A model generated the notes under the pieces. The model was given only the letters and a program-made list of their open reading frames with translations, was not told the DNA's origin and did not search any database. The position numbers and the translations under genes were made by a program. Positions 1-64,000 of a stretch of DNA of 64,000 nucleotides are shown here, one piece after another; within the stretch, counting starts at the first letter, position 1, and each line of letters opens with the position of its first letter. This DNA is from Anaerocolumna chitinilytica (lineage in GTDB: Bacteria > Bacillota > Clostridia > Lachnospirales > Lachnospiraceae): contig NZ_AP023368.1 of NCBI RefSeq assembly GCF_014218355.1, forward strand, positions 2,174,001-2,238,000. Direction: 5' to 3'.

Positions 1-286
1 AGCAAAGAAACTCTCCTTAAAGCAGATACCCTGCGGAGACGTTATTCAGTATTTAAGAAGTCTTCCGGAATTTGACTATGGAAATGGTGGAATTAGCCTT
101 TGCCGGGATGGTTTTCATATGAATATACCTTACGGCCGTTATGCCCTGGCACTTACATGGTACAAAACTCTTCTGCAGGGGGACATCCTTTCTAATACGT
201 TTATACCGGAGTCAGAAGAACTACAGACTGATAGGAAGCTGTTACAGACTGTAAAAGAAGCCGTAAATACTTATCTGGAAGATTAA
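1..286 (+). CDS. C-terminal part of a DUF4886/SGNH-hydrolase-like protein (5' end outside window)
   Basis: An open frame runs from the first bases to TAA at 284-286, giving about 94 residues. The stretch around CRDGFHMN, then YGRYALALTWYKTLL, resembles the end of DUF4886 proteins, SGNH/GDSL-like esterases in which a late Asp-x-x-His pair completes the catalytic site (here D and H of RDGFH). That assignment is from memory of the family and rests only on this short stretch. The substrate cannot be inferred. The gene ends 42 bases before the fluoride channel start and may share its transcript. Confidence 0.5.
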   Translation, partial: AKKLSLKQIPCGDVIQYLRSLPEFDYGNGGISLCRDGFHMNIPYGRYALALTWYKTLLQGDILSNTFIPESEELQTDRKLLQTVKEAVNTYLED

Positions 287-328
287 TTGTCGGATGACAA
301 TAAGGTAAGATATTATGGAGGCGAAGAG

Positions 329-712
329 ATGATTCGATTGTTATTGGTATGCCTTGGAGGTTTTTTGGGCAGTGGATTGCGATACTTAGTATCTACGGGT
401 ACCTCAAAATGGTTTGAAGGCAAATTTCCCGCGGGAACTCTAATCGTTAATGTTGTGGGATGTTTCTTTATTGGTTTTATTATGGAATTAAGCGCTCATA
501 ATAAAAATGTAACACCGGAGATTCGATTGTTCCTAACCACAGGAATTTTAGGCGGGTTTACTACCTTTTCAACCTTCGGACTGGAAACGGTGAATTTTAT
601 GTCCGACAGCAGGTATGTTATAGGAATCCTGTATGCCACCCTGAATTTAGGACTTGGGCTTATCGCTGTAATCCTTGGGAAATGGACGTCAAGACTGGTA
701 TGGCCGGTATAA
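329..712 (+). CDS. crcB: Fluoride ion channel CrcB/FluC
   Basis: A 127-residue, four-helix membrane protein. FluC channels form antiparallel dimers that let fluoride leave the cell. The conserved core GGFTTFSTFGLE (second half of the protein) and the early G-x-x-R-Y segment are present. I start at ATG 329 because GGAGG lies at the right distance; an in-frame TTG at 287 would add a hydrophilic tail not expected in this family. No fluoride riboswitch is visible upstream, and it is a single copy here, so it presumably works as a homodimer. Confidence 0.92.
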   Translation: MIRLLLVCLGGFLGSGLRYLVSTGTSKWFEGKFPAGTLIVNVVGCFFIGFIMELSAHNKNVTPEIRLFLTTGILGGFTTFSTFGLETVNFMSDSRYVIGILYATLNLGLGLIAVILGKWTSRLVWPV

Positions 713-726
713 GTAATATTTAGTCT

Positions 727-766
727 AAAAAAGCTTTCTGTGATGAGAATTACAGAAAGCTTTTTT
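727..766 (+). terminator. Rho-independent terminator after crcB
   Basis: Perfect 15-bp inverted repeat AAAAAAGCTTTCTGT / ACAGAAAGCTTTTTT with a 10-base loop, ending in a T run. Because of the A run on the other side it can also stop transcription from the lacI-type gene on the opposite strand. Confidence 0.9.
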
Positions 767-824
767 AAATCCATGTGAAATTCCCCTTTACATCTAATTC
801 ATTTTGATGTTTTGTAAGCATTTG

Positions 825-1757
825 TTATCTGATGGAGTTCCCATAAACCTCCGGCTGGAGGAGAATTCTTGTATGACCATTGGCATCGTATTCCAGAGTT
901 ATAAGTTTTTTTAGTACTTCTACCGCTGCCTTTGCCTTTTGACTGTTACTTATGATAATTCGTCTGGTATCAGCCATTAAGATATCTGTGTCCTGATTCG
1001 AGGATATTACTGTAATTTCAGAATTATCTACATATCTTTCTACCTTAGAACCTAAGAGATCACCAATGATGATACCCTTACGATTCTTTTTGGCATAAAG
1101 AAAATCCTTCAATTCAGCATCCTTGTGATGGATATAGATATCCTCCTTGGCAAAACAGTCAGTTATTGCTTCTTTTAGCGTTTTATTGGTGACATTTTCC
1201 ATGACCAGGTAGGGGGATTCCTCTTGAAGGAGTACCTTAGCCTGGTTAATTGCTGTTTTATAATCCGGTAATATCTTATAGAATAAACCCTCGTCAAAAT
1301 CACATTCCAGGAAAATCACCGGAACATAATATTTTCCCGTTACTTTTCTTAAGGATTTCTCGTTAATGTCTATCATAAATACTGCTTCCAGGGAATGCTT
1401 GTATTTCATCTCGATGTTCTCTAAGTCATACGCAACGGAAAGAATAGAATCATATCCGCTTAGATAGAGTTCCTGTTCAAGTTCCGCAGCTAGATCCAAA
1501 TACTGGTACTTTAGATTGGAGGAAGCCTGGTTGTTTAAGTTTACAATAATTCCGACCAGATTACTTCTCCGGCTGGCTAAGGACTTCGCTGTCTGATTTG
1601 GTACATACCCCATGCTTTTGGCAGTCTCTAATACTTTAATTCTGGTATCATGGCTGATTTTCTCTTTTTCGGAATGATTCATAACATAGGATACCGTAGC
1701 AAGGGAGAGCCCTAGTTTATCTGCGATATCCTTCATTGTAACCTTTTCTCTTTTCAT
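825..1757 (-). CDS. LacI-family transcriptional regulator of the maltodextrin locus
   Basis: 310 residues. The N-terminus MKREKVTMKDIADKLGLSLA carries the LacI helix-turn-helix (about residues 6-26) and a hinge ending near SLASRRSN, followed by a periplasmic-binding-protein-like effector domain. The effector domain is divergent and rather short for the family (usual 330-340), so the ligand is not readable. It is divergent from the maltodextrin transporter operon, whose promoter carries a CpG-centred palindrome, so it most likely represses that operon and responds to a maltodextrin (inference). The ATG sits after a G-rich RBS; a sigma-A promoter lies at 1791-1819. Confidence 0.85.
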   Translation of the reverse strand: MKREKVTMKDIADKLGLSLATVSYVMNHSEKEKISHDTRIKVLETAKSMGYVPNQTAKSLASRRSNLVGIIVNLNNQASSNLKYQYLDLAAELEQELYLSGYDSILSVAYDLENIEMKYKHSLEAVFMIDINEKSLRKVTGKYYVPVIFLECDFDEGLFYKILPDYKTAINQAKVLLQEESPYLVMENVTNKTLKEAITDCFAKEDIYIHHKDAELKDFLYAKKNRKGIIIGDLLGSKVERYVDNSEITVISSNQDTDILMADTRRIIISNSQKAKAAVEVLKKLITLEYDANGHTRILLQPEVYGNSIR

Positions 1758-1790
1758 ATATAACCCCAGCCTTTCCCTTCTGTTAAAACA

Positions 1791-1819
1791 ATTATAACAT
1801 TATGTTACAAGCCTTTCAA
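1791..1819 (-). promoter_or_regulatory. Sigma-A promoter of the LacI-family gene
   Basis: Read on the minus strand: TTGAAA, 17 bases, TATAAT. The spacer contains AACAT-N-ATGTT, a short palindrome that could serve as an autoregulatory site. Confidence 0.7.
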
Positions 1820-2051
1820 TAAGTGGAAAAGAGAGGTCGGCATCAGGAAAACTATTTCTTTGGTTCAATGAAAAGTACAATTAGATAAAAATTAATCAAC
1901 TTAATTTTTTTGGAAAAAAGAGCAAAAAGCCTTTATTTATAAGGATTAGAATTGATTAAAAACTACTTAACAAAATAATGTTTAAGTTGAAAATATGTAT
2001 AATATATATAATAAAATATGATTGAATACACAATTAATTATGCAATATTAC

Positions 2052-2101
2052 TTGACACAGATAAAAATTGGTGCTAATCTATAGTTAGATTAAGCGCTTA
2101 A
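2052..2101 (+). promoter_or_regulatory. Promoter and LacI-type operator of the maltodextrin operon
   Basis: TTGACA at 2052-2057, 17-base spacer, TAATCT at 2075-2080. A perfect 12-bp palindrome TTAAGCGCTTAA lies at 2090-2101, just after the expected transcription start. A CpG-centred palindrome at +1 is the classical LacI-family operator layout, so bound repressor would block initiation. The divergent LacI-family gene is the obvious candidate; a CcpA-like factor is the alternative. Confidence 0.8.
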
Positions 2102-2171
2102 GTTAAATCAAATTAATGAGAAATATATTCATTATTAACAACAAAAAGGGTTTATAGACTAACAGAAAGGC

Positions 2172-3524
2172 ATGGCTAGTACTATGGCAAAGAGGAAGGT
2201 ATCGTTTCTGATATCAGTATTTATATGGGGCGGAGGGCAATTTCTTATCGGAAAGCAGAAGATGAAAGGGTTTTTATTCTTTTGTATGGAACTTATCTTT
2301 TTATCGATAGAGTTCTTCTCGGGTTATTGGCTGGATTATCTGGCGGGTAATATCGTACATTTCCGAATTGGAATCTATGGAGGCTTTTTTACAAGAGGAC
2401 TCTGGGGACTGTTTACACTGGGGGATAAAGCCGGAGCAAGGTATGGGGATCATTCTACCATGCTGATGATAGAAGGTATTATCAGTATAATGGTTCTGGC
2501 ACTCTTTGTACTCCTGTATATCTGGAATTTAAGAGATGCCTACCAGACAGGAAAAGATATTGATAGTAAAGGGGTCTATACTACCTCAGGGGAATATTTA
2601 AAACATACTTTAAGCAAATCTTTTCCTTACATCGTACTGACACCGGTTATCATACTGGTAGCCTTTATGGTATTAATGCCAATATTATTTTCATTTTTAA
2701 CAGCATTCACAAACTATAACAAAAACCATCTGCCACCGGCAAGCCTTGTGGATTGGGTGGGCTTAAAGAACTTTGTGAAACTCTTTAAGGTACCCATCTG
2801 GTCAGGAACTTTCTTTTCGGTACTTATCTGGACGGTTATCTGGTCCTTGCTTGCTACCTTTACTACCTATTTTTTCGGAATGTTTCAGGCAGTGCTCTTA
2901 AACAGCAAACATGTGAAAGTGAAATCGTTGTATCGGAGTATTATGATCTTACCCTGGGCTATTCCCCAGATGATAAGCTTATTAGTATTTAAGAATCTGT
3001 TAAATGGTCAGTTTGGGCCATTAGGTCAGTTCTTAATTGATATTGGAGTTACCAATAAGCGAATACCCTTTTTAACAGATCCGATGATTGCAAAAGTAAC
3101 AGTGGTGCTTGTGAATCTTTGGATGGGATTTCCCATGTTTATGATTATGATACAGGGAATTCTCTCTAATATTGACAAGAGTCTGTATGAAGCGGCTCAG
3201 ATAGATGGGGGCGGAGATTTACAGGTTTTTCAAAAGATAACCCTGCCGCTGGTCTTTCAGGCAACGGGACCGCTCTTGGTTATGAATCTTGCAGGTAATT
3301 TTAACGGATTCGGGTCTATCTATTTCTTAACAGAAGGCGGTCCGGTCAACCCGAATTATCAGCTTGCAGGCGATACGGATATATTGATTTCCTGGATTTA
3401 TAAACTAACCTTGAATAATCAGATATATGATATGGCTGCGGTTATGTGTATTATCCTTTTCATACTGGTTGGCGGTGTATCTTTTTGGAATTTTAAAAGA
3501 AGCAGTGCTTTTAAGGAGGTCTAG
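2172..3524 (+). CDS. Maltodextrin ABC transporter permease, MalF type
   Basis: 450 residues with about eight membrane segments; the extra N-terminal segments (residues 1-150) are typical of MalF-like rather than MalG-like subunits. The permease signature (EAA loop) is EAAQIDGGGDLQVFQKITLP, which contacts the ATPase. No ATPase gene is in the window, so a shared MsmK-type ATPase encoded elsewhere is likely. First gene of the operon behind the operator at 2090; followed after 2 bases by the MalG-type gene. Start: ATG 2172 has GAAAGG almost touching it, ATG 2184 has it 13 bases upstream; either is possible. Confidence 0.9.
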   Translation: MASTMAKRKVSFLISVFIWGGGQFLIGKQKMKGFLFFCMELIFLSIEFFSGYWLDYLAGNIVHFRIGIYGGFFTRGLWGLFTLGDKAGARYGDHSTMLMIEGIISIMVLALFVLLYIWNLRDAYQTGKDIDSKGVYTTSGEYLKHTLSKSFPYIVLTPVIILVAFMVLMPILFSFLTAFTNYNKNHLPPASLVDWVGLKNFVKLFKVPIWSGTFFSVLIWTVIWSLLATFTTYFFGMFQAVLLNSKHVKVKSLYRSIMILPWAIPQMISLLVFKNLLNGQFGPLGQFLIDIGVTNKRIPFLTDPMIAKVTVVLVNLWMGFPMFMIMIQGILSNIDKSLYEAAQIDGGGDLQVFQKITLPLVFQATGPLLVMNLAGNFNGFGSIYFLTEGGPVNPNYQLAGDTDILISWIYKLTLNNQIYDMAAVMCIILFILVGGVSFWNFKRSSAFKEV

Positions 3525-3526
3525 GA

Positions 3527-4369
3527 ATGAAGAACAGAAAAAAGAATCCAAGGGGTTTAAAAGCATTTTTGATAAATGCAGAACTAATTATTACTTCACT
3601 GATTGTACTAATACCGGTTATATGGATTGTAATGTCTTCCTTTCATAAAGGCACAGGGCTAACCGGTTCATCCTTGATCCCTAGCGTACTAACGGTGCAG
3701 AATTATGTTCGTTTATTTCGGGAAACAGATTATCTGATATGGTTTAAGAACAGCTTATCCATAGCAATCTTAAATGCTTTTGTTTCTGTTGTCCTGATAT
3801 TGGTAACAGCATGGGTAGTATCAAGATTTCACTTCAAGGGACGAAAATCAGGCCTTATGACTATGCTAATCCTGTCGATGTTTCCTAGTTTTCTATCAAT
3901 GACTGCTATCTATACCCTGTTTATTACCTTTGGCTTGAATAAGACTCCCCTGTCACTGGTCCTGGTATATTCTGCGGGGGCAATTCCCTATAACGTCTGG
4001 CTGGTGAAAGGATATCTGGACGGAGTACCAATTTCTCTGGATGAAGCAGCTTACATAGACGGAAGTTCCAAAATCAACACCTTTTTCAAGATAATTATAC
4101 CAATGTCGAAACCGATTATCGTATACTGTGCCGTTGCCCAATTTATGGCTCCCTGGATGGATTACATACTGCCAAATCTGCTGTTTACCGGAACAAGCAC
4201 AAAAACGATTGCAGTTGGACTCTATGCTATGATAACCGGAAATGAAAACTCCTACTTTACCACCTTTGCAGCCGGTGCGGTATTAATAGCCGTACCAATC
4301 ACTATTCTGTATTTGTTGTTTCAAAAGTATCTGGTGGAAGGAATCTCTGCCGGCGCGAACAAAGGTTAA
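3527..4369 (+). CDS. Maltodextrin ABC transporter permease, MalG type
   Basis: 280 residues, six membrane segments, with the signature loop DEAAYIDGSSKINTFFKIII. It forms the heterodimeric channel with the preceding subunit. An AAGGAGG ribosome site lies inside the end of the upstream gene, two bases separating stop and start, indicating translational coupling. The downstream binding-protein gene is separated by a hairpin (4413-4469). Confidence 0.92.
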   Translation: MKNRKKNPRGLKAFLINAELIITSLIVLIPVIWIVMSSFHKGTGLTGSSLIPSVLTVQNYVRLFRETDYLIWFKNSLSIAILNAFVSVVLILVTAWVVSRFHFKGRKSGLMTMLILSMFPSFLSMTAIYTLFITFGLNKTPLSLVLVYSAGAIPYNVWLVKGYLDGVPISLDEAAYIDGSSKINTFFKIIIPMSKPIIVYCAVAQFMAPWMDYILPNLLFTGTSTKTIAVGLYAMITGNENSYFTTFAAGAVLIAVPITILYLLFQKYLVEGISAGANKG

Positions 4370-4412
4370 TTCGATTTACAGTGTACATGAGATACCGTGC
4401 AAAATGATAGAA

Positions 4413-4469
4413 AGGTTGAAAGAAAATAGAAATGATAGAAAGGATGCCACGAAAGGATTCTTTCAACCT
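4413..4469 (+). promoter_or_regulatory. Intercistronic hairpin between permease and binding-protein genes
   Basis: Perfect 12-bp stem AGGTTGAAAGAA / TTCTTTCAACCT with a 33-base loop and no T run. The loop carries a repeat of AATGATAGAAAGG seen just before the stem. Such hairpins often protect or process mRNA so that the binding protein is made in excess over the permeases; that role is inferred. Confidence 0.6.
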
Positions 4470-4532
4470 GGATTGAATGTGGCAGTACTGCAGAGGACTA
4501 TTCCTAAGACTGCGGTAGCTATGGGATTGATA

Positions 4533-5900
4533 ATGAGAAAGATTCTGGCTTTGATTCTTATTGTGACTTTGATGGCCATGTTAGGAGGCTGTAAAAGAGA
4601 GCTTCCGCCGGAAGATAATCTTGTAAATAAAGCTTCGGCTGATGCAAATACAGAGGTAAAAGCAGCAGACAGCGATACGACGAATGCCAATACAACTGAT
4701 TCTGGAAGCGTAGATACAAAGACCTCGGATAACGGCGGAGCAGAAGAAACTCCTTCCTTAACGCCGGAAGAAGGAGCAAAGCTTCTGTTTTGGACAGGAG
4801 ATTTGGAATTTGGCAAGGCGGTTGCTGCTAAGTTCCAGGAAAAATATAAGGTTCCGGTTTCTGTTGAAGAAGTAGGTCTTGGTGCAATTGATAAGATATC
4901 CTTAAGCGGGCCTGCAGGTACCGGTGCCGATGTTTTCATGAGTCCTCATGATTCTTTTCAGCACGGTTTAGCAGCCGGGTTATTTCTCCCGATGGAGGAC
5001 TCTGTAGCAGCAGAACTGAAGGAACGGGTGAATGAGGTTGGAATTAAGACAGTGACTTCGGAAGGAAAAATATATGGAGTACCCGTATCCCTGGAAACCA
5101 GTTGCTTATTCTACAATAAGGATATTGTGGGAGAGCAGCCGGCAAGAACATTGGAAGAGATAATGGATAAGGCAAAGTCCTTTAACAATACAGATAAGAA
5201 TCAGTTTTATTTTCTCAGTACCATTGGTGACGGATATAAGATCTATCCTTTTCTCAGTGCAGAAGGTTTTAGCCTCTTCGGCAAGGAGGGAAAGGATAAT
5301 GATAATCCCGGTTTTGACAGTGATGAATTTGAAGGAGGCCTTGAACTTATAAAAGAGCTGCATGATATTATGCCGGTTAGCTCTACAGATCTTGGTAATG
5401 TAAGCTTCTTAAGAAGTCAGTTTGAGGAGGGTAAAGTTGCATATGAGATTTCGGGTCCCTGGGATATCAAAGAATTCAAAGACAGCGGAGTTAACTTTGG
5501 CGTTTCTTCCTTACCTACTTATAAGGGAAAGACAATGACACCATTTGCAGGAGTCCAGAATGCACATGTATCAGCTTTTAGCAAATATCCAAAAGCAGCA
5601 CAGCTTTTGGCAGAGTTTTTGGTTAGTGATGAGGGAGCACAGTTGTTATATGAAAAGGCTAATAAAATAACTACTCTTAAGAATGTCAGCAATATTAAAG
5701 GGATATCAACGGATGAATACATAAAACCTTTTGTTGAACAATTTGCTAATTCTTATCCTATGCCTTCTGTACAGAGAATCTCCTTCTATTGGACTATCTC
5801 TGCAGGGACTTGTCAGGCAGTGTTTGACGGCACCCTAACACCTAAAGAAGGCAGAGAAAAAGCAGTTTCCGATTGGAAGACTATGCTTACAACGGAATAA
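4533..5900 (+). CDS. Maltodextrin-binding lipoprotein of the ABC transporter
   Basis: About 455 residues. The start at ATG 4533 is set by the lipoprotein signal MRKILALILIVTLMAMLGGC, with the lipobox LGGC. An in-frame ATG further upstream at 4404 would put 43 hydrophilic residues before the signal and is unlikely. After a Thr/Asp/Asn-rich linker comes an extracellular binding-protein fold of the maltose family (motifs LLFWTGDLEFGKAVAAKF, PVSLETSCLFYNKD, KVAYEISGPWDIKEF). It would capture maltodextrins at the membrane surface for the two permeases. The gene order permease-permease-binding protein is the reverse of the usual one. Confidence 0.9.
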   Translation: MRKILALILIVTLMAMLGGCKRELPPEDNLVNKASADANTEVKAADSDTTNANTTDSGSVDTKTSDNGGAEETPSLTPEEGAKLLFWTGDLEFGKAVAAKFQEKYKVPVSVEEVGLGAIDKISLSGPAGTGADVFMSPHDSFQHGLAAGLFLPMEDSVAAELKERVNEVGIKTVTSEGKIYGVPVSLETSCLFYNKDIVGEQPARTLEEIMDKAKSFNNTDKNQFYFLSTIGDGYKIYPFLSAEGFSLFGKEGKDNDNPGFDSDEFEGGLELIKELHDIMPVSSTDLGNVSFLRSQFEEGKVAYEISGPWDIKEFKDSGVNFGVSSLPTYKGKTMTPFAGVQNAHVSAFSKYPKAAQLLAEFLVSDEGAQLLYEKANKITTLKNVSNIKGISTDEYIKPFVEQFANSYPMPSVQRISFYWTISAGTCQAVFDGTLTPKEGREKAVSDWKTMLTTE

Positions 5901-5962
5901 AGAACTTACAAAGAGCAGCAGGCTAATAAAAGAAAAACACCACAGAAAGGCAGAAGAACAGA

Positions 5963-7696
5963 ATGAATTTAGAGGCAATTAATCATACACCAAAAAGCAG
6001 CGATGCCTATGCCTATGGAGAAAACACCATGCATATTCGTCTTCGGACGGCAAAGGATGATGTAAGTGCAATAGAGTTGGTATATGGCATTAAATATGAT
6101 TGGATGAATCATAAGAAAGTCTCCATGAAGAAGATACTGACAGATGAGCTATATGACTATTATCAGACAAATCTTGAACTATCAGATACAAGAATCGGTT
6201 ATTATTTTAAAATAACTGGTAAAGAGGAGAGTATCTGCTATACAGAAGCCGGGTTTTTAGAGGAGTTTCCCGATGATATGTCTTATTGCTATTTCTTTCA
6301 GTATCCCTACATCAATAAGGCAGATATCCATAAAGAACCGGAGTGGGTCAAAGAAGCAGTGTTTTATCAAATATTTGTAGAAAGATTTTTTAATGGTGAT
6401 GAAAATAATTCTCCCAAGGAACTGGTGCCCTGGGACTCGGAACCAAAGCCAAAGAGCTTCTACGGGGGAGATTTGAAGGGAATCCTGTTGAAACTTGATT
6501 ATTTGCAGGAACTTGGAATTAACGGGATTTACTTAACCCCTATTTTTGAATCACCCTCCAATCACAAATATGACACCGTAGATTACAAAGAGATTGACAA
6601 GTATTTTGGTGATAAGAAAGTCTTTCAGGAATTCGTAAGAAAAGCCCATGAAAAAGGAATAAAAATAATTCTGGATGCTGTTTTTAATCATTGCAGCGAA
6701 TATTTTCCGCCCTTTTTAGAGGTAAAAGAAAAAGGAAAAGCTTCACCTTACTATGATTGGTTTTGCATAGAAGAATTTCCTTTAAGTAAAAAACCGTTAA
6801 ATTATCAAACCTTTGGATATGTTTCTTATATGCCGAAATTGAATACTTCCAATCCGGAGCTAAAGAAATATCTCTTTGATACAGTGAGATACTGGATGGA
6901 AGAATTCGAGATTGACGGTTGGAGACTTGATGTATCCGATGAAATCGATCATCATTTTTGGAGGGAATTCCGAAATCTTGTAAAGGAAATCAAAGAAGAT
7001 GCGGTAATAATCGGAGAGAACTGGCATAATGCCTATCCATGGCTTATGGGAGACCAGTTTGACAGTGTGATGAATTATCCGGTTACAAAGCTCTGCCTTG
7101 ATTATTTTGCAAGAAGAACCATGAAAGCAAAAGAGTTTGAAAAGGGACTTGGTACCTTATTAATGAGATATACAGATCAGGTAAATGAGGCAATGTTAAA
7201 TCTTTTAGACAGTCATGACACGGAACGTTTTCTTTATGCTTGCAGCGAAAACAAAGAGAAGCTTAAGAATGCGGCAGCCTTTCTCTTTGGCTATCGAGGT
7301 ATTCCCTGTACATATTACGGAACAGAAATCGGTATGACCGGAGCGTATGATCCGGGGTGCAGGAGAGGATTTGACTGGAAGCAGGAGAATTGGGATATGG
7401 ATTTGTATATTTTTTATAAAAAACTTATACAGATTCGTAAGACTGAGATGGCATTGAAGGATGGAACAATCAGTTTTCATAGTAATGATAATCTCTTTGT
7501 TATGAAGAGAAGCTTTAGGGAAGAAAACATTTATATTGTAATAAATAATACAGAGGAAGAAAAACATTATCAATTACCTGATAAAGAGTTCACTGCTATA
7601 AGTGAGTTACTAAGCGGCCAGACTTATGGAGATAACGCTGTGGATAAAAGCTTTTTAGTACCGGCTGATTCTGCTCTGTATCTGAAAACCGTTTAA
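5963..7696 (+). CDS. Neopullulanase/cyclomaltodextrinase-type GH13 enzyme
   Basis: 577 residues without signal peptide, so cytoplasmic. Residues about 15-120 form a CBM34-like N-domain (AYGENTMHIRLRTAKDD), typical of GH13_20 cyclomaltodextrinases and neopullulanases. The barrel shows the four GH13 regions: DAVFNH (238-243), GWRLDVSDE with nucleophile Asp323, IIGENWH with acid Glu352, and DSHDTERF with His418-Asp419. It would cut imported maltodextrins or cyclodextrins to glucose and maltose. It follows the binding-protein gene by 62 bases in the same operon. Confidence 0.92.
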   Translation: MNLEAINHTPKSSDAYAYGENTMHIRLRTAKDDVSAIELVYGIKYDWMNHKKVSMKKILTDELYDYYQTNLELSDTRIGYYFKITGKEESICYTEAGFLEEFPDDMSYCYFFQYPYINKADIHKEPEWVKEAVFYQIFVERFFNGDENNSPKELVPWDSEPKPKSFYGGDLKGILLKLDYLQELGINGIYLTPIFESPSNHKYDTVDYKEIDKYFGDKKVFQEFVRKAHEKGIKIILDAVFNHCSEYFPPFLEVKEKGKASPYYDWFCIEEFPLSKKPLNYQTFGYVSYMPKLNTSNPELKKYLFDTVRYWMEEFEIDGWRLDVSDEIDHHFWREFRNLVKEIKEDAVIIGENWHNAYPWLMGDQFDSVMNYPVTKLCLDYFARRTMKAKEFEKGLGTLLMRYTDQVNEAMLNLLDSHDTERFLYACSENKEKLKNAAAFLFGYRGIPCTYYGTEIGMTGAYDPGCRRGFDWKQENWDMDLYIFYKKLIQIRKTEMALKDGTISFHSNDNLFVMKRSFREENIYIVINNTEEEKHYQLPDKEFTAISELLSGQTYGDNAVDKSFLVPADSALYLKTV

Positions 7697-7720
7697 ATAA
7701 AAAGAAGGAAGGTAAAAGTT

Positions 7721-8311
7721 ATGAAAAATTTATGGAAAAAAGTAATGGTGTTTTTGCTGGCAGCAGTTGTAATTACTGCCGGAACCGGATTAAAGGCATT
7801 TGCTGCCGGTAATCAGGTTACAATTCATGTGAAGGACGGAGCCAAATGGGGAAGTATGAACGTCTACAATTGGGGGGATGATGGTGAAACAGCCGGAGTA
7901 TGGCCAGGAACTGCTATGGAAGCGGAAGGCGATGGATGGTATACCTATACTTTTGACACTAAAGTGAACCTTAATTTGGTATTCAGTGCAAAGCCCGGAA
8001 CACCTCAATCCGGAAATATCAATGATCTGTCTAAAGACGGCAAGGAATATTGGATCGTAGTAGGCGGTGAAGCAGCAGATAATGATATGGGAGTATCCGG
8101 TGTAGCAGCCGTACTTCATACGGAACCAGAAGAAGGCTGGCCCGTGCTTGCTGCCCCAGCAGCTGAAAGTAGTAAAACCGACAAGGCTGCAGAGACTTCC
8201 GATGTTCCAAAGACAGGAGAAACGCTTAGTGTAGTTCCAATGATACTTATGGCTGGAGCTGTAGTGGTTTTTAGTATCACATCCATACAGGGAAGAAAGA
8301 AAAGAGCTTAA
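7721..8311 (+). CDS. Wall-anchored starch-binding protein with CBM26-like module
   Basis: 196 residues. Signal peptide at 1-28 (hydrophobic core, cut near AFAAG). Residues about 30-110 look like starch-binding module CBM26 (NQVTIHVKDG, MNVYNWGDDGETAGVWPG, DGWYTYTFD). A linker precedes the sortase-like motif VPKTGE, a hydrophobic helix and the basic tail GRKKRA. It has no catalytic domain and would hold starch granules at the cell surface for uptake by the transporter encoded upstream. V in place of L in LPXTG is common for clostridial sortases. Last gene of the operon, 24 bases after the GH13 gene. Confidence 0.85.
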   Translation: MKNLWKKVMVFLLAAVVITAGTGLKAFAAGNQVTIHVKDGAKWGSMNVYNWGDDGETAGVWPGTAMEAEGDGWYTYTFDTKVNLNLVFSAKPGTPQSGNINDLSKDGKEYWIVVGGEAADNDMGVSGVAAVLHTEPEEGWPVLAAPAAESSKTDKAAETSDVPKTGETLSVVPMILMAGAVVVFSITSIQGRKKRA

Positions 8312-8379
8312 TTCAATAATTGCAGTATAAATATGAATTAAGACAGTTATTACCCTGCTGCACTTAGAATAAATAAACA

Positions 8380-8437
8380 AAAATCCATGAAACTCTTAGA
8401 CTGATGATTTCTTTACCTGAAGAGTTTCATGGATTTT
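8380..8437. terminator. Bidirectional terminator between convergent genes
   Basis: Perfect 18-bp arms AAAATCCATGAAACTCTT and its complement around a 22-base loop, with A and T runs at the outer ends. It serves the starch operon on the plus strand and the small stress gene on the minus strand. Confidence 0.85.
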
Positions 8438-8454
8438 ATGTTTTTGCTTTCATA

Positions 8455-8706
8455 TTATTTCTTTGTAAAGGCATTAATAATTGCAAGTAATACTACGGAT
8501 CCGATAAAGGATACCAGAAGGCTCCATAAGTTAAAACCGGTTACTCCTTTTCCGCCCAATATATTAATTAAGAAACCACCGATTAAACCGCCCAGAATAC
8601 CTACCAATATGTTGCCGCCCAGTCCCATTTTTTTATCATTGCCGGTAAAAATACTGGCTAACCATCCGGCTATACCGCCGATAATAATCCAACTTAATAG
8701 TCCCAT
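8455..8706 (-). CDS. GlsB/YeaQ/YmgE-family stress membrane protein
   Basis: 83 residues and three glycine-rich membrane helices (GLLSWIIIGGIAGWLAS, GNILVGILGGLIGGFLI, SLLVSFIGSVVLLAIINAF). This matches the transglycosylase-associated/GlsB family, small stress-induced envelope proteins whose molecular activity is not known. AAAGGA precedes the ATG. The CsbD-like gene lies immediately upstream on the same strand, so the two form a stress pair. Confidence 0.9.
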   Translation of the reverse strand: MGLLSWIIIGGIAGWLASIFTGNDKKMGLGGNILVGILGGLIGGFLINILGGKGVTGFNLWSLLVSFIGSVVLLAIINAFTKK

Positions 8707-8756
8707 AATTTTTATCCTTTCTGTAGTGATTTATTTTTTATGTATACCAAGATTAT

Positions 8757-8975
8757 TTACTTATCTTTCTTATCCAGTTTATCAATAATCTTGTTGGCTG
8801 CTTCTGAAGCTTTTTCTTTTAGAGATTCGCCTAAATCACAAGCTGCTTCTGATAATTCACCACGTTTTCTTTGAAGCTTGCCCTCCAGCTCCAGTTGTTC
8901 TGAGCCAATTATTTTTCCTGCATTTTCTTTTACCGTTCCGGTAATCTTGTCAAGATTACTATTTGTATTTTTCAT
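8757..8975 (-). CDS. CsbD-family stress protein
   Basis: 72 residues, charged and helical: LDKITGTVKENAGKIIGSEQ, ELEGKLQRKRGELSE, then a lysine-rich tail. This is the CsbD pattern (general stress protein, function unknown). The start at 8975 is preceded by AAAGGAGAG; the longer open frame upstream is AT-rich and hydrophobic and is not expected to be translated. Likely co-transcribed with the GlsB-like gene. Confidence 0.88.
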   Translation of the reverse strand: MKNTNSNLDKITGTVKENAGKIIGSEQLELEGKLQRKRGELSEAACDLGESLKEKASEAANKIIDKLDKKDK

Positions 8976-9246
8976 AATTTTCTCTCCTTTAACATTGAAT
9001 TTGAAGATTATTAAGTTTATAAATAGTATAATCTTTGATTGCATTTTACTATAAATGATAATGAATTTCAATATAAAAGTTAAATAAACTATTAATTTGA
9101 TAAATATTATCATATTAATAGTTTATATATACCGCTTATTCGCCTCGCCGAGTATCCCAAGTTGTAATTCATCTTTTCTTGTGCTAGGATTAATGGTGGA
9201 AGAATCTGGTTAGTAAACAATAGGTTCGGAGAAAGGGAGGAAGATA

Positions 9247-10032
9247 ATGGATTACGGTATGCCAACATTAATCGAATTTGATACTCTACAGGAAAATGCA
9301 GCCTTATGCCATGATTTAGGGCTCAAGTTCATAGAACTTAATATGAATCTGCCACAGTATACAGAAGAGGCAGTTCGTAATGTGGACTTCCTTACGGAAA
9401 TAAGCAGGCAATACGGTATTTATTACACGATCCATCTGGATGAGAATATGAATGTATGTGACTTTAACAATCGTGTTGCAGATGCTTATGAAGAAACAGT
9501 TTATGAAACCCTAAAGGCAGCAATTAAGTTAGAAGTTCCTTTAATTAATATGCACATGCACAAAGGAGTATATATTACTCTGCCTGATAAGAAGGAATTC
9601 CTATTTGATAAATACAAAGATAGGTATCTGGAGAAGATTGAGAGGTTCGGAAAATGTTGTTCTGAAATTATCGGAGATAGAAAACTTGTGATATCTATTG
9701 AGAATACGGACGGGTATAAATCTTTTCAAAGAGAAGGAATTGATAGGTTGCTCCAATATCCTGTTTTTACACTAACCTGGGATATCGGTCATTCCCATGC
9801 AGCAAAGGATATGGATGAAGCGTACATATTACTTCACAGAGAGAAGCTAAAGCATTTTCATATTCATGATGCTTTGGGGCTGCAAAACCATCTAACCCTG
9901 GGAAGCGGAGAAATAGACCTTTTCGGCAGATTAAAAACGGCAGAGGATACGAAAAGCAGGTGTGTTCTGGAAACCAAGACAGCCTGGAGCCTTACTGAAT
10001 CAGTGAAATGGCTGAAAGAAAATAAATTTTAA
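9247..10032 (+). CDS. Sugar phosphate isomerase/epimerase-like TIM-barrel protein
   Basis: 261 residues of the xylose-isomerase-like/AP-endonuclease-2 barrel family. Visible metal-site residues are the Glu in KFIELNMNLP, His in MHMHKG, Glu in VISIENTDG, the DIGHSHA segment, HFHIHDA and the final E of VLETKT. The family includes sugar and inositol isomerases and endonuclease IV; this short single-domain version looks like the sugar isomerase/epimerase branch, with substrate unknown. GGGAGG precedes the ATG. The gene stands alone between stress genes and a GntR operon. Confidence 0.8.
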   Translation: MDYGMPTLIEFDTLQENAALCHDLGLKFIELNMNLPQYTEEAVRNVDFLTEISRQYGIYYTIHLDENMNVCDFNNRVADAYEETVYETLKAAIKLEVPLINMHMHKGVYITLPDKKEFLFDKYKDRYLEKIERFGKCCSEIIGDRKLVISIENTDGYKSFQREGIDRLLQYPVFTLTWDIGHSHAAKDMDEAYILLHREKLKHFHIHDALGLQNHLTLGSGEIDLFGRLKTAEDTKSRCVLETKTAWSLTESVKWLKENKF

Positions 10033-10042
10033 AATTCTAGTA

Positions 10043-10096
10043 TTGACAAAACCAGGCATACTGTATATATTGTATATATACAGTATGCCTGGTTTT
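10043..10096 (+). promoter_or_regulatory. Promoter overlapped by a 49-bp perfect palindrome, before the GntR-ABC operon
   Basis: TTGACA at 10043-10048, 17 bases, TATATT at 10066-10071. Two 23-base perfectly complementary arms (10048-10070 and 10074-10096; outer part AAAACCAGGCATACTG) surround a TGT centre. The palindrome starts in the -35 box and covers the -10 and start site, as expected for an operator bound by the YtrA-type regulator that follows. It may double as a terminator for the upstream gene, since it ends in TTTT. Confidence 0.8.
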
Positions 10097-10134
10097 GATA
10101 TACAGTAAGAAGGAAAGAGAAGAGGAGTGATAAG

Positions 10135-10512
10135 TTGGAGATATTTATCAGTAATTCGTCCAATATTCCTATATATGACCAGATATGCAAAAGCATAAAG
10201 GATTTAATCATATCAGGAAAACTGGAGAGCGGAGAAGCATTGCCTTCCATCCGTACTCTGGCGAAAGATTTACGTATCAGTGTAATCACAACCAAAAGAG
10301 CTTATGAGGAGTTGGAAAGAGAAGGTTATATAGATACCATTCCGGGAAAAGGATGCTTTGTTGCCGAGAGAGGTATTGAGATGCTTAAGGAAGCAAATTT
10401 AATGAAAATCGAGGAACACATGCAAATTATCGCAAAACTGGCTATTTCCAGTCACCTGACCAACGATGACTTGATAGAGATGTTCCGCACGCTATTAAAA
10501 GAAGATAGTTGA
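10135..10512 (+). CDS. GntR-family regulator, YtrA subfamily
   Basis: 125 residues. The winged helix is at about 12-75 (IPIYDQICKSIKDLIISGKL, LPSIRTLAKDLRIS, TTKRAYEELEREGYI, PGKGCFV) and there is only a short C-terminal dimerisation helix, which defines YtrA-type regulators. These normally repress the ABC transporter genes they precede. Translation starts at TTG 10135 seven bases after AGGAG. The palindrome-bearing promoter directly upstream suggests autoregulation. Two ABC genes follow. Confidence 0.9.
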   Translation: MEIFISNSSNIPIYDQICKSIKDLIISGKLESGEALPSIRTLAKDLRISVITTKRAYEELEREGYIDTIPGKGCFVAERGIEMLKEANLMKIEEHMQIIAKLAISSHLTNDDLIEMFRTLLKEDS

Positions 10513-10575
10513 AAGAGGAAGGGACAACAGTAATTAGAACAGAAATAAAATAAGAAAGACAGAAGGGAAAATAGT

Positions 10576-11421
10576 ATGAATGCTTTGGAAGTAAAGAATC
10601 TAAATAAATCTTATAAGGAGTTCAGTCTGAATAACATCAGTTTTAGTCTTCCTCAGGGGTGTATCATGGGGCTTATCGGTGAAAACGGTGCCGGAAAGAG
10701 TACGACCATTAAGCTGATTATGAATACCATAAAGAGAGATAATGGAGAGATTTCAGTCCTTGGAAGAGATAACAGCGTTGATTTTAAAGAAACCAAAGAG
10801 GATATTGGTATTGTACTGGATGAAGCATATTATCCCGAGTATCTGACTGGCCGGCAGATTAATAACTTCTTGAAATATAGTTATAAGAATTGGGAAGAGG
10901 ATAGGTTTTTTACTTATTTGAAACACTTTAATATTCCGGAGAAAAAAGTTTTCAAAGAATTTTCCAGAGGAATGAAGATGAAACTTTCTATAGCTGCGGC
11001 TATGTCACATAAAGCAAAGCTTTTGATACTGGATGAAGCCACTAGCGGACTGGATCCAATGGCAAGGGAAGAAATACTGGAATTATTTTATGAATTCACA
11101 AGGGATGAAGAACACAGTATTCTTATTTCCTCCCATATTGTATCAGATTTAGAGAAACTTTGCGATTATATCACCTTTTTGCATAGAGGAAGGCTGCTCT
11201 TTAGTGAGGAAAAGGACCGATTGCTGGAGGAGTATGCCATTCTTCATTGCAGCAAAGAAAATCTAAAAAATATTCCGGCAGAAAAAATTCTGGGAAAAAG
11301 ACTTTCTGCTTATGGAGCCGATGTATTAATAAAGAAAAGCAGAGATTTTAAAGAATATCCTATGGATAAGGCGGGAATTGAAGATATCATTTTATTAATG
11401 GCTAAGGAGGGAATCGCATAA
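10576..11421 (+). CDS. ABC transporter ATP-binding protein (YtrB/BcrA type)
   Basis: 281 residues: Walker A GENGAGKST, a Q-loop-equivalent region at DIGIVLDEAYYPEYL, signature FSRGMKMKL (divergent, as usual in this group), Walker B KLLILDEATSGLDP and the switch His in ISSHI. The C-terminal 60 residues are the extension typical of exporters linked to YtrA-like regulators. The gene's TAA overlaps the ATG of the permease by one base. Likely role: export of, or resistance to, a membrane-active compound (inference). Confidence 0.9.
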   Translation: MNALEVKNLNKSYKEFSLNNISFSLPQGCIMGLIGENGAGKSTTIKLIMNTIKRDNGEISVLGRDNSVDFKETKEDIGIVLDEAYYPEYLTGRQINNFLKYSYKNWEEDRFFTYLKHFNIPEKKVFKEFSRGMKMKLSIAAAMSHKAKLLILDEATSGLDPMAREEILELFYEFTRDEEHSILISSHIVSDLEKLCDYITFLHRGRLLFSEEKDRLLEEYAILHCSKENLKNIPAEKILGKRLSAYGADVLIKKSRDFKEYPMDKAGIEDIILLMAKEGIA

Positions 11422-12044
11422 TGAAAGGTTTGTTGTTAAAAGATTGGTATGTATTATTAAAGCAAGGAAGAATGATGCTTTTATGTATTGTACTTTATAC
11501 AGTTTTATCGGTAGGAGGAAGTGAGTCTTTCGGAATTTTTTCGTCTTTATTCATTGCTATGCTGCCTTTGACATTAATGGGAATAGATGAACGGAGCAAA
11601 TGGGATTATCTGGCGATTGCAATGCCTTATAATAAAAGGGATATTGTACTAAGCCGCTATATATTAATTGGGTTAGGTCTTCTTGCGTTAGGTGTTATCT
11701 ATATTGTAAGTGGATTCACATATAATCTCATCTTAGACAAAACAGGAGATTTATTTCAATGGGAAACTGTTATATTAACAATTATTGCAGGATTGATTTA
11801 TCCTAGCTTTAGCCTGCCCATTGTTTTTTATCTTGGTGTGGAAAAGGCAAGATTGTGGTTTATTATCTTAACAGGCGGTCTTGCTGGAGGAGTAGGAGTC
11901 TTCGCGTACAGTAATTTTACGGTTAGTTTGGATATACTTCACTATTTATCGAATAATTTATGGTTCATAATAGTTGTATCAATTCTGCTGTTCCTGTTGT
12001 CTGCAGCAATCGCCGTCCGTTTATATGAGAAGAGGGAGTTTTAA
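11421..12044 (+). CDS. ABC-2 type permease partner
   Basis: 207 residues, six membrane helices, starting MKGLLLKDWYVLLKQGRMML, the usual beginning of ABC-2 permeases paired with YtrA operons; SKWDYLAIAMPYNKRDIVLSR is the typical cytoplasmic loop. Start codon overlaps the stop of the ATPase gene, so the two are coupled. The stop codon lies inside a hairpin shared with the convergent MATE gene. Confidence 0.85.
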   Translation: MKGLLLKDWYVLLKQGRMMLLCIVLYTVLSVGGSESFGIFSSLFIAMLPLTLMGIDERSKWDYLAIAMPYNKRDIVLSRYILIGLGLLALGVIYIVSGFTYNLILDKTGDLFQWETVILTIIAGLIYPSFSLPIVFYLGVEKARLWFIILTGGLAGGVGVFAYSNFTVSLDILHYLSNNLWFIIVVSILLFLLSAAIAVRLYEKREF

Positions 12045-12064
12045 GGGAGCTTAGTCCCTTAAAA
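12039..12064. terminator. Hairpin containing both convergent stop codons
   Basis: 10-bp stem TTTTAAGGGA / TCCCTTAAAA with a 6-base loop. The plus-strand TAA (12042-12044) is in the stem and the minus-strand stop (12051-12053) in the loop. The T runs are short, so termination may be weak. Confidence 0.55.
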
Positions 12065-13385
12065 CATTGGTCTCTTTCCATTTACCGGAGAAATAAAAGG
12101 ACATAGAGAGGATAGCTGCAGCAATCCAGCCGATTGGCCAGGATGCCCAGATTCCATTGGTTCCGAATATCGGGGAGAGAATGTAAGAGAGTATAACTCT
12201 TAATACCAAGTCAGTCAAGGTAGCTGCCATAAACTGGCCCATGGAACCGGCACCTCTTAATACACCATCGGCTAATAATTTAACAGAGATAATAAAATAA
12301 AAGGGAGAAGCTATCTGAAGAAAATGCACACCGGTTGCAAGACCTAAGGAACTGTCAACCTTAAAAAAGTTTATAAGCTGGCTTCCGAAAAACATATAAG
12401 ATATTACAAAGGGCAGACAGATGGTAAGCACCATGCCAATACCACTGTGAAAGCCCTTTTTTATTCTGTTGTAATCTCTAGCACCAACATTTTGAGCGGT
12501 GAAACTGGACATTCCGTTCGCAAGGGTTGATAAAGAAGTAATTGCAAAGGTATTAAGCTTAATAGCAGCGGAAAAGCCTGCAATGACAGGTGTACCGTAG
12601 CCGTTAATAAGATTTTGCACGAAGATATTTCCTACGGATACAAAGCTTTGCTGTAAGATACTTGGTATGGCTACTCTTGCAATCTGCCATAACACAGGAG
12701 TGGAAAAATGAGAGTAGCTCTCTGTTTTTAGCTGCCTTAACCGGAATACCAGGGTAATTAAAGAGAGGATACAAGCAGTCCCTTGTGCTATAAAGGTAGC
12801 CCAGGCGACACCAGCTACACCCAGGTGAAAATATCCAACAAACAACAGACATAAACCGATATTACCAAGGGAGGAACCTATCAGAAAATACAAGGGTGTA
12901 TTGGAGTCCCCCAGGGAAGTAAAGATGCCGGTTGCTACATTATATAAGAAAAGGAAAGCAAAACCTCCTATGTATATCTTAAAGAAGAGAGAGCTGTCCG
13001 CAAAGATGTCTGCCGGAGTTTGAATCATTCGCATCATGGGATCTGCGATTAACAGGCCTATTACAGTTAAAATAACCGATAACACCAGAGTTGTAATTAA
13101 CGTAGTGGAAATGGCGGTTTTACATTTGGCATGTTCTTTTCTGCCAAATAGCTGGGATATAATAACAGAGCAGCCGATATTACAGCCAAAGGCGATAGCC
13201 ATAAATATCATAGTGATGGGGTAGGAAGCACCGACGGCAGCCAGGGCATTTTCACCTGCGAACTTACCGGCTATTACGCTATCCGAAAGACTGTACATTT
13301 GCTGGAATATAACACTGATAAACATAGGAATAGAGAATTGAATCAGAACTTTACTGGGACTTCCTTTTGTCAAATCTTTTATCAT
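12051..13385 (-). CDS. MATE-family multidrug efflux transporter
   Basis: About 444 residues with twelve membrane segments in two halves. The start MIKDLTKGSPSKVLIQFSIP is the classical MATE N-terminus, and GRKEHAKC and AGFSAAIKLNTFA are family loops. Members exchange sodium or protons for cationic drugs and metabolites; the substrate is unknown here. I place the start at 13385 with GGAAAGG eleven bases upstream; in-frame ATG 13418 and TTG 13433 are alternatives without good ribosome sites. Divergent from a LysR regulator that may control it. Confidence 0.9.
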   Translation of the reverse strand: MIKDLTKGSPSKVLIQFSIPMFISVIFQQMYSLSDSVIAGKFAGENALAAVGASYPITMIFMAIAFGCNIGCSVIISQLFGRKEHAKCKTAISTTLITTLVLSVILTVIGLLIADPMMRMIQTPADIFADSSLFFKIYIGGFAFLFLYNVATGIFTSLGDSNTPLYFLIGSSLGNIGLCLLFVGYFHLGVAGVAWATFIAQGTACILSLITLVFRLRQLKTESYSHFSTPVLWQIARVAIPSILQQSFVSVGNIFVQNLINGYGTPVIAGFSAAIKLNTFAITSLSTLANGMSSFTAQNVGARDYNRIKKGFHSGIGMVLTICLPFVISYMFFGSQLINFFKVDSSLGLATGVHFLQIASPFYFIISVKLLADGVLRGAGSMGQFMAATLTDLVLRVILSYILSPIFGTNGIWASWPIGWIAAAILSMSFYFSGKWKETNVLRD

Positions 13386-13594
13386 ATTATTAAATATACC
13401 TTTCCGGTACCTGCTCATATATTGCAGACACAAATTTGATTTATTTATACATATTGCTGTGCTTACTCTAATTCATATTTATATAATTAGTTCTTGCTTC
13501 TTTGCACGCCTTTTATTATAGTATTCTTAAAATCATTTGTAAAATAGTAAAATGGGGAGTTATCCATAGAAAAAGTGAATGGATAGAATGAAAT

Positions 13595-14473
13595 ATGAAG
13601 ATTAATCTGGAACACTATAAGATTTTTTACTTTGTAGCAAAGGATAAAAGCATAACTGCAGCAGCGAAAGAGTTATATCTGTCTCAGCCAACGGTAAGCA
13701 AATACATTCAGAATCTGGAGAAAGAGCTTGGCATGACATTATTTATCCGGTCTAAAAAGGGAGTGGTGTTAACACCGGAAGCTGAAATCCTCTATGAGCA
13801 TATAGCAAAAGCTTATAGACACATTGATCTGGCAGAAGAAGAACTGATGAACCGGAAGGAGCTGCAGGAAGGGATTCTCCACATAGGAGCAAGTGAGATG
13901 ACAATGCAGCATTTTCTATTAGCATATCTGGAAAAGTATAAGAATTGGTATCCGAATATCCGTCTTAAAATATCCAACTGTTCTACCCCCTCTGCGGTTG
14001 AAAAACTTCGCAACGGCAGTATCGACATGGCTGTCATAATATCTCCAATAGAAGAGGAGGATTTGAATATCTATAAACTCAAAGCTTTTCGGGATGTATT
14101 TATAGCCAGGAAAGGTCATCCCCTCTGCGAGGGAGAAGTACCCTTAAAAGAGCTGGTCCGCTATCCATTTATCTGTTTGGAAAAAGGAACTATCAGCAGA
14201 CAGTATCTGGAGGAATTGTTTTTATCTCAGGGAGAAGGGCTGGTGCCTGACATCGAACTAGCTTCCACGGATTTGGTGGTGCCGGCCGCAGCCTACGGCC
14301 TTGGGATCGGTTTTGTTCCCTATAACTTTGCCGCCGCCGCTATAAAAGAAGGAATTGTGGATCTTATAGATATCATAGAACCTCTAAAAGAGAGATATAT
14401 CTGTGCGGTCACACTTCATTCCCATCCTTTATCCTCCGCCGCAGAGAAAATGATGAAGATTCTTCTAACCTAG
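13595..14473 (+). CDS. LysR-family transcriptional regulator
   Basis: 292 residues. The N-terminal HTH (MKINLEHYKIFYFVAKDKSI, AAKELYLSQPTVSKYIQNLE) is followed by the substrate-binding-like domain from about residue 90 (LHIGASEMTMQHFLLAYLEK, GLGIGFVPYNFA). The 162-bp gap to the divergent MATE gene is the usual place for LysR binding. The convergent azlCD genes downstream are less likely targets. The coinducer is not inferable. Confidence 0.88.
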   Translation: MKINLEHYKIFYFVAKDKSITAAAKELYLSQPTVSKYIQNLEKELGMTLFIRSKKGVVLTPEAEILYEHIAKAYRHIDLAEEELMNRKELQEGILHIGASEMTMQHFLLAYLEKYKNWYPNIRLKISNCSTPSAVEKLRNGSIDMAVIISPIEEEDLNIYKLKAFRDVFIARKGHPLCEGEVPLKELVRYPFICLEKGTISRQYLEELFLSQGEGLVPDIELASTDLVVPAAAYGLGIGFVPYNFAAAAIKEGIVDLIDIIEPLKERYICAVTLHSHPLSSAAEKMMKILLT

Positions 14474-14573
14474 ATAATAGGTATGTTTGAAAAATTACTA
14501 TATTAATATTAATATATTTATATGGAAACAATACAAAACAGAAAGAACGAGTTAGCCTTAGGACCAAAATATA

Positions 14574-14909
14574 TCATTTGAAGACATATTGTACCAGAAG
14601 CATATAGACAATCGTTCCCCCTGCTATACTTAGCAGGGTATTTCTTTTCCAGAGATGCAATAAGAGGATGGATAAGACAGCAACAGCCTCCGGAATGCCA
14701 TAAGGTGAGGAGATAAATGAAATACTCTTCATACAATAAACCACCAAAAGTCCGATAATTGCACTTGGCAGTACTTTACCCAGATAGTTTATGTAGAGAG
14801 GAGGAGTCTTTTTTTCAGGAAATAGAAGAAAGGGAAGGAATCTTGTAAACATGGTTCCAAGAGCAATAGCTGCAATAATAATCAGCGTTTGAAGAGGCGT
14901 TAAGTACAT
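14574..14909 (-). CDS. azlD: AzlD-family branched-chain amino acid export subunit
   Basis: 111 residues and four membrane segments; [32 protein letters not shown] is the AzlD core (seen at about residues 22-54). Works with AzlC to export branched-chain amino acids and their analogues such as azaleucine. Its ATG lies inside the last codons of azlC (10-base overlap), so translation is coupled. Confidence 0.88.
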
Positions 14910-15613
14910 GAGGCAGGTTCTCCTTTATAGAATTTTCGGTATAAGGTCAAGACAGACAGTATGAGCAGCATCGCTGGTATAATAAAATTCTTTGTGCCAA
15001 AGAATAAGAGACTTATAATTGAACAAAGGATACCGGTAACAGCAGAGAAATGATTCTTACCTTCCAGCCATTGTTCCAGAAAGATAACGATAAAAAGGGC
15101 AGTCAGCACAAAATCAAGTCCTTTCGTATTAAAGGAAACAGCATTTCCCAGCAGCCCTCCCAGTGTGGATGCTGCTACCCAGTAAAAGTAATCCAGAAAG
15201 GATATAAAGAAGAAGAAAGCACCCCTGTCCACACCATCGGGTGCTTCTTTGCTGTTTACTATCGAAAATGTTTCATCACACAGTACATAGATCAGAAAGG
15301 GCTTAATCTTTCCGATACCCTTATATTTTTCTAACATAGATAATCCGTAAAATAGATGCCTGGCATTAACCATAAGTGCAATATAAAATGCCTGGAGCGG
15401 GGCAAATGGGCTGGTGAGCAGCGTGACGGCGACAAACTGCATGCTGCCGCAAAAAGCAACGGAACTCATCAGAAAAGACCAAACAGGTCCATAACCATTG
15501 GAGCTCATGAGGAATCCATAAGCAAACCCAAGAAAAGCAAAGCCGGTCAGTATTGGAATAGTTTGTGGGAAAGCAGCCAGGAAAGCCTGGCGGTATTTAT
15601 GTTGTTTATGCAT
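14900..15613 (-). CDS. azlC: AzlC-family branched-chain amino acid exporter
   Basis: 237 residues. The family core is visible: [60 protein letters not shown] lies seven bases before the ATG. A near-consensus sigma-A promoter (15677-15705) is about 70 bases upstream. Forms the exporter with AzlD, encoded by the overlapping gene. Confidence 0.92.
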
Positions 15614-15676
15614 CAGTTAACTCCTTTTGTTTTTGCACAGCAGCACGACACAGTGATACAATGGCTGGCAAAGACA

Positions 15677-15705
15677 ATTTTAAAGTCATTGATGTGTTTT
15701 GTCAA
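15677..15705 (-). promoter_or_regulatory. Sigma-A promoter of azlCD
   Basis: On the minus strand: TTGACA, 17-base spacer, TAAAAT, about 64 bases before the azlC start codon. Confidence 0.8.
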
Positions 15706-15882
15706 CCCGTTTTGATCTCACAGGATATCAATGAAATGGGGTATCAGAGTGCAAAACCTCTCCATAAGAAAACAAGCAGTTTTACCATGATTATTTATAT
15801 TAATTCGGTAACTAGTCATGGAAAAGGTACAAAAATATTTTGACTATTATGATTATAATATACAAATATACCAAGAAAGATA

Positions 15883-15911
15883 TTGCATATCCAAAAATTT
15901 CATGTTAATAT
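15883..15911 (+). promoter_or_regulatory. Sigma-A promoter of the GH87 glucanase gene
   Basis: TTGCAT at 15883-15888, 17-base spacer, TAATAT at 15906-15911. The transcript would start near 15918, leaving a leader of about 235 bases before the start codon at 16155. Confidence 0.7.
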
Positions 15912-15932
15912 GTAAATATGAAGTAAAAGTAG

Positions 15933-16106
15933 GGTTCGGCTAGTTTAACGTTAAACTAATATAACTGCTTTTATGGAACCAGAGAGCTCTTATTAATCAT
16001 TGGGGAGGTGAAGGGCCAGGTTCATGCTTATAATGGATATCCATTAAGCCTGAGGGCAAGCAGGACCAATGGGGGAGATATTACTGTATCCGGAACAGTA
16101 ATATTA
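15933..16106 (+). ncRNA. Structured 5' leader of the GH87 gene, class not recognised
   Basis: Several nested pairings are readable. GGTTC (15933) pairs with GAACC (15976). CATTGG (15998) pairs with CCAATG (16066) and encloses TGCTT/AAGCA (16025/16058), which surrounds two hairpins, TAATGG-ATAT-CCATTA (16031-16046) and GCC-TGAG-GGC (16048-16057). A final hairpin ATATTACTGT/ACAGTAATAT (16079-16104) follows, without a T run. This is far more pairing than an ordinary leader would show, but I cannot match it to a known riboswitch family. Confidence 0.5.
15941..15958. promoter_or_regulatory. 18-bp perfect palindrome, probable operator
   Basis: TAGTTTAACGTTAAACTA is perfectly symmetrical around a central CpG, like LacI-family operators, and lies about 25-40 bases downstream of the predicted transcription start. 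A bound repressor would act as a roadblock. In RNA it could also form a stem. Confidence 0.55.
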
Positions 16107-16154
16107 CCTTTATTTGTTACTTATTAATTTATTATCATGATGTGGAGGGTATCA

Positions 16155-19100
16155 ATGAAAAGAAATCGTAGAAAATTATTAACAGTACTTACAACACTTA
16201 TGCTTGTAATCTGTCAGGTATTCGTTTACACCCCTGAAACCATCGTCAAAGCGGCAGATACCGCAAATCTTGCTCTGGGAAAGACCGTGACAGCTAATAA
16301 TTATACTCAGAGTTATGTAGCAGCCAATGCCAATGACGGCAATGTAAATACCTATTGGGAAGGTGCAGCGAATTCCTATCCTAATACTTTAACAGCTGAT
16401 TTAGGAAGCAGCCAACCTTTTTATAAGATCGTATTAAAACTGAATTCTTCCTGGGAAGAAAGAACTCAGACATTAAGCATTTTAACTAGTAATGATAATT
16501 CAACCTATAATACTGCGGTTGCATCAGCAGCCTATACCTTTAGTCCTTCTTCTTCCAACACAGTGACCATTACCTTTAATCAGGTAAATGCCCGTTACGT
16601 AAGACTTCAATTTACAGCCAATACCAAAGCTTCCGGCGGACAAGCTGCCGAATTTGAAATCTATGGAACCGCAAGTACGGGTACTGGTACACCGGATCTA
16701 ATAGTTACAGATATCAGTTGGAATCCTGCCAATCCCTCGGCCGGCAATGGCGTGGTGTTTTCTGCAACTGTTAAGAATCAGGGAACCGGTGCCACAGCAG
16801 CTGGTGTTATCAATGGAGTAAGCTTCTTAGTTGATGGAACACAGGTAAGCTGGTCTGACAATAATACATCTTCCATTGCAGCAGGAGCCACGGTAACCTT
16901 GACAGCAAACGGCGGACCGGGTGGTACGGCTTCCTGGACGGCAGCTTCCGGTACTCATACGGTCAATGCCTGGGTAGACGATGTTAACAGAATCAGCGAA
17001 TCCAATGAAAGCAACAATCAGTACAGTAAGAGCATTACAATAAACGGCCAGAGCGGTGGTACAGGTACACCGGATCTGATTGTTACCGATATAACTTCAT
17101 CACCAGCTGCTCCTTTGACAGGCAATGCAACGGTATTTTCTGCAGTTGTTAAAAATCAGGGGACCGGTGCAACACCTGCCGGAACAATACTTGGAGTAAG
17201 CTTCTTTATTGATGGAACACAGGTAAGCTGGTCAGATACAACAACTTCCTCACTGGCTGCAGGTGCTTCTGTAACGCTGACAGCAAACAGCGGGCCTTCT
17301 GGAACTGCCTCCTGGACAGCAACAACCGGAAATCATACGGTAAAAGCTTATGTAGATGATGTAAATCGAATCACTGAAACGGATGAAAACAACAACCAGT
17401 ATTCAGAAAGTCTGTCAGTAACAACTTCACCTATGCCGGATATGGTGGTTACAGGGTTAACAATAACCCCCGCTTCTCCTACGGCAGGAGATACTTTAAG
17501 CTTTAGCGCAGTAGTTAAGAATCAGGGAAATGCGGCAGGAGCACCAGGAGTATTGGCAATCGGTGTTGACGGAACTACCGTTTACACCTCAGCAAATAAT
17601 ACCACATCTTTAACTGTTGGAGCTACCACTACTGTTACCGGTACCTTTACAGTCCAAACAGCAGGCAGTCATACGATAACAGCTGCTACTGATGCAGCGG
17701 GCACAACTGCTGAGAGTGATGAAACCAACAATACCTACAGCACAACTCTAACCGTTAATCCGAAGGCAGGAATTGACTTTGTAATTACGCAGGTTAATTA
17801 TACACCTTCTTATGTAACAGCCGGCAATGCCGTTACCTTTAATGCAGTTGTGAAAAATCAGGGAACGATAGCCGGTGCGGTTGGCACAGTAGCATTTAAA
17901 GTTGATGGTGTACAGGTAACAGCATCAGCAAATAATACGAATTCTATTGCAGCTGGCGGAACAATGACTGTTACTGCAACTTCTCCCTGGACAGCAACAA
18001 GCGGCACCCATGTAATTACTGCTGTTGCTGACAGTACCGGTGCAGTAAGTGAAACAGATGAAACCAATAATACATTAGCTGTTAACTTAACAGTAGGCAG
18101 CGGCGGCAGAGGGGCAACGGTTCCTTATACCAGATATGAGTCAGAAGATGCACAGATAGGCGGAGGAGCCGTACTTCGTACAGCACCTGATTTTAACTAT
18201 GCCCTAATTGCATCAGAAGCTTCTAATCAAGCCTATGTAGCACTTCCTTCCAACGGTTCATACGTAGAATACACGATTAACCAGGGCGGAGCCGGGGTTG
18301 ATATGAGATTTACCATGCCGGATTCCTCCGATGGTATGGGCTTGAATGGCTCTTTGGATTGCTATGTAAATGGAACAAAAGTACAAACCATTAATTTAAC
18401 CTCCTATTATTCCTGGCAGTACTTTACCGGAGACCAACCAGGGGATGCACCGAATGGCGGACAGGCGGCTTTCCGATTTGATGAAGTTCACTGGAAGCTT
18501 GGAACAGCTTTAAAAGCAGGTGATAAGCTTCGCATACAAAAGTCTAATGGAGACAGCCTTGAGTATGGTGTTGACTTTGTAGAAGTTGAACCCGTGCCAT
18601 CAGCTATTTCTCAGCCTGCTAACTCTCTTTCAGTAACTTCCTATGGTGCAGTGGCAAATGATGGTGCAGATGATTTAAATGCATTTAATGCCTGCGTTAG
18701 TGCTGCTGCTTCCCAGGGAAAGACTGTATATATACCTGCTGGTACCTTTAACCTTGGCGGAATGTGGACAATCAATGCTCAGAATATCACAATTACCGGT
18801 GCCGGCATGTGGTATACCAATATTCAGTTTACCTCCCCCAATGCAGCCAGCGGCGGTATTTCCTTCCGCATTACCGGAACAGTAGATTTTAGCAATGTAT
18901 ATCTGAATTCTAATTTAAGAACCAGATACAATCAAAATGCTATCTATAAATGCTTTATGGATAACTTTGGTACTAACTCTAAGATCCATGATTTCTGGGA
19001 GGATCATTTTGAATGCGGTTTCTGGGTTGCTGATTATGCACACACACCGGTAGTAGTTGCAGACAATCTTCTTATTGAGAACGGCAGAGTAAGAAATAAC

Positions 19101-19790
19101 CTGGCTGATGGCATTAATTTCTGTCAGGGTACCAAGAACTCTACTGTACGAAACTGCAGTGTCAGAAACAACGGTGATGATGGTCTTGCTATGTGGCCTG
19201 ACAGTACAATGGGTGCTCCTATGGAGGTTAATAACTCATTCCTTTATAACACCATAGAAAATAACTGGAGAGCAGCAGCTATTGCAATCTTTGGAGGTTC
19301 CGGTCATAAGGCACAATATAATTATGTCAAAGACTGCTTTATGGGTTCCGGTATCCGCTTAAATACCGTATTCCCCGGATATCATTTTGAAAACAACACT
19401 GGAATTATTTTCTCCGATACCACTATTATCAACAGCGGAACAAGTAAGGACTGCTATAACGGTGAAAGAGGAGCTATTGACCTGGAAGCTTCCAATACCG
19501 GTATTAAGAACATAACCTTCGAAAATATCGATATTATTAATAGCCAGAGAGATGCTATCCAGTTTGGTTATGGCGGAGGTTTCAGTAATATTGTATTTAA
19601 GAACATCAATATCAATGGAACAGGAAAGGATGCAATCACAACCTCCAGATTCTCATCACCCCATCTTGGAGAAGCAATCTTTACCTATACCTCTAATGGC
19701 TCTGCAACCTTTACTAACCTTACAACCAGCAATATTGAAGCTCCTGAGAAGTATCTGATTATGAGCGGTTTTAATATTACCTTTAATTAA
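16155..19790 (+). CDS. Secreted multidomain GH87-type alpha-1,3-glucanase (mutanase/mycodextranase)
   Basis: 1211 residues. Start chosen at ATG 16155 (GGAGGG six bases upstream), giving a clean signal peptide of about 34 residues. Domains: discoidin/CBM32-like (about 37-172), four CARDB repeats (180-299, 306-426, 428-536, 539-649), a CBM35-like module starting RYESEDAQIGGGAVLR (660-814), then a right-handed beta-helix (826-1211) opening SLSVTSYGAVANDGADD. In the helix, ADGINF (Asp985) and DDGLAMW (Asp1008, Asp1009) show the 23/24-residue Asp spacing of the catalytic triad of GH87 enzymes as I recall it. Predicted substrate: alpha-1,3-glucan of fungal walls or mutan. No dockerin, SLH or sortase motif, so it is released. 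Confidence 0.82.
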   Translation: MKRNRRKLLTVLTTLMLVICQVFVYTPETIVKAADTANLALGKTVTANNYTQSYVAANANDGNVNTYWEGAANSYPNTLTADLGSSQPFYKIVLKLNSSWEERTQTLSILTSNDNSTYNTAVASAAYTFSPSSSNTVTITFNQVNARYVRLQFTANTKASGGQAAEFEIYGTASTGTGTPDLIVTDISWNPANPSAGNGVVFSATVKNQGTGATAAGVINGVSFLVDGTQVSWSDNNTSSIAAGATVTLTANGGPGGTASWTAASGTHTVNAWVDDVNRISESNESNNQYSKSITINGQSGGTGTPDLIVTDITSSPAAPLTGNATVFSAVVKNQGTGATPAGTILGVSFFIDGTQVSWSDTTTSSLAAGASVTLTANSGPSGTASWTATTGNHTVKAYVDDVNRITETDENNNQYSESLSVTTSPMPDMVVTGLTITPASPTAGDTLSFSAVVKNQGNAAGAPGVLAIGVDGTTVYTSANNTTSLTVGATTTVTGTFTVQTAGSHTITAATDAAGTTAESDETNNTYSTTLTVNPKAGIDFVITQVNYTPSYVTAGNAVTFNAVVKNQGTIAGAVGTVAFKVDGVQVTASANNTNSIAAGGTMTVTATSPWTATSGTHVITAVADSTGAVSETDETNNTLAVNLTVGSGGRGATVPYTRYESEDAQIGGGAVLRTAPDFNYALIASEASNQAYVALPSNGSYVEYTINQGGAGVDMRFTMPDSSDGMGLNGSLDCYVNGTKVQTINLTSYYSWQYFTGDQPGDAPNGGQAAFRFDEVHWKLGTALKAGDKLRIQKSNGDSLEYGVDFVEVEPVPSAISQPANSLSVTSYGAVANDGADDLNAFNACVSAAASQGKTVYIPAGTFNLGGMWTINAQNITITGAGMWYTNIQFTSPNAASGGISFRITGTVDFSNVYLNSNLRTRYNQNAIYKCFMDNFGTNSKIHDFWEDHFECGFWVADYAHTPVVVADNLLIENGRVRNNLADGINFCQGTKNSTVRNCSVRNNGDDGLAMWPDSTMGAPMEVNNSFLYNTIENNWRAAAIAIFGGSGHKAQYNYVKDCFMGSGIRLNTVFPGYHFENNTGIIFSDTTIINSGTSKDCYNGERGAIDLEASNTGIKNITFENIDIINSQRDAIQFGYGGGFSNIVFKNININGTGKDAITTSRFSSPHLGEAIFTYTSNGSATFTNLTTSNIEAPEKYLIMSGFNITFN

Positions 19791-19794
19791 AGCG

Positions 19795-19830
19795 AAAGAA
19801 CCGGAACCCGATTAAGGGTTCCGGTTCTTT
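19795..19830 (+). terminator. Terminator of the GH87 gene
   Basis: Perfect 15-bp stem AAAGAACCGGAACCC / GGGTTCCGGTTCTTT with a 6-base loop and TTT end. Confidence 0.88.
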
Positions 19831-19867
19831 ATGGCTTTGGTTATTAAGTGGTAAAGAAAATACAAAG

Positions 19868-19935
19868 CAAAGCATACTTCATAACAAAGCATATTTCATA
19901 ACAAAACATACTTCAAAGTAAAGCGTACTTCCTAG
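19868..19935 (+). repeat. Four tandem copies of a 17-bp repeat
   Basis: Units start at 19868, 19885, 19902 and 19919. The consensus is CAAAGCATACTTCATAA, with 1-6 changes per unit. The array lies between two terminators and has no open frame. Confidence 0.85.
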
Positions 19936-19973
19936 CATTGAATAGCATAGCTGTTATTCAATGCTATTTTTTT
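19934..19973 (+). terminator. Second strong terminator, after the 17-bp repeats
   Basis: 11-bp stem AGCATTGAATA / TATTCAATGCT, 10-base loop, followed by ATTTTTTT. It lies 100 bases past the GH87 terminator, so it either catches read-through or ends a short separate RNA carrying the repeats. Confidence 0.85.
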
Positions 19974-20089
19974 ATATGTGAGTTTGGTATAATAGTTTCA
20001 GAACAGATAAATCAAGAAGTAATACCTTTATAGTGGGTCGGATAAGGTTTAAAGAATATAGTGATTTTTCCGAAGGGAGTGGAAGAAGC

Positions 20090-20992
20090 TTGAATAATGT
20101 TTCAACAATAGAATTTCATGCGGGGAGCAAGGAAGAATTACTGCCAGGTTTTGAGTCCGATTTTACCTACATTGCATCCAGAGCAGAGCTGGATAAATTC
20201 ACAGAACGTTTTGTTCCCTGGCACTGGCACAAAGCGGTAGAATTATTTTATATTGAAAGCGGTTTACTGGAGTATTGTACACCAAAAGGTAAAGTGTTGT
20301 TTCCTGCGGGTTCAGGAGGAATGGTAAATAGTAATATACTACATATGACAAGACCGCTGACACAATTGGATAAAAATATTCAATTCTTGCATATATTTGA
20401 TGCCGCTTTCATAGCTGGGCAGCCGGGAAGCCGGATAGAACAAAAGTATATAACACCGATTACTGCAGCATCTCAGCTTGAGGTAATAGCCTTATACCCG
20501 GATAATGCAGCACATACACAGGTGCTTGATACCATACGCAGCTCTTTTCAGCTCTCAGATAAAGATTTCGGATATGAAATAAAACTTCGGTCTGTCTTAT
20601 CTGATATATGGCTTCAGCTTTTATCAATAACAAAACCTTTGCTAGAAGAAAAAAATGCTTCTAATAAAATAAATGACAAGATTAAAATGATGATGATATA
20701 TATCCATGATAATTATATGAAAAAGCTCACAATCTCAGAAATTGCCGCAGCTTCTTACTCCAGCGAACGTGAGTGCTTTCGGGAATTTCATGATAATCTT
20801 CATATGACGCCAGTTGAATATATCAGAAACTACCGAATACAGATGGCCTGTCATATGCTTGCAAGGAGCCGCGAATCCATAACCAATATCGGCCATGCTT
20901 GTGGCTTTGAAAGCAGCAGTCACTTTGGAAAGGTTTTTCGGGAATACATTGGCTGTACGCCCTTAGAATATCGGCGCAAAATGGCAGGATAA
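20090..20992 (+). CDS. AraC-family transcriptional regulator with cupin sensor domain
   Basis: About 300 residues. The N-terminal part has the cupin pattern of sugar-responsive AraC proteins (VPWHWHKAVELFYIESGLLE). The C-terminal 100 residues carry the double HTH (KLTISEIAAASYSSERECFR, ITNIGHACGFESSSHFGKVF, CTPLEYRRKMAG). I favour TTG 20090, ten bases after GGGAG; GTG 20033 would add 19 residues but has no ribosome site. It lies downstream of the GH87 gene and may sense a sugar, but the target is unknown. Confidence 0.88.
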   Translation: MNNVSTIEFHAGSKEELLPGFESDFTYIASRAELDKFTERFVPWHWHKAVELFYIESGLLEYCTPKGKVLFPAGSGGMVNSNILHMTRPLTQLDKNIQFLHIFDAAFIAGQPGSRIEQKYITPITAASQLEVIALYPDNAAHTQVLDTIRSSFQLSDKDFGYEIKLRSVLSDIWLQLLSITKPLLEEKNASNKINDKIKMMMIYIHDNYMKKLTISEIAAASYSSERECFREFHDNLHMTPVEYIRNYRIQMACHMLARSRESITNIGHACGFESSSHFGKVFREYIGCTPLEYRRKMAG

Positions 20993-21124
20993 TGATATAT
21001 TAAGGCAGGTACAAAATATTAAGTTATAGGTTATTAAGTTATAATGACTTCCATAGAGATGAAGAGCAATCGGAAGAGTAGAATTATTGCCTTCATCTTA
21101 TAAATCAAAGGTGGAGGTTATGAA

Positions 21125-21367
21125 ATGATAAAGTTAAATATCTTAAGAAATATGAATGGCTTTCTTCAAAAGGTAAATGAATGTGACGGACGGGTTAACC
21201 TATTACACCCGGACGGAAGAAAAGAAAACATCAACAAGCAATATGAGATACAAAGTGACTTGCTACAAAAATACAGGGATAACAAGAATTGTCTCAAACT
21301 CTCATTGGATATCACCAATCCGAAAGACTACATGAGAATAATCTTTTATACAATAGAGAACTGCTGA
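21125..21367 (+). CDS. Small protein, possibly HPr-like fold, function unknown
   Basis: 80 residues with a good GGAGG seven bases before the ATG. The pattern (FLQKVNECDGRVNLLHPDG, then KNCLKLSLDITNPKDYMR) is vaguely like the small HPr-like proteins common in this family of bacteria, but the phosphorylation-site histidine motif is not evident. The likeness is weak and I do not assign a function. A strong terminator follows, so it is a one-gene unit. Confidence 0.6.
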   Translation: MIKLNILRNMNGFLQKVNECDGRVNLLHPDGRKENINKQYEIQSDLLQKYRDNKNCLKLSLDITNPKDYMRIIFYTIENC

Positions 21368-21434
21368 GATTTACAGCATGAAAAAGCATATGTAATTGCT
21401 GTATCACACAACAAAAGTGCATATATTGATATTG

Positions 21435-21467
21435 ATAGGAGTCCGATTAGGGACTCCTATTTTTTTT
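21435..21467 (+). terminator. Terminator after the small HPr-like gene
   Basis: 10-bp stem ATAGGAGTCC / GGACTCCTAT, followed by eight T. The rest of the 21368-21689 gap shows only AT-rich sequence and nothing else I can name. Confidence 0.9.
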
Positions 21468-21689
21468 AGACGAATTTATTATACGGTTTGTTTTTCTTAG
21501 GTATTTCATTTTACTTCCGGAAGTTTTATAATAAGTTTAATCATGATAGGAACTAGATGAAAGCCAAACCATATCAAAAGAATTACAGGTGAAGTAATAC
21601 TCTTAATTTGGGAAATTAAGATATAAGAAAGTTAAAGAAATAATAGAATCAGGGACTTTAATGACTATTAAACTTAGGGAGGTCACAGA

Positions 21690-22466
21690 ATGGATATGAA
21701 AGAAATAATGCCGGTTTTATTTGTAGGTCATGGCTCACCAATGAATGCAATTGAAGACAACCGTTTTACAAAAGGATGGGAAAGAATTGCTCTTAAAATC
21801 CCTAGGCCAAAAGCGATACTGTCTGTGTCTGCACATTGGTACACACCGGATACGGGTGTATTTACAGAAGCAAAGCCCAGACAGATCTATGATATGTATG
21901 GATTCCCCAAAGAATTATATGAACTAAAATACGATGCCAACGGCTCTGTAGAATATGCTAGAGAAGTAATGGAGTTATTAAAGGGTGAAGCTGTTTCGGA
22001 TAACAGATGGGGAATGGATCACGGTACCTGGGCTGTGCTATGCAAGATGTATCCCAAGGCAGATATCCCGGTATTTCAGTTAAGCATTAACAGTACGAAG
22101 AACGCTCTCTATCACTATGAATTAGGCAAGAAACTTGCTTCTTTAAGAGAAAAAGGGGTATTGATAATGGGGAGTGGAAATGTAGTTCATCATCTGGGAA
22201 AGGTTAACTGGGAGATGGAAGAAGAGGGATATCCCTTTGCAGCCGAATTCGATACCTATATTAAGGAAGGAATCATAAACGGGGATATTGACAGTGTGTT
22301 GAATTATCAGAAATCCAAAGCTTCCAGAGAAGCATTTCCTACGCCGGAACATTTCTATCCACTGCTTTATGTTCTGGGGGCAGCGGGAGAGAAGTTTCAA
22401 ACAGAAATATTCAATGAAGCCTATGTATTGGGCTCACTGTCCATGACAAGCTATTTGCTTCGTTAG
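21690..22466 (+). CDS. ygiD: Class III extradiol dioxygenase, LigB/YgiD (4,5-DOPA dioxygenase) type
   Basis: 258 residues. The metal ligands of the YgiD family are in place: FVGHGSPMN (His15), SVSAHWYTP (His), DHGTW and, near the C-terminus, TPEHFYPLLYVLGAA. Family members open catechol rings using non-haem iron or zinc; in an anaerobe the physiological reaction is unclear and the assignment to DOPA is only by family. GGGAGG precedes ATG 21690. Single gene. Confidence 0.88.
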   Translation: MDMKEIMPVLFVGHGSPMNAIEDNRFTKGWERIALKIPRPKAILSVSAHWYTPDTGVFTEAKPRQIYDMYGFPKELYELKYDANGSVEYAREVMELLKGEAVSDNRWGMDHGTWAVLCKMYPKADIPVFQLSINSTKNALYHYELGKKLASLREKGVLIMGSGNVVHHLGKVNWEMEEEGYPFAAEFDTYIKEGIINGDIDSVLNYQKSKASREAFPTPEHFYPLLYVLGAAGEKFQTEIFNEAYVLGSLSMTSYLLR

Positions 22467-22562
22467 TGTACAGAATACGGTTTTTTTGCGTAATTGAAAC
22501 CAATGCAGGTAATTGGTAAACAAAGAACTAAAATTGAAGAATTAGGAAACTCATAAAGTAAT

Positions 22563-22604
22563 ACCCTATTTTATCCGATACAGTTATCAGAAAACAAATA
22601 GGGT
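22563..22604 (+). promoter_or_regulatory. Hairpin that covers the ribosome site of the next gene
   Basis: Perfect 9-bp stem ACCCTATTT (22563-22571) / AAATAGGGT (22596-22604) with a 24-base loop. The right arm contains most of the GGGTGG ribosome site of the gene starting at 22611, so folding would hide it. Confidence 0.6.
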
Positions 22605-22610
22605 GGAAAA

Positions 22611-22970
22611 ATGATTGTAGATATTGAAATAAAAATAGCAGATGACAACGGAATTACCTTAAAGCATTATGTTAAAAGATTGGATGACATTACCGATGGA
22701 ACGATACGGCTGGAGGATATAACAGGAACCGGCAGCACATTTAAGGAGCTGTTGGATAAATACTTAACCCATAGCGGAAGAAAGGTGAGAGATAAGCTGC
22801 TGCCCTCGGCAAAGATATGCGCCGAAAAACATAGGAATACAGCCGCTTTAATTAAACTTGAGAATAGAGGGAAGGAACTAATCCATCAAACACTTTCTCA
22901 GGTAGTCAGTAAGTACGAAGCTAATTTTCAAACCTTAGAGGAAGAGAATCTTCAAGGAAAAAGTTCCTGA
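22611..22970 (+). CDS. Uncharacterised 119-residue protein
   Basis: Not recognised. The N-terminal half is acidic and beta-like (IVDIEIKIADDNGITLKHYV, DGTIRLEDITGTGSTFKE) and the C-terminal half helical and charged (REN-type coiled region ending ANFQTLEEENLQGKSS). No signal peptide or membrane segment. It stands alone behind a hairpin that covers its ribosome site. Codon use is like its neighbours, so it is probably a real gene. Confidence 0.65.
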   Translation: MIVDIEIKIADDNGITLKHYVKRLDDITDGTIRLEDITGTGSTFKELLDKYLTHSGRKVRDKLLPSAKICAEKHRNTAALIKLENRGKELIHQTLSQVVSKYEANFQTLEEENLQGKSS

Positions 22971-23131
22971 TATAGTGTTAACATGAATTGCGGTATCTGT
23001 TTGAAGCAGTATCGCAATTTCTATTAAAACAACATCTAAATTAATTGATATAATAGCGGTATAAGAAATTTACTTATAAACCTCTGCTTTAAAAAATATT
23101 ATCCAAAAGTAGTGAAATGAGGTGAAATATC

Positions 23132-23524
23132 ATGGAGAAAGAAAATTCCCTAAAGAAAATTAAGAACTATATAGACAGCAATCTGCAGGAAAATCTGGAT
23201 CTGGATAAACTTGCCAAGGAAGCCGGTTACTCAAAGTATCATCTGGAACGGCTTTTTACGAAGCATTATGGCTGTACATTAACAAAGTATATCAGGGAAG
23301 AAAGATTAAAAAGAGCGGCGATTCAGCTTGCCTTTACGAATGCTTCTATTCTGGAGATAGCCCTAGGAGCCTGTTATGAATCTCAGCAGGCATTTACATT
23401 GGCATTCAAAAGATTATATCAAACAGCTCCCGGCAGTTACCGTAATAACATCAAGCAGGCTTTAAACCGTGTAAGCTTTACTATGAGCTTAAGTAAGACC
23501 TATGAAAGGAGGATGGCAGCATGA
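23132..23524 (+). CDS. Stand-alone AraC-type HTH regulator coupled to clpP
   Basis: 130 residues consisting almost only of the AraC DNA-binding domain ([49 protein letters not shown]), as in MarA/SoxS. It lacks a ligand domain, so its activity is probably set by its level. The ATGA overlap with the following clpP (4 bases) means both are translated together. A regulator fused by overlap to a ClpP paralogue suggests proteolytic control of a stress response (inference). Confidence 0.85.
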
Positions 23525-24111
23525 GTCTGGTTCCTTATGTAATAGAGCAGTCTTCAAGAGGAGAGAGAAGTTATGATATCTACTCCAGGCTGTTAAAGGA
23601 TAGAATTATATTCCTGAACGAGGAGGTTACAGATGTTTCTGCAAGCATTATTGTAGCGCAGCTGTTATTCCTGGAGGCAGAAGATCCCAATAAGGATATC
23701 TACCTTTACATCAACAGTCCCGGAGGTTCTGTATCAGCGGGATTTGCTATTTATGATACTATGAAATTTATCAAATGTGATGTATCTACTATATGTGTCG
23801 GTTTGGCTGCCAGTATGGGTGCCTTTTTGTTAGCTGGCGGAACCAAAGGAAAGCGTTACGCCCTTCCCAATGCAGAGATTATGATTCATCAGCCCTCCGG
23901 CGGAGGCAATGGTACGGCAAGTGATATTCGGATTATAAGTGAGAAGATCCAGAGAACAAAACGCCGCCTCAATGAAATCCTTTCTGAAAACACCGGTAAA
24001 AGCCTGGAAGTGATAGAAAGGGATACCGAAAGAGACAACTATATGACCGCAGCACAAAGCGTGGAATACGGTTTGATTGACGGTATTATGGAAAGAAAAC
24101 CTGCGAATTAA
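23521..24111 (+). CDS. clpP: ATP-dependent Clp protease proteolytic subunit (second-type ClpP)
   Basis: 196 residues with the full catalytic triad: Ser98 in [10 protein letters not shown], His123 in MIHQPSGG and Asp172 in [10 protein letters not shown]. It forms tetradecameric barrels with Clp ATPases. The housekeeping clpP normally lies with tig and clpX; here it is coupled to an AraC-type regulator, so this is probably an additional, condition-specific ClpP. No Clp ATPase is in the window. Confidence 0.93.
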
Positions 24112-24119
24112 TAGATAAA

Positions 24120-24178
24120 GGCTGTTGTAAAGGTATGCTTTGTGGAACAAGGTTTACATTTTACAACAGTCATTATTT
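24120..24178 (+). terminator. Terminator after clpP
   Basis: 12-bp stem GGCTGTTGTAAA / TTTACAACAGTC (one G-T pair), 28-base loop, followed by ATTATTTT. Confidence 0.75.
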
Positions 24179-24281
24179 TATTTGGGTTATCTACTTAAAG
24201 GCTGTCTTCGTGAGGTTAAGTAAGCGAAGAATTCCTTGATTTATGATTATATATAAGAATATCACAGCCTGGTGTATTACA

Positions 24282-25409
24282 TTAATGTTTGTTATTATGG
24301 CTGTGAATGTTATTATGGCTGTGAATGTTATTATGGCTGTGATTGTGATTATGGCTATGAGTATGATTGTGAGTATGATGCAGGTCAGGCGTATGACTAT
24401 GAGAATGGCTTAGGGAAACATGGGTATGTATATGGCTGTGTTCTCCGGTCACTGACTCTTGGTGGTTATGATAATGATGTCCGTCATTGTGGCTGTGCCT
24501 GTGTTCATGTGTTAGAGAATCATGTATATGCAGATGCCTGTGTCTCTCACTGGAAGCCAGATAAGCGCCTGCCAGAAAGAGAAGAAGAGAGATAAAAAAG
24601 CCAAAGGACAGCTGTCCATGAAAAATCAGGAAGGATAGCAGCACCCCAAGAAAAGGAGCAACAGCATATAATGCTCCCGTTCTTGCAGCTCCCAATTCTC
24701 TCTGTGCCAGTACATAAAAAAAGATACTAAGGCCATAAGAAATAAAACCAAGAACAAAGGCTGCCAGTATAAAAGAAATACGCAGGGTAATATGTTCGGT
24801 AACGATGCTTATAAGCAAGGCACCAATTCCGGAACCGCAGCCTTTTAGGATGACAATTTCCATGGGACTCTTAAGGGAGAGCATTCGGGTGCAGTTATTT
24901 TCAAAACCCCAGCAAACACTTGCTGCTAATACAAGAAGAGAGCCGGAGGAGAAGTCAAGGCTTCTGATATCATTCATACTAAGTATCAGACAACCGGCAG
25001 TAATAAGAAAGAGAGCCTTCCAGAGCCTGCTGCCAATGGTTTCCTTAAAGATGAAACCTGCAATAAGGGCAGTTGTCACAATTTCAAAGTTACCTAAAAG
25101 GGAGGTATTGGCAGCACTGGTTTTTGTCAAGCCGAGCATTAATAATATGGGAGCTGCAATATCCAGGAATATCATCCCAAAGATATAGGGCAGCTCTTTT
25201 TTTGTTAGTCTGGCCTCCTGACGTCGGTGAGATGTGCTGGCAATCAGATGAAGCAGGATCATACCAAAGCCTGCTCCCAGGTATAATAAAGCTGCCAGGA
25301 AGGTAGGCGGAAGGTCATTTAAGAGCAGCTTCGAAAAGGGAGCATTTAAACTGAATAAAAAGGCTGCTAATATGGCATATACATAGGAAGAATGTGCGGT
25401 GGGTTTCAT
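24282..25409 (-). CDS. DMT/EamA-family transporter with a histidine-rich C-terminal tail
   Basis: 375 residues. Residues 1-285 are an ordinary ten-helix EamA exporter (AAFLFSLNAPFSKLLLNDLP, SVCWGFENNCTRML). The last 90 residues hold about 33 histidines in HxH patterns (SHSHSHTPDLHH, HSHNHNHSHNNIHSHNN). Such tails bind Zn, Ni, Co or Cu in metal exporters and metallochaperones, so a metal-linked function is likely, though EamA proteins usually carry small metabolites. The last repeats are an 18-bp tandem duplication (HSHNNI, 24290-24350). A C6-A-G6 palindrome upstream fits metal-responsive control. Confidence 0.85.
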   Translation of the reverse strand: MKPTAHSSYVYAILAAFLFSLNAPFSKLLLNDLPPTFLAALLYLGAGFGMILLHLIASTSHRRQEARLTKKELPYIFGMIFLDIAAPILLMLGLTKTSAANTSLLGNFEIVTTALIAGFIFKETIGSRLWKALFLITAGCLILSMNDIRSLDFSSGSLLVLAASVCWGFENNCTRMLSLKSPMEIVILKGCGSGIGALLISIVTEHITLRISFILAAFVLGFISYGLSIFFYVLAQRELGAARTGALYAVAPFLGVLLSFLIFHGQLSFGFFISLLLFLAGAYLASSERHRHLHIHDSLTHEHRHSHNDGHHYHNHQESVTGEHSHIHTHVSLSHSHSHTPDLHHTHNHTHSHNHNHSHNNIHSHNNIHSHNNKH

Positions 25410-25470
25410 GTTGACCTCATTTCTAGTACAATTTGTTTATTCCATCTAAGTACCCTCATAGTGAAAACAG

Positions 25471-25498
25471 ATAATACAAGAAGCACTAAAATAGTAAA
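25471..25498 (-). promoter_or_regulatory. Probable promoter of the His-tailed transporter
   Basis: Minus strand TTTACT, 16 bases, TATTAT, 60 bases before the ATG and just downstream of the C/G-tract palindrome. Confidence 0.5.
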
Positions 25499-25510
25499 CT
25501 AACCGGTAAA

Positions 25511-25549
25511 AAAGTAAGGATATCCCCCCAGGGGGGATATCCTTACTTT
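25511..25549 (-). promoter_or_regulatory. 19-bp-armed palindrome with C6-A-G6 centre (possible metal-regulator operator)
   Basis: Perfect arms AAAGTAAGGATATCCCCCC and its complement around one A. A six-base C/G tract flanked by AT-rich symmetrical sequence is the pattern bound by CsoR/RcnR-family copper, nickel or cobalt repressors. On the minus strand it is followed by T6, so a terminator is the alternative, but no minus-strand gene ends nearby. Confidence 0.55.
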
Positions 25550-25673
25550 ATCATAATGGAGGAAGAATAGCAATAAAGGAAAAATAATTGTTTTTTTTCA
25601 TGAGTATGCTATAATTCTCTATGTGTTATTTTCAAGATGCTATAAATGTAATTATTGAAAAATGGACGGAAAA

Positions 25674-25729
25674 AGAGCCTCCGCGAAAACTGGTGTAAGT
25701 AATCAGATTACTTGAAATCCGGAAGCTCT
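25674..25729. repeat. Long imperfect hairpin upstream of a LysR gene
   Basis: Outer stem AGAGCCTCCG / CGGAAGCTCT (one mismatch) and inner near-perfect palindrome AAGTAATC-A-GATTACTT (25697-25713). No T run. It may be a structured RNA leader, a LysR binding site (the inner palindrome) or a small mobile relic. Confidence 0.45.
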
Positions 25730-25857
25730 AAAAGGTTTAGGTGATTTGAATTTTTACAATTACAAGTATAATATACTTTTATTCATATAGCCAATTTATT
25801 GTTTAAATGGGACAGATAAATAAAAGTTATGACCTATAAGAGACAGGAGGAGTTCAG

Positions 25858-26748
25858 GTGGAACTGCATTATCTAAAAATATTTCATACCATAGCAAAAT
25901 ACTTGAGCTTTAAAAAGGCTTCTGAGGTTCTTTGTGTCAGTCAGCCAGCTCTCTCCATTCAGATAAAGAAGCTTGAGAGCGGAACCGGGCTGAAGCTATT
26001 TAATAAAATAGGAAACAGAATTGTATTAAGTGAAGACGGTGAGATGCTCTACCGCTATACCCAAAAGATATTTGCTGTTGTGGAGGAACTGGAGAACCAC
26101 ATTCAAAATCTTGGGAATGAGATAGCCGGAACGATAAATTTAGGTGCAAGCAATACGCCGGGAGTATATATTCTCCCGAAAGTCATTGGTGAAATGAAGA
26201 AGAGATACCCCAAGGTTTCTGTCAATCTTCATGTGGCGGATACTTCGGAAATTGCCAACCTGATCGAAAATGGAACCCTTGATGTGGCGGTAAACGGTGG
26301 CAACGGTAATTACAACAATAATATCTATGCCCAAAAATTGTTTCAGGATAGGTTGGTGATAGTAGCTTCACCGGACAACCCTCTTGCAGCAAAGAATTCC
26401 ATTGAGATTCAGGAATTATCCGATATAACCTTTGTGGTCCATAGCATAACCTCGCAGCTTTATACTTATTATAAGAAGTTTATAGAGGAATATGGGCTGA
26501 CGGAAAATATCGGTATGCACTTTGGAAGTATTGATGCTATTAAGTATGCTATTTATGCAGATCTTGGAGTATCCATCCTCCCCTTTTATGCTGTGAAATC
26601 AGAGATTGAAAAAGGAATGCTTACAGAACTGCATGTTGACTGTGACAAGTTAGAATATCCATATAGTCTGATCTATAACAAAAACAAACATTTGTCGGTA
26701 ACAACCGGTAAATTTATTGAGATAATAAAAGAAGTTATTTTAAATTAA
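25858..26748 (+). CDS. LysR-family transcriptional regulator, CysL-like
   Basis: 296 residues. HTH at about 2-60 (ELHYLKIFHTIAKYLSFKKA, LCVSQPALSIQIKKLE), then the effector domain (GTINLGASNTPGVYILPKVI, GTLDVAVNGGNGN, ADLGVSILPFYAV). Start is GTG 25858, seven bases after AGGAGG. The LGASxTPG segment and overall length resemble CysL/CbbR-type members, but no sulfur gene lies nearby, so the target is unknown. Confidence 0.88.
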   Translation: MELHYLKIFHTIAKYLSFKKASEVLCVSQPALSIQIKKLESGTGLKLFNKIGNRIVLSEDGEMLYRYTQKIFAVVEELENHIQNLGNEIAGTINLGASNTPGVYILPKVIGEMKKRYPKVSVNLHVADTSEIANLIENGTLDVAVNGGNGNYNNNIYAQKLFQDRLVIVASPDNPLAAKNSIEIQELSDITFVVHSITSQLYTYYKKFIEEYGLTENIGMHFGSIDAIKYAIYADLGVSILPFYAVKSEIEKGMLTELHVDCDKLEYPYSLIYNKNKHLSVTTGKFIEIIKEVILN

Positions 26749-26836
26749 TTGCGTTTATCTTTTGTTCAAATGAATAAAAGATTAATTCACAGCTTTAAGA
26801 AAAAGAAGCTGCTGTTATATAAGAAAGGAGCCGGAT

Positions 26837-27379
26837 ATGAAATTAATGATTGCATCGGATATACATGGATCTGCCTATTACTGTGATAAAATGCTGGAAG
26901 CATATAAGAGAGAGGGAGCAGATAAGCTGCTTTTATTGGGGGATATTCTGTATCATGGACCAAGGAATGATTTGCCTAAGGGCTATGAACCGAAAAAAGT
27001 TATTGAGCTTCTAAATAACTTAAAGGATGAACTTCTCTGTGTTCGGGGTAATTGTGATACAGAAGTTGATCAAATGGTATTAAATTTCCCTGTTCTGGCA
27101 GAATACTGCATCCTTTATTTGAATAACCGCCTGGTATTTGCTACCCACGGCCACCATTTTAATCCGGATAATAAGCCCTCCATTAAGAAAGGAGATATCC
27201 TTTTAAATGGACATACCCATATTCCGGCATGGGAGGAGAGGGAGGATTTTATCTATGTCAACCCAGGTTCTGTATCCATACCGAAGGAAAATAGTCCGCA
27301 TAGTTATATCCTTTGGGAGGAGGAAGTGTATTTTAAGAATCTGGAAGGTGAAATTTATAAAAAAGTTTCTCTTTCATAG
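26837..27379 (+). CDS. yfcE: YfcE-type metallophosphodiesterase
   Basis: 180 residues of the MJ0936/YfcE family. The calcineurin-like metal motifs are all visible: SDIHGS, GDILYHG, GNCD, THGHHF and NGHTHIP. Members hydrolyse phosphodiesters of unknown natural identity with Mn or Ni. AAAGGAG precedes the ATG. Single gene. Confidence 0.93.
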   Translation: MKLMIASDIHGSAYYCDKMLEAYKREGADKLLLLGDILYHGPRNDLPKGYEPKKVIELLNNLKDELLCVRGNCDTEVDQMVLNFPVLAEYCILYLNNRLVFATHGHHFNPDNKPSIKKGDILLNGHTHIPAWEEREDFIYVNPGSVSIPKENSPHSYILWEEEVYFKNLEGEIYKKVSLS

Positions 27380-27588
27380 TACACCCTAAAAGGCTGAGAT
27401 TAGTACTGCTATGGTGTTTTCAGGTAAATTATTGTGTGAATATATATTCAATTGATTATGAGTTTCATGCATACTATGGATAATTAAGGAAACCTGGAGC
27501 TGGGAATTTAATGGTATCTGAGCAGATTCTAATAGAAATCATTATTATTATACAGATATAATCTCTGTATAAATACTTTATTTATTCA

Positions 27589-27617
27589 TTGCAAACAAGC
27601 TGGATATGTGGTATTAT
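27589..27617 (+). promoter_or_regulatory. Promoter of the aspartokinase transcript
   Basis: TTGCAA, 17 bases, TATTAT. This gives an unusually long leader of about 277 bases before the aspartokinase start at 27901. Confidence 0.65.
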
Positions 27618-27760
27618 AAAAAGCAAAAATTTATTGAACTACAAAGGGGTATTATTTCCCGGCAGATTGTTGCATATAGCATACATCGTGCTGTTATTTT
27701 TACGTATATTTGTTCTTACCCGCGGCAAATATTTGCTTAAAGGCACAGACTACAGATATT

Positions 27761-27790
27761 GTGGAAGTTATAAAAGCAATTTCCACTTTT
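27761..27790 (+). terminator. Terminator-like hairpin inside the aspartokinase leader
   Basis: 9-bp stem GTGGAAGTT / AATTTCCAC (one G-T pair), 8-base loop, then TTTT. Downstream pairings (GGCA/TGCC around TCTTAAGA at 27815-27832) follow. The position suggests attenuation, but the conserved core of the lysine riboswitch was looked for and not found. Confidence 0.45.
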
Positions 27791-27900
27791 AATTTCAGTT
27801 ACGCGCTATTTCCTGGCAGTCTTAAGAATGCCTGTGATAGATATGGTGCGCCTCTTGAAAGTTAGAAAGCTAGAATATTTTAATTACGGTGGAGGAAGAT

Positions 27901-29220
27901 ATGATTAAAGTAGTTAAATTCGGCGGGAGTTCCTTAGCAAACGCAGAACAATTCAAAAAGGTGGGGGCCATTATTCGTTCTGAAGAAGCGAGAAGGTATG
28001 TAGTTCCTTCAGCGCCCGGTAAACGTGATTCCAAGGATACGAAAGTAACAGATATGCTTTACCATTGCTACGATATGGCAGTGGCAGAAGAGGATACAAC
28101 AAAAGCCCTGGATGATATAAAAAAGCGTTATATGGAGATTATAGAAGGTCTTAACCTTTCAATGTCTCTTGATAAGGAATTTGAGCAGATAGCTGTTGAC
28201 TTTAAAGCAAAAAAAGGTTCCGATTATGCTGCTTCCAGAGGAGAATATCTAAACGGTCTCATCATGGCAGAGTATTTAGGGTTTGAATTTATAGATGCAA
28301 AGGATGTTATATTTTTTGATAATAACGGTGTGTTTGATGCTGATAAAACAGATGCCGTGTTGATTGAAAGACTGAAAAGTACGGAAAGGGCAGTTATACC
28401 TGGATTTTATGGAGCTCTGGAAAATGGAGATATTAAGACATTTTCCCGCGGCGGTTCCGATATTACAGGCTCTATCGTAGCAAAAGCTGTACAAGCTGAC
28501 ATATATGAGAACTGGACGGATGTGTCCGGCTTCCTGGTTGGAGACCCCAGAATCATTAAGGACCCGGAAGTAATATCAACTATTACTTACAAGGAACTTC
28601 GTGAGTTATCCTACATGGGAGCTGGTGTTTTGCATGAAGATGCTATTTTCCCGGTAAGAAAAGAAGGCATTCCTATTAATATCCGAAATACCAATGCACC
28701 GGAAGACCCGGGAACTATGATTGTAAAGAATACCTGCTTAAAGCCTGAATATACCATTACCGGTATTGCTGGAAAGAAAGGCTTTGTAGCAATTAATATA
28801 GAAAAAGATATGATGAACTCGGAGATTGGTTTTGGGAGAAAAGTACTTCGTGTATTCGAAGAAAATGGAATATCCTTTGAACATATGCCTTCCGGAATTG
28901 ATACTTTGACAGTTTTTGTTCACCAGGACGAGTTTGTTGAAAAAGAGCAGAGTGTATTAGCAGGTTTAGACCATGCTGCCAACCCGGATTCTGTTGATTT
29001 GGAAAGCGATTTGGCTCTTATTGCTGTCGTTGGGAGAGGTATGCGTCAGACCAGAGGAACAGCGGGAAGAATCTTCTCAGCCCTTGCCCATGCTAATGTA
29101 AATGTTAAAATGATAGACCAAGGCTCCAGTGAACTCAACATTATTATTGGGGTAAGTAATAAGGATTTTGAAGTAGCTATCAACGCTATTTATAATATTT
29201 TCGTATTAGCGAAGTTATAA
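27901..29220 (+). CDS. Aspartokinase
   Basis: 439 residues. The kinase starts IKVVKFGGSSLANAEQFKKV (the family KFGGSS motif), with the catalytic region GFYGALENGDIKTFSRGGSD, then two ACT domains at the C-terminus (GFVAINIEKDMMN, GLTVFVHQ-like DTLTVFVHQDEF, VGRGMRQTRGTAGRIF). It makes aspartyl phosphate, the entry to lysine, threonine and methionine synthesis, and the ACT pair indicates feedback inhibition. ATG 27901 follows GGAGG by five bases; a GTG at 27889 is less likely. Stands alone behind a long leader. Confidence 0.95.
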   Translation: MIKVVKFGGSSLANAEQFKKVGAIIRSEEARRYVVPSAPGKRDSKDTKVTDMLYHCYDMAVAEEDTTKALDDIKKRYMEIIEGLNLSMSLDKEFEQIAVDFKAKKGSDYAASRGEYLNGLIMAEYLGFEFIDAKDVIFFDNNGVFDADKTDAVLIERLKSTERAVIPGFYGALENGDIKTFSRGGSDITGSIVAKAVQADIYENWTDVSGFLVGDPRIIKDPEVISTITYKELRELSYMGAGVLHEDAIFPVRKEGIPINIRNTNAPEDPGTMIVKNTCLKPEYTITGIAGKKGFVAINIEKDMMNSEIGFGRKVLRVFEENGISFEHMPSGIDTLTVFVHQDEFVEKEQSVLAGLDHAANPDSVDLESDLALIAVVGRGMRQTRGTAGRIFSALAHANVNVKMIDQGSSELNIIIGVSNKDFEVAINAIYNIFVLAKL

Positions 29221-29330
29221 GACCTTCCCCTATTTATAAAGGAAGTATTAACGGTTAGACAAGATAAATCTAAACAGATAAAAATGATTCTGTGCGGTTG
29301 ATTTGACTGCCAGAATAACAGATATAATTT

Positions 29331-29378
29331 AAGAAGTGCTGATTTCCGGATGGAATATACCGGAGGTCAGCACTTCTT
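29331..29378. terminator. Large hairpin downstream of aspartokinase
   Basis: About 19 bp of pairing: AAGAAGTGCTGA with TCAGCACTTCTT and inner TCCGG/CCGGA. There is no long T run, so termination would be weak; it may act as an RNA 3' end protector. Confidence 0.55.
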
Positions 29379-29398
29379 GTTATGTCGCTGAAAGTTAT

Positions 29399-29608
29399 GA
29401 TGTCTGATCGTTCAGCAGACATCAAAGTTTTGGGATGTCTGACAGTTTAGCAGACAGCATAGTTTTGGGATATCTGACAGTTCGACAAACAGCATAGTTT
29501 TGGGGTATCTGACAAATCAGTAGATATCATAGTTTTGGGATATCTGACAGTTCAGCAGATATCATAGTTTTGGGATGTCTGACAGTTTAGCAGACAGATA
29601 TCACTGTT
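29399..29608. repeat. Six tandem 35-bp repeats, each able to form a hairpin
   Basis: Units begin at 29399, 29434, 29469, 29504, 29539 and 29574. The best unit reads GATATCTG-N9-CAGATATC followed by ATAGTTTTGG, so each copy is an 8-bp hairpin plus a 10-base link. The period is exactly 35 with no unique spacer, so this is not CRISPR. The last copy runs a few bases into the 3' end of the next minus-strand gene. Confidence 0.9.
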
Positions 29609-30539
29609 TATGGATATCAATTGATTTAACTGCGGAAGTTGTCTTTTTGGAAAAAGGATTTTCTGATATTACAAGACCGGCTATGGTTAGTATAGTACCC
29701 AAAGCACCTATTAAGGTCATCCTTTCATGAAGGAATAAGGCGGAGGTTAGGATTGCAATTACCGGGATGATATATATGTAAAGGCTTGTCTTAACGGCTC
29801 CCAGCACTTTTGTAGCCCAGTTCCAGATTACATAGCACAGTGCGGAAGCTCCGAGACTCAAATATAACAGATTCCCCAAATGTACCGGTTTTATAATCTC
29901 CTTATAATCATAGGAGGGGTGAAAGAAGGGGATTAACGGCAGCATGGTAATAAGTCCGTACAGGAAGATTTTACGGGTTGCCAGCATCATGTTGTATCCT
30001 AAATCACTGATCTTCTTTGTGAAAATGGAGTATATACCCCATACGAAGGCAGCAGCCAGGGCAAGTAAATCACCCATTGGGTTCAAAGAAAGAACAGTAC
30101 TTCCATTGTAACTGATAAGACATATCCCCGCTATGGCTGCTAAAAAGCCAAGAAAAAAAGAGGGACGGAATCGTTCATTCTTTAATAGAAAGTGTGCCAT
30201 CAGTGCGGTAAAGAAGGGTGCAGTGGAAACAATGACACCTACATTGGAGGCATAGGTCAAAGTTAATGCGTTATTCTCCATAAGAAAATAGAACGTAACG
30301 CCGGATAAACCAGCTCCTAAGAACAGCAGCTCATGGGATATTTTTTGACCTGGTATCTTTTCAATTTTGCCTGGTTTGATGCACCATAGAGCGATATATC
30401 CGATAAGGAAGCGCAGGATTAATATTTCAAAAGGGGAAAAAGCTTTTAATAATACCTTGGTTGATATAAATGTAGTACCCCAAAATATTACGCTGAATAA
30501 GGCCGCAATATGGCCCTTTATTGTATGTGTTGATGACAT
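29601..30539 (-). CDS. DMT/EamA-family transporter
   Basis: 312 residues with ten membrane helices in two EamA halves (AALFSVIFWGTTFISTKVLL, LALAAAFVWGIYSIFTKKIS, YIYIIPVIAILTSALFLHER). A metabolite exporter of unknown substrate. Its C-terminal tail (SKKTTSAVKSIDIHKQ) is short and not histidine-rich, unlike the other EamA protein in this window. The stop codon lies in the last unit of the 35-bp repeat array. RBS: AAAGGAG before the ATG. Confidence 0.9.
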   Translation of the reverse strand: MSSTHTIKGHIAALFSVIFWGTTFISTKVLLKAFSPFEILILRFLIGYIALWCIKPGKIEKIPGQKISHELLFLGAGLSGVTFYFLMENNALTLTYASNVGVIVSTAPFFTALMAHFLLKNERFRPSFFLGFLAAIAGICLISYNGSTVLSLNPMGDLLALAAAFVWGIYSIFTKKISDLGYNMMLATRKIFLYGLITMLPLIPFFHPSYDYKEIIKPVHLGNLLYLSLGASALCYVIWNWATKVLGAVKTSLYIYIIPVIAILTSALFLHERMTLIGALGTILTIAGLVISENPFSKKTTSAVKSIDIHKQ

Positions 30540-30602
30540 AAAGACTCCTTTAAAGAGTGGAAATGATAGCTGATTAGGAAAAGGAATTCAAATATTACAA
30601 AA

Positions 30603-30640
30603 ACAGGGCTGTTTCAGTTTTCTATGTGAAACAGCCCTGT
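30603..30640 (-). terminator. Terminator of serS
   Basis: Perfect 14-bp stem ACAGGGCTGTTTCA / TGAAACAGCCCTGT with a 10-base loop; on the minus strand it is followed by TTTTTG. Confidence 0.88.
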
Positions 30641-30646
30641 AAAAGT

Positions 30647-31924
30647 TTATTTGATAACCGTCTTACCGCCCATATACGGCTGCAATGCTTTCGGGATATT
30701 AACAGATCCGTCAGCGTTTAAGTTGTTTTCCAGGAATGCAATTAACATTCTCGGAGGAGCAACTACCGTATTATTCAGGGTATGTGCAAAGTACTTGCCG
30801 TCTTTGCCTACAACACGGATTTTTAAACGGCGGGCCTGTGCATCACCAAGGTTGGAACAGCTGCCTACTTCAAAGTATTTCTTCTGTCTGGGAGACCAGG
30901 CTTCCACATCAATAGACTTAACCTTCAGGTCTGCGAGATCACCGGAGCAGCACTCCAGGGTTCTTACAGGAATATCAAGGGAGCGGAAAAGATCAACGGT
31001 ATTCTGCCATAACACATCGAACCACTTAGGGCTGTCCTCCGGATTACATACTACAATCATTTCCTGTTTCTCGAACTGGTGAATACGGTATACGCCGCGT
31101 TCCTCCAGACCGTGAGCACCTTTTTCTTTACGGAAACAAGGTGAGTAGCTGGTTAAGGTCTGAGGAAGAGTTTCTTCCGGAAGAATAGTATCAATGAACT
31201 TACCGATCATTGAATGCTCGCTGGTACCGATAAGGTATAAATCTTCCCCTTCAATCTTGTACATCATGGCATCCATTTCTGCAAAGCTCATAACACCTGT
31301 GACAACGTCGCTTCTAATCATATAGGGAGGAATACAATAAGTAAATCCTCTGTCAATCATAAAATCTCTGGCATAGGAGATAACAGCAGAGTGAAGTCTT
31401 GCGATATCACCCATGAGATAATAAAAGCCGTTACCAGCAACCTTTCTTGCGCTATCTAAATCGATTCCATTGAATTTCTCCATGATTTCTGAATGGTAAG
31501 GAATTTCAAAATCCGGAACCACCGGTTCACCATAGCGTTTTACTTCAACATTTTCACTGTCATCCTTGCCGATAGGAACACTGGGATCAATTATATTGGG
31601 AATAGTCATCATGATTTTCTTAATACGTTCTTCCAGCTCGGCTTCTTTTGCTTCCAGTTCGGCCAGTCTTTCAGATTCTGCGTTTACTTTTGCTTTCATT
31701 TCTTCGGCTTCTTCTTTTTTGCCTTGAGCCATGAGACCGCCGATTTGCTTGGATATCTTATTTCTTTCAGATCTTAGAGCATCAGCCTCCTGCTTTGTGG
31801 CTCTGGACTGGGCATCCAGTTCAATAACCTCATCCACCAGGCCAAGCTTGTTGTCCTGGAACTTGTTCTTGATATTCTGTTTTACAATATCAGGATTTTC
31901 TCTGACCAATTTAATGTCTAACAT
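30647..31924 (-). CDS. serS: Seryl-tRNA synthetase
   Basis: 425 residues. N-terminal coiled-coil arm (about 30-100, rich in E/K: LEAKEAELEERIKKIMMTIP), then the class II core: motif 2 PCFRKEKGAHG...RVYRIHQFEK and motif 3 MLIAFLENN preceded by NNTVVAPPR. It charges tRNA-Ser (and initiates selenocysteine charging). ATG 31924 follows GGAGG by five bases. Controlled by a T-box leader and ended by a terminator at 30603-30640. Confidence 0.97.
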   Translation of the reverse strand: MLDIKLVRENPDIVKQNIKNKFQDNKLGLVDEVIELDAQSRATKQEADALRSERNKISKQIGGLMAQGKKEEAEEMKAKVNAESERLAELEAKEAELEERIKKIMMTIPNIIDPSVPIGKDDSENVEVKRYGEPVVPDFEIPYHSEIMEKFNGIDLDSARKVAGNGFYYLMGDIARLHSAVISYARDFMIDRGFTYCIPPYMIRSDVVTGVMSFAEMDAMMYKIEGEDLYLIGTSEHSMIGKFIDTILPEETLPQTLTSYSPCFRKEKGAHGLEERGVYRIHQFEKQEMIVVCNPEDSPKWFDVLWQNTVDLFRSLDIPVRTLECCSGDLADLKVKSIDVEAWSPRQKKYFEVGSCSNLGDAQARRLKIRVVGKDGKYFAHTLNNTVVAPPRMLIAFLENNLNADGSVNIPKALQPYMGGKTVIK

Positions 31925-31982
31925 CATTTCCTCCATTCAGCCGCTGCTGGCGGCATATAATTTAGTCTAAAAATGGGCAAAA

Positions 31983-32243
31983 ATAAAAATCCTATCATCC
32001 CCACACAATACATGGGACGAAAGGATTCCGCGTTGCCACCCAAATTGCCGTAAGCACTTAACTTTACGGCCTCTCAACATGGCAGGATAGAGGCTGCCGC
32101 CCTTTCGGCTTCATAAAAACTTCTATTCACCGACAGCTCCAAAAGTGGAAAGACTTGAGCTTTCACCGGTTTACACCAACCACCGGCTCTCTTTGGAAAC
32201 CTCATAATCGTAGCTTTTATCAATGCTGTTTATTGATATATTT
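31983..32243 (-). promoter_or_regulatory. T-box leader of serS
   Basis: On the minus strand: AGAGAG and GGTTGGTG of stem I, the T-box core GGTGGCAACGCGG (32028-32040), and a terminator AATCCTTTCGTCCC ... GGGGATGATAGGATT followed by TTTTTATTTT (31983-32027). Uncharged tRNA-Ser would pair with the TGGC bulge and block termination. I could not fix the specifier codon with confidence. Confidence 0.92.
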
Positions 32244-32249
32244 GTATTT

Positions 32250-32277
32250 ATTATACACAAATGTGAGGAAAATACAA
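32250..32277 (-). promoter_or_regulatory. Promoter of the serS T-box transcript
   Basis: Minus strand TTGTAT, 16 bases, TATAAT; predicted start near 32243. Confidence 0.8.
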
Positions 32278-32409
32278 GCGGTTTTTTGAATTCCATTGAG
32301 CAAACAGTTTAAAACTATAGTTTATAACTTGAATTTGTTATAAAGTTCGAAGAGAAAGTATTAAATAAAAACGGATGAGCAATTTACTTGATAAAAAATG
32401 CTTAAATGT

Positions 32410-33069
32410 CTAAAAAAGTTCTTTAACTTGGCATTGATCTGATTCTCTCTTAATTTTGCTATATAAAAAATTATAGTCACTTAAGTAAAATTTATCACAT
32501 CCAATTTTTTTATCAGATCTAAAAATTTCATAACAAACAGTTCCTTCAGATAAGCCGTGGTTTATGCATCTTAATTCATGTAATGTTGTTATATCTTGGT
32601 AGTAAAACTTCCTATATCCAACAAAGTAAAATTGATCAAAAAATATTATACAAAAGTCAAAACAATACACACGAATGCAAGCTAAGACTATTATATCAAA
32701 TATCATCCACATTCTTAGTGTACTAAACGGCATCCAGTTCAATACTTCACTTATTGTGACATATAAAGTAATTAAGAATAAAATGAGCACTATATAAATG
32801 CTATATGTCCCCTCAAACTCACATATTTTTTTGGTAGTATAACTTATAATTTTACCTTTATTTATCAAACGCTTAATTTTTAATGCACTAAACATAAAAA
32901 GAATATTTAAACCTAAAACATAGGTTGATATTAAATAAATTTTTGAATCACTGGATTTACCACAAAATATAAAAAGCATCAAAAATATGATTATGAATGT
33001 CCATTCGTAGTACCTATATTTTTTATAGTAGTTTTTCGTTATATTATTAAATACTGTATTCAATTTCAT
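32410..33069 (-). CDS. Uncharacterised membrane protein
   Basis: 219 residues, not recognised. Four hydrophobic segments are visible (WTFIIIFLMLFIFCG, IYLISTYVLGLNILFMFSAL, YSIYIVLILFLITLYVTISE, MWMIFDIIVLACIRVYCFDF), then a soluble C-terminal 70 residues with several cysteines. The gene is more AT-rich than its neighbours (AAA/TTT-rich codons), which suggests transfer. TTCTCC (GGAGAA) precedes the start on the minus strand. No partner gene nearby. Confidence 0.7.
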   Translation of the reverse strand: MKLNTVFNNITKNYYKKYRYYEWTFIIIFLMLFIFCGKSSDSKIYLISTYVLGLNILFMFSALKIKRLINKGKIISYTTKKICEFEGTYSIYIVLILFLITLYVTISEVLNWMPFSTLRMWMIFDIIVLACIRVYCFDFCIIFFDQFYFVGYRKFYYQDITTLHELRCINHGLSEGTVCYEIFRSDKKIGCDKFYLSDYNFLYSKIKRESDQCQVKELF

Positions 33070-33993
33070 ATTCTCCTAATAATATACTATTTGGATGAAG
33101 GAACCATTGGGAAACCAGTCTGGAAAGAAATCGTCCATCCAAACAGGTTTTAAGACAGTAAGTTATTCGAATTAAATAATACAGAGATTCTTTTAGGTCA
33201 AAATTTTACAAAATCGCCCTAATTCATGATATTATCTTGTATTATTTAAAAAAACTATTTATAATCAAATGATAATAGAAAAAATGGCTATGAAACTTTT
33301 GGTGATATTTACATAATGGTTTCTGCCAAAACTTATAATTATAGAAAGAGTTATTTATAATGAAAACAAAACTTTGAGGTGTGATACAGTTAAATTATTT
33401 ACCTCTTAATTAAACAATACATCCTTAGTGAAAACAATGCATCAGTGGTGTTTGGTAAAAAAACGTGGTATTTGGTAATAGTGGACGTGCTTTGTTAGTT
33501 TTTTATTATTTTTATAGTGTAAGAATAAGATAGCTCAAACGTTGCATTTATTTAAGTGCGACGCTTGAGCTAATTAATAATTTAACAATCAAGATAGATT
33601 AGATTACTTTGATGAATTTGATTAATAATTCTGATAAGTTTCAGTTCTATGGTAGCAATAATTGACTGTTTTTTTGTTTGTACTTTTTTATAGTCAATTA
33701 TTACTCTGATGTGGTATTTTTTAAAACAATGCTTTGAAAGCCTTAATATTACTGGGTTTTGATGACTCAAGCAGCAGTTGAGTTATTTTTTTATGCAACT
33801 CAATTACCGCTTTATTCCTATTTCCAGCCATTTCGATATAATGAGATTGTAACCGATAAGCAACCTGCCTGACAGCATAGAAACTAGAAATACTCTAGTC
33901 GGATACATTGGCAGTATTTTAGAACTTGTGAACCTGTAAATTTAGGGACTGCGGTATGTATGAAACTGCAGTAAATCGAAAGGAGATTATATT
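33070..33993. other. 924-bp AT-rich stretch without a convincing gene
   Basis: It holds a hairpin at 33532-33571 (AGCTCAAACGTTGCA / TGCGACGCTTGAGCT, two imperfect pairs) and a plus-strand terminator at 33765-33792 (ACTCAA-GCAGCAG-TTGAGT then TATTTTTTT). A short minus-strand frame at 33582-33770 has no ribosome site and looks random. The terminator implies that some short plus-strand RNA ends here, but I see no clear promoter for it. Confidence 0.5.
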
Positions 33994-34740
33994 ATGTTTA
34001 GTACATTAGAAGTTGGAAGAAAAATTGCAGAATTTCGTAAACAAAAGAATATGACACAGATGGAGTTAGCAGATGCCTTAGGAATAAGTTATCAGGCAGT
34101 CAGTAATTGGGAGAGAGGGAATTCTATGCCGGATATCTCCAAGCTATCCGAACTAGTATCGGTACTGGATTGCACCATTGATGAACTTCTTGGTAATAAG
34201 AAGGAAAGCGATTTGTTCCAAAATATTATTAAAGGAAAAGAAAAGGAATATGTGAAAGAACAAAAGATATCCATTGAAGATGTGGCCTCTGCCGGTCCGG
34301 CTCTTAAGCCAAGTCAGACAGAGAGTTTATTGGAAACAATTATCACAGAAAATGCTGATAAGGTGTCCTTAAAGGATCTGGTAAAAGTTGCACCTTTTGT
34401 TAGCGAAGAATACTTAATGCAATGGATTGATAATCTGGATATTCTACTGGATTTAAATGGTGTAACAGCATTGGCGCCTTTCTTATCAGAAGATTCTCTT
34501 GATCGTATTGTCGAGAAGATTGAAACAATCGGGGATTTATCACATGTGGTTGGGCTGGCACCTTTTTTATCCGATAAGACCATTAATAATTTAGTAGATA
34601 TGGCTTTAGCCAAAGGACATATCGGAGATTGTGTTGGTTTATATCCTTTTCTTGAAAGTGACACCGCAAGAAAATTGGCTGACCAACTGATGAAGGAAGG
34701 CAATATGAAGGAATTTATAAAACTTGCTCCATTTTTATAA
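33994..34740 (+). CDS. XRE-family regulator with C-terminal helical repeats
   Basis: 248 residues. Residues 7-65 are a Cro/C1-type HTH (GRKIAEFRKQKNMTQMELAD, GISYQAVSNWERG). After a linker come about four repeats of roughly 35 residues ending in VAPFVSEE, LAPFLSED, LAPFLSDK, LYPFLESD and a terminal LAPFL. This is a helical-repeat module likely used for dimerisation or partner binding. AAGGAG precedes the ATG. It leads an ABC exporter pair and probably regulates it. Confidence 0.85.
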   Translation: MFSTLEVGRKIAEFRKQKNMTQMELADALGISYQAVSNWERGNSMPDISKLSELVSVLDCTIDELLGNKKESDLFQNIIKGKEKEYVKEQKISIEDVASAGPALKPSQTESLLETIITENADKVSLKDLVKVAPFVSEEYLMQWIDNLDILLDLNGVTALAPFLSEDSLDRIVEKIETIGDLSHVVGLAPFLSDKTINNLVDMALAKGHIGDCVGLYPFLESDTARKLADQLMKEGNMKEFIKLAPFL

Positions 34741-34752
34741 GAGGAGTCATTT

Positions 34753-34798
34753 ACACCCATACAAAAGCATTGAAGGTGATGCTGCTTGTATGGGTGGT
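34753..34798 (+). promoter_or_regulatory. Hairpin between the XRE gene and the first ABC exporter gene
   Basis: 11-bp perfect stem CACCCATACAA / TTGTATGGGTG plus inner AGCAT/ATGCT, no T run. Probably modulates expression of the ABC genes relative to the regulator, or is a regulator site. Confidence 0.5.
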
Positions 34799-34819
34799 AT
34801 ATAAGGGAGAACGGCAGTT

Positions 34820-36475
34820 ATGAAAGAATTATTGTTAAAGCGTAAGAGTAAATTTATCCAGTACTTATTTGCGACCTTCCTGTTTATCGGGGACCATTTT
34901 GCTCAGATGGGGATATTCGTGCTGTTACTTAGGGCTATCGAAAAGGGAGATGTGAAGCATTTTGGTATTGTAGCAGGTATAACGATCCTGTTTATTATAT
35001 ATGCACCACTGAATTTTGTGATATCCAGATTGCTACGTATCCGCTATATGAGGGATACCATACTGGATGTCAGGAAGCAGGCCTTTGATAAGATTATACA
35101 TATGTCCTTTAAACGATTTTCAGCCAAGTCTAAGGAAATCTATATTTCGAATCTGATTAATGATATCAATACCTTTGAAAATAAATTCTTTATCAGTCTG
35201 CTGAATTACCTGATTAATATGGGAATGTTCCTGCTGTCTATCTTAATCCTTGTATTTCTGGACTATAAATTAGCCATTGCTATGGCTATTCAGGCGGTAC
35301 TATTAACAGCTCTGGCTAATGTATTTGCCGGAAAGGCTACTGCTCTGGAGCAGGAGCTCTCAGAAAGCAATGAGAACTTTACAATGGACATGGCGAATAC
35401 CTTTAATGGTATGGAAATCTTAAAACTTAACCATATCGAAGAGAAATTTAAAGAGAAGAGTATGGATGCAGTTACAAGAGCGGAAAATAAAAAGTTTGCC
35501 GCTGCCTTCTTTACAGATATGCAAAGGCACGTTATCCGAATAATATCCTTTGTTTCTTCTGTAGCAGTTATGATTTATCTGGCTTATAGCTTCATAAACG
35601 GTTTAAGCCTGAGTATGGGCGGCTTTTTATTTCAGCTCTGTTCCTCCAGCGGCAATTATCTGATTAGTGCCTTTCCGATGAAAAATCAAATGAAGGCCTC
35701 TATGACTATCTACAAAAAGATAGCAGAGCCGGAGGAAGGTGTGGAAGAAGCGGATAAGGGCAACGAGGAATTTCACTTTCACAACAAGATTAATTTTAAT
35801 CATGTAAGCTTTTCTTATGATAAAAGGGAGATATTTAAAGATGCTTCCTTTACCATAGAAAAGGGAAAAAAGTATCTAATAAAAGGTACCAGCGGTGCCG
35901 GTAAATCCACTCTTATGAGCCTTCTTGCAAAAACCACGGAGGATTATACCGGTGAGATAACAGCGGATGGCATCGATTACAGGCATATAAACGAAAAGTC
36001 CTTCCATGGACAGGTTGCATTTGTCTATCAGGATGTATTTCTCTTTGAGGATACAATCCGCAATAACATCGCATTATATCAGGATATCCCGGAGGATAAG
36101 ATAGAATTTGCCGTTAAAGTCTGCGGACTTGAAAGTATCTGCAAAGAAAGGGAAGCAGGACTGGAGGCCATGCTTTCAGAAAACGGAAAGAATCTCTCAG
36201 GAGGACAAAGGCAGAGAATATCCATTGCCAGAGCGATTGCTAAGGATGCGGAGATTCTCTTTGTAGATGAAGGAACCTCCAGCTTAAATGAAGAATTGGG
36301 AAGAGAAATAGAAAAAGTATTTTTAGAGTTGGACAATACGGTGATTGCAATCAGCCACCGTTATTATGAGGAGGTCACAGATAAATATGATTATGTCTTG
36401 GAAATTAAGAACGGAAGAATACATCAGTTCAGTGCACAGGAGTATTTTCATGAGGTATTGATGTGGAGAGCATAG
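34820..36475 (+). CDS. ABC exporter half-transporter (membrane plus ATPase domains)
   Basis: 551 residues. Six membrane helices (about 1-300), then an ATPase with Walker A GTSGAGKST, Q-loop VYQDVFLFED, signature LSGGQRQR, Walker B ILFVDEGTSSL and H-loop AISHRYYEE. Asp after the Walker B Glu region is atypical (EGTSSLN). It is followed 95 bases later by a similar gene, so the two probably form a heterodimeric exporter. The substrate (drug, lipid or peptide) is not inferable. Confidence 0.9.
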   Translation: MKELLLKRKSKFIQYLFATFLFIGDHFAQMGIFVLLLRAIEKGDVKHFGIVAGITILFIIYAPLNFVISRLLRIRYMRDTILDVRKQAFDKIIHMSFKRFSAKSKEIYISNLINDINTFENKFFISLLNYLINMGMFLLSILILVFLDYKLAIAMAIQAVLLTALANVFAGKATALEQELSESNENFTMDMANTFNGMEILKLNHIEEKFKEKSMDAVTRAENKKFAAAFFTDMQRHVIRIISFVSSVAVMIYLAYSFINGLSLSMGGFLFQLCSSSGNYLISAFPMKNQMKASMTIYKKIAEPEEGVEEADKGNEEFHFHNKINFNHVSFSYDKREIFKDASFTIEKGKKYLIKGTSGAGKSTLMSLLAKTTEDYTGEITADGIDYRHINEKSFHGQVAFVYQDVFLFEDTIRNNIALYQDIPEDKIEFAVKVCGLESICKEREAGLEAMLSENGKNLSGGQRQRISIARAIAKDAEILFVDEGTSSLNEELGREIEKVFLELDNTVIAISHRYYEEVTDKYDYVLEIKNGRIHQFSAQEYFHEVLMWRA

Positions 36476-36570
36476 AAAAATATATTATCCCCATGTGAAA
36501 AAACACAGATATTATATATTTCGAGCCTGCTATTTCGATTGACAGGCTCCCAGAAAGGCGTGGCTACGAT

Positions 36571-38199
36571 ATGTTAAAAAAATTAATGAAAGCGTTTCCC
36601 TACCTCCTGTTGTCGTTAATGGTATCTTTTCTGTTAGCAGGGCTGGATGCGGTGGTTACAAAAAAAATGCTTGGTATATTGGATTTTGCTCTTAAAGGAA
36701 ATATCCAGGAAGTAAAATCCCAGACGCCGTCTCTCCTTGCTGGCGCAGTATTACTTGTACCTTTGGGGATAGCAGAAGCAATCACCGGCAACTTCTATCG
36801 GAAAAGGGTTAATCTAAATATAAAGAATTATTACATCGATAAGGTATTTGGTAAAAATATCCGGGAATTTCAGAAAGAAAATAACGGCAGATACCTTTCG
36901 GCAATGACCAATGATTTTAACACCCTGGAAACAAACCTTATTATGGGAATCTATATGGTTGGAAGAGCAGCAATTAACTTCCTTGCCGGTATGTGGCTGC
37001 TCTCGACGGTGGATTACCGTATGATTCTCTTTGCTATATTGATTATTGCGGTGAATCTTACCATCTCCTTCCTTACTTCCAAACCTATGAAGAAGAACTA
37101 TAAGGAGCGAAGTGATTTATTTGATGGTTATACCTCATACATTAAAGAAGTCCTTTCAGCCTTTCATATCGTTAAGAATTACAATCTTCAGGAGAAGGTT
37201 ACCCAGGATTATTACCAGAAGAGTGAAGAAATACAGCACAAAGGTTTTATTATAGATCGCATGATGTCCTTTGTTAATGCCTCTCAGAACTTCTTCATGA
37301 ATGGAAGCTTCTACGGAATTCTCTGCGGGATTGGCTATCTGGCAGTCATCGGTAAAATAACAGCAGGTGGTTTGATTGTAATTATGGAAGGTATTAACCG
37401 CATGACCTTTCCCATCTTTGATCTGGCGGAGAATCTGCCAAAGCTTTTTACCGCAGGTGATCTGATTCAGAAAATAGAAGAGTCCTTGCAGAATGCAGAT
37501 AGTTATGAGGAAACTGTAGAATTAAAAGAATTTGAGAGCGGAATCGAGTTTAAACAGGTGGGATTTCATTATGAAGACGATGAAAAGCAGATATTAAACA
37601 ACATAAATCTCACACTTAAGAAGAATGGCAAGTATCTGGTAGTTGGACCAAGCGGCGGCGGAAAGTCTACCTTCTTAAGACTGCTTCGTAAATATGTCAA
37701 TCCAACAGAAGGAAAAATTCTGATTGACGGATATAATATGATGGATGTGAAAAAAGAAGATTATTTTGGACTAATTGCAAATATTGAACAGCAGGTCTTC
37801 TTATTTGAGGATACTGTCCGTAATAATATTACGCTTTATAAGGAATACAGCGATGAAGAAATAATGAAAGCAATTAAAGATGCCGGTCTATCAGACTTCG
37901 TAAACAGACTGCCGGAGGGACTTGATTCAATTATATACGAAAACGGAAAGAATATCTCCGGTGGTGAGAGAAGCCGTATCGTTATAGCCAGAGCACTGCT
38001 TAGTAAAGCCAGAATTCTCTTTATGGATGAAGCCTTTGCCTCCCTGGACATGGAGAGGGCCAAAGAAATTGAAAAGACCATACTTGGTCTGAAAGACATT
38101 ACCGTAATTAATGTAAGCCATGTCATTTTTCAGGATACAAAAAGCTCTTATGATAAGGTTATAACTATAAAGGGTACTAGCGATATTATGGTAGCTTAA
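36571..38199 (+). CDS. ABC exporter half-transporter, probable partner of the previous one
   Basis: 542 residues. Membrane domain from MLKKLMKAFPYLLLSLMVSF, then Walker A GPSGGGKST, Q-loop NIEQQVFLFED, signature ISGGERSR, Walker B ILFMDEAFASL and H-loop NVSHVIF. In heterodimeric exporters one of the two nucleotide sites is often degenerate; here both proteins keep a Walker B Glu, so both sites may be active. Co-oriented with the XRE and the first half-transporter. Confidence 0.9.
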   Translation: MLKKLMKAFPYLLLSLMVSFLLAGLDAVVTKKMLGILDFALKGNIQEVKSQTPSLLAGAVLLVPLGIAEAITGNFYRKRVNLNIKNYYIDKVFGKNIREFQKENNGRYLSAMTNDFNTLETNLIMGIYMVGRAAINFLAGMWLLSTVDYRMILFAILIIAVNLTISFLTSKPMKKNYKERSDLFDGYTSYIKEVLSAFHIVKNYNLQEKVTQDYYQKSEEIQHKGFIIDRMMSFVNASQNFFMNGSFYGILCGIGYLAVIGKITAGGLIVIMEGINRMTFPIFDLAENLPKLFTAGDLIQKIEESLQNADSYEETVELKEFESGIEFKQVGFHYEDDEKQILNNINLTLKKNGKYLVVGPSGGGKSTFLRLLRKYVNPTEGKILIDGYNMMDVKKEDYFGLIANIEQQVFLFEDTVRNNITLYKEYSDEEIMKAIKDAGLSDFVNRLPEGLDSIIYENGKNISGGERSRIVIARALLSKARILFMDEAFASLDMERAKEIEKTILGLKDITVINVSHVIFQDTKSSYDKVITIKGTSDIMVA

Positions 38200-38267
38200 G
38201 GATAAGTATAGTTATGGAGCTAAGGCGAAAGATATTATGTAATAATTGACGCTAGTATTATGAAGTC

Positions 38268-38885
38268 TCATTCGGAACAGTTATAAGGTGTTTTACCGGA
38301 GCTATTATTATTGTTATCGTTATTATTATCGTTGGAAGTATTATCTGAATCCGTATCCGAATCTTTTTCGGAAGTATTATCCGAACTCTTATCGGAGCAT
38401 GGGTTGGAGTGTTTATCAGAACTCTTATCGGAGCATGGTTTGGAGCTCTTATCGGAACTTTTATCGGAGCATGGGTTAGAGCTCGTATCAGAACTCTTAT
38501 TGGAGCATGGGTTAGAGCTCGTATCAGAACTCTTATCAGAACATGGGTTGGAGCTCTTATCGGAATCTGTATCAGAATTATTCTTGTTATCATTATTGGA
38601 ATCGTTAGAAGTTCCCTTATTTGAATTATTATCAGAATCATCAGAGGAGTCCTCATTCGTATCACCGCAGGAGGAGTCCTCTTCTTGTTCCTCTGAGTTA
38701 TTCGCGGATAAGGCAGCTTCTCTTACCTGAATGGTAGCAAGGGTATCCCCAAGCTGAGCAAAAACGACGGCAAAAAGTTCCACCTCTTCTTCGGAGTAAC
38801 AATTAGCAATATTGCAGGCAATTGCCGTAACAAGAGTAACAAGTTCACAGGAAGACAATCTACAGCGCCTTTTATTCATAATCAT
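38268..38885 (-). CDS. DUF6774-like protein with Ser/Asp/Asn repeat tail
   Basis: 205 residues. The first 60 (CRLSSCELVTLVTAIACNIA, EEVELFAVVFAQLGDTLATI) match the small DUF6774 proteins seen in Lachnospiraceae, as I recall them. The rest is low complexity: acidic Ser/Asp/Asn, with five 12-residue repeats of the type SSNPCSDKSSDT carrying one Cys each. No signal peptide. The family function is unknown. AAGGA lies six bases before the ATG at 38885. Reverse-strand open frames over the repeats are artefacts. Confidence 0.75.
   Translation of the reverse strand: MIMNKRRCRLSSCELVTLVTAIACNIANCYSEEEVELFAVVFAQLGDTLATIQVREAALSANNSEEQEEDSSCGDTNEDSSDDSDNNSNKGTSNDSNNDNKNNSDTDSDKSSNPCSDKSSDTSSNPCSNKSSDTSSNPCSDKSSDKSSKPCSDKSSDKHSNPCSDKSSDNTSEKDSDTDSDNTSNDNNNDNNNNSSGKTPYNCSE
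38384..38563 (-). repeat. 36-bp tandem repeats inside the DUF6774-like gene
   Basis: About five copies of a 36-bp unit encoding SSNPCSDKSSDT-type blocks, 80-95% alike. In-frame length means copy-number change would not break the gene. Confidence 0.8.
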
Positions 38886-38982
38886 ACTTTTCCTTAATAA
38901 GATGAAGGACTATGTATTCCGGATAGGCTTCATCTCTATGTGCTTTCTTATTAATGTATATGCAAGAGATTTCATATTTTTC

Positions 38983-39011
38983 TTGTATTTTACATTATAC
39001 TTTGTTATAAT
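38983..39011 (+). promoter_or_regulatory. Promoter of the hflX transcript
   Basis: TTGTAT, 17 bases, TATAAT. The predicted start near 39018 gives a leader of about 345 bases before hflX. Confidence 0.85.
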
Positions 39012-39043
39012 ACCTGTAGTTAACCTAAGGAGGTACTTAACAA

Positions 39044-39082
39044 ATGTGGATTAGATTACGTTTATTTTCTTTATGCTGCTAA
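39044..39082 (+). CDS. 12-residue leader peptide MWIRLRLFSLCC upstream of hflX
   Basis: A full AAGGAGGT ribosome site (39027-39034) stands nine bases before ATG 39044; the frame MWIRLRLFSLCC ends at TAA 39080-39082. The peptide begins 26 bases after the predicted transcription start. The R-L-R triplet is a basic-X-basic motif known to make macrolide-bound ribosomes stall, and leaders of this type control resistance genes. hflX encodes a factor that rescues stalled ribosomes and in Listeria it is controlled by attenuation, so a stall-sensing role fits. Function here is inferred. Confidence 0.65.
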   Translation: MWIRLRLFSLCC

Positions 39083-39266
39083 TTTCATAGTGCTTAAAGC
39101 TCTGTCTGTCAGAGAGTAAACGGGATTAATCTGCCTTTTTTTAATAAATCACTTATCGGATAAGATACTGTGTACAAGGAATAAATCACAGTTAGCTTGT
39201 CAGCTGTAATGCAAGGTATTGCAATAGAATTGTAATAGAACCACGCAAACAGCAGGTGTCAGCAGG

Positions 39267-39291
39267 GAAGGAGAATCGTGCCTTCTTTTTT
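39267..39291 (+). terminator. Candidate attenuator terminator before hflX
   Basis: GAAGG / CCTTC with a 9-base loop followed by T7 (39285-39291), within the leader and upstream of the hflX ribosome site. The stem is short alone but can extend (AGG on the left, TTT on the right). Another T7 run stands at 39135-39141. Confidence 0.5.
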
Positions 39292-39362
39292 TGTGCGTAA
39301 AATTCGTACTCTCGTAATTACACCTCTCTAAACAGGCAGCTGCTTAGAAATGGAGACCATAT

Positions 39363-40646
39363 ATGATGGAAAGAGAAAGAGTCCTCCTTGCGGGAGGAAG
39401 AAGAAAAGGGGATGAAGAATTTAATTCATCCATGGAAGAATTAAAAGAACTTGCATTTGCCTGTGATATGGAAGTTGTGGGAGAGATAACCCAGAACCTC
39501 GAGAAAATCCATATAGATTTGTATTTTGGAAAGGGAAAGACGGAAGAGTTAAAGGAGAGTCTGGAAGTATTACAGGCAGACCTTGTTATATTCAACGAAG
39601 AACTTTCACCCTCTCAAACAAGGAATCTTGAAAGATTCTTAGCATGCAGAGTGATAGACCGTTCGGTGCTTATTATGGATATCTTTGCGAGACGTGCAAA
39701 AACAAAAGAAGCACAAATGCAGGTGGAAATGGCAAGGCTAAAGTATATGCTGCCAAGACTATCCGGTCTTACCGGCAGCTTAAGCAGACAGGGCGGCGGC
39801 TCCGGGCTACACAATAAGGGAGCAGGAGAGACAAAGCTGGAGCTTGACAGAAGAAGAATCGAAGAGAGAATAGCAAGACTTGAGAGAGACTTAAATGAGC
39901 TGGTAGGCAGACGACAGAGCCAGAGACAGAAGAGAGAAAAGAATGAGATTCCTTTGGCAGCCTTAGTAGGTTATACCAATGCAGGAAAGTCAACAGTTAT
40001 GAACTCTGTCCTGGGGCTGCATAAGATTGCAGAAGATAAGCTGGTGCTTGAGAAAGATATGTTATTCGCAACTCTTGAAACATCCGTCAGAAAGATTACC
40101 ACCAAGGAGAACAGGACTTTCCTGTTAACAGATACGGTAGGTTTTATCAGCAGACTGCCTCATCATCTGATAAAGGCTTTTCGTTCAACTTTGGAGGAAG
40201 TTCTGATGGCTGACCTTCTGATTCAGGTGATAGATATTTCGGATAAGGAATATAAGAAGCAGATGGTTGTTACAGAGAGCACTTTAGAGGAGTTAGGTGC
40301 CAGCGATATTCCCGTAGTCTATGCATTTAATAAGACAGATAAGCTCACAGCAGAAGAACTTGAGAGTATCAAAGAGGAAAATGGTGAACTTGACTGTATC
40401 TATCTGTCTGCTAAGAAGCAAGAAGACATTCAAAAGCTTGTTAATTATGTCACAGAAGATTTGTTTGAAGGGGAGGTCAGCCTACAGCTAAGTCTTCCTT
40501 ATAAAGACAGTAAATGGGTGGCATTCTTGCAGGAGAACGGGACGGTGACCGCTCTTGATTACGGAGAAGAAGCAATAAAGCTGACTGCTGTTTGCAGCAA
40601 TAGCTTATATGAGAAACATTTTAAGAATTCCGGCTTTTGTCTATAG
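39363..40646 (+). CDS. hflX: Ribosome-associated GTPase HflX
   Basis: 427 residues. N-terminal HflX domain with glycine-rich region SLSRQGGGSGLHNKGAGETK, then a coiled coil RRRIEERIARLERDL and GTPase motifs G1 GYTNAGKST (203-211), G3 DTVGF and G4 NKTD. HflX splits stalled or antibiotic-bound ribosomes under stress. GGAG lies seven bases before the ATG. A leader peptide and possible attenuator precede it. Confidence 0.96.
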   Translation: MMERERVLLAGGRRKGDEEFNSSMEELKELAFACDMEVVGEITQNLEKIHIDLYFGKGKTEELKESLEVLQADLVIFNEELSPSQTRNLERFLACRVIDRSVLIMDIFARRAKTKEAQMQVEMARLKYMLPRLSGLTGSLSRQGGGSGLHNKGAGETKLELDRRRIEERIARLERDLNELVGRRQSQRQKREKNEIPLAALVGYTNAGKSTVMNSVLGLHKIAEDKLVLEKDMLFATLETSVRKITTKENRTFLLTDTVGFISRLPHHLIKAFRSTLEEVLMADLLIQVIDISDKEYKKQMVVTESTLEELGASDIPVVYAFNKTDKLTAEELESIKEENGELDCIYLSAKKQEDIQKLVNYVTEDLFEGEVSLQLSLPYKDSKWVAFLQENGTVTALDYGEEAIKLTAVCSNSLYEKHFKNSGFCL

Positions 40647-40690
40647 ACGAATTCTGGGAGACTCTGTCATGGTTGGAAGGTAAAAAAAGA

Positions 40691-40719
40691 TTGACAAACT
40701 ATCCTGTATCAAGTATCAT
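40691..40719 (+). promoter_or_regulatory. Promoter of the mntP riboswitch transcript
   Basis: TTGACA, 17 bases, TATCAT; start near 40726, immediately before the riboswitch. Confidence 0.85.
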
Positions 40720-40730
40720 TTATATATTGT

Positions 40731-40853
40731 AGTAAGGGAGTAGTTAGCCGATTGTGTGTAATAGAGCCAACATACTGATAGAATTTTATCTGGTTTTATT
40801 TTAAATAACGAGACTTACCTACAGCCGTCAGGCTGGAGGTGGGTCTTTTTTTT
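40731..40853 (+). promoter_or_regulatory. yybP-ykoY manganese riboswitch with terminator, controlling mntP
   Basis: AAGGGAGTAG at the 5' side, CCAACATACTGAT, TCTGG and AACGAGAC follow in the order of the yybP-ykoY class. It ends in a terminator GACTTACCTACAGCC / GGCTGGAGGTGGGTC plus T9 (40812-40853). Mn2+ binding should prevent termination and so turn on the manganese exporter. Class assigned from remembered consensus; the downstream gene agrees. Confidence 0.85.
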
Positions 40854-40928
40854 GCCGAAATTCTTGAAGTAAGCAAGGGATACATAACACAAAGACATTT
40901 TACTAAGACAAAAAAGGAGAGAATTATT

Positions 40929-41516
40929 ATGAATCTGTTGGAATTACTTATACTGTCTGTAGGACTGGCAATGGATGCATTTGCTGTAGCCGTCTGTAAG
41001 GGGTTATCCATAAAGAAGATATCCGTTAAGCACCCGGTAATTGTAGGTTTATACTTTGGTATCTTCCAGGCAGTCATGCCGTTAATCGGATATTTCCTGG
41101 GAAAGCAGTTCAGCGATAAAATAAGTGCAATCGACCATTGGGTAGCATTTATCTTATTGGGAATCATCGGTATCAATATGATCAGAGGCTCAATAAAGGA
41201 AGAGGATGAAGAGGCTGAATGTGAGAACTGTAAGGATGTGGATAACTCTCTGAAGGTAAAAGAGATGCTGATTCTTTCTGTTGCCACCAGTATTGATGCT
41301 CTGGCTGTAGGTATTACCTTCGCTTTCTTAAAGGTTAATATTCTGGCAGCTACTTCCTTTATCGGCGTTGTGACTTTCCTGATATCCGCTGCCGGTGTAT
41401 ATATCGGAAATATCTTTGGCGGAAAGTTAAAATCCAAGGCGGAGATGGCAGGCGGTATTATTCTTGTCTGTCTTGGCACCAAGATATTGCTGCAGCATCT
41501 TGGCATTCTTGGTTAG
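40929..41516 (+). CDS. mntP: Manganese efflux protein MntP
   Basis: 195 residues, six membrane helices, with the two MntP Asp motifs SVGLAMDAFAVAVCKG and SVATSIDALAVGITF and a charged central loop (EEDEEAECENC). It exports Mn2+. ATG 40929 has AAGGAGAG seven bases upstream; an earlier in-frame start would fall in the riboswitch terminator. The riboswitch and the MntR-like gene 1.3 kb downstream make a manganese module. Confidence 0.95.
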   Translation: MNLLELLILSVGLAMDAFAVAVCKGLSIKKISVKHPVIVGLYFGIFQAVMPLIGYFLGKQFSDKISAIDHWVAFILLGIIGINMIRGSIKEEDEEAECENCKDVDNSLKVKEMLILSVATSIDALAVGITFAFLKVNILAATSFIGVVTFLISAAGVYIGNIFGGKLKSKAEMAGGIILVCLGTKILLQHLGILG

Positions 41517-41706
41517 TGGAGCAGGAACTGATAATTAAATTGTTAGTAAGAACATAGTGGGTAAATGAGAACATAGATATTGGTTAGGGTCAAACGACTA
41601 GCCTAGCACATACAGCATAAAACTTAAGTTAGATAGCTGTAGTTAAAAATCAGAACCGATGATACAACAAACGTAATAACTGGATGAATCAAGATCAAAT
41701 AATAGA

Positions 41707-41741
41707 AGCAGCAGGATTAGAACAGATCCTGCTGCTTTTTT
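41707..41741 (+). terminator. Terminator downstream of mntP
   Basis: 11-bp stem AGCAGCAGGAT / ATCCTGCTGCT, 8-base loop, T6. The 190 bases between mntP and it and the 270 bases after it hold no gene I can support. Confidence 0.9.
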
Positions 41742-42017
41742 CAGGATTATTATAAAGATTCTTCAAATTAAAAGATAGCAGAAATATTATCAAATAACAA
41801 AAAGGCAAAAGGGGAGACTCCGCCATGACATTGTTTATAAAGATTTTTGCCGTATGTTCGAACGGTACTATCTGACATATGAGAAAAGAATTATGGAAAG
41901 TGGAGTTATCTATTGCCCCTATACTTTAAATATTGTTTTTACTTTTATAGTTTAGATTTTCTATACTTCAAGAGACTAACAAAGAAGAATCTGGCATTCA
42001 GATGAGTTTCGGTAATT

Positions 42018-42575
42018 CTAAATTAACTGTTCAATATTAATTTGCTCCGAAGGAATATCGGGGCCATACTTCCATCTTCCAGTCAGAACAATTTTTTGTG
42101 CTGCAGTTTCGTTTGGCGGATAAACATGACACATATATTCATGTGAGACTGTTCCCAATAAAAGTGAGGTTTCTGTAAATATACATAAATCCTCTAATGT
42201 TTGAGTAGAATCCACCAGACAACCATTTTTTTGATCACGTAGAAATATATCATAAAAATACTTCTGCAAAATGCTTTGTGTGGAGGGATTGGCTTTATAT
42301 ATATTTATTTCCATAAATTGATCACTTGAAGAAAAATCATAACAAAACCACTTCTGTACCCGAACCTTTTTCACCAAAAACGGCTCTAGTTCTTTGGTGA
42401 GTTCTACCTCTGTGCAAATAGTCCAAGGTGCTTTAGAAAGGGAGAAACAGGATGCTGAATGAAAGCAAATATCAAGTAGGGTTTGAAATTTTTCATGTTT
42501 TATAGTATTTATGCCATTCTCGAATTTATCAAATGAGCAACATTCGTCAAACGTGGGTTGAATTAATTTATACAT
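42018..42575 (-). CDS. Uncharacterised 185-residue protein
   Basis: Not recognised. Soluble, with eight or nine Cys residues and no signal or membrane segment (starts MYKLIQPTFDECCSFDKFEN; C-terminal region GTVSHEYMCHVYPPNETAAQ). AGGGGG stands before the ATG on the minus strand. It is divergent from the DtxR-like gene with 250 bases between them, which contain that gene's promoter. It may be an immunity- or SMI1-like small protein, but I have no motif for that. Confidence 0.6.
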   Translation of the reverse strand: MYKLIQPTFDECCSFDKFENGINTIKHEKFQTLLDICFHSASCFSLSKAPWTICTEVELTKELEPFLVKKVRVQKWFCYDFSSSDQFMEINIYKANPSTQSILQKYFYDIFLRDQKNGCLVDSTQTLEDLCIFTETSLLLGTVSHEYMCHVYPPNETAAQKIVLTGRWKYGPDIPSEQINIEQLI

Positions 42576-42757
42576 GTTAAATCCCCCTCTTTTTCATTTT
42601 ATAATCGTTATAGTTATTATATTAATTAGTATATCTACTTGCATATATAGATTAAAACTATGTATCAATATTGATTATATCACAGATGCTTTAGAGATTG
42701 TCATACTCTTTAAATATAGGAAAAAGAAAAAATATTTGAAATATTTTATAAAACCTA

Positions 42758-42811
42758 TTGATAATGCAAATAATTAGGTATATAATAAAATTAAATTTAG
42801 GGATACCTAAA
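42758..42811 (+). promoter_or_regulatory. Promoter and metal-regulator operator of the DtxR/MntR-like gene
   Basis: TTGATA at 42758, 17 bases, TATAAT at 42781-42786, then palindrome TTTAGG-GATA-CCTAAA at 42796-42811, just after the start site. This is the shape of MntR/DtxR operators, so the gene represses itself when metal-loaded (inference). Confidence 0.85.
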
Positions 42812-42826
42812 AAAGAGGTGAACAAT

Positions 42827-43471
42827 ATGACTCGGAATAAAGAAGATTACATTAAAGAAATCTATAAGCTTGGCGGGGCAGAAGAACAGATAAATAATAA
42901 GCAGATTTCAGAAATATTGAATGTAGCGCCAGCCTCGGTTACGGAAATGTTAGGAAAGCTTCAAAAGGAAGAGTTGATTGTTTATGAACCTTATAAAGGA
43001 TCTAAATTAACTGAGAAGGGTATGGATGCCGCAGTTACGTTATTAAGAGGACATAGACTCTGGGAAGTCTTTCTCATAGAACGACTTGGCTATACCTGGA
43101 GCGAAGCACATGATGATGCTGAAAAGCTGGAGCATGTGGCACCCGCCAGATTGATTGACAGACTGGAAGAATACTTAGGCTTCCCGGACTTTTGTCCCCA
43201 TGGCAATGCAATCCCCCGGGCAGATGGCAGAATACAGAAGCCAAACTTAAAAAGCATACTTGAAATGAAAGAAGGAGAAGCTTCCGTAATCCGGAGAGTA
43301 ACAGAGGAAAATGACCTGATGGATTACCTGCAGGAGCTTAATATACACATAGGAAGTAAAGTAACCGTTGAGAAGTTCGGAGCCCTGGAGGGTCCTGTTA
43401 CCATCCGTTTGGATGGGGTGCAAAAGCAGTTAAGCTGCAAGGCTGCCGGAATGGTATTTGTTGAAATGTAG
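42827..43471 (+). CDS. DtxR/MntR-family metal-dependent regulator
   Basis: 214 residues. Winged HTH (KEDYIKEIYKLGG, NNKQISEILNVAPASVTEML, EELIVYEPYKGSKLTEKG), dimerisation domain with metal-site residues (GHRLWEVFLIERLG, EAEKLEHVAP-like DDAEKLEHVAPARL, FPDFCPHGNAIP), and a C-terminal SH3/FeoA-like domain (residues about 145-214). It senses Mn2+ or Fe2+. ATG 42827 follows GAGGTG. Operator in its own promoter; manganese exporter mntP upstream. Confidence 0.92.
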   Translation: MTRNKEDYIKEIYKLGGAEEQINNKQISEILNVAPASVTEMLGKLQKEELIVYEPYKGSKLTEKGMDAAVTLLRGHRLWEVFLIERLGYTWSEAHDDAEKLEHVAPARLIDRLEEYLGFPDFCPHGNAIPRADGRIQKPNLKSILEMKEGEASVIRRVTEENDLMDYLQELNIHIGSKVTVEKFGALEGPVTIRLDGVQKQLSCKAAGMVFVEM

Positions 43472-43517
43472 TGTGTTATCAAACATTCGATAACACAAGA
43501 GCAGGAAAGGAGCTGCT

Positions 43518-43598
43518 ATGAACGTAAAAGCTTATTTAGAGCGGAAGATAAATATGTTGGTAGCGATACTAATCATGTTAATTATCTTTGCTATTTGA
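43518..43598 (+). CDS. 26-residue membrane peptide after the MntR-like gene
   Basis: AAAGGAGC seven bases before ATG 43518; frame MNVKAYLERKINMLVAIL then IMLIIFAI, ending at TGA 43598, with a strong terminator 35 bases on. A basic amphipathic start and a hydrophobic helix are the shape of a small membrane-inserted regulator. The 46-base gap from the regulator gene implies co-transcription. Function unknown; small Mn-linked proteins exist in other bacteria but share no sequence with this one. Confidence 0.6.
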   Translation: MNVKAYLERKINMLVAILIMLIIFAI

Positions 43599-43632
43599 AT
43601 CCCTTGCAAATATATTCCCATATGACTATAAT

Positions 43633-43668
43633 GAAAAGAACAGACCTTACACTCTGTTCTTTTCTTTT
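43633..43668 (+). terminator. Terminator of the MntR-like operon
   Basis: Perfect 12-bp stem GAAAAGAACAGA / TCTGTTCTTTTC with an 8-base loop and a T run. Confidence 0.9.
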
Positions 43669-43899
43669 GTCTCAGAAAAGTGTCCGATTAGAAGAGAAAT
43701 ACCTTGAGATAAGGGAATATACAGACATAATTCATCGGTAGGATAAAACACCTCAGACGGTGAATCTGTAAAACAGATACATAGTAAAAGAGGTCTTACT
43801 TGCAGCAAAGAGCAGATGCTGTATTTGATAAGAGGTCAATTTAACAAACAAATAATGTAAATCCAGATAGGCGCATCAGGCGCGGAAATGAGGCAGATA

Positions 43900-44928
43900 A
43901 TGTATAGTTTTATGAATGATTATAGTGAAGGGGCTCATCCCAAAGTATTGGAACTGCTAATGAAGAGCAACTTGGAGCAAAATACCGGTTATGGAGAAGA
44001 TACCCATACTCTTAGAGCCAAGGATTATATAAAGAAGCTGGTTGGAAAAGAAAACGTAGATATCCACTTTATTCCCGGCGGAACCCAGACCAACCTATTG
44101 GTGATATCTTCCTTTTTACGACCTTTTGAAGCAGTCATTGCAGCCGATACCGGACATATAAATGTTCATGAAACAGGCGCAATTGAAGCTACCGGGCATA
44201 AAGTAATAACAATACCGAATAAAGATGGAAAGGTTACTACTGATGGTATTCTGGATGCAGTACGTTACCATAGTGACGAACATATGGTAAAGCCTGCAAT
44301 GGTGTACCTGTCTGATTCCACGGAACTAGGAACGGTATATACGAAGGAAGAACTTTATCAGATACGTCAGTTATGTAACAGAGAAGGTCTCCTCTTATTC
44401 CTGGACGGTGCAAGGTTAGGTTCAGCGCTTACCTCTAAGGAAAATGATATGGAGCTATCTGATATTGCCGGTCTTGTGGATGTGTTCTACATTGGCGGCA
44501 CGAAGAATGGTGCCCTTCTGGGTGAAGCCCTTGTTATCGTAAAAGAAGAGCTTAAAACCAACTTCCGTTACCTGATTAAACAAAGAGGTGCTTTGATGGC
44601 AAAGGGTTTTGTAGCAGGGATACAGTTTGAAGCACTCTTTCAGGATAATCTCTTCTTTGAGTTAGGGGAACATGCCAATGATATGGCTGAAAAGATAAGC
44701 AGTACCCTAAAACAATTGGGTGTGGAGTTTCTTACACCACCTGTCAGCAATCAGCTGTTTCCTATTCTTTCAGAGGAATTCTTAGAAGAACTGAAGGAAG
44801 AATTCCTATTTTCCGTTCAAAAGAACATGGGAAATGGGCAGAGTGCCATCCGTTTTGTAACCTCCTGGGCTACAACTCCTGCAAGCGTAGAAGCATTATG
44901 TAATTTCCTGCAAAAGAAATTAAAGTAG
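43900..44928 (+). CDS. Threonine aldolase-family PLP enzyme
   Basis: 342 residues of the beta-eliminating lyase/low-specificity threonine aldolase group. Visible marks: FMNDYSEGAHPKVLELL at the start, GGTQTNLLVIS, TGHINVHETGAIE (His stacking on PLP), LFLDGARLGSAL and the PLP lysine in FYIGGTKNGALLGEA. It cleaves threonine/allo-threonine to glycine and acetaldehyde. ATG 43900 follows GAGG by six bases; ATG 43888 lies on top of that site. The 43669-43899 leader has short hairpins (ATTCATCG/CGGTGAAT, TCTGT/ACAGA) but no class I recognise. Confidence 0.9.
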   Translation: MYSFMNDYSEGAHPKVLELLMKSNLEQNTGYGEDTHTLRAKDYIKKLVGKENVDIHFIPGGTQTNLLVISSFLRPFEAVIAADTGHINVHETGAIEATGHKVITIPNKDGKVTTDGILDAVRYHSDEHMVKPAMVYLSDSTELGTVYTKEELYQIRQLCNREGLLLFLDGARLGSALTSKENDMELSDIAGLVDVFYIGGTKNGALLGEALVIVKEELKTNFRYLIKQRGALMAKGFVAGIQFEALFQDNLFFELGEHANDMAEKISSTLKQLGVEFLTPPVSNQLFPILSEEFLEELKEEFLFSVQKNMGNGQSAIRFVTSWATTPASVEALCNFLQKKLK

Positions 44929-45147
44929 GAAAGAACGGTTTTAAGCGGTAACTGTATGGTTAAGATTTGTGTCACTTATGGTTGATCACAATAATTATAG
45001 CTGCATTTGCAGAGGACTTCTTGTTTTTACACATATAGATGCAGATAGATAGAAGCATACAGCTGAAACCAAGTATAAGAAGCCACCAGATACTCATAAT
45101 AAAAGTGGCAGGCATGCAAGAAATGCCTGTCTGGAAGGAGAATACCT

Positions 45148-45930
45148 ATGGAAGATAACTATAAACAGAAAATAATTCAAGGAAGGGAAATCATGAAAGC
45201 ATCCGATTTTGATGTGGAAAGTGATGAGGCAAAGGGAGTACCCCAGCCGTCACTGTCAAATGAAAAGTCTACGGATAACATAATAAAGCTTTCCAAAGAA
45301 TTTGAAGACGTCCTGACAGACAACAATTTTCTAACAATATTAAATAACAGAAACAGTAAGAGAAAATATGCCGAGGACGCCTTAACCTTAACAGAACTGT
45401 CCTTCTTACTCTGGGCTACTCAAGGGGTTAAGAGGGTTATCGGTAATAACAGAAAGGCAACTCTCAGGACAGTTCCCTCTGCGGGAGCCAGACATCCCTT
45501 TGAAACATATTTGTTTGTAAATAATGTGGAAGGGTTAAAACAGGGAATGTATCACTATCTGGCTTTGACCCATGAACTTGAGTTAATACGAGAAGATGCC
45601 GACCAGGAAAATAAAGTGACAAAAGCATTCTTAGGGCAGAGCTTTGCAGGAGGTGCGCCGGTGAGCTTCGTATGGAGCGTAGTTCCCTATCGCAGTGAGT
45701 GGCGTTATTCCGTGGATGCGCAAAAGTATGCCTTGTTGGATGCAGGACATATCTGTCAGAACCTTTACCTGGCAGGAGAAGCCATAGGTTGCGGGGTTTG
45801 CGCAATCGGAGCTTATGATCAACAGCTGACAGACAGCTTAATTGGTCTGTCCAATGCATATTCATCGGAAGAAGACAGTGAATTCACCGTGTATGCAGCA
45901 GCTGTGGGTAAGAAGGTTACGGAGAACTAA
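45148..45930 (+). CDS. SagB-type nitroreductase-family oxidoreductase
   Basis: 260 residues. Flavin-binding nitroreductase fold with SagB/ThcOx features: SVNRNSKRKYAEDALTLTEL-like segment at RNSKRKYAEDALTLTELSF, PSAGARHPFETYLFVNNVEG, YSVDAQKYALLDAGHICQNL, AIGCGVCAIGAYD. SagB proteins oxidise azolines in RiPP synthesis, but no cyclodehydratase or precursor is nearby, so this is more likely a free-standing metabolic oxidoreductase. GGAAGG-type RBS before the ATG; a DUF503 gene follows after 3 bases. Confidence 0.88.
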   Translation: MEDNYKQKIIQGREIMKASDFDVESDEAKGVPQPSLSNEKSTDNIIKLSKEFEDVLTDNNFLTILNNRNSKRKYAEDALTLTELSFLLWATQGVKRVIGNNRKATLRTVPSAGARHPFETYLFVNNVEGLKQGMYHYLALTHELELIREDADQENKVTKAFLGQSFAGGAPVSFVWSVVPYRSEWRYSVDAQKYALLDAGHICQNLYLAGEAIGCGVCAIGAYDQQLTDSLIGLSNAYSSEEDSEFTVYAAAVGKKVTEN

Positions 45931-45933
45931 AGG

Positions 45934-46215
45934 ATGAGAATAGGAACACTAGAACTCTGGCTGTATATGCCCTGGGTGCATTCGTTAAAAGAGAAACGTA
46001 TGGTGGTAAAGAGCCTTTGTGCCAAGCTTCGGAATCAATTCAATGTATCCGTGGCGGAAGTAGAAGAGCAGGATACCCATCAGACGGCCGTCTTCGGCAT
46101 CGCCTGTGTGGCGGAGGATACCAGGCAGATAGACAGTATATTAGACAATATTCTTACCTTTATCGAAAGCAACACCGAAGGTGAGATAACCAAAATCCAA
46201 AGAGAAATCTTATAA
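45934..46215 (+). CDS. DUF503 (YlxP-like) protein
   Basis: 93 residues of DUF503: WLYMPWVHSLKEKRMVVKSL, NVSVAEVEEQDTHQTAVFGI are its diagnostic blocks. YlxP lies with rbfA in many Firmicutes and may bind RNA or ribosomes; its exact role is unknown. Here it sits between a nitroreductase and a GNAT gene, with only a few bases between them. Confidence 0.9.
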   Translation: MRIGTLELWLYMPWVHSLKEKRMVVKSLCAKLRNQFNVSVAEVEEQDTHQTAVFGIACVAEDTRQIDSILDNILTFIESNTEGEITKIQREIL

Positions 46216-46238
46216 GATTGCAGAAAGCAGGGATACCA

Positions 46239-46727
46239 ATGATAAAAGACGTTCATTTCAACGTAAGAGATGCAGAACGACAGGATGTAAGAGTTATATT
46301 GGATTTAATTATAGAGCTGGCAGCCTATGAAAAGATGGATCATCTGGTAACTGCAACGGAAGAGATACTGGAGAAATCTCTTTTTCGGCAGAAGGTGGCA
46401 AAGGCATTGATTGCTGAATACGATGGAGTGCCTATCGGGTATGCCATTTACTTCTACAATTTCTCCACCTTTACGGGAAAGGCCGGTATCTATCTGGAAG
46501 ATCTCTATGTAAAATCAGAGTTTCGCGGAAAAGGTTATGGGAAAGCTTTGCTTGCCGAAGTTGCGGCCGTGGCCAGCAAAGAAGGCTGCCCAAGGCTAGA
46601 ATGGTCCTGCCTTAACTGGAATAAACCTTCTATTGAATTCTATGAAAGTCTTAATGCCAGGCATATGGATGAATGGAGGACTTACCGGTTGACGGGTGAG
46701 GATATCGGGAGACTGGCAGGAGAATAG
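46239..46727 (+). CDS. GNAT-family N-acetyltransferase, diamine acetyltransferase-like
   Basis: 162 residues. Acetyl-CoA loop R-G-K-G-Y-G-K-A in EFRGKGYGKALL, LEDLYVKSEFRG and the later SCLNWNKPSIEFYESLNARH match the spermidine/spermine (SSAT-like) branch. Start at ATG 46239 with AGGGA upstream; TTG 46218 is an alternative. Substrate likely a polyamine or a thialysine-type amine, by family only. Last gene of a three-gene run. Confidence 0.88.
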   Translation: MIKDVHFNVRDAERQDVRVILDLIIELAAYEKMDHLVTATEEILEKSLFRQKVAKALIAEYDGVPIGYAIYFYNFSTFTGKAGIYLEDLYVKSEFRGKGYGKALLAEVAAVASKEGCPRLEWSCLNWNKPSIEFYESLNARHMDEWRTYRLTGEDIGRLAGE

Positions 46728-46772
46728 TCTATTGTTGGAGCTGTTGGTAAAACTGGTTTATGGCAATGGGAC

Positions 46773-46849
46773 GGCAATCGGCACAAATCAGAAAGACTCA
46801 TGCGCTGGTTCCAAGGCGCATTCGTTCTTTCTGTTTTGTGCCGATTGCC
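46773..46849. repeat. 77-bp long inverted repeat
   Basis: Arms of about 32 bp: GGCAATCGGCACAAA / TTTGTGCCGATTGCC perfect at the outside, then CAGAAAGA/TCTTTCTG and ATGCGC/GCGCAT inside, loop about 10. No T run. It could be a strong RNA hairpin or a MITE-like relic. Confidence 0.75.
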
Positions 46850-46936
46850 TGTGTATTGATTGGGATTTAGGTTTTGATGGTCGGAGTATGTAGACTTGAT
46901 TATGTGGGTTATATAATGAAGGTCAGATAAGAAGAC

Positions 46937-47024
46937 CAGAGTATAAGGAATAAATTCAAGAGCATGAAGTTGAAACCAGCGCATAAGGAATAGAACATAA
47001 ATTCCAGAGCATGGAGTTGAAATC
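46937..47024. repeat. Two imperfect direct repeats of about 42-48 bp
   Basis: Both copies have ATAAGGAATA and AAATTC-N-AGAGCATG-N-AGTTGAAA; the second has a 6-base insertion. They lie between the long inverted repeat and the next terminator, in DNA with no gene. Confidence 0.7.
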
Positions 47025-47044
47025 AATAAGGTGAGAATATCATA

Positions 47045-47097
47045 AAAATGTGGCGGACCTTCTGAATGAAGCAATTCGGAGGATACCGCCACTTTTA
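47045..47097. terminator. Bidirectional terminator downstream of the NagZ-like gene
   Basis: GTGGCGG / CCGCCAC outer stem with nearly complementary inner arms (CCTTCTGAAT / ATTCGGAGG) and A5/T4 ends on either side. Confidence 0.8.
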
Positions 47098-47122
47098 TTT
47101 ATTATGTTAATTCATTAGTTTT

Positions 47123-48499
47123 TTACTGAAGGATACCTAGACGCAGCTTCCATACAATATCTCGAATAGCGGATGCATCAATCCGTTCTTCTTTTATTGT
47201 GCCTTTCTTTACGGCGGCTATTACAGCTGGAATTTGTTTGTCAAAGTCTGTTGCTATCAATAGGTCGTTACCGGCTTGGATTGCCAGAACTGCAGCGGCA
47301 TCTTCTGTGGCATAATTCTTTATGGCGTCCATACTAAGGTCATCTGTCATTATAACGCCTTCAAAGCCTAGGTCATCTCTTATGATATCATGTACGGCTG
47401 GAGAAAGGGAAGCCGGACGGTTCTTATCCATGGATGTAACTACGTTATGGGATACCAGAATGCTGTCAGCACCAGCCTTAATACCAGCCTCGAAGGGAAG
47501 GAAGTCATTCTTTTCAAACTGTTCTAGTTTCCTGTTATCTGTAGCACTTCCTGTGTGGGTATCCACATTGCTTCCATAGCCGGGGAAATGCTTTAATACG
47601 CTTCCGATATGGTCTTTCTTCATCTCAAGGATAACTGTGGTAACGAAGTTGGAAGTTGCTTTTGCATCTTTACCAAAGGAACGTTTGTAGATAAAGTCTG
47701 AAGCATTGGTAGATACGTCACTGACAGGAGCAAGGTTCACATTAATACCAAGCCCTAATAGCAGGTTTGCTTTTTCTTTGGTGTCATTCTGTATTGCTTC
47801 AAAACCTCCTTTTTTGTACAAGTCCATAGGGGATTCAAAAGGAGTACTGCGAAAGGCAGGATATTTGCTGACACGGTTAACCGTACCGCCTTCCTCATCC
47901 ACACCTATCAGCATGGGAATAGGGGAGGCTTTCTGGTAGCTGTTTAACAGCTTTTTGATACTGGTAGGGGTTTCGTCTTTAAAATCGTCCCCGAAGAGAA
48001 TATAGCCGCCTAATTGGTAATCTGTGATATCCTTTACTCCGGTGTCTTTTCGAAGGCGAACGAAAAACATCTGCCCGACTTTTTCTGCAAGGGTCATATG
48101 GGAGACTAGTTCCGTGGCTCTTGCTTCGTAAGAATCGTCATTCTTAGTGCCGCCGTCTGAGCCGTTGGAAGATGAGGAGTCCGTTGGTGTTACCGTAGGA
48201 GTGCCTGAAACAGTGCCATTACCGGAAACAGGACTGGTAATACCATCATCTGCTCCGTCGGTCGGACCGGAAACTGCATTATCATCCGGATTAATGGAAG
48301 GTATCGGTACATTTGTGGCAGGGGTTCCGGTTCCCTCAGGGGTATCCGTAATATCGCCGGTCCCGGTATCTGGGGTAGGTGTAACAGTATCTGTTGCAGC
48401 AGTACCGCCGGGAGTGGAAGGAATAATTCTGCTGCAGCCGCTGGTAAGCAAAGTTAATACTAATAATAAACAAACAAAAATAGATTTGTGTGATTTCAT
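47123..48499 (-). CDS. Beta-N-acetylhexosaminidase lipoprotein, GH3/NagZ type
   Basis: 458 residues. Lipoprotein signal MKSHKSIFVCLLLVLTLLTS with lipobox TSGC, a long Thr/Pro/Gly/Ser linker (to about residue 125), then the GH3 barrel. NagZ marks: KHFPGYGSNVDTHTG (the His of the Asp-His dyad) and the nucleophile in VIMTDDLSMDAIKNY. It releases GlcNAc from peptidoglycan fragments outside the cell. Start 48499 fits the signal peptide; the open frame extends upstream to 48565 with a hydrophilic tail that is unlikely. Confidence 0.92.
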   Translation of the reverse strand: MKSHKSIFVCLLLVLTLLTSGCSRIIPSTPGGTAATDTVTPTPDTGTGDITDTPEGTGTPATNVPIPSINPDDNAVSGPTDGADDGITSPVSGNGTVSGTPTVTPTDSSSSNGSDGGTKNDDSYEARATELVSHMTLAEKVGQMFFVRLRKDTGVKDITDYQLGGYILFGDDFKDETPTSIKKLLNSYQKASPIPMLIGVDEEGGTVNRVSKYPAFRSTPFESPMDLYKKGGFEAIQNDTKEKANLLLGLGINVNLAPVSDVSTNASDFIYKRSFGKDAKATSNFVTTVILEMKKDHIGSVLKHFPGYGSNVDTHTGSATDNRKLEQFEKNDFLPFEAGIKAGADSILVSHNVVTSMDKNRPASLSPAVHDIIRDDLGFEGVIMTDDLSMDAIKNYATEDAAAVLAIQAGNDLLIATDFDKQIPAVIAAVKKGTIKEERIDASAIRDIVWKLRLGILQ

Positions 48500-48861
48500 A
48501 GGGAAGTCCTTTCTTTCACATATTAAATACTTTTCCATAGTATAACCCAAAGCCAATAATATCATTTATAAGATATTATGAAACAATAAACATTTCACCT
48601 CAGGCATTAAGTGGTCTTACGTCCAAATGTCTGTTAATATTAAAAAACCATTATATGGAATGATATATTCTTCTTGTAAGATGAAACACATTCTAGCACC
48701 ATACGATACCGATGTAAAGGTGCAAAATTCTTACTTTTTATAGACAAAAGTTCTTAAGATGACGTATAATAAGCTTCGCAGATGAATACCTGCCGCCGGC
48801 ATGAATCCGGCACTTACCTTGATTTTGTACGCGTGTTAACGCACGCAGATGGGAGCTAAAG

Positions 48862-50271
48862 ATGAAAAAAGGAACAATGTGTACAGGAACAGTAGAAAGA
48901 ATTGATTTCCCGGGAAAAGGGATTGTAAATATAGAAGGTGAAAAAGTCGTTATCAAAGACACCATTACAGGACAAAAAGTCAACTTTTCAATCAGTAAAT
49001 CCAGAAAAGGAAAAAGCGAAGGCCGTTTGCTTGAAACCTTAGAGAAATCCCCGCTTGAAACCGTAGAAGCAAAGTGCAAGCACTTTGGACCCTGCGGTGG
49101 CTGTAATTACCAGACGATTCCTTATGAAACTCAGTTAGGTATTAAAGAGGATCAGGTAAAGAGATTGCTTGGAGCAGTTACCACAGATCTGCCCTTTGAG
49201 GGAATCAAAGGCAGCCCGAAGTATTGGGAATACCGTAATAAGATGGAATTCTCCTTTGGAGATGAGGTAAAGGACGGACCTTTGTGCCTGGGGCTTCATA
49301 AGAAGGGAAGCTTTCATGATATTGTAACAACTACCGGCTGCTGTATCGTAAATTCAGATTATAATCAGATACTTAGCTGCGTATTAGAATATAGCAGGGA
49401 ACTGGGCATGACCTTCTACCGCAAATTGTCACATGTGGGTTATTTAAGACACCTGCTTGTTCGCAGGGCGGAAAAGACAGGGGAAATTCTGATTAACCTG
49501 GTAACTTCATCGCAGTGGGGAGATTTGGGAGCGGACAATACGTTAGATGCGAATACCTTAGCTGAGAATGAAATGTTGGAAGAAATGAAGAAACGTCTCC
49601 TTGCATTACCGCTTGAAGGAAAGATTGTAGGATTTCTTCATACAGTGAATGACAGTCAGGCGGATGTGGTACAAAGTGACAGAACAGATATCCTGTATGG
49701 ACAGGATTATTTCTATGAAGAGATATTAGGTTTAACCTTTAAGATATCAACCTTCTCCTTCTTCCAGACGAATTCACTTGGTGCGGAAGTACTCTATGAT
49801 ACTGCCAGAGAATTTGTTGGAGAGACGAAGGACAAGTTGATATTCGATCTATATAGTGGGACAGGAACGATTGCGCAGCTGCTAGCACCAGTAGCCAAGA
49901 AGGTAATTGGTGTGGAGATTGTGGAAGAGGCAGTAGTTGCAGCGAGAGAAAATGCGGCTAGGAATAAGCTTGAGAATTGTGAGTTTATTGTAGGGGATGT
50001 GCTGAAGGTGATTGATACTATTGAAGAGAAGCCGGATCTAATTGTGATTGATCCGCCGAGAGATGGGGTTAATCCGAAAGCGTTGGAGAAGATTATACAG
50101 TATGGGGTAGATAGGATGGTGTATATATCTTGTAAGCCGACCAGTTTGGCAAGGGATTTGGTGATATTGCAGGAGAGAGGATATAAGGTGGAAAGGGCTT
50201 GTGCAGTGGATATGTTTCCGAATACGAATCACTGTGAAAGTATTTGCCTTTTAGTTAAAGAAAAGATTTAA
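48862..50271 (+). CDS. 23S rRNA (uracil-5-)-methyltransferase, RlmD/RlmCD type
   Basis: 469 residues. N-terminal TRAM domain (TGTVERIDFPGKGIVNIEGE), iron-sulfur cysteines CKHFGPCGGCNYQ, methyltransferase domain with FDLYSGTGTIAQLL, VIGVEIVEEAV, DPPRDGVNPKALE and the catalytic Cys in YISCKPTSLARD. It makes m5U in 23S rRNA with SAM. Whether it is RlmD-, RlmC- or TrmA-like cannot be told by eye. GGGAG precedes the ATG. Ordinary housekeeping gene at the left border of the AT-rich accessory region. Confidence 0.9.
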   Translation: MKKGTMCTGTVERIDFPGKGIVNIEGEKVVIKDTITGQKVNFSISKSRKGKSEGRLLETLEKSPLETVEAKCKHFGPCGGCNYQTIPYETQLGIKEDQVKRLLGAVTTDLPFEGIKGSPKYWEYRNKMEFSFGDEVKDGPLCLGLHKKGSFHDIVTTTGCCIVNSDYNQILSCVLEYSRELGMTFYRKLSHVGYLRHLLVRRAEKTGEILINLVTSSQWGDLGADNTLDANTLAENEMLEEMKKRLLALPLEGKIVGFLHTVNDSQADVVQSDRTDILYGQDYFYEEILGLTFKISTFSFFQTNSLGAEVLYDTAREFVGETKDKLIFDLYSGTGTIAQLLAPVAKKVIGVEIVEEAVVAARENAARNKLENCEFIVGDVLKVIDTIEEKPDLIVIDPPRDGVNPKALEKIIQYGVDRMVYISCKPTSLARDLVILQERGYKVERACAVDMFPNTNHCESICLLVKEKI

Positions 50272-50512
50272 ATAATTCCATATAAATTTATGATTATAGT
50301 CTGGAAGATTAATTATTATATAAGTATACCTTTATAAACGGTTTGGGTTTAATGAAAATCAAAGTTTGTAAAGGTATATTTTTATATTGTAAACGTTTGA
50401 AATGTTTACTAGAGAATAAAGGACTATAATTATTGTATTTAAGAGTGATTTAAAGTAATAAATGACAATGTTTCCAGATAATAAAAAATATGTTTTAATT
50501 TGTCAGTAAAAT

Positions 50513-50521
50513 TGGTATAAT
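50513..50521 (+). promoter_or_regulatory. Extended -10 promoter at the outer edge of the left inverted repeat
   Basis: TGG-TATAAT (TGn plus TATAAT) with a poor -35. Transcription would begin near 50528, inside the repeat, and enter the segment between the repeats. The 50272-50512 stretch is AT-rich and has no other feature I can name. Confidence 0.6.
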
Positions 50522-50523
50522 GA

Positions 50524-50549
50524 ATAAAGGATAATCAACTATTATCCTT
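50524..50549. repeat. Left 26-bp inverted repeat of a possible invertible segment
   Basis: Core AAGGATAAT-CAACT-ATTATCCTT preceded by ATA; the arms extend to 15 bp here. The identical 26 bases occur in opposite orientation at 54302-54327. The 5-base asymmetrical centre fixes the orientation. The architecture is like tyrosine recombinase crossover sites, or an operator. Confidence 0.85.
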
Positions 50550-50577
50550 TATTCAATTATTATACGAAAGGTATGCT

Positions 50578-53052
50578 ATGGATAATTTTCGAGGTATTGT
50601 AGGTCGTAAGCTGTTAACTGATGAACTAAAGGATAAATATATAAATAAAGTAGCTAAATCGGTCACAGTAATAAATGCGGGATATGGACAGGGCAAGACA
50701 TATGTTATGAATTTGTTAATTGATGATCTATCTAAAAATTATAAAGAAATAAAAATTTTTACAAATCAAGAAGATGAATTTATATTGTGTTCTAGTTCTT
50801 CTAAATCTAAAGAATTAAATTCTATTGATTTTTCTTTTGGTATACCAGCTTTTTCCTTAGGTGTAGGGGTGGGTTGGGAAAATCGGCATTCAAATTATGA
50901 CAAAATAAGAAATATGTTATCTAAGCATATGAATAAGAATATACTTATTTGTGTAGAAAATATAAGTATTGCGAATAGTAGTATACGGATACTTTTATCA
51001 TATATAATCTATAATATAGAGAAATTAGAAAAAGAATTTAAAAAAAGAATCTTTGTCCTCATTACTGATGTATACGAACAAGACACTATTTACAAATACA
51101 ATATATCAACTGAAATAATTAAATTACAAGATTATGATATAAACGATGTGAAAATTTTTCTAAAACAGAGGCATGAAATATTTAATTTTGATGAACTAAA
51201 TATAGAAAAAATATTTGAGTTAAGTAGTGGTAATTTACACATAGCAGATTTTCTTTTTGAGGAAATTCTAGTATATGGGAATAATCATCTTTCGACGTTA
51301 AATGATATTGTAAATAAAAAAATGGCTTTAATAAAAATGCAAGGCGAAAAAAAAGAATTAGCTGGTAAAGACATTGAAAATATTATCTATTCAGCTTCGT
51401 TGGCTATAAAAGAATTTTCAGCAGGATTACTAACAGAAATAGTTGAGCAAAACATTACAAATATCTCCAGCAGCCTTGAAATCGCTAAAAAAGAAGCACT
51501 ACTGACTCAGGATATGAAAAAATATTATAGATTTATATCTAATGATATACAAAAACATATAGCGGATATGACAATAATAAATCATGAAAACTGGTTAATT
51601 ACTTACTACAATTATTATTCAGAAAACGAACAAGATGAATATTATCTTAGAGCTTATTATTTAATTAAATATCAAGATGAAATTAGCTCTATTTCATTTT
51701 CACTCTTAGTACTTGCTTATTCTGCGGCACGGAAAATGTCTGATGATATTAACACAAAAAAGGTAATTGATTTAAAAAATTTATATATAAAAGAGTCCGC
51801 TGAAAATGATAATTTCCAACGTATTATTAATTTTTATGATAGTCTGTTTGCTAATAAATCGCTATCAGAAGTAAAGGGAAATTATAAAGCAGTTCATATT
51901 GATTCTTTGGAATTAGTGGTTAAAGCAGAATTAACATGTGAATATTTTCATTATCTTTATACTAATACCAAAATGGATGATTCTGCTTATTTAAATGTTT
52001 TATATCAGTGTAAAGAATATGCGTTACAAAAATTAAAACTCAACGTATCTGATATAGATTTTGTTGTTAGTATAGACGAAACTATCTTACGTTTAAAAAT
52101 TATCTATGATATTGCGCCATGTATATTGGATCAGTTAAATGATTATGATAGCTTTCAAATGTTATATCAAAAAAGTAAAGAACTCTCTGAAATCAAATAT
52201 AATTCAAAAAGATGTAATTTAGGACAGTATATAGAAAATGTATTTAATAGAAAGGCTTTTCTATTTGTTAATCAAGCTGCTTGTAAGATATATTATGAAA
52301 AAGCTAAAAACTTTTTCTTGACCAATAAAATATGGGATGAATATTGTATTACACTTGTATGTGAAGCTGGTACTAGTATTGTTATACAACAATTTGAGGA
52401 AGCACTTGAGCTTTGCTGTAAAGTTCAGGAAATATGTCAAGAACAGAATATATTGCTCCCACAAATTAATAAATTATATAACAATCAAATTATTGCGGAG
52501 TTTCTATTAGCAGAACAAAAAACAAAAAATATAAATAGAGCTATATCGTCCGCAAAAAAAGCGTTAGTAAAGTTGAAAAAATGTGTTAACAAGACTGCTG
52601 ACACAGCCCAATTTGTAATACTTACTAATATATGTTCACTATCATTATATTGTAATAATGATAAACAGTATCTGAAATATAAACATTTATTAGAAAAATC
52701 ATATAATTGTAAAAGAATTGATGATTTAGAAGATAAAAACATCGATGATTTTTATAGATACTATTTTGGGTGGTTTGAGCTTTTCAGAATGATTCATAAT
52801 TGTGAGTGGGCGAAAGCAGAACAATATGTTAAACTACTAAAAGATTTTGTTCCAGCATTATTTAAAAAACAAGAAGTATTCTGGGAAAAGAAAAACAGTT
52901 CAGTACAATATATGATCGATAATAAGCAAACTACTAACCCGTTTGATTTTTGTAATAATCTAGTTGATACAAATCGAAATGAACAGACTATATCTAAGTT
53001 TTTTTATCGAGGGTTGATGGTATCTGACCTACAATATACATCATATTTTTAG
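50578..53052 (+). CDS. Large P-loop STAND-like ATPase, function unknown
   Basis: 824 residues. Walker A GYGQGKT at 35-41 in an NTPase domain (about 10-300; possible Walker B NILICVENIS), followed by some 500 residues of helical, TPR-like sequence (for example YYEKAKNFFLTNKIWDEYCI, EEALELCCKVQEICQEQN). This is the plan of STAND switches such as MalT/NLR-type ATPases, but I find no HTH or effector domain at either end. GC is much lower than in the core genes. AAAGG precedes the ATG, 28 bases after the left repeat. Signal sensor or defence role is only a guess. Confidence 0.65.
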   Translation: MDNFRGIVGRKLLTDELKDKYINKVAKSVTVINAGYGQGKTYVMNLLIDDLSKNYKEIKIFTNQEDEFILCSSSSKSKELNSIDFSFGIPAFSLGVGVGWENRHSNYDKIRNMLSKHMNKNILICVENISIANSSIRILLSYIIYNIEKLEKEFKKRIFVLITDVYEQDTIYKYNISTEIIKLQDYDINDVKIFLKQRHEIFNFDELNIEKIFELSSGNLHIADFLFEEILVYGNNHLSTLNDIVNKKMALIKMQGEKKELAGKDIENIIYSASLAIKEFSAGLLTEIVEQNITNISSSLEIAKKEALLTQDMKKYYRFISNDIQKHIADMTIINHENWLITYYNYYSENEQDEYYLRAYYLIKYQDEISSISFSLLVLAYSAARKMSDDINTKKVIDLKNLYIKESAENDNFQRIINFYDSLFANKSLSEVKGNYKAVHIDSLELVVKAELTCEYFHYLYTNTKMDDSAYLNVLYQCKEYALQKLKLNVSDIDFVVSIDETILRLKIIYDIAPCILDQLNDYDSFQMLYQKSKELSEIKYNSKRCNLGQYIENVFNRKAFLFVNQAACKIYYEKAKNFFLTNKIWDEYCITLVCEAGTSIVIQQFEEALELCCKVQEICQEQNILLPQINKLYNNQIIAEFLLAEQKTKNINRAISSAKKALVKLKKCVNKTADTAQFVILTNICSLSLYCNNDKQYLKYKHLLEKSYNCKRIDDLEDKNIDDFYRYYFGWFELFRMIHNCEWAKAEQYVKLLKDFVPALFKKQEVFWEKKNSSVQYMIDNKQTTNPFDFCNNLVDTNRNEQTISKFFYRGLMVSDLQYTSYF

Positions 53053-53053
53053 T

Positions 53054-54106
53054 TTACTTATCATAATTGGATATCATACATGCAACAATTATTTTATATA
53101 TTGTTTCATATGGCAATTTGTAATATTGTGTAAACAGGTATGCAATTGAACTATGATAAATAGTATATGGAGTCCCTGCAATATCGATTAAAAATGGTGT
53201 ATTATCTTTGATTCGAAAGTCAAAACGAGCATAATCCTTAACTCCTAGTAGTTCAGCGGCATTTTGGGCAATTATTTTAATATCTTCTTTTATTGGTGAA
53301 TTTAAAATAGCAAAATCATAATTATATGCATTAGATGTTATTGTATCAATGAAATAATTATTATTGCGAAAGACAATTTCAACTGGGTCCAAAGCATAAT
53401 ATTTTCCACTGTATTGTAATACCAAAACTTCACATTCAATTCCAGCTATATAATTTTGTATAAGTAAAGTATTAGTATTCATATTATCTATCAATTTATC
53501 AAGGATTTCTTTAGAAGTGTCGTTAAATAAAAAAATATTTTCGTCTGTTAAGCCTATACTTGCAGATTCATGGTTGTTCTTTACAATGACTTTCTGCGCT
53601 TTGTATGTAGGATATAAATCATCAAAATTGGTATTATTACAGTAGATTTCACTCTTAGGTACATTTATGCCATTTGTTTCTAAAAATTTTGTATAAATAA
53701 ATTTATTACGCAGCAAAGAAATAACAAAAGCATTACTACCGGTGTATTTTATGTTTAATAAATCACAGAAAGCTGGTATTAATGATTTTTTGCCATTTGA
53801 TCGTCCGTCTCGAGCAAAATTATAAACAATATATTTAGTATTAATTATATTATTTTCTAGTATATATTTAATAAATTCAAGTTCACTATAAAAGACTTTG
53901 ACAAACCCAAAACAATAAAAAATCGCAGACGCAATTTCTGCAAATTCTGTGCGAGAAAAAAATTCACTTTCATCAGAATGAATAACGGTTCCATTTCCAT
54001 ATTGATTAGTCTTCACCTGTGTATCGGCTATAACATATACGTCAAAATCTATGTTAATGTTTTTATAATACAATAAAATAAATTCAAGCAATTTATTATC
54101 TGTCAT
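53054..54106 (-). CDS. ATP-grasp enzyme related to D-Ala-D-Ala ligases
   Basis: 350 residues. Ddl-like order: N-domain ending YTGSNAFVISLLRNK, central KVIVKNNHESASIGL, LIQNYIAGIECEVLVLQY, then ARFDFRI and PFLIDIAGTPYTIYHSS. In true Ddl the last block is usually E-x-N with a Pro-Gly and Ser; here E and N are replaced (D, A), so metal coordination may differ. It could ligate amino acids or a peptide rather than D-Ala. AAAGGAG precedes the ATG. Convergent with the STAND-like gene, two bases between the stops, and inside the same inverted-repeat segment. Confidence 0.75.
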   Translation of the reverse strand: MTDNKLLEFILLYYKNINIDFDVYVIADTQVKTNQYGNGTVIHSDESEFFSRTEFAEIASAIFYCFGFVKVFYSELEFIKYILENNIINTKYIVYNFARDGRSNGKKSLIPAFCDLLNIKYTGSNAFVISLLRNKFIYTKFLETNGINVPKSEIYCNNTNFDDLYPTYKAQKVIVKNNHESASIGLTDENIFLFNDTSKEILDKLIDNMNTNTLLIQNYIAGIECEVLVLQYSGKYYALDPVEIVFRNNNYFIDTITSNAYNYDFAILNSPIKEDIKIIAQNAAELLGVKDYARFDFRIKDNTPFLIDIAGTPYTIYHSSIAYLFTQYYKLPYETIYKIIVACMISNYDK

Positions 54107-54301
54107 TTTGTCATTCTCCTTTGTGTGAGTGAATCATAGCATTATTAATTATAGATTATATTGGGCTTTTAGAGTTTTTACGCTCATTTACCTATTTATA
54201 TGAAATTTATTCATCGATGTTTTTAGGACAAAACTTTAAATTCTACGATATATATATAAGTTAACAATCAATAATCATTTCGTTATTAAAGTAATTCTTT
54301 G

Positions 54302-54327
54302 AAGGATAATAGTTGATTATCCTTTAT
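54302..54327. repeat. Right 26-bp inverted repeat of the possible invertible segment
   Basis: Reverse complement of 50524-50549 over all 26 bases, with centre AGTTG. It lies 195 bases upstream of the ATP-grasp start and 82 bases past the end of the recombinase gene. Confidence 0.85.
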
Positions 54328-54373
54328 CCAAAAAGGAGATTTGTAGATTTCAAAATATTAAGTATAATAATCA

Positions 54374-54404
54374 AAAGTGCAGCCTAATTTTTCAAGGCTG
54401 CATC
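54374..54404 (-). terminator. Terminator of the recombinase gene
   Basis: GTGCAGCCT / AGGCTGCAT 9-bp stem (one mismatch-free core AGCCT) with TTTT on the minus strand, just after the recombinase stop. Confidence 0.7.
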
Positions 54405-54408
54405 TAAA

Positions 54409-55332
54409 TCATTTGAATAGAAACGTATTTCTAGGATGCTTTTTTGTTAAAATATTTTTTTGCTTAGCCATTGTGACATGTGTGTAAATCTGTGTTATAT
54501 TTATAGAACTATGCCCTAACATCTCTTGTATGTAACGAATATCGACATCTTCTTCTAAAAGGTATGTTGCAAATGAATGTCTAAACATATGTGGTGTAAT
54601 ATGTAGCTCAATAGCAGCTAATTTAGAATGTTTATCTATCATATTCCGCACAGATTGTTCAGAAAGACGATTATTTCTTTGATTTATAAAAAAATAATCC
54701 GAATTTATAAGTTCTTTCTTAAAATATTCATGGTAATTTCTTAAGGCTAAAATTACATCATCATTACCGATTTGAATTCGACGTTCTTTTGATCCCTTTC
54801 CATTAATTAGTACATTCTTTTCTATAAAATCAATATTGGATTGTTTTAAAGAACAAAGTTCTGAAATTCTAATTCCGGTTGCAAATAGGAGTTCTATGAC
54901 TGCAATGTCACGTGAAATACATTTTGCTTGAAATGAAGTTGAGACTAAATCTTCTTGTTTATATAATGTAATGAGAAAGCTTTCAATTATGTGTAAAGGT
55001 ATGACTTTTGGTAAGTTTATAGGTTCGCGAAATTTTATTTGTAATTTATTGAATGGGTTAATTAGAATGATTTCCTTATATTCTAAATAATGAAAAAAAG
55101 CTTTCAAACTTGCTATCTTACGTCTAACAGTTTTAGGTTTATAAGATTGGTGAAGTGTAGAAATGAAATCCTCTATGGAGTCAGGATTAATAGATTTAGA
55201 AAAATCACATGAGTGAAAATTCGAAAATTGTGATAAATCAATTTTGTATGCCTTGATAGTTTTATAATCCAGTCTTTTCTGGTTGTGACAGAATAATAAA
55301 TAATCTGAAATGATAGTTTGTAAATTTTTCAT
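54409..55332 (-). CDS. Tyrosine recombinase (XerC/D-like integrase)
   Basis: 307 residues, complete: N-terminal SAM-like core-binding domain (1-100) and catalytic domain with Arg155 (ATGIRISEL), Lys in GKGSKERR, His248 and Arg251 (PHMFRHSFAT), His274 (LGHSS) and nucleophile Tyr283 (QIYTHV). No excisionase or phage genes nearby, so it is not obviously a phage integrase; the small XerC-like size fits enzymes that flip DNA segments. It sits next to the right repeat, which has the inverted-arms-plus-spacer form of its sites. AGGAG-type ribosome site before the ATG. Confidence 0.9.
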   Translation of the reverse strand: MKNLQTIISDYLLFCHNQKRLDYKTIKAYKIDLSQFSNFHSCDFSKSINPDSIEDFISTLHQSYKPKTVRRKIASLKAFFHYLEYKEIILINPFNKLQIKFREPINLPKVIPLHIIESFLITLYKQEDLVSTSFQAKCISRDIAVIELLFATGIRISELCSLKQSNIDFIEKNVLINGKGSKERRIQIGNDDVILALRNYHEYFKKELINSDYFFINQRNNRLSEQSVRNMIDKHSKLAAIELHITPHMFRHSFATYLLEEDVDIRYIQEMLGHSSINITQIYTHVTMAKQKNILTKKHPRNTFLFK

Positions 55333-55489
55333 TAGTAGTATGCTCCTTTATATTTGATAATATATTTTAACAAATATAAAGAAATTGAAAAGAAAATTAA
55401 TTAAATATATAAATGGCTTGTCAGAAGATAAGTTACGCTAAATGCTTTATCTAAAAAATCATTGTATGATTGAATTATTTTAGTTTGAG

Positions 55490-55850
55490 CTCAGGAGATT
55501 CTGATGTCTCTTGTCTGCTCAATGATATTTTCACGCTCTATTTCAGCAACGGCAGACAGTACGTATATTATTTTCCCCGGTTTAAAAGACTGGCGTATCT
55601 GATAGGCAATCACATCTTTTGTGTTCTCTGCCTGTAATGTCGCTGTAAATCCGCTTGGATAGAAGAAATTCTCTCTTCACTGTTTTTGTGGCGCATTCAT
55701 GGGAGCTGATGTATTCGCTTTGGTTTGTTTTAGCAGGATTTTTGGCGTAATAGGTGCGGTTAGCAAGACAATCCACAATAGATTTACCTTTGTTTTGATG
55801 CATGGAAATCAAACGTGTGGTAGCGATAGTAACACTTCCTTCTGGTGTTG
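55490..55850 (-). pseudogene. Relics of a mobilisable element: relaxase N-terminus plus resolvase fragment
   Basis: On the minus strand, translation near 55830-55600 gives ATTRLISMHQNKGKSIVDCL and the later KREFLLSKRIYSDITGREHK, which matches the start of relaxases of clostridial mobilisable transposons. A frameshift after GREHK moves the relaxase sequence to another frame (AYQIRQSFKPG). It then runs into IIYVLSAVAEIERENIIEQT, the end of a serine resolvase catalytic domain. So two broken genes have been joined by deletion. Assignment from remembered family sequences. Confidence 0.7.
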
Positions 55851-55876
55851 TATTTCAGGGATTAATTTGATATAAT
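55848..55876 (+). promoter_or_regulatory. Promoter of the nuclease-ATPase cassette
   Basis: TTGTAT, 17 bases, TATAAT, 36 bases before the ATG. Confidence 0.75.
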
Positions 55877-55911
55877 TATTGTGGATAATAATAAGTTTGG
55901 AGGTGCATTCA

Positions 55912-56910
55912 ATGAGTAGAAATGCGACCCCTTCATCTTTTGGCTGGGATTTTCAAATAAATGCAGCAATTGTACTAATGCTTGAAAATATTAAAACAAT
56001 TAAAAGCGTTCGAGTTGAAGGCAAAAAAGAAGATATTGAACTTTTTTTGGAAAGCAAGAAAAACATATATGCACAGGCGAAATCAGTAATGCGAATTGAT
56101 GATTATAGAAATGTAAGAAGTAATTTAAAGGCTGGTTTAGAAACGCTAAATGATGATGCAGCTTGTGATGATTATCATAAGCTAATTTATGTTACGAATT
56201 CACCAAATCCTTTTAATGTTGAAAATTCTATGAGTGCTTTTTATGGACACTCTCGTTTGTCATATAATGACTTGCCACAATCGTGTAAAGAGATAATTGA
56301 TAAAGAGATAGAAAACAAGCCATTAATACATATCGATAAATCCGAACTAGAAATACATGTAATTCCGTTTTTTACAGATGATTTTCAGCAAAGATACAGA
56401 GTGATTAAAGATAGTGTTGATAAGTTCTTATTTGAGCTTAATAATAATACCCGTGGGATGGCAGATGAATTATTGGAAATATGGCAACATGAATTTTTTC
56501 AAAATTGCACACAGGGTGATTTAGATTTAGTTATAAAGAAAAAAGACCTTATGTGGTCAATAATTGTTTTACAATCGCAACTTCATCCGGAGCATACCTT
56601 CTTAGGAGATTATGACGATGGGGCAGTCGAAGAAATTATTCGCTCCTATAGATATTTGATAAATAATCGTTGTGAAAAATTTGAATTTATTTCTCAAGTT
56701 TTGTTTGACTTTCAAGAGTTTAGATCCGATGAAAAGGGTAATAAAAAGGTAGCGGAATTTATTGCTACAAAATGTGATGATTACAAAGACGTTTTTGAGC
56801 TAAACGAAATCCGTGACGAAGTGCAAGACATTGTTGTGAAAATAATATTGCAAAAAATTATTACTAATAGATTTCTGGCAAATGACATTGTAAAGAAGGT
56901 GAATTTATGA
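55912..56910 (+). CDS. Putative DUF4297/Cap4-like nuclease of a two-gene defence cassette
   Basis: 332 residues. ATG 55912 has GGAGGTG seven bases upstream. The N-terminal 60 residues carry a PD-(D/E)xK-like pattern: SSFGWDFQINAAIVLMLENI, RVEGKKEDIELFL (Glu36, Asp41, Glu43), NIYAQAKSV (Gln55-Lys57). That order (E, then D-x-E, then QxK) is seen in DUF4297/Cap4 dsDNA-cutting domains. The rest is a helical C-terminal half with no hit I can name. ATGA overlap with the ATPase gene. Likely the effector of an abortive or anti-plasmid system (inference). Confidence 0.65.
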   Translation: MSRNATPSSFGWDFQINAAIVLMLENIKTIKSVRVEGKKEDIELFLESKKNIYAQAKSVMRIDDYRNVRSNLKAGLETLNDDAACDDYHKLIYVTNSPNPFNVENSMSAFYGHSRLSYNDLPQSCKEIIDKEIENKPLIHIDKSELEIHVIPFFTDDFQQRYRVIKDSVDKFLFELNNNTRGMADELLEIWQHEFFQNCTQGDLDLVIKKKDLMWSIIVLQSQLHPEHTFLGDYDDGAVEEIIRSYRYLINNRCEKFEFISQVLFDFQEFRSDEKGNKKVAEFIATKCDDYKDVFELNEIRDEVQDIVVKIILQKIITNRFLANDIVKKVNL

Positions 56911-58355
56911 TATTTCATTCTCTTAAAATAACAGAAGGTATGTTTGAGAGAGTCATAGATCTTACGGAAAAATCCAACTTAATATATAGCAAGAAAAACA
57001 GTACGGGAAAAACAACATTGATACGTTTTTTTTTATATTCTTTGGCTTATCCAGTACCAAGCACCAAAAATATACGTTTTGAAAAATGTATAACAGAGGT
57101 CAACCTAACTTGCTCAATGGGAAAGATTACAGTTCTACGAAATGATGAATATCTGGAAGTTAGTCTTGAAAATGGCTGCAAAGAAAATTTTGTTCTTCCA
57201 ACTGACCAAAATCTTTTCCATGCTAAAATTTATGGAACTCAAAATAACGACTTATTAAATAATATTCTGGGTGTATTCTATGTCGACCAAGAAAAAGGCT
57301 GGACCTTACTTAATCGTGGTATCATTATTGGCAAAATCAGATTTAATATTGAACAATTGGTACGTGGCTTATCTGACAGAAGCTGTGACGACTTAACCAA
57401 AGACCTACGTTCTGTTAAACAACAATTAAATAAATATAAGCAGATGTTCAATATTTCGCAATATCAGCAAGAACTAAACGAAGCTGAAAATAATATTGTT
57501 TTTGATACTAAAGATGAAGAAGAACAAAAACTTCTGGAAATTCTAAACTCGGAGATTACTTCCTTAGAAGCTGAATTGAAACGGGTTAATACTGTTATTG
57601 CTGAAAACAACTCATTTAAAAATTTTATAGAAAGAATGAAAATTGCAGTTAAAGGATCTAACGGAGAGTCAATTCCCGTTAATCGAGATACTATTATTGG
57701 CTTTGATTTTTCGGTTGAATTTTTATTAGCAAAAAGAAAAATGATTTCGTCTAAAATTTCCTCTTTGAAAAGCAAGGCAGAGAAGTATGAGCGAAGCCTG
57801 GAAGGGCAATTGCAACTATTTAAAACAGAAACTCTTATAGAAAGTTTTGACCGAAACATCTCCAAAATTGAAGTAGATCAACTTTCGGTGTCAAATATGA
57901 TTTCAAGTTTGGAAAAGGAAAAAAATCGGTTAAATAAGCAAATTACTTTTTTAACAAAATATAATAACGATGTTGTGACAAGTATCCATAAAACTGTTAT
58001 GAAGTATGCTAAAGAATTAGATTTTGAGCAGTTTATTACTCCTTCTTCAGATTATATTTTTACTGATGATTTAAAATCTTTATCAGGAACTATATTACAT
58101 AAGATTGTATTTGCTTTTAAGCTTGCCTACATAATAGAGGTGCAGAAGAAAATAAATATGACTTTACCAATCATTCTCGACTCTCCAAGTGGTAGAGAGA
58201 TTACAAAAGAAAACGTTAAGGCTATGATTGATATTTTAAATCGTGACTTTTCTGATAATCAAATTATCATTGCATCAATTTTTCAATATGATATTGATGA
58301 GGTTAATGTTATAGAGATAAAAGATCGATTAATCAATGAACTTCGTCAACAGTAA
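56907..58355 (+). CDS. SMC/RecN-like ABC-type ATPase of the defence cassette
   Basis: 482 residues. Degenerate Walker A SKKNSTGKTTL (28-38; Ser instead of the first Gly), two coiled-coil stretches with a turn (about 160-230 and 290-370), signature-like LSGTILHKIVFAFKLAYI (residues about 395-412) and Walker B PIILDSPSGRE (Asp425). This is a short-armed SMC/RecN/Rad50-type ATPase. It overlaps the nuclease gene by 4 bases, so the two make one complex. Composition is like Lamassu LmuB and similar systems, but there is no third gene. Confidence 0.75.
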   Translation: MIFHSLKITEGMFERVIDLTEKSNLIYSKKNSTGKTTLIRFFLYSLAYPVPSTKNIRFEKCITEVNLTCSMGKITVLRNDEYLEVSLENGCKENFVLPTDQNLFHAKIYGTQNNDLLNNILGVFYVDQEKGWTLLNRGIIIGKIRFNIEQLVRGLSDRSCDDLTKDLRSVKQQLNKYKQMFNISQYQQELNEAENNIVFDTKDEEEQKLLEILNSEITSLEAELKRVNTVIAENNSFKNFIERMKIAVKGSNGESIPVNRDTIIGFDFSVEFLLAKRKMISSKISSLKSKAEKYERSLEGQLQLFKTETLIESFDRNISKIEVDQLSVSNMISSLEKEKNRLNKQITFLTKYNNDVVTSIHKTVMKYAKELDFEQFITPSSDYIFTDDLKSLSGTILHKIVFAFKLAYIIEVQKKINMTLPIILDSPSGREITKENVKAMIDILNRDFSDNQIIIASIFQYDIDEVNVIEIKDRLINELRQQ

Positions 58356-58431
58356 TGATTATATTAAGTAAAGTAGCTAGATTGCTTAGTTCAAGAAAGG
58401 CAATTAGCAATGGATTTGTCTTTAGGGTAAG

Positions 58432-58464
58432 AAAAAAGAGCTGCCATGTGTCAACTCTTTTTTT
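58432..58464. terminator. Bidirectional terminator between convergent units
   Basis: AAAAAAGAG-C-TG ... CA-A-CTCTTTTTT with A6 and T7 at the ends. Confidence 0.7.
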
Positions 58465-58474
58465 CTATATTACA

Positions 58475-58798
58475 TTACTTTTCAAGGTCCACTAACATAT
58501 TATCTAACTTTTCGCTTAAAAATTCTGCGGGTAAATTATTGTCAGTTGCTTTCCGTTCTATCATGGTAATTAAATCTTTATTTGTTAAACTGATAATCAA
58601 TTTCCCGTTTTCTCTCAAAGTTCCACGAATGGCTTTGTCTGCATTTTTATCGGTACCTTTTGTTGAGACAATAATTGCAATACCTCGTAAGGCTTTCAAA
58701 TACAGATATTTTTCAGTTGTGAATATTTCTTTCTGTGTATAATTAACAAAGTGTCTGATAATAGTAGATGGGAAAGCTACGTTCAAGCGGTACGTCAA
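58475..58798 (-). pseudogene. 3' fragment of an unidentified gene
   Basis: About 107 codons without ATG or ribosome site, opened only by a stop just upstream in frame. The product region (KALRGIAIIVSTKGTDKNAD, GTLRENGKLIISLTNKDLIT, LSEKLDNMLVDLEK) reads like the C-terminal end of a larger restriction- or effector-type protein. Its 5' end has been lost, consistent with the mobile-element debris around it. Confidence 0.5.
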
Positions 58799-58948
58799 TG
58801 GATGATAGATAAAAGAGAAGAATTAAAAATATAAATGATATAACTTAGATTTAAATAAAAGATATACTGTTAACAGTCAACTTTTCAAATATATCAGAAA
58901 GTTGACTGTTTTTATATAAATTAGCTTATTTGACGGTTACCAATATAA

Positions 58949-59119
58949 TCATTCGATTGTAATCTTGCCATGTTTTTTCTCAAATTCATCAACATGATTT
59001 TTCATAAGCACTTCTATTTCTCGATTAGCAGAGCGAGCATTATAATCTGAGATAAAACGGAACTTTTTTAACAATTCAGTATCTATCCGCAGCGTGAACT
59101 TAGACAATTGAATCGGCAT
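58949..59119 (-). CDS. Arc/ribbon-helix-helix DNA-binding protein
   Basis: 56 residues: MPIQLSKFTLRIDTELLKKF, then a helix FISDYNARSANREIEVLMKN. KFTLRID is the RHH beta strand and the rest the two helices of an Arc-type dimer. AAGGAGGTG stands five bases before ATG 59119. It is divergent from a strong plus-strand promoter with three TGACGGC copies, its likely binding sites. Such proteins often control transfer or toxin genes in mobile elements. Confidence 0.85.
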   Translation of the reverse strand: MPIQLSKFTLRIDTELLKKFRFISDYNARSANREIEVLMKNHVDEFEKKHGKITIE

Positions 59120-59165
59120 AAAAACACCTCCTTTATCAGATTTATATGACATCATTATACCGCCT

Positions 59166-59214
59166 AAATGACGGCTAATTAATTATTGACGGCATAATGA
59201 CGGCGTATTATAAT
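59166..59214 (+). promoter_or_regulatory. Promoter with three TGACGGC repeats, likely RHH operator
   Basis: TTGACG at 59186, 17 bases, TATAAT at 59209-59214. ATGACGGC or TTGACGGC occurs at about 59168, 59186 and 59197; two copies lie within the promoter and one beside the minus-strand -10 (TATAAT at about 59152-59157). Confidence 0.7.
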
Positions 59215-59306
59215 TGAAGGGGTAAGTATGACTGAATAATATTCGAGAGAGGGAGGTATGAATTTTCTGATACTTTAGTAGTGACAGGATAATTTAATAT
59301 TATATA

Positions 59307-59345
59307 CTGCTGCCAAACCTAATCAGATTTAGGCGGCATCTTTAT
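59307..59345 (+). terminator. Terminator downstream of the RHH-linked promoter
   Basis: TGCTGCC / GGCGGCA with CCTAAT / ATTTAGG inside, then TCTTTAT. It lies only 95 bases after the -10 with no real gene between (only frames of 3-6 codons, such as MTE and MNFLIL), so the original gene appears deleted, or the product is a short RNA. Confidence 0.6.
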
Positions 59346-59427
59346 AAATTGTTTAAGGAGCTTTTATACGATAATAATTAAGAGTTTTAATTTTAATGCT
59401 AGATTATATCAAAAAGAGGGTGAAAAA

Positions 59428-59652
59428 ATGCAAGGGGACCAATACAATGAAAAACTTACATCATGGGCATTGGAACATAAAAAAGAATGGGAAATTATAT
59501 GTGGTATCAGGATAACCGGCTTGGATACTAATTTAAAAATATTAGAAATGATTAAAGCAGCAGGTTTTAGAGAGCTGAGAGATATGATGGTATTTAGGAT
59601 ATACTATTGTATGTATGAAGATTTACCAGAAAGTCAGAAGGTCAAAGATTAA
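59428..59652 (+). CDS. Uncharacterised 74-residue protein
   Basis: Not recognised. Soluble and helical (LTSWALEHKKEWEIICGIRI, LKILEMIKAAGFRELRDMMV). AGAGGGTG precedes the ATG. The gene and the next are 46 bases apart and may be one unit. It may be a remnant of the accessory region or an immunity-type protein. Confidence 0.5.
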   Translation: MQGDQYNEKLTSWALEHKKEWEIICGIRITGLDTNLKILEMIKAAGFRELRDMMVFRIYYCMYEDLPESQKVKD

Positions 59653-59698
59653 CCCAAACCCAAGTACCAGAGGTTGCCTGAATGTTATCGGAGGAACA

Positions 59699-60148
59699 AT
59701 GTTTCGTAAACTTTTAAATAAATCCAATATAGAGATAATTACAATAGAAACAATTAATACCCATCAGCCAAGCTGGGGAGGAAATGGAGTTGTTTTCTAT
59801 GTAAAAAACGGTAAAAGCTTATTGTCTGTAAAATATGGTTCATTAGAAAATGAAACATTCGCTACCTTGGCTTACGGAAATACTCCCTTAATCAAATTCC
59901 ATGGAGACGGACCCTATTACTGTCCAATTTGTGAAAAGCTTGTTGCAGCAGGATATGGATTAAATATGAGCGACCAGAAAGTAATATCGGAAATGAGAGA
60001 TGTATTAAATAAAAAATTTATTTCTCTCGAAGAGTCCGTTGAGAATTTGAAACCTCTTTTGGGGCTTCTACCAACTGAATATTATGCTCTTGTTGATTCC
60101 GAGTTGTACCCTACAAATGGAAATGGTGAGTGCTTAATTTATATGTGA
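59699..60148 (+). CDS. Uncharacterised 149-residue protein with a CPxC pair
   Basis: Not recognised. It starts MFRKLLNKSNIEIITIETIN four bases after GGAGG, has a beta-rich N-terminal half (GVVFYVKNGKSLLSVKYGSL) and a CPICEKL motif followed by a helical end (LNKKFISLEESVENLKPLLG). The single CxxC could bind metal only in a dimer. Its 3' end overlaps the 3' end of the convergent TetR gene by 15 bases. Confidence 0.6.
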   Translation: MFRKLLNKSNIEIITIETINTHQPSWGGNGVVFYVKNGKSLLSVKYGSLENETFATLAYGNTPLIKFHGDGPYYCPICEKLVAAGYGLNMSDQKVISEMRDVLNKKFISLEESVENLKPLLGLLPTEYYALVDSELYPTNGNGECLIYM

Positions 60149-60718
60149 TTGAGTAAATTTATCAATTATAATTTGTAGTTCTGCAAGGAGTGCTTCCGTT
60201 GAGATGTCAGCACCGGTTACTCCGAATATTGCAAACACAATACTATTTGCTCTGGCTTTAGTATCGTGAATACAAAAGACACCTTCTTTACAACCATCAT
60301 CTAACAGCTTTTGAAAGGGTTCACACAGTTGATAAAATGTCTGAATCCTCATCTGATCAAGAAGAAAACGAAATTTTTCATAATCTCTCTGGTATCTTAT
60401 CAATTGCGGTTTGACATTTGAAAACTGCTCTGAGCACAGTTCTATAACTTTGCATAGACGTTCTGTTACGGAAATATCCTGATTTTCCATAATCTTTATA
60501 ACGTATGGTATAAAAGAATCATCCTTATGGTTTAGCACTGCTTCCATTAACTTTTCCTTACTATTATAGTAGTGAAGAACTGTTCCCCTTACTACGCCTA
60601 CTTCTGCGGCAATATCATCAATCGTCGTTCTAAAGTATCCTTTTTTTAGAAATATTTTTTGAGCAGCCTGTACTATTTGCTTTTCTCTTTGTTTTGTATC
60701 ATTAATTCGTTTTGTCAT
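60134..60718 (-). CDS. TetR-family transcriptional regulator
   Basis: 194 residues. HTH at about 10-55 (REKQIVQAAQKIFLKKGYFR, TTIDDIAAEVGVVRGTVLHY), then a ligand-binding helical domain. Start 60718 follows GGGGA; upstream in-frame sequence belongs to the preceding gene region. It is the second gene of a unit whose promoter holds a 17-bp-armed palindrome, probably its own operator. Confidence 0.9.
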   Translation of the reverse strand: MTKRINDTKQREKQIVQAAQKIFLKKGYFRTTIDDIAAEVGVVRGTVLHYYNSKEKLMEAVLNHKDDSFIPYVIKIMENQDISVTERLCKVIELCSEQFSNVKPQLIRYQRDYEKFRFLLDQMRIQTFYQLCEPFQKLLDDGCKEGVFCIHDTKARANSIVFAIFGVTGADISTEALLAELQIIIDKFTQSHIN

Positions 60719-60731
60719 AGATTTTTCCCCA

Positions 60732-61649
60732 TTATTTATTTGGTATGTATTTTTCAAGAACATCTGCATGGGGTGTTCTCAACATTGCATTTGCTAACAA
60801 TTCTCTGAATTCATCATTTAATTTTATCATCTCATTCTTACCATTTTTTGCATGATCGCATACACACAGGTCACCCAGTGCCGTATAGCAACACAATTTT
60901 AAAAATATATAACACTTGATTTTTTTCGAGGTAACAAATTCGTAGTCACTCTTCGGCAACACCTCATACCCAAGTTCTTTTAACACATCATAATACTCTC
61001 TGACAGAATCTATAATTTTATACAAAAACACCTTATCCTTCTTGATTTTTCTATAATCATACCCTGTATAATATGCTGCATATACAAACGGAAGAATAAA
61101 TGCTGCATGACTTTTTAGCCAATCATCCATTTTATTTTCAATGGTAAGTCTCATTTTTGTTCCCTGAAAAATACTCTTTATCCATTCATCACTTTCATGA
61201 GAATTATCTATCCTTCCAATCGTCATTTCATTTAAATAAAAAGAATCAACATATTTACTGGTTCTTTGCCCACCTGCACTAAAGAATCCAAACAATACGT
61301 TTTTCTCTTTCAATAGATCTAAATATCCTTTTGCACATGTATTGTTTCCAATAAAAACAATATTCTTACTCGGATTCTGATTTAAAATCGGAATGATACT
61401 TTCCAGTTGTGTATATTGCAAGGCAACAAAGATTATGTCATAGAAATCCTGATCCGTCAAAGAATTAATCACGCGTATTTTATCATTTGTATTTCTAATC
61501 TTAAATTTATGTCTGATTGTTACACCATTTTGTTTGATTTCCTCATACCAACTTCCTCTTGCAAGAAGCGTTACATTCTTTTTGGATTTATAGAGTAAAT
61601 GTGCTAAATTACATCCTAATACTCCTGCACCATAAACAAGTATTCTCAT
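60732..61649 (-). CDS. Ketopantoate reductase-like (PanE/ApbA) oxidoreductase
   Basis: 305 residues. N-terminal Rossmann motif MRILVYGAGVLGCNLAHLLY, catalytic-type Lys in MDDWLKSHAAFILPF and a helical C-terminal domain. It matches the 2-dehydropantoate 2-reductase family; control by its own TetR partner and the lack of panB/C neighbours suggest a different ketoacid or xenobiotic substrate. First gene of the operon, 13 bases before the TetR gene. Confidence 0.85.
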   Translation of the reverse strand: MRILVYGAGVLGCNLAHLLYKSKKNVTLLARGSWYEEIKQNGVTIRHKFKIRNTNDKIRVINSLTDQDFYDIIFVALQYTQLESIIPILNQNPSKNIVFIGNNTCAKGYLDLLKEKNVLFGFFSAGGQRTSKYVDSFYLNEMTIGRIDNSHESDEWIKSIFQGTKMRLTIENKMDDWLKSHAAFILPFVYAAYYTGYDYRKIKKDKVFLYKIIDSVREYYDVLKELGYEVLPKSDYEFVTSKKIKCYIFLKLCCYTALGDLCVCDHAKNGKNEMIKLNDEFRELLANAMLRTPHADVLEKYIPNK

Positions 61650-61702
61650 AATTGCATACCCCCATTTTTCATTCCTTATGTTGGTTAGTCTTGACAGGCT
61701 TA

Positions 61703-61743
61703 ATCATAATCTCTTATTGACTATTTGTCAATAAGAGATTATG
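61703..61743 (-). promoter_or_regulatory. Promoter and TetR-type operator of the PanE-like/TetR operon
   Basis: Minus strand TTGACA, 17 bases, TATGAT. Perfect 17-bp arms CATAATCTCTTATTGAC and its complement around TATTT (61705-61743) cover the whole promoter, so bound repressor would exclude polymerase. Confidence 0.88.
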
Positions 61744-61907
61744 GAAACCCGTAGGACTAGTCTAAATGAAAAAGTTCTGTTCATTTTTCTATAATTAAGC
61801 TTTCTACATCTGAAAACAAACTATTACAATAAACAGAATTAAATCTTAAAGCTGTCGGGGTACTTGTTTTCTTTCGTCTCGATTTTCTTTCTCAATCATA
61901 TCGAATC

Positions 61908-61936
61908 TTGATAAACAGACTTAATGGAGATACAAT
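61908..61936 (+). promoter_or_regulatory. Promoter of the ArsR operon
   Basis: TTGATA, 17 bases, TACAAT, 45 bases before the ATG of the ArsR-family gene. Confidence 0.7.
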
Positions 61937-61980
61937 AGTCTAAACAAAGGAACGATTAAACTTATTGACGAGGTAATATT

Positions 61981-62316
61981 ATGGATGACAAAGCAATGCT
62001 AAACCAATTTGCCGCTTGTCGCAAGCTATTGAGTGCACTTGGCGATGAAACGCGGCAGATGATAATCACTGTACTCGCCAGCGCTGACTGCAAAGAGGGT
62101 ATGCGCGTGGGGGAGATAACCGAAAGGACGCACCTATCCCGCCCTGCCGTGTCGCATCACCTTAAAATTCTGCTTGATACTGAAGTGATTGGGCTGCGCC
62201 GACAAGCCACGATGAACTTTTATTATCTAGAACTCGGCGGGGCTTGGGGGGAACTTGTAACTCTTGTGAACCATATTGAGGAACTCCGAAAAATTTGTGA
62301 ATGCGAGGAAGAATAA
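61981..62316 (+). CDS. ArsR-family (HTH_5) transcriptional regulator
   Basis: 111 residues. Winged HTH: LLSALGDETRQMIITVLASA, RVGEITERTHLSRPAVSHHL, KILLDTEVIGLRR. No metal-binding ELCVC motif, but cysteines occur at C13, C32 and near the end (ICECEEE), so redox or metal sensing is possible. Base composition is higher in GC than the region to the left. One base separates it from the aldo/keto reductase gene it probably controls. Confidence 0.9.
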   Translation: MDDKAMLNQFAACRKLLSALGDETRQMIITVLASADCKEGMRVGEITERTHLSRPAVSHHLKILLDTEVIGLRRQATMNFYYLELGGAWGELVTLVNHIEELRKICECEEE

Positions 62317-62317
62317 T

Positions 62318-63508
62318 ATGCAATACCGTGTTGACCCGAAATCGGGTAATAAACTGTCAGTGTTGGGCTTTGGTTGTATGCGTTTCCCTCGAGGAATCAG
62401 CATTGACTTTGCTAAAAGCGAAAAGCTGGTGCTTGATGCTATTGAAAGAGGAGTAAATTATTTCGACACCGCTTATGTTTACGGTGGAAGCGAGGACACG
62501 CTCGGAGAAATTTTGTACAAAAATAATGTGCGCGAGAAGATTTTTCTTGCGACAAAATTACCCCATGGCAAATGCAAAACCTATGAAGACTTCGACCGTT
62601 TGTTCAACGAACAGCTCAGAAGACTGAAAACGGACTATATCGACTATTATCTGATTCATAATCTACCCGATATGGCGGCTTGGAACGCTGTGTCGGCAGT
62701 CGGCTTGGAGAAATGGCTCGCCAAAAAGAAGACAAGCGGACAAATTCGTCACGTCGGGTTTTCCTTTCACGGCACACAAGCGGCGTTTTTGGAGCTGCTT
62801 GACGTGTACCCTTGGGAGTTTTGCCAGATCCAGTATAACTATATGAACGAGACCTATCAGGCAGGCCGGCTTGGATTGCAAAAGGCTCATGAAAAAGGCT
62901 TGCCTGTGATTATTATGGAGCCTTTGTTGGGAGGCCGGCTTGCAAGTGGTGTCCCGAAAAAGGCTGTGAAGCTGTTTGGCGAGGCAAATCCTGACATTAC
63001 ACCTGCCGCCTGGGCTATGAAGTGGCTGTGGAATCAGCCGGAGGTGACGGTAGTGCTGTCGGGAATGAATGCTTCCGAGCAGCTTGATGATAATATCAGC
63101 ACCGCCGAAAATGCGTTTGCCGACTCGCTTGCGGATAGCGAGCTCGCAGTATTTCGCAAAGTCAAAGCAGTGTTCGAGGAGAGCTACAAAGTGCCTTGTA
63201 CGGGTTGCAACTATTGTATGCCCTGCCCGAAAAACGTCAATATCCCCGGATGCTTTGCGGCATACAATGCAAGCTATGCAAACGGCTTTGTCACGGGGAT
63301 GACACAGTATCTCACAAGCACGGATGCCCTTCATTCATCGGGCGGTAAGCGGGTTACAAACTGCGTAAAATGCGGTGCTTGCGTGAAAAAATGTCCGCAG
63401 CATATAAACATTCCATTAGAACTAGGCAACGTGAAGAAGAAACTAGAACCCTTTTGGTTCGGTGCGGTGCTGAAAATTGCAGAACAGATGGCAGGAGGAA
63501 AACAATGA
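62318..63508 (+). CDS. Aldo/keto reductase with C-terminal 4Fe-4S domain
   Basis: 396 residues. The barrel shows the AKR tetrad (FDTAYVYGGSE with Tyr, LATKLP with Lys, YLIHNL with His) and the C-terminal part has two ferredoxin cysteine clusters, CTGCNYCMPCPKNVNIPG and CVKCGACVKKCPQHI. This pattern is common in anaerobes, where the enzyme reduces aldehydes or ketones with ferredoxin-linked electrons. GAGGAA precedes ATG 62318. Overlaps the flavodoxin-like gene by 4 bases. Confidence 0.92.
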   Translation: MQYRVDPKSGNKLSVLGFGCMRFPRGISIDFAKSEKLVLDAIERGVNYFDTAYVYGGSEDTLGEILYKNNVREKIFLATKLPHGKCKTYEDFDRLFNEQLRRLKTDYIDYYLIHNLPDMAAWNAVSAVGLEKWLAKKKTSGQIRHVGFSFHGTQAAFLELLDVYPWEFCQIQYNYMNETYQAGRLGLQKAHEKGLPVIIMEPLLGGRLASGVPKKAVKLFGEANPDITPAAWAMKWLWNQPEVTVVLSGMNASEQLDDNISTAENAFADSLADSELAVFRKVKAVFEESYKVPCTGCNYCMPCPKNVNIPGCFAAYNASYANGFVTGMTQYLTSTDALHSSGGKRVTNCVKCGACVKKCPQHINIPLELGNVKKKLEPFWFGAVLKIAEQMAGGKQ

Positions 63509-64000
63509 CTATTTTCTATTTTACATCCACAGGGAATTGCCTTGCCGTTGCAAAGAAAATCGGTAACGGTAACACGAAACTCATTTCCATTCCGCAAGTC
63601 GTTGGCAAACCAGACTTGGCTTTTGCAGATGATGTGATCGGTGTGGTCTTCCCAATTTACGGTTTTGGACTGCCGAAAATGGTGAAAAAGTTCCTTGAAA
63701 CAGCAAAGCTTCAAGGAGCCTATATGTTCGCCATCGGTACCTACGGCAATCTTCCCGGCGCGTGTATGTTGAATGTCCAGAGATTCGCCGAGCAGCATGG
63801 TTACAAGTTTGACTATGCCGAAAGTCTGCTGATGGTTGACAATTATCTGCCGGGCTTTAATATAAATGACCAGGTTGCTAAGCTGCCGGAGAAACGCGTT
63901 GACGAAAATCTTGCACGAATCATAGCAGATATTCAAAACCGGAAAACGCTTGATGCTACGGCCGGAATCGGTTGGAGGTTCATGACTGCAATGATAAAAC
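63505..64000 (+). CDS. Flavodoxin-like protein (EFR1-type ferredoxin-flavodoxin), 3' end outside window
   Basis: Starts MTIFYFTSTGNCLAVAKKIG, the FMN-binding loop of flavodoxins (TSTGN), and continues VVFPIYGFGLPKMVKKFLE and AIGTYGNLPGACM, to the window end with no stop. Proteins of this start in anaerobes usually carry a ferredoxin domain after the flavodoxin part (EFR1 family). The 4-base ATGA overlap with the reductase gene suggests it feeds electrons to that enzyme. Confidence 0.85.
   Translation, partial: MTIFYFTSTGNCLAVAKKIGNGNTKLISIPQVVGKPDLAFADDVIGVVFPIYGFGLPKMVKKFLETAKLQGAYMFAIGTYGNLPGACMLNVQRFAEQHGYKFDYAESLLMVDNYLPGFNINDQVAKLPEKRVDENLARIIADIQNRKTLDATAGIGWRFMTAMIK

Follow-up and report, generated by a model that had tools for sequence, protein, structure and literature searches.

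The window, the 64,000-nt stretch of Anaerocolumna chitinilytica DNA analysed here, contains a 3.8-kb segment (50524-54327; 3804 bp) that is very probably invertible and worked by an adjacent tyrosine recombinase. The explanation proposed for the whole arrangement, to which we give a probability of about 0.8, is that the recombinase would flip the segment in front of a fixed promoter outside it, so that two genes alternate and the population is mixed. The invertible segment of the original prediction is supported by matched site pairs in relatives, by homologous gene pairs in opposite orientations and by contigs that end at the sites. Inversion in the window strain itself, exclusive expression and function are points that we infer from sequence.

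Anatomy of the window locus and its proteins

The original prediction placed the same 26 bases, inverted, at either end of the segment, with a tyrosine recombinase gene just outside the right copy, two convergent genes inside and an extended -10 promoter outside the left copy. All of these elements were recovered (Table 1), and the asymmetric 5-nt spacers of the two sites proved to be mutually inverted as well. The recombinase gene ends 81 bp from the right site, and the stops of the ATPase and ATP-grasp genes are 1 bp apart. The exact 23-bp pattern of the sites occurs at these two places only in the whole 5.62-Mb, one-contig genome, where two further places fit it with two mismatches. Both sites are intergenic, with no third site in the window and none inside genes. 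The ATPase gene starts 28 nt from its site; a leader of about 195 nt precedes the ATP-grasp gene, and an internal promoter could lie within it. This leader and the hairpin beyond the right site were absent from the earlier account.

Table 1. Features of the predicted switch in the window
Feature	Position	Strand	Remarks
Left (recombinase-distal) recombination site	50524..50549	+	Arms AAGGATAAT/ATTATCCTT, spacer CAACT
Right (recombinase-proximal) recombination site	54302..54327	-	Inverted copy, arms AAGGATAAT/ATTATCCTT, spacer AGTTG
Extended -10 promoter element TGGTATAAT	50513..50521	+	Outside distal site, points into segment
STAND-like ATPase gene, 824 aa	50578..53052	+	Promoter-side in sequenced orientation
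ATP-grasp ligase gene, 350 aa, D-Ala-D-Ala-ligase-like fold	53054..54106	-	Promoter-remote in sequenced orientation
Terminator-like hairpin GATGCAGCCT...AGGCTGCACT, then T-rich	54377..54404	-	Between recombinase gene and segment
XerC/D-like tyrosine recombinase gene, 307 aa, presumed invertase	54409..55332	-	Pfam PF00589

The recombinase matches its Pfam family at 4.5e-44, and residues R155, K179, H248, R251, H274 and Y283, which we take to be the R-K-H-R-H-Y catalytic set of tyrosine recombinases, are invariant in 17 aligned sequences. The ATPase has a weak match to Pfam nSTAND_NTPase5, below the cut-off, and a TPR-like C-terminal half; its fold matches, at low whole-chain TM-scores, include the STAND-TPR protein 6mfv, Avs3, the TPRs of Rap/NprR/MalT and a Cdc6/Orc1-like NTPase. 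The ligase matches Pfam PF07478 above the cut-off and Ddl in Foldseek, and scores 64.3 bits, below the curated D-alanine--D-alanine ligase cut-off of 243; it is a Ddl-like ATP-grasp protein only, not a member of the curated Ddl family. The two proteins show no mutual similarity in an all-vs-all comparison (E<=1e-4), and the ATPase has no match among the partner proteins of the other 23 paired segments described below.

Relatives of the ATPase occur in 2 of 397 sampled genomes and those of the ATP-grasp protein in 4 of 397, the strain's own genome counted in each. Since the exact pair is rare in these genomes, the case is built on the recombinase family and on context-free protein matches, which for the ATP-grasp protein number 336 at E<=1e-20. 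A plasmid search returned eight records, which contain no more than fragments of recombinase genes; two weak ATP-grasp matches came from phage records, and no ATPase relative was found in viral contigs. Genome G218 encodes the ATPase and the end of a ligase (L037), with a contig that stops inside the ligase gene; its recombinase is on another contig, with no motif site within 9 kb.

Related loci in the Lachnospiraceae

Relatives of the window recombinase are present in 34 of 250 sampled genomes of Lachnospiraceae, own genome included, and 108 motif sites were found over 96 related loci. The controls comprised reversed sequence, three Markov shuffles and five runs with scrambled arms (the same arm came up in two of them); they yielded 3-13 sites each and not one pair. 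Site pairs with matched spacers, all of them inverted, occur at 24 of the 96 loci; the two sites of a pair share their 5-nt spacer in inverted form, and the spacer varies from locus to locus. The window switch belongs to a family, as one of many related loci with different cargo. A downstream contig stretch of 7.5 kb or more is available at 38 named loci; a matched pair is present in 14 of them and absent from the other 24, which tells against the proposed switch. Excision of the segment was also considered, and is rejected on the count of zero direct matched pairs in the 96 loci.

Within the genus, at least one exact motif match was found in 12 of 15 genomes (own included), mostly without a matched partner. 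Of the loci then looked at in more detail, L191, from the same genus, has a site pair and a recombinase; L192 and L193 carry an identical spacer close to two contig starts, and L194-L196 have an unpaired site and lack a recombinase gene. At L041 and L051 the recombinase faces the opposite way.

Of the 24 paired segments, 23 contain two genes or operons that converge and in most cases adjoin at their 3' ends (22 were found convergent by script and L088 was added on reading by hand), and the stop-to-stop gap is at most 50 nt in 20 of 22 scored segments. The exception, L061, departs from the two-gene layout through an extra, divergent radical-SAM gene. The cargo includes STAND- or AAA-like ATPases with ATP-grasp proteins, glycosyltransferases or a carbamoyltransferase, TIR proteins with radical-SAM proteins, and Thoeris-like ThsA with TIR proteins. 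The last kind occurs at L055, L066 and L073, where, as in Thoeris (ThsA/ThsB), a SIR2-STALD protein with strong ThsA matches accompanies a TIR protein, the two genes being convergent inside the invertible segment. For the TIR protein of these segments, the candidate family PDC-S66 gives a better score than ThsB does, and the ThsB match at L073 is marginal. The window pair includes neither ThsA (SIR2-STALD) nor ThsB (TIR), and is not Thoeris.

Orientation, contig ends and transcription signals

Comparison of orientation in related genomes, a check put forward with the original prediction, showed that five of seven recurring gene pairs, with both partners homologous, lie one way round with respect to the recombinase at some loci and the other way round at others. 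These are the Thoeris-like pair of L055 and L066 (partners 74 and 77% identical), L047 and L130 (56-65%), L118 and L138 (38 and 34%), L071 and L129 (31 and 22%) and the ATP-grasp/ATPase pair of L105 and L233 (45 and 28%). L041 and L050 were left out of this count because the recombinase is on the other side in L041. The carbamoyltransferase segments L039 and L044 occur in one orientation only.

Where both orientations are present, contigs would be expected to break at the sites, or the segment to appear as a contig of its own. At 23 of 80 named loci a contig end lies within 300 nt past the recombinase stop, and at 3 of 80 within 300 nt upstream, against an expectation of 1.14 per side. Two near relatives have the segment as a contig by itself. 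In the assembly of Clostridium sp. HBUAS56010 this contig is 3077 bp long, and each of the four occurrences of the 18-bp site core falls at a contig end. The other is Lacrimispora amygdalina src4, although its three contigs share overlaps of 119 bp that fit one orientation. One ATP-grasp relative, 99% identical, is on a 3802-bp contig, the size of the window segment alone; 5 of all 26 ATPase matches have a longest metagenomic contig of 3.70-3.81 kb, which is only a hint because sources may cut contigs. Hairpins, coverage or other factors might also make contigs end, and no inverse junction was seen in any assembled contig.

The evidence for promoters is statistical (a home-made score set against mononucleotide shuffles) and mixed. 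The TGGTATAAT flank of the window scores above its shuffles (p=0.017), with the predicted transcription start inside the distal site. The earlier promoter claim gains from conservation, as TGnTATAATGAATAAAGGATAAT is common to the window and two near relatives, L191 and L159, whose cargo differs. Over the loci, distal flanks outscore proximal ones (one-sided Wilcoxon p=0.003); p<0.05 is reached by 9 of 26 distal flanks and 17 of 26 are not significant alone, those of L039, L047, L061, L088 and L129 being no better than shuffles. Three of 26 proximal flanks (L041, L191 and L158/160) also have p<0.05, so that both flanks score in two of the three nearest loci, and L041 has its better promoter on the recombinase side. 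Nine of 26 proximal flanks contain a terminator, against none of 26 distal flanks. At L050, L054, L055, L071, L105 and L118 no terminator was found and 14-49 bp separate the recombinase match from the start of the site; in these six loci, the proximal gene may therefore be co-transcribed with the recombinase.

The proposed switch, its alternatives and known systems

The adjacent recombinase would flip the segment via the two inverted sites, as the relatives indirectly indicate. A fixed promoter outside the distal site would fire at or in that site and read the adjoining gene; to judge from position and conservation, the STAND-like ATPase would be expressed at present, and the ATP-grasp ligase after inversion. 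The hairpin would probably block recombinase transcription from entering the segment, leaving the far gene weak or silent, and since the genes meet tail to tail almost without a gap, transcription running past the end of one would yield RNA antisense to the other. A clonal population would then be a mix of two kinds of cell, with one half of a functionally linked pair produced in each. That the same partners recur in relatives, ThsA and a TIR protein among them, suggests that the two halves may be parts of one conflict or immunity module.

It is a distinct possibility that the segment inverts and expression is not exclusive, the genes having their own promoters or being reached by read-through from the recombinase, so that inversion shifts the product ratio only. 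Leaders of about 150-350 nt, at the window ATP-grasp gene (197 nt in this count) and at genes of L044, L071, L080, L108 and L130, would suit this, as would the loci in which the recombinase stop is near the site with no detected terminator. In addition, Thoeris should need both proteins, so strict exclusivity fits badly with the Thoeris-like pairs. However, there is little room for internal promoters at L041, L047, L054, L055, L073, L118, L126, L129 and L138, where neither of the two mechanically called starts is more than about 65 nt inward of the site, and the proximal terminators argue against read-through. A switch that acts on or off for the ATPase alone, with the ligase as an unrelated passenger or counteracting gene, is quite unlikely: only the ATPase gene starts near its site, but ATP-grasp relatives also lie opposite a large ATPase-like or unannotated protein at L054, L061, L076, L105 and L233. 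The sizes of metagenomic contigs, only a hint because sources may cut contigs, also tell against it, 12 of the 25 ATPase homologues other than the window protein having a longest contig exactly as long as that of one among the 120 ATP-grasp matches listed.

It is unlikely that the recombinase serves, like that of an integron, mainly to take up or swap cargo, with inversion as a by-product. The window and L191 have similar recombinases (88% amino acid identity) and about 100 bp of distal promoter and site in common beside unrelated cargo and neighbours, yet their spacers are not the same, so that the two loci would not be expected to undergo simple site-specific exchange, and matched-spacer sites that are always inverted are an arrangement for inversion. 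It is very improbable that nothing inverts and that the palindromes are repressor operators before both genes. The sites are near-perfect palindromes, often near start codons, and a start site inside one would suit an operator; against this stand the gene pairs found in both orientations, and an operator-only reading is rejected on the identical inverted spacers, variable between loci, the linkage to a recombinase and the contig ends at the sites.

Phages Mu and P1 already provide examples of inversion that connects alternative genes to a single promoter. The Mu G, P1 C and e14 P segments (Gin/Cin/Pin) resemble the window element in being invertible segments with alternative gene sets, the adjacent set being read by outside transcription, and in having the recombinase gene beside the segment. 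Convergent alternatives beside a fixed outside promoter, a trait of Mu G and P1 C, appear to be present in the window, given its anatomy and conserved promoter-like element. The phage segments use serine recombinases (Gin/Cin family) and alternate related tail-fibre ends, whereas the window locus is chromosomal, has a tyrosine recombinase and would alternate whole, non-homologous genes. Its catalytic residue set and its inverted sites with identical asymmetric spacer are traits of tyrosine-recombinase invertible elements. Such invertons (fim, C. difficile Cdi/RecV and Bacteroidales invertible promoters) likewise combine short inverted sites with a tyrosine recombinase. Their reversible inversion gives mixed populations, and most of those described are, as far as is known, switches of one trait on or off, mostly by flipping a promoter or leader, whereas in the window two genes would flip before a fixed promoter. 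A tyrosine recombinase also inverts gene-containing DNA in pneumococcal PsrA and other hsdS shufflons. There, inversion remakes one gene by domain swapping, with at least three sites or sites within genes, whereas the genes of the window would stay whole. Inversion that pairs unrelated sensor/effector and enzyme modules was not found in the accessible parts of the open-licence literature, including PMC5903667, PMC8987985, PMC12529663 and PMC7159879.

If the proposed switch operates, one invertase family with exchangeable cargo would select one of two unrelated proteins that are found together time and again, at least one of them often from immune or conflict families. A tentative and somewhat unlikely extension is that a widespread class of Lachnospiraceae recombinase toggles splits two-component conflict systems whose halves alternate at one promoter, with a signal or modification enzyme on one side and a STAND, SIR2, TIR or pentapeptide sensor or effector opposite it, and with Thoeris-like pairs among these systems. 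This would make immunity or signalling a division of labour among sister cells, or provide safety through never fully arming one cell. If expression alternates, the question arises why the halves of one system, such as Thoeris, should be kept in separate sister cells. The site motif and the recombinase family provide a means of finding further sensor-enzyme pairs. A viral contig (L201) that carries this recombinase family has a tail-fibre-like version of the element, which suggests a link to phage tail-fibre switches.

Sites, genes and flanking signals of the window element

The original prediction of a 26-bp repeat with an asymmetric spacer, inverted at the two ends of a segment with two convergent genes, was borne out. 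The stop codons of these genes, an ATPase gene and an ATP-grasp gene, are separated by 1 bp, and the complete tyrosine recombinase gene expected just beyond the right site copy ends 81 bp from it, outside the segment. No other exact copy of the 23-bp core was found in the one-contig 5.62-Mb genome. A terminator-like hairpin sits between the recombinase gene and the segment and, judged by spacing, transcription from the putative promoter element outside the left copy would begin within the left site. A candidate defence pair adjoins the switch, outside it; the region also contains short reading frames that, by their motifs, look like serine resolvase and relaxase remnants.

Features of the proposed switch locus and its surroundings in the window
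Feature	Position	Strand	Details
Segment	50524-54327		3804 bp; the 26-bp repeat stands at both ends, inverted
Recombination sites	both segment ends		9-bp arms AAGGATAAT/ATTATCCTT; asymmetric spacer of 5 nt (CAACT in the left copy, AGTTG in the right)
Putative promoter element	50513-50521		TGGTATAAT; outside left site copy
ATPase	50578-53052	+	824 aa; inside segment
ATP-grasp protein	53054-54106	-	350 aa; inside segment
XerC/D-like tyrosine recombinase	54409-55332	-	complete; Pfam PF00589, 4.5e-44
Presumed resolvase and relaxase remnants	55497-55812	-	short reading frames
Candidate defence pair PDC-M46A/PDC-M46B	55915-58355		PADLOC, 3e-130 and 1.3e-192

Paired inverted sites across the recombinase family

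Of the 250 Lachnospiraceae genomes sampled, 34 encode relatives of the recombinase (E<=1e-50), its own genome among them. Longer flanks were taken for 19 of these recombinase loci and 80 named loci (the best 80 of 586), giving a comparison set of 96 loci with the window counted and four duplicates removed. The site motif RGATAAY-N5-RTTATCY, allowing up to one mismatch, was found 108 times in these loci, and 52 of them have a site at most 700 nt beyond the end of the recombinase or 600 nt ahead of its start. Two sites with a common spacer are present in 24 of the 96 loci, the window among them, and are inverted in all 24; spacer-matched pairs in direct orientation occur in none of the 96. Controls (reversed sequence, three Markov shuffles and five scrambled-arm runs) gave 3-13 sites and no pairs. 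The spacer sequence varies among many loci, which fits strand exchange that would require only identity between the spacers of a pair. A matched pair is not universal: of the 38 named loci (from the best 80 of 586) whose contig continues for 7.5 kb or more downstream, 14 have one and 24 do not. Several nested pairs are found at both ends of a single segment in L130, L044 and L172; the matched spacers of L130 are of two different kinds. This suggests switches that are layered or were renewed. Two genomes, G260 and G266, each have six exact motif places, including a matched pair within one contig, and likely carry more than one switch.

With ORFs and starts called mechanically and ORFs below 100 aa excluded, 22 of the 24 segments were scored as strictly convergent; L088 is also convergent once an ORF crossing its site is counted, and L061 has an additional divergent gene. 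Stop codons are at most 50 nt apart in 20 of the 22 scored segments (13 overlap). Across 26 segments, promoter scores are higher in flanks distal to the recombinase gene than in proximal ones (one-sided Wilcoxon p=0.003), reaching p<0.05 in nine distal and three proximal flanks (L041, L191 and the Lacrimispora locus). Nine proximal flanks have a terminator and no distal flank does; at several loci one of these signals, or both, is missing. The element TGnTATAATGAATAAAGGATAAT outside the distal site is common to the window, same-genus L191 and L159, with differing cargo and neighbours. Alignment of the window with L191 is confined to the recombinase (980 bp, 84%), a stretch of about 100 bp covering the distal promoter and site (82%), and short matches at sites. 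These two loci have recombinases 88% identical and a common distal promoter, yet unrelated cargo and different spacers.

Cargo and recurring gene pairs

Cargo was tallied in 27 segments (the 24 plus L158, L191 and L233). On one side, 23 encode a recognizable enzyme, by family match or homology to such: ATP-grasp, glycosyltransferase, NodU-like carbamoyltransferase, SHMT-like with ADH, IspE-like, aminotransferase, polyprenyl synthase or radical SAM. Opposite the enzyme, 20 of the 23 have an AAA/STAND/NB-ARC, TPR, TIR or pentapeptide match, many below curated cut-offs, or a homologue of one; L054, L119 and L191 have neither. Three segments (L055, L066 and L073) combine a strong ThsA match with a TIR protein. 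ThsB matches this TIR protein clearly in L055 (2e-12) and L066 (6e-12) and marginally in L073 (0.0085), and the candidate family PDC-S66 outscores it in all three. L126 pairs a pentapeptide protein with an unannotated one.

Seven pair families recur with both partners homologous (six in the all-versus-all comparison, plus L105/L233), which suggests that the halves are functionally linked. The window ligase matches partners in the other 23 segments and its ATPase does not (E<=1e-4). The link within the window pair is drawn from L037, where a 55% ATPase adjoins the end of an 82% ligase, and from 12 of the 25 other ATPase matches, whose longest contig equals in size that of one of the 120 listed ligase matches.

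Orientation, contig ends and the proposed switch

Comparing orientation across related genomes, a check proposed with the original prediction, found homologous pairs both ways round, relative to the recombinase, in five of the seven families: the Thoeris-like pair (L055 opposite to L066/L073; L055 and L066 are 74 and 77% identical), L047 and L130, L118 and L138, L071 and L129, and the ATP-grasp/ATPase pair of L105 and L233. The carbamoyltransferase pair has a single orientation, and that of the SHMT pair (L041/L050) is ambiguous. In 10 of the 27 tallied segments the enzyme lies on the recombinase-proximal side and in 13 on the distal side; L126 and the three Thoeris-like segments are unclassed.

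Contigs stop no more than 300 nt beyond the recombinase match in 23 of the 80 named loci and within 300 nt upstream in three, with 1.14 expected per side (best 80 of 586). The motif was found by script in 15 of these 23 tails; of the eight read by eye, L060, L098 and L121 stop within it, L070, L092 and L111 have a two-mismatch variant, and L064 and L117 show no motif. In Clostridium sp. HBUAS56010 the 18-bp core occurs at four places, all contig ends, and a 3077-bp segment forms a separate contig. The segment of Lacrimispora amygdalina src4 is likewise a contig of its own, of 3528 bp. Its far end and one of the flank contigs stop at the boundary of a 24-bp repeat, and at both junctions the contigs overlap by 119 bp, in one orientation. 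Short-read assemblies would probably break at such short repeats only if reads support both links. The inverse junction was seen in no assembled contig. By size, the 3802-bp source contig of P0027, an ATP-grasp protein 99% identical to that of the window (two residues differ), compares with the 3804-bp window segment.

What the comparison shows is a recombinase accompanied by inverted site pairs, gene pairs that lie both ways round in different genomes, and contigs that end at the sites. The adjacent recombinase would invert the segment, a reading to which we give a probability of about 0.9. The two genes would take turns at one promoter, and expression is probably, if less securely, predominantly alternating; populations may be mixed in orientation and the two halves functionally coupled. 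Such coupled, alternating halves would be compatible with sister cells dividing the labour, with the setting of a ratio or with a costly response being stored safely.

Tyrosine-recombinase invertons are well known, chiefly as promoters that flip. Recombinases are described as frequently adjoining anti-phage genes, with unknown function (PMC12529663). No description of a cassette of this kind was found in the open-licence literature searched. A 126-kb IMG/VR viral contig (L201:11322-14693) carries a recombinase of this family, 61% identical, and a pair of inverted sites, of which one falls within a 554-aa ORF in a region with tail-fibre matches; the 554-aa protein has no PHROG match of its own. 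Since DNIRLS-TDRAGN can be read in frame at both ends, inversion would swap C-termini, as in the G segment of Mu, and this suggests that a phage tail-fibre switch may be a relative or ancestor of the gene-pair switches.
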